Shown one piece after another: positions 1 to 5,936 of a stretch of 5,936 nucleotides of DNA; positions within the stretch are counted from its first letter, which is position 1, and each line of letters opens with the position of its first letter. A program made the position numbers and the translations under genes. Under the pieces are notes generated by a model that was given only the letters and a program-made list of their open reading frames with translations, had not been told where the DNA came from and made no database searches. This DNA comes from Candidatus Zixiibacteriota bacterium (GTDB lineage Bacteria; RBG-13-66-14; B26-G2; WVWN01): assembly GCA_030613505.1 (NCBI GenBank), contig JAUWLW010000081.1:1-5936 (forward strand). The letters run 5' to 3'.

Positions 1-368
1 TCAGGCCTTTCTTCGGCGCGCGCTTCGCAACCAGCGGCGTGGGCGGCTCGGTGGGCCAGCTCGGCATATTGGGCGGCGTACGCTTCAAGCCGTCGCCCAC
101 CAAATGCACCTTCTCGGACCTGTACTTCGGCTGGCGCGGCCACTACGGCAGCCTGGGCTTCGAAGAGGCGGAAGAGGACGAGGGCTGGAAGAGCGGCTTC
201 GCGTTTCGCAACGCCAACACTATCGAAATCGCCCTCCCCTTCTGCATCTACATCACGGCGGCACTCGACTACGACTTCACGAAGGTCGAACCCGCCAGCC
301 GGGGGGAAGAGGAAACGAGCCGCAAGCCCACCTTCAGCGGCGGCTTCGGCCCGGCGTTCTTTTTCTAA
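1..368 (+). CDS. C-terminal part of a probable outer-membrane beta-barrel protein (5' end outside window)
   Basis: An open frame runs in from the left edge (first full codon at 3) and ends with TAA at 366-368, giving 121 residues. No start codon is assigned because the gene continues beyond the window. The visible part alternates polar and hydrophobic or aromatic residues in short strands separated by Gly- or charge-rich turns, for example FSDLYFGWRGHYGSLGF and IEIALPFCIYITAALDY. The protein ends in Phe-Phe-Phe. A C-terminal aromatic residue on a final beta strand is the known recognition signal for BAM-dependent insertion of outer-membrane barrels. From this I infer an outer-membrane protein of a diderm cell. 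The specific family and cargo cannot be read from this fragment. A soluble beta-rich secreted protein is the main alternative. The following gene is 123 nt away on the same strand. Confidence 0.6.
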   Translation, partial: RPFFGARFATSGVGGSVGQLGILGGVRFKPSPTKCTFSDLYFGWRGHYGSLGFEEAEEDEGWKSGFAFRNANTIEIALPFCIYITAALDYDFTKVEPASRGEEETSRKPTFSGGFGPAFFF

Positions 369-382
369 CGGCGCCGCCGCTG

Positions 383-411
383 TTACGAAACGGAACGCCG
401 TCTCCTAATAA
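383..411 (+). promoter_or_regulatory. Weak candidate promoter for the TatD-radical SAM gene
   Basis: TTACGA (383-388) and TAATAA (406-411) are separated by exactly 17 bases, the ideal sigma70-type spacing. Each hexamer matches consensus at only 3 of 6 positions. It lies in the only non-coding gap upstream of the gene, which is the main reason to list it. Transcription would start near 418, leaving a leader of about 75 nt that contains the 432-463 stem-loop. Read-through from the upstream gene is an equally good explanation. Confidence 0.2.
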
Positions 412-431
412 ACGGGTGATGCCCGCCGGCC

Positions 432-463
432 TCCTCGACGTTCCCTCGTATCTTCGTCGAGGA
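432..463 (+). other. Stem-loop in the gap before the TatD-radical SAM gene
   Basis: TCCTCGACG (432-440) and CGTCGAGGA (455-463) are perfect inverted repeats: a 9-bp stem with a 14-nt loop. No T-run follows on either strand, so it does not look like an intrinsic terminator. It ends 28 nt before the GTG start at 492 and could be an RNA structure in the leader or a protein-binding site. The rest of the gap (369-431 and 464-491) shows only the weak promoter candidate and no clear Shine-Dalgarno sequence. Confidence 0.45.
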
Positions 464-491
464 CCAACCTTACCTACTACGGCCAAATAGC

Positions 492-1883
492 GTGAAGTTA
501 AACTACCTCCTCGCCGATACTCACGTTCACCTCGAGCACGAGGGTTTCGCCGCGGACGCGGCCGACGTGATAGCGCGCGGCCGCGAGGCGGGCGTACGCT
601 ACATGGTCGTCCCCGTCTGCGCCGCGGCCGACGCGGCCCGGGGGCTCGAGCTCGCCCGCGGCCACGACGGCGCATACTTCGCCGCCGGCCTCCACCCCAA
701 CTGCGGCCTGCACCTCGACGACGCCGAGGCCGCCGGCCTCCGGGATGCCTTGGTGCGCGGAAAGGAGGAGGGGCTGGCGGTCGCCGTCGGCGAGTGCGGC
801 CTGGACTACCACTACGCGGCGCTGCCGCGCGACGAGCAGCTCGCGCTCGTCCGCTGGCACCTCGAGTTGGCGCGCGAGCTGGAGCTGCCGATAATTCTCC
901 ACCAGCGCGACGCCGAGGCGGACCTCAGGCGCGTTCTGGACGAGGAGGGGCCGCCGCCCCGCGGCGGCGTCCTCCACTGCTTCTCCGGGGATTTGGAATA
1001 TTACCGGTGGGCGCGAGAACGCGGCCTCTTCGTCTCTTTCACCGGGAACATAACGTACGGGGGGAAGAGCCGACCGCCGGCCTACTTCGGCGAGCTGGAC
1101 CTCGCCACGACGATGCTCGAGACCGACGCGCCTTATATGGCGCCGATACCGCGCCGGGGAAAGCGAAACGAGCCGGCCTACCTGCCGCTCGTCGCCGAGG
1201 CGCTGAGCGCTCGAGCCGCCAGGCCGCTGGAAGACGTCTACGCCGAAACGACGCTGGCGGCGCGGCGCTTCTTCGACCTCGCTCCCGACTTCGGCGGCGC
1301 CGTCGCGTACCGCTTGAGGAACTCGCTCTACCTGAACGTTACCAACCGGTGCACGAACGCGTGTCGGTTTTGCATCCGCGAGCGCGCGCCGGGCGTGGGC
1401 GGCTACGACCTGCGGCTGAGGATGGAACCGACGGCGGCCGAGATTATCGCCGCGGTCGGGGACGCGGCCACGTACGACGAGGTCGTATTCTGCGGCTACG
1501 GCGAGCCCACGATACGCTGGGACGCCGTGAAGGAAGTGGCCCGGGCCGCGAAGGAGGCCGGCGGCATCGTGCGGCTGAACACCAACGGCTCGGCTAATCT
1601 GACGCAAGGCCGGGACGTCACGCCGGAGTTGGCCGGCCTGTTCGACAAGGTATCGGTGAGCGTCAACGCGGCGGACGAGGCCGCGTACGAGCGGCTGTGT
1701 CGGCCGCGGGCCGGCGCCGCCGCCTGGCGCGCGGCGGAGAAATTCGTGACCGGCGCCAAGCGCCACGTGCCCAAAGTCGCGATAACCGCCGTCGCCGCCG
1801 AGGCGGTACCGGTCGAGGCCGTGGAGCGGCTGGCGAAGAAGTGGGGTGTCGCTTTCCGCGTTCGCCGCTACGCCGAAGGGTAA
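492..1883 (+). CDS. TatD-family metal-dependent hydrolase fused to a radical SAM domain
   Basis: The 463-residue protein has two domains. Residues about 5-263 are a TatD-type TIM-barrel hydrolase (DNase or related phosphoesterase). The metal ligands all look present: DTHVH (H11, H13), GECGLDYHY (E101), ILHQRDA (H137), LHCFSG (H162) and ETDAPY (D212). Residues about 275-463 are a radical SAM domain with the classic CX3CX2C iron-sulfur motif (C287, C291, C294, in NRCTNACRFC), a GYGEPT motif (335-340) of the kind that contacts SAM, and LNTNG (362-366). The radical SAM half is short (about 190 residues) and has no obvious second cluster domain. Radical SAM proteins beside or fused to TatD are a recognised family (TatD-linked radical SAM, TIGR04038 as I recall); its reaction is unknown to me. 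The GTG start fits TatD length, since the DTHVH motif normally lies within the first 15 residues, but no clear Shine-Dalgarno sequence precedes it. The protein is probably cytosolic. Confidence 0.9.
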   Translation: MKLNYLLADTHVHLEHEGFAADAADVIARGREAGVRYMVVPVCAAADAARGLELARGHDGAYFAAGLHPNCGLHLDDAEAAGLRDALVRGKEEGLAVAVGECGLDYHYAALPRDEQLALVRWHLELARELELPIILHQRDAEADLRRVLDEEGPPPRGGVLHCFSGDLEYYRWARERGLFVSFTGNITYGGKSRPPAYFGELDLATTMLETDAPYMAPIPRRGKRNEPAYLPLVAEALSARAARPLEDVYAETTLAARRFFDLAPDFGGAVAYRLRNSLYLNVTNRCTNACRFCIRERAPGVGGYDLRLRMEPTAAEIIAAVGDAATYDEVVFCGYGEPTIRWDAVKEVARAAKEAGGIVRLNTNGSANLTQGRDVTPELAGLFDKVSVSVNAADEAAYERLCRPRAGAAAWRAAEKFVTGAKRHVPKVAITAVAAEAVPVEAVERLAKKWGVAFRVRRYAEG

Positions 1884-1886
1884 GCT

Positions 1887-1910
1887 AAAAGCCGCCGGCG
1901 GGCCGGCGGC
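1887..1910 (-). terminator. Intrinsic terminator of the minus-strand TPR/zinc-ribbon operon
   Basis: GCCGCCGG (1891-1898) and CCGGCGGC (1903-1910) form a perfect 8-bp GC stem with a 4-nt loop. Read on the minus strand, the stem is followed at once by TTTT (complement of AAAA at 1887-1890) and then AGCTT, the normal layout of a Rho-independent terminator. It lies 24 nt past the zinc-ribbon stop codon. On the plus strand it sits 7 nt after the TatD-radical SAM stop, but the following bases (GGTTGAAGTTT) are a poor U-tract, so any action in that direction would be weaker. Confidence 0.7.
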
Positions 1911-1934
1911 GGTTGAAGTTTAAAACGTTCTTGT

Positions 1935-2192
1935 TCACTCGTCGTACGGCTTGGGGGAGTCTTCGGCGGCGAAGACGTCCTCCCAGGTTGGCACGTACTC
2001 TTCCGGCGCGGCCGGCGCGGCGTCCCACTCGTCGAGAGGCGAATTCTCGCCGCCTTTTTCGAGCTCGTAGAAGCGGCCCCGCACGTACGCGCCCCCCTCG
2101 TCTATTTCGACTTCGCCGCACTGCGCGCACTGGTACAACCCGAATTGAAGCTCGTCGGGAAACAGCGGCCCGCCGCACGCCGGGCACCTCAT
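1935..2192 (-). CDS. Small zinc-ribbon protein of unknown function
   Basis: The 85-residue protein opens with MRCPACGG and has two Cys pairs: CPAC (C3, C6) and CAQC (C22, C25), 15 residues apart. This is a zinc-ribbon knuckle arrangement that should bind one zinc ion. The remainder is acidic and Pro/Ala-rich, ends in KPYDE, and is probably partly disordered. I do not recognise a specific family; it resembles zf-TFIIB-like or generic zinc-ribbon proteins. I chose the ATG at 2192 because it puts the first CxxC near the N-terminus, as is usual, and GGTGGG lies 4 nt upstream. A TTG at 2231 would add 13 residues with poor ribosome-site spacing. The gene follows the TPR gene by 54 nt on the same strand and ends just before the terminator hairpin, so the two probably form one operon. 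No signal peptide is seen; a cytosolic location is expected. Confidence 0.75.
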   Translation of the reverse strand: MRCPACGGPLFPDELQFGLYQCAQCGEVEIDEGGAYVRGRFYELEKGGENSPLDEWDAAPAAPEEYVPTWEDVFAAEDSPKPYDE

Positions 2193-2246
2193 CGGGCCCA
2201 CCGCCGCGAGGCGCCCCGACCGCGGCCACAAACCTTTGCCGGTTTA

Positions 2247-3407
2247 CTACTGTTGTTCGTAGAGCTCTTGCCCCTTCCGGAGGTATTCTTTGCCCTTCTC
2301 GTACTCGCCGATCTCGCCGTACGCCTTACCGAGGTTGATGTATATGCGGTAGTCGTCGGGCGTAAACTCTAACGCCTGCTCTAAAAACTCTATCGCCTTC
2401 TTGGGGTCGCGCCCTTCGTATTCTTTCTTCAAATAATAGGAAGCGATCTCGCCGAGGACCTCGCCCTTAATCTTCGGGTCCTCGGTGGTCTCGGCCACGA
2501 CCTGATAGGTCGCAATCGCCTCGTCGACGCGGCCCAACTTATTCAGAACGGCCGCCTTGGCGTTCAACAGCATCATGTCGCCGGGCTTCTCTTCCAGGAG
2601 CGGGTCGATAACGGCGAGCGCGCGCTCGTACTTCTCGAGGCGCAAACAAGAGTTGACGACCTTACGGAGGTACTCGCCCGGCGGCGTCTTCTCGTCCCAG
2701 TTCGGCCCGGACATATCGGCGCGCTTCGCCCCGACCGCCATTTCGTACGTATCCAGGACTTTGTCCCACATCTCGTCGGCGTACTCGCCGGCCTTTACCC
2801 GGCGCTGGGCCGCGGCGCCGGTGTCGAGGTCGTATTCCGTAACGTCCACCGCCTCCTCGGCGTCCAGCTCGCCGTAGTAGTTCGCTTTCTCCTCGTAGAC
2901 CAGGCCCAACATGAAAAGCGTCTTGGGGTGGGCGTCGAAGACGTGGTACGTCGCGACGAACCCCTCCTCGGCCTTATCCAGAGCGCCGGCTCTCGTCTCC
3001 CCCTCCTCGGGAACGAACTCAGGGTTGTTGAAGCTCAGCGCGCGGGCGAGGTGTTCATGTCCGGCGTTGAAAGCCTGGGACCAAAAAAACTCCCGGCTTT
3101 GGAGTATCTTATCTATTTTTTTCTTCTTGTTCTTCCGAGAGTATATTTCCTCCGCGCGGGACCACGCGTCGGCCGCCTTCATAAACTCACTCTCGTGAGC
3201 GTAAGCGTCGCCGAGATACGCCCAGGCTTCCGCGTTGTCGGGAGACTCGGCGACGTCCGCTTCCAACAGCTTGATGGCCGCCTCGTATTCGTCCTGCCGC
3301 ATGTGGACGATGGCGCCTGCAACACGCCAGGACTTCGCCAACACGACGCCGTTTAGCGCAATGAGCATTACCACGCAAGAAACGATGATTCTGGTGCGCA
3401 CCGACAT
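2247..3407 (-). CDS. Exported TPR-repeat protein
   Basis: The 386-residue protein begins with a basic n-region (VRTR) and a hydrophobic stretch at about residues 7-24 ending VVLA-K, which reads as a signal peptide or a single membrane anchor. TPR helices follow at about 38-90 (including AWAYLGDAYA) and in a C-terminal block at about 250-384 (NAKAAVLNKLGRVDEAI, INLGKAYGEIGEYEKG). A Lys-rich patch (KNKKKKIDK, 92-100) and a helical, acidic middle lie between them. TPR arrays are protein-binding scaffolds, so the likely role is assembly in the periplasm or at the membrane; no catalytic motif is visible. The open frame extends upstream to 3470, but those codons run through the promoter. AAGGAGG (3410-3416) lies only 2 nt before the ATG at 3407 and 8 nt before a GTG at 3401, so initiation at the GTG, two codons later, is possible. 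Tandem stops TAG TAA end the gene. Lys, Ile and Tyr are more frequent here than in the neighbouring genes. Confidence 0.85.
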   Translation of the reverse strand: MSVRTRIIVSCVVMLIALNGVVLAKSWRVAGAIVHMRQDEYEAAIKLLEADVAESPDNAEAWAYLGDAYAHESEFMKAADAWSRAEEIYSRKNKKKKIDKILQSREFFWSQAFNAGHEHLARALSFNNPEFVPEEGETRAGALDKAEEGFVATYHVFDAHPKTLFMLGLVYEEKANYYGELDAEEAVDVTEYDLDTGAAAQRRVKAGEYADEMWDKVLDTYEMAVGAKRADMSGPNWDEKTPPGEYLRKVVNSCLRLEKYERALAVIDPLLEEKPGDMMLLNAKAAVLNKLGRVDEAIATYQVVAETTEDPKIKGEVLGEIASYYLKKEYEGRDPKKAIEFLEQALEFTPDDYRIYINLGKAYGEIGEYEKGKEYLRKGQELYEQQ

Positions 3408-3409
3408 TT

Positions 3410-3416
3410 CCTCCTT
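3410..3416 (-). promoter_or_regulatory. Strong Shine-Dalgarno site of the TPR gene
   Basis: On the minus strand the bases read AAGGAGG, a near-perfect anti-16S match. Spacing to the ATG (3407) is only 2 nt, shorter than usual, and to the in-frame GTG (3401) is 8 nt, close to ideal. The site rules out the longer frame start at 3470 and leaves a two-codon uncertainty. Confidence 0.8.
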
Positions 3417-3426
3417 GTTTTGATTA

Positions 3427-3455
3427 AATCTATCACAGCCAAACTCGACAGTCAA
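3427..3455 (-). promoter_or_regulatory. Sigma70-like promoter of the TPR/zinc-ribbon operon
   Basis: On the minus strand, TTGACT (3455-3450, 5 of 6 to the -35 consensus) is followed after exactly 17 nt by TAGATT (3432-3427, 4 of 6 to the -10). A TG one base before the -10 makes it an extended -10 element. Transcription would start near 3420, giving a short leader that holds little more than the Shine-Dalgarno site. This is the best promoter in the window. Confidence 0.75.
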
Positions 3456-3456
3456 G

Positions 3457-3468
3457 GGGTTAAAACCC
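3457..3468. promoter_or_regulatory. Possible operator palindrome upstream of the TPR promoter
   Basis: GGGTT-AA-AACCC is a perfect 5-bp inverted repeat around AA, placed one base upstream of the minus-strand -35 element and about 40 bp upstream of the plus-strand promoter. A regulator binding here could act on both divergent genes. The site is short, so chance is a real possibility. It resembles the palindrome at 3615-3626. Confidence 0.3.
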
Positions 3469-3505
3469 AAAATTACGGCAACCCCGCTCCGCCGCGATAA
3501 AAAAC

Positions 3506-3534
3506 TTTCCCGTGCCTCCCAGCTATGCTATTAT
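3506..3534 (+). promoter_or_regulatory. Probable extended -10 promoter of the DUF4321 operon
   Basis: TATTAT (3529-3534, 5 of 6 to the -10 consensus) is preceded by TG and one spacer base (TGC), an extended -10 element. A weak -35 candidate, TTTCCC (3506-3511), stands 17 bases upstream. Weak -35 boxes are common when an extended -10 is present. Transcription would start near 3541 and leave a leader of about 145 nt. Confidence 0.5.
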
Positions 3535-3540
3535 CGCTCG

Positions 3541-3686
3541 ACGTAGCAATCGTCGTAACGGCACGACGGCGGGGGGATTTCCAAGCCACAAAGTAGACCG
3601 ACGACGCAACCTGCCGGTTTAAACCGCGCCGAGTAGGGAAGCACGCCTCGGACGCGCGGCGCCATACGCGGAAGGGAGCTAACGAA
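3541..3686 (+). promoter_or_regulatory. Long 5' leader with stem-loops before the DUF4321 gene
   Basis: No credible gene is seen here. CGTCGT (3551-3556) pairs with ACGACG (3563-3568) around a 6-nt loop. CCGCGCCGAG (3624-3633) pairs with CTCGG (3647-3651) and CGCGG (3655-3659) across a 13-nt loop and a 3-nt bulge. A G-run (3571-3576) and a palindrome (3615-3626) lie between them. The leader ends with AAGGGAG (3672-3678), a Shine-Dalgarno site 8 nt before the ATG at 3687. I recognise no known riboswitch core. It may be a regulatory leader or simply an untranslated spacer. Confidence 0.35.
3615..3626. repeat. 12-bp perfect palindrome CGGTTTAAACCG
   Basis: The palindrome lies in the leader of the DUF4321 operon. 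It shares a GGTT(A/T)AAACC core with the inverted repeat at 3457-3468, about 158 bp away. The pair could be two half-sites of one regulator. In RNA it would overlap the base of the second stem-loop. Confidence 0.35.
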
Positions 3687-3950
3687 ATGCCCGCAGGTAA
3701 GAGCCTTGTCAAAGGTTTAATAATCGTAATCATAGGCGCGCTCTTGGGTACGATGGTCGGCGAACTCCTGGGCGCGTACCTCCCGGAAGGCGGCGTAAAA
3801 AATTTCTTCCTCAAAAGTATCACCTTCGGCCTCGACCCCGCCACCCTTAACCTGCACATCCTGGCGCTGACCTTCGGATTGATTTTAAAGATAAACGTCC
3901 TCACGATAATCGGCATCATCGGCGCCGCTTTTATCCTCCGCAAGCTTTAG
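3687..3950 (+). CDS. DUF4321-type small membrane protein
   Basis: The 87-residue protein has two hydrophobic segments: about residues 7-31 (LIIVIIGALLGTMVGELLGAYL region) and about 55-84 (ILALTFGLILKINVLTIIG onward). They are joined by a segment containing FGLDPATLNL, and the protein ends in the basic tail RKL. Length, the order of segments, the Gly/Glu pattern in the first helix (GxxxGELLG) and the motifs TFGLDP and LTFGLILKIN match my recollection of DUF4321, a family of about 80-90-residue membrane proteins of unknown function. Location is the cytoplasmic membrane; topology is not fixed by the sequence. The ATG is supported by AAGGGAG 8 nt upstream. It is the first gene of a probable operon, 29 nt before the exported protein. 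Confidence 0.8.
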   Translation: MPAGKSLVKGLIIVIIGALLGTMVGELLGAYLPEGGVKNFFLKSITFGLDPATLNLHILALTFGLILKINVLTIIGIIGAAFILRKL

Positions 3951-3979
3951 CCGACGATAACGGCCCCTACGTACGCAAG

Positions 3980-5734
3980 ATGCACTCTAAATCCTCGGCA
4001 ATATTCCTGGCGGCCGGCGCGGCCGTCTTTTTATGTTGCGCCCCCCGCGGCGACGAAACGCCGGAATACTTCGCCGTCCGAAGCCGCGGCGCAACCGTCG
4101 GTTGGATCAGCCGCGCCGAATCGGCGCCCCGCCGGGATTCCTCGGGCGCTTTCGCCGCGACCGAGTGCCGGCTCCACTTACGCCGTTGGGCCGACGGCCG
4201 CGGCACCGTGGAGGACGAGCTCGCGCTGGTAGCGGCGCGGCGCCCCGGCGAACCGACCCACTACGTCGCCGGGCGCTGGGAGGGCGGCGAATTCCGCTAC
4301 CGGCGCGGCGATTCCTGGTACTACAAACTCATCGACGAATTTGGGAACGTAACGGAAAGGCGCGGCCCCCGGGCACCCGCATTCCTGACGTTCAAGGGAA
4401 TCGCGCTCCCGGTCGCGACGTCGCGTTACGCGACCCGAACGCCGACCGTTGCGAGCCTCGACGTCGCCGACGGCCGCGTCTCGCGCTACCGAGGCCGCGG
4501 CGACGGCCGCTCGTGGACCGGCCGCGGCGACGCCGGCTACGTCAGAGTAACTTTCGACGCCGAGGGCGCGGTTTCAACCTTCGTGAACGGGGAACTAAGC
4601 GCCAGCCGCTCGCAAAACCGGCCGCGGCCGCGCGCCTTCCTGTACCGAAGGCCGTCTTTGGCTTACCTACCGTTCATACTCCGGCCGCGGCCGCGGGCGC
4701 TCCGACTTAGCCTACCGATAACGGCCCGGTTGTCGCGGCCGGTTCGCCCGGAAGACCTCACCCGGCCCGGCCAGCCCTTCGACGGCGCAACGGCCGGTAG
4801 CGTGGTAAACGGCACGTTTACCTTAGAACCCTCCCGCCAACCGCCGCTCGAGGCGGCCGCCGGGGACTTCGCGCCGGCGGGGCAGGAAACGTGGCCCGGA
4901 ATACAAGGGACGGGAGAGCTCGAGCGGTTGGCGGCGTCGTACCGTGCCGCCGGAAAAAGGGTCCGGTTCTGTACCGGCCTGGGGGTCTTCGCCGGCAACC
5001 TGCTGGCGTCGTACGACTGGCTCGAGGTGGACGGCCGGGCGGTCGCGGCGCCCGGGCGGCCTGCGCCCCAACTACGCGTCGCGCTCGCGACGTCCCAAGA
5101 GCCGGCTACGGTAATCAAGTTCGCGGTGGCCGGCGAGCCGGAAGCCGAGGGACGAACCGCGCGAGCGATAGCCACGGAAATCCCGGCCTTAAAAAACGGC
5201 GCCGAATTCTTCTACGCCGTATATTACGCCGGCACGCCGGCCGGCGGCGTCGCCGCCTGGTACGAGAAGTCGCCGCGGGAGCCGGCGATAGTCTACATCT
5301 ACGGCGAAATCTTCGGCAACGTCGTCGCGGGCGTCGCCGCGTGTAATCCGACTTGCGGCGCGCCGCCGGATGCCGTCCGCGGCCCCGCCTTCGCCGAATT
5401 CATTGCGCTCGGCGCGGCCGTCGCCGTAGCAGCCGAGGACGACACGCCGCCGTACGAATTCTGTTTTCCGGCCGCCGGCGGCCCGGCCCGGGCCAAATGG
5501 CGGCGACTCAAACCCGTCGTCGTATCGGGCGAATGGCGGCTATGCCGCGAGTATCTACTCGAGCCGGGCCCTCTGCGCGCTTATTATACCCACGATGGCA
5601 TCTTAACCCGCCTGGAGTGGCACAACTACGTCGCCCGGCTGGCGGCCTTTCCGCGCCGCGCCCCCGCCCGCGAAAGCCGGCCGCCCGAGGCGCCCCCGCC
5701 CTCCCCGGCCGGCGGCGAAGGAGGGAACGAATGA
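3980..5734 (+). CDS. Exported protein with a degenerate transglutaminase-like core
   Basis: The 584-residue protein has an N-terminal signal sequence: K4, then a hydrophobic stretch at about residues 7-18 ending FLCCAP. C19 or C20 could be lipidated, but neither fits the lipobox well. Residues about 28-245 are beta-rich with a Y-x-V-x3-G-x2-V-GW pattern. Residues about 308-358 resemble the core of a transglutaminase-like domain (GTGELERLAASYRAAGKRV, then GLGVFAG, then WLEVDGR). The expected Cys is G312, the His is missing at ASYDW, and the Asp is missing at AAPG, so catalysis is not expected. Residues about 408-556 look like a second copy of the N-terminal module. The C-terminal 28 residues are Pro/Glu/Gly-rich and probably disordered. 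The ATG is the only start near the signal sequence; its ribosome site is weak, so coupling to the gene 29 nt upstream is possible. Exported function unknown; a binding or scaffold role is my guess. Confidence 0.75.
   Translation: MHSKSSAIFLAAGAAVFLCCAPRGDETPEYFAVRSRGATVGWISRAESAPRRDSSGAFAATECRLHLRRWADGRGTVEDELALVAARRPGEPTHYVAGRWEGGEFRYRRGDSWYYKLIDEFGNVTERRGPRAPAFLTFKGIALPVATSRYATRTPTVASLDVADGRVSRYRGRGDGRSWTGRGDAGYVRVTFDAEGAVSTFVNGELSASRSQNRPRPRAFLYRRPSLAYLPFILRPRPRALRLSLPITARLSRPVRPEDLTRPGQPFDGATAGSVVNGTFTLEPSRQPPLEAAAGDFAPAGQETWPGIQGTGELERLAASYRAAGKRVRFCTGLGVFAGNLLASYDWLEVDGRAVAAPGRPAPQLRVALATSQEPATVIKFAVAGEPEAEGRTARAIATEIPALKNGAEFFYAVYYAGTPAGGVAAWYEKSPREPAIVYIYGEIFGNVVAGVAACNPTCGAPPDAVRGPAFAEFIALGAAVAVAAEDDTPPYEFCFPAAGGPARAKWRRLKPVVVSGEWRLCREYLLEPGPLRAYYTHDGILTRLEWHNYVARLAAFPRRAPARESRPPEAPPPSPAGGEGGNE
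4618..4632 (+). repeat. GC-rich 15-base direct repeat, copy 1
   Basis: CCGGCCGCGGCCGCG occurs here and again at 4681-4695, 63 bases later (exactly 21 codons). Both copies encode RPRPRA (residues 214-219 and 235-240) in the exported protein and contain the palindrome CGGCCGCGGCCG. It may be a small internal duplication or biased codon use in Arg-Pro runs. Confidence 0.5.
4681..4695 (+). repeat. GC-rich 15-base direct repeat, copy 2
   Basis: This is an identical copy of the 15 bases at 4618-4632, in the same reading frame. The sequence between the copies (encoding FLYRRPSLAYLPFIL) shows no further similarity to its flanks. Confidence 0.5.
5718..5725 (+). promoter_or_regulatory. Shine-Dalgarno site of the nucleotidyltransferase gene
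   Basis: AAGGAGGG lies 5 nt before the ATG at 5731, inside the last codons of the upstream gene. With the 4-nt ATGA overlap it makes both direct initiation and translational coupling possible, and it fixes the start. Confidence 0.8.
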
Positions 5735-5936
5735 AGGCCGTCGTCCTCGCCGCGGGAAAGTCGACGCGGACGTATCCGCTGACGCTCAGCCGACCCAAGC
5801 CGGTGCTGCCGCTGCTGGGCCGGCCGCTGCTGGCCCACACGCTGGAGGCGCTCGCGGCCGTCGCCGACGAGGCGATACTCGTCGTCGGATATCGGGCCGA
5901 GATGGTCCGGGCGACGTTCGGCGAGCGCTGCGCCGG
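5731..5936 (+). CDS. Sugar-1-phosphate nucleotidyltransferase, N-terminal part (3' end outside window)
   Basis: Sixty-eight codons are visible. The N-terminus carries the nucleotide-binding signature of the NTP_transferase (GT-A fold) family: VVLAAGKSTRTYPLT followed by RPKPVLPLLGRPLLAHTLEAL. K10 and R13 lie in the phosphate loop, and K23 is in the PKP motif. These cytosolic enzymes join a sugar 1-phosphate to an NTP to give an NDP-sugar and pyrophosphate, feeding cell-wall, LPS or glycan synthesis. The residues that choose between glucose, mannose and N-acetylglucosamine phosphates lie downstream, so substrate and gene name are left open. AAGxxTRxxPLT...PKPxLP fits RfbA, RmlA, ManC or archaeal GlmU-like members. 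The ATG overlaps the preceding stop by 4 nt and has a strong ribosome site. Confidence 0.9.
   Translation, partial: MKAVVLAAGKSTRTYPLTLSRPKPVLPLLGRPLLAHTLEALAAVADEAILVVGYRAEMVRATFGERCA

Follow-up and report, generated by a model that had tools for sequence, protein, structure and literature searches.

The question raised by this locus is whether one open reading frame that joins a TatD hydrolase to a radical SAM domain encodes a genuine two-domain protein and, if so, what the two halves might accomplish together. The frame lies in a window of 5,936 nt (the whole stretch of DNA that was analysed) from a Candidatus Coatesbacteria genome, and its features, in window coordinates, are as follows.

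492..1883, + strand: TatD-radical SAM fusion gene, GTG start, 463 aa
516..1274, + strand: TatD metal-dependent nuclease half, residues 9-261, assigned to Group II (HxH); found with PF01026 in the genome search
522..530, + strand: HxH metal-binding motif, H11-V-H13; 97% conserved, the remainder gaps
792..794, + strand: E101, metal ligand, in 100% of 113 TatD halves
900..902, + strand: H137, metal ligand, in 100% of TatD halves
975..977, + strand: H162, metal ligand, in 99% of TatD halves
1125..1127, + strand: D212, metal ligand/catalytic residue, in 99% of TatD halves
1275..1307, + strand: interdomain linker, residues 262-272 (11 residues), from comparison with 87 fused relatives
1302..1871, + strand: radical SAM half, TIGR04038 domain, residues 271-460, delimited by the model match, AlphaFold2 and structure comparison
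1350..1373, + strand: CX3CX2C [4Fe-4S]/SAM motif, C287-C291-C294, in 98-99% of 122 sequences
1494..1508, + strand: GYGEP, residues 335-339, at the position of the SAM-binding GGE motif, from conservation in relatives

Homology to the fused relatives was found to begin at the start codon, the relatives having a median of five residues ahead of the residue-7 column. The fusion was also present in the same-genus genomes G001-G003 and in G004, and in CP070633 (locus L004), a Coatesbacteria chromosome and the nearest named record, where it is 72% identical; G002 and G004 are single contigs that carry it. An assembly error joining two genes, for which the sequence-only reading had allowed, is therefore ruled out by independent genomes, one-contig Coatesbacteria assemblies among them. 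The fusion was found again within the same order, the same class, and most members of the phylum, and the two members without a match are both incomplete assemblies (70-75%).

Both active sites were intact, as had been read from the gene itself. The TatD ligands H11, H13, E101, H137, H162, and D212 were all present, and across 113 TatD halves each of the six is 97-100% identical, with gaps accounting for the rest; the radical SAM cysteines C287, C291, and C294 are identical in 98-99% of 122 radical SAM halves. Within GYGEP, G335 and G337 were kept in all relatives, E338 in 98%, and P339 in 97%. In comparisons among Coatesbacteria, dN/dS ranged over 0.14-0.40 in the TatD half and, in the radical SAM half, over 0.11-0.22 (by a simple counting method, with dS high at the largest distances), values that indicate purifying selection on both halves. 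Thus, given its recurrence, the conservation of ligands and cysteines, and these ratios, the fusion is a conserved two-domain protein, and neither a chance nor a misassembled join.

The TatD half matched PF01026 (TatD_DNase) over residues 9-261 with 211.8 bits, against a Pfam gathering cut-off of 27 bits. The score for TIGR00010 (YchF/TatD family DNA exonuclease), 191.8 bits, was under the cut-off of 206. Since a fused relative, L230, reached 273.4, the shortfall reflects divergence of the present lineage and not of the fused form. N70, which is H in most relatives, is likewise ordinary divergence of this lineage. The cut-off for QatD of the Qat anti-phage system (230 bits) was not reached, at 34.7 bits. 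The highest score among three E. coli models was given by that for YcfH (PRK10812). The HxH motif defines Group II of the TatD enzymes, to which YcfH and YjjV of E. coli belong (PMC10085689), and the TatD half is best classed, from its sequence, as Group II and YcfH/YabD-like. Known nucleases of this type (6l25, 2gzx, 1j6o, 1yix) likewise have HxH and all ligands, and their structures matched the TatD half with fold Z scores of 34-37 (up to 36.9) over 251-260 residues. They also share a genomic neighbourhood with the relatives of the fusion. Unlike the fusion, which adds a radical SAM domain after TatD, they are single-domain proteins.

In 56 of the 64 genomes where TatD and the radical SAM domain are fused or adjacent, the linked TatD was the sole PF01026 match (E 1e-10) and must therefore perform the general TatD job there. 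In the best reading, the fusion is the cell's housekeeping TatD hydrolase, extended at its C-terminus by a minimal radical SAM domain that belongs to TIGR04038. Linked and unlinked TatD proteins differed at Y108 and at residues 244-252, near and on the last TatD helix. The Y108 difference is probably an artefact, because the pattern used to fetch the unlinked set covered this residue; the differences at 244-252 may mark the domain interface, though as an indication they are weak.

The radical SAM half matched TIGR04038 at residues 271-460 with 242.9 bits, nearly twice the cut-off of 129.7, and covered model positions 2-191 of 192. PF04055 (Radical_SAM) matched residues 282-417 with 63 bits (cut-off 29.5). 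TIGR04038 (tatD_link_rSAM) is curated as a TatD family nuclease-associated radical SAM protein, so that both the assignment and the remark that the pairing was already known proved right. The fusion shares with this family the full-length match, the CX3CX2C motif, and the TatD link; there is no difference of substance, and the present gene has the usual fused form. A different radical SAM family, the other outcome foreseen by the sequence-only reading, is ruled out by score: the related TIGR04100 (rSAM_pair_X) matched residues 271-460 with 170.3 bits, under its cut-off of 262. Some split and standalone relatives (L231, L011, L079) scored higher with TIGR04100 than with TIGR04038, yet under the TIGR04100 cut-off; for L231 the scores were 236.8 and 185.9 bits. 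Standalone radical SAM proteins lie at L231:7394-8053 and L232:7359-8018. Such scores make the boundary of the two families appear indistinct.

Outside the CX3CX2C triad, the only cysteines of the radical SAM half are C334 and C406, which indicates that it carries no SPASM or twitch auxiliary [4Fe-4S] cluster. MoaA models scored 28-38 bits against cut-offs of 231-325. The half was predicted by itself with AlphaFold2 (pLDDT 95.1, pTM 0.91), and the prediction was compared with known structures. The matches, with Z scores of 12-16 to radical SAM enzymes, extended over nearly the whole half: NifB (16.1), PFL-activating enzyme (15.8), viperin (15.0), TYW1 (14.7), RlmN (14.1), MoaA (12.5), and QueE (12.4). 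No sequence in the PDB matched the radical SAM half at E 0.01, and NifB, PFL-activating enzyme, viperin, and QueE share its core fold without being close relatives in sequence. These four enzymes extend C-terminally past the aligned core, whereas the radical SAM half is predicted to be a complete minimal core that ends where the core ends. A truncated or degenerate domain is ruled out by the completeness of the predicted fold and the intact triad. The half had been called unusually small; small it is, though not truncated, as known cores can be aligned with its predicted fold along the entire length. Since the known enzymes continue past the aligned core, the radical SAM active site may here be capped by another part of the chain, for which the TatD domain is a candidate.

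The top matches are practically tied (Z 16.1 to 14) and diverse, so the fold names no substrate, nor nucleic acid as the substrate. Viperin, MoaA, and QueE, all among these matches, carry out chemistry comparable to that of an enzyme whose radical SAM half forms or rearranges a metabolite resembling a nucleotide or pterin, the phosphoester or ring of which would be hydrolysed by the TatD half, acting as an amidohydrolase-type metal site. The radical SAM half is, moreover, without extra domains for a macromolecular substrate. We nevertheless regard this small-molecule role as unlikely: every nuclease ligand is kept, this TatD is the only one in most such genomes, and no biosynthetic genes recur beside the fusion.

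In two fused sequences of one family (L230:6471-7850 and L237, from genomes G086 and G356), the three cysteines are replaced by STC and STT, yet the score of the TatD half stays high. In the copy from G356, the six-frame match also contains two in-frame stops. The radical centre has thus been lost naturally in this pair.

If a fused radical SAM domain can be kept without its cluster, as in these two sequences, its role might be regulatory: an oxygen or redox sensor, or an activator of TatD, that switches the nuclease with the redox state and shares no substrate with it. Carriers of the domain were also depleted in haem-copper oxidase (31/101 vs 129/285, p = 0.013, uncorrected for kinship), a depletion so weak that this aerobe marker was set aside as a guide. 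A mere sensor, however, would need none of the SAM-motif and core residues that are conserved in ~98% of sequences, and the cysteine-less gene with stop codons may be decaying. We consider a regulatory role very improbable.

The linker, which had been put at only about 10 residues, was counted as 11, from F261, the last TatD residue, to Y273 of the radical SAM half; in 87 fused relatives the median is 12, and 74 of them have 11-13. AlphaFold2 modelled the full-length, two-domain fusion confidently throughout (pLDDT 95.6, pTM 0.92), with a well-ordered linker. Taken together, the near-constant linker and the confident whole-chain model suggest that domain placement is likely fixed and conserved.

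TIGR04038 was present in 101 of the 386 genomes of a domain-wide sample, with a single match each (E 1e-25); the sample leans to uncultured lineages, and the fraction is no census. The survey of fused and separate forms that had been suggested for this family covered 99 loci, the present gene's own included. In 83 of them TatD and the radical SAM domain form one ORF, in seven TatD is a nearby upstream gene, and in nine the two are apart; thus 90 of the 99 are fused or adjacent. The fused state is, in these sampled sequences, the family's normal and commonest form across many bacterial lineages. Named records show the adjacent arrangement to be typical of Oscillospiraceae and kin, and the fused form to be typical of Desulfuromonadales, Ignavibacteriales, Nitrospirota, Omnitrophota, Sumerlaeota, and Coatesbacteria. 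In the radical SAM tree, split forms are scattered among fused ones, which fits fission or re-association. In the TatD tree, the linked proteins group together on a weak backbone, with seven changes of link state. A repeated independent origin of the link was considered in view of these changes and set aside, as a single clade for the linked TatD halves was not rejected (p-AU 0.118).

Such a single origin, together with the existence of split forms, is what would be seen if the fusion were an old accident retained by descent, with no coupling of the two activities beyond co-expression. Against this stand the retention of the fused form and of a near-constant linker across great divergence, and the frequent adjacency of the split genes, and we think the explanation very unlikely. 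The earlier proposal of a common pathway for the two activities gains indirect support from three findings: the fusion is prevalent, its linker hardly varies in length, and the two domains are modelled with confidence. That the substrate is a nucleic-acid end for repair or processing would follow by analogy with TatD biochemistry (PMC4176340, PMC10085689).

TatD enzymes use two metals and act as 3'-5' exonucleases and AP-endonucleases, E. coli YcfH among them, and loss of TatD makes E. coli more sensitive to peroxide (H2O2; PMC4176340, PMC10085689). Since 3'-terminal 8-oxoG and abasic ends are poor substrates for E. coli TatD (PMC4176340), there is room for a second activity. We tentatively propose, at somewhat less than even likelihood, that the fusion is a two-step enzyme for processing nucleic-acid ends or lesions, in which radical chemistry is coupled to trimming. 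One chain would bind a single nucleic-acid substrate, and the radical SAM half would cleave SAM reductively to a 5'-deoxyadenosyl radical. Close to an end or nick, a nucleotide or sugar that is damaged or unusual could be reversed, fragmented, or modified by this radical. The TatD half would hydrolyse the adjoining phosphodiester with two metals, by 3'-5' exonuclease or AP-endonuclease chemistry, and the radical step would thereby be coupled to trimming. The structure matches include enzymes of nucleic acids and nucleotides (RlmN, TYW1, viperin), which speaks for such a role. Against it, PFL-activating enzyme and NifB match at practically tied Z scores, nine radical SAM loci have no TatD nearby, and E. 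coli can do without its TatD paralogues (PMC10085689).

The broader form of the proposal is rather more doubtful. It would make the fusion a widespread, undescribed enzyme of nucleic-acid repair, one chain of which treats damaged nucleotides or sugars by radical chemistry and couples this to hydrolytic removal, and which serves as the general TatD of many bacterial lineages. Radical-based nucleic-acid repair is represented by spore photoproduct lyase, and a coupled reaction, if found, would be a second kind of such repair or a new step in RNA-end processing. The original observation is true, the family had already been named by curators for its TatD link, the pairing is old as well as widespread, and the gene is ordinary for its lineage. 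About one quarter of the 386 sampled bacterial genomes carry the domain, mostly fused to their only TatD, yet a literature search returned no paper on TIGR04038, its reaction, or the TatD-radical SAM link.

The genes surrounding linked TatD are recurrent and share its strand: metG, ricT, holB, and tmk lie upstream, and rsmA lies downstream. Immediately upstream, metG (methionyl-tRNA synthetase) is found most often; downstream, it is rsmA. Such neighbours, and the digestion by E. coli TatD of ssRNA as well as ssDNA (PMC4176340), would suit an enzyme acting on tRNA or other RNA, either by radical modification or repair of a 3' end coupled to TatD trimming, or by deacylase proofreading in the TatD half. 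In control loci of TatD genes without the radical SAM domain, which had smaller flanks and were sampled differently, metG was found in 20 of 57, i.e. is equally a neighbour there, and holB in 14 of 57; the fusion also has no tRNA-binding domain. Some TatD-like proteins act as deacylases. The literature search found no paper supporting this role. On this evidence, we judge action on RNA to be improbable.

Since the neighbours are common to TatD genes without radical SAM, the tmk-holB-ricT-metG-tatD-rsmA neighbourhood belongs to TatD and says nothing specific on the radical SAM half. Neighbours were accordingly dropped as a guide to that half, none of tmk, holB, ricT, metG, and rsmA being found near the nine standalone radical SAM loci. 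The window itself also contains none of the five genes. In upstream flanks, ricT, which encodes an iron-sulphur protein, was seen at 40 of 91 fused vs 5 of 57 TatD-only loci, uncorrected for kinship and flank size.

Rfam gave no match within the window, and several other genes were noted there. Upstream of the fusion, the end of an ORF at 3-368 (+ strand) has no Pfam or NCBIfam match and terminates in ...FGPAFFF, an ending frequent in outer-membrane barrel proteins. In L004 and three same-genus loci, a 232-residue protein with no Pfam match lies directly 5' of the fusion. A tetratricopeptide-repeat protein at 2247-3470 (- strand) is a conserved neighbour of the fusion at 5 Coatesbacteria loci, and its gene is followed by that of a small acidic protein in which CX2C..CX2C marks a zinc ribbon (1935-2231, - strand). 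A small DUF4321 membrane protein (PF14209, 47.6 bits) is encoded at 3687-3950 (+ strand). The frame at 3980-5734 (+ strand) encodes 584 residues that begin like a lipoprotein (MHSKSSAIFLAAGAAVFLCC) and match no family; this protein is conserved in Coatesbacteria, in a cluster with members in L004, L182, L187, L211, L219, and L240.
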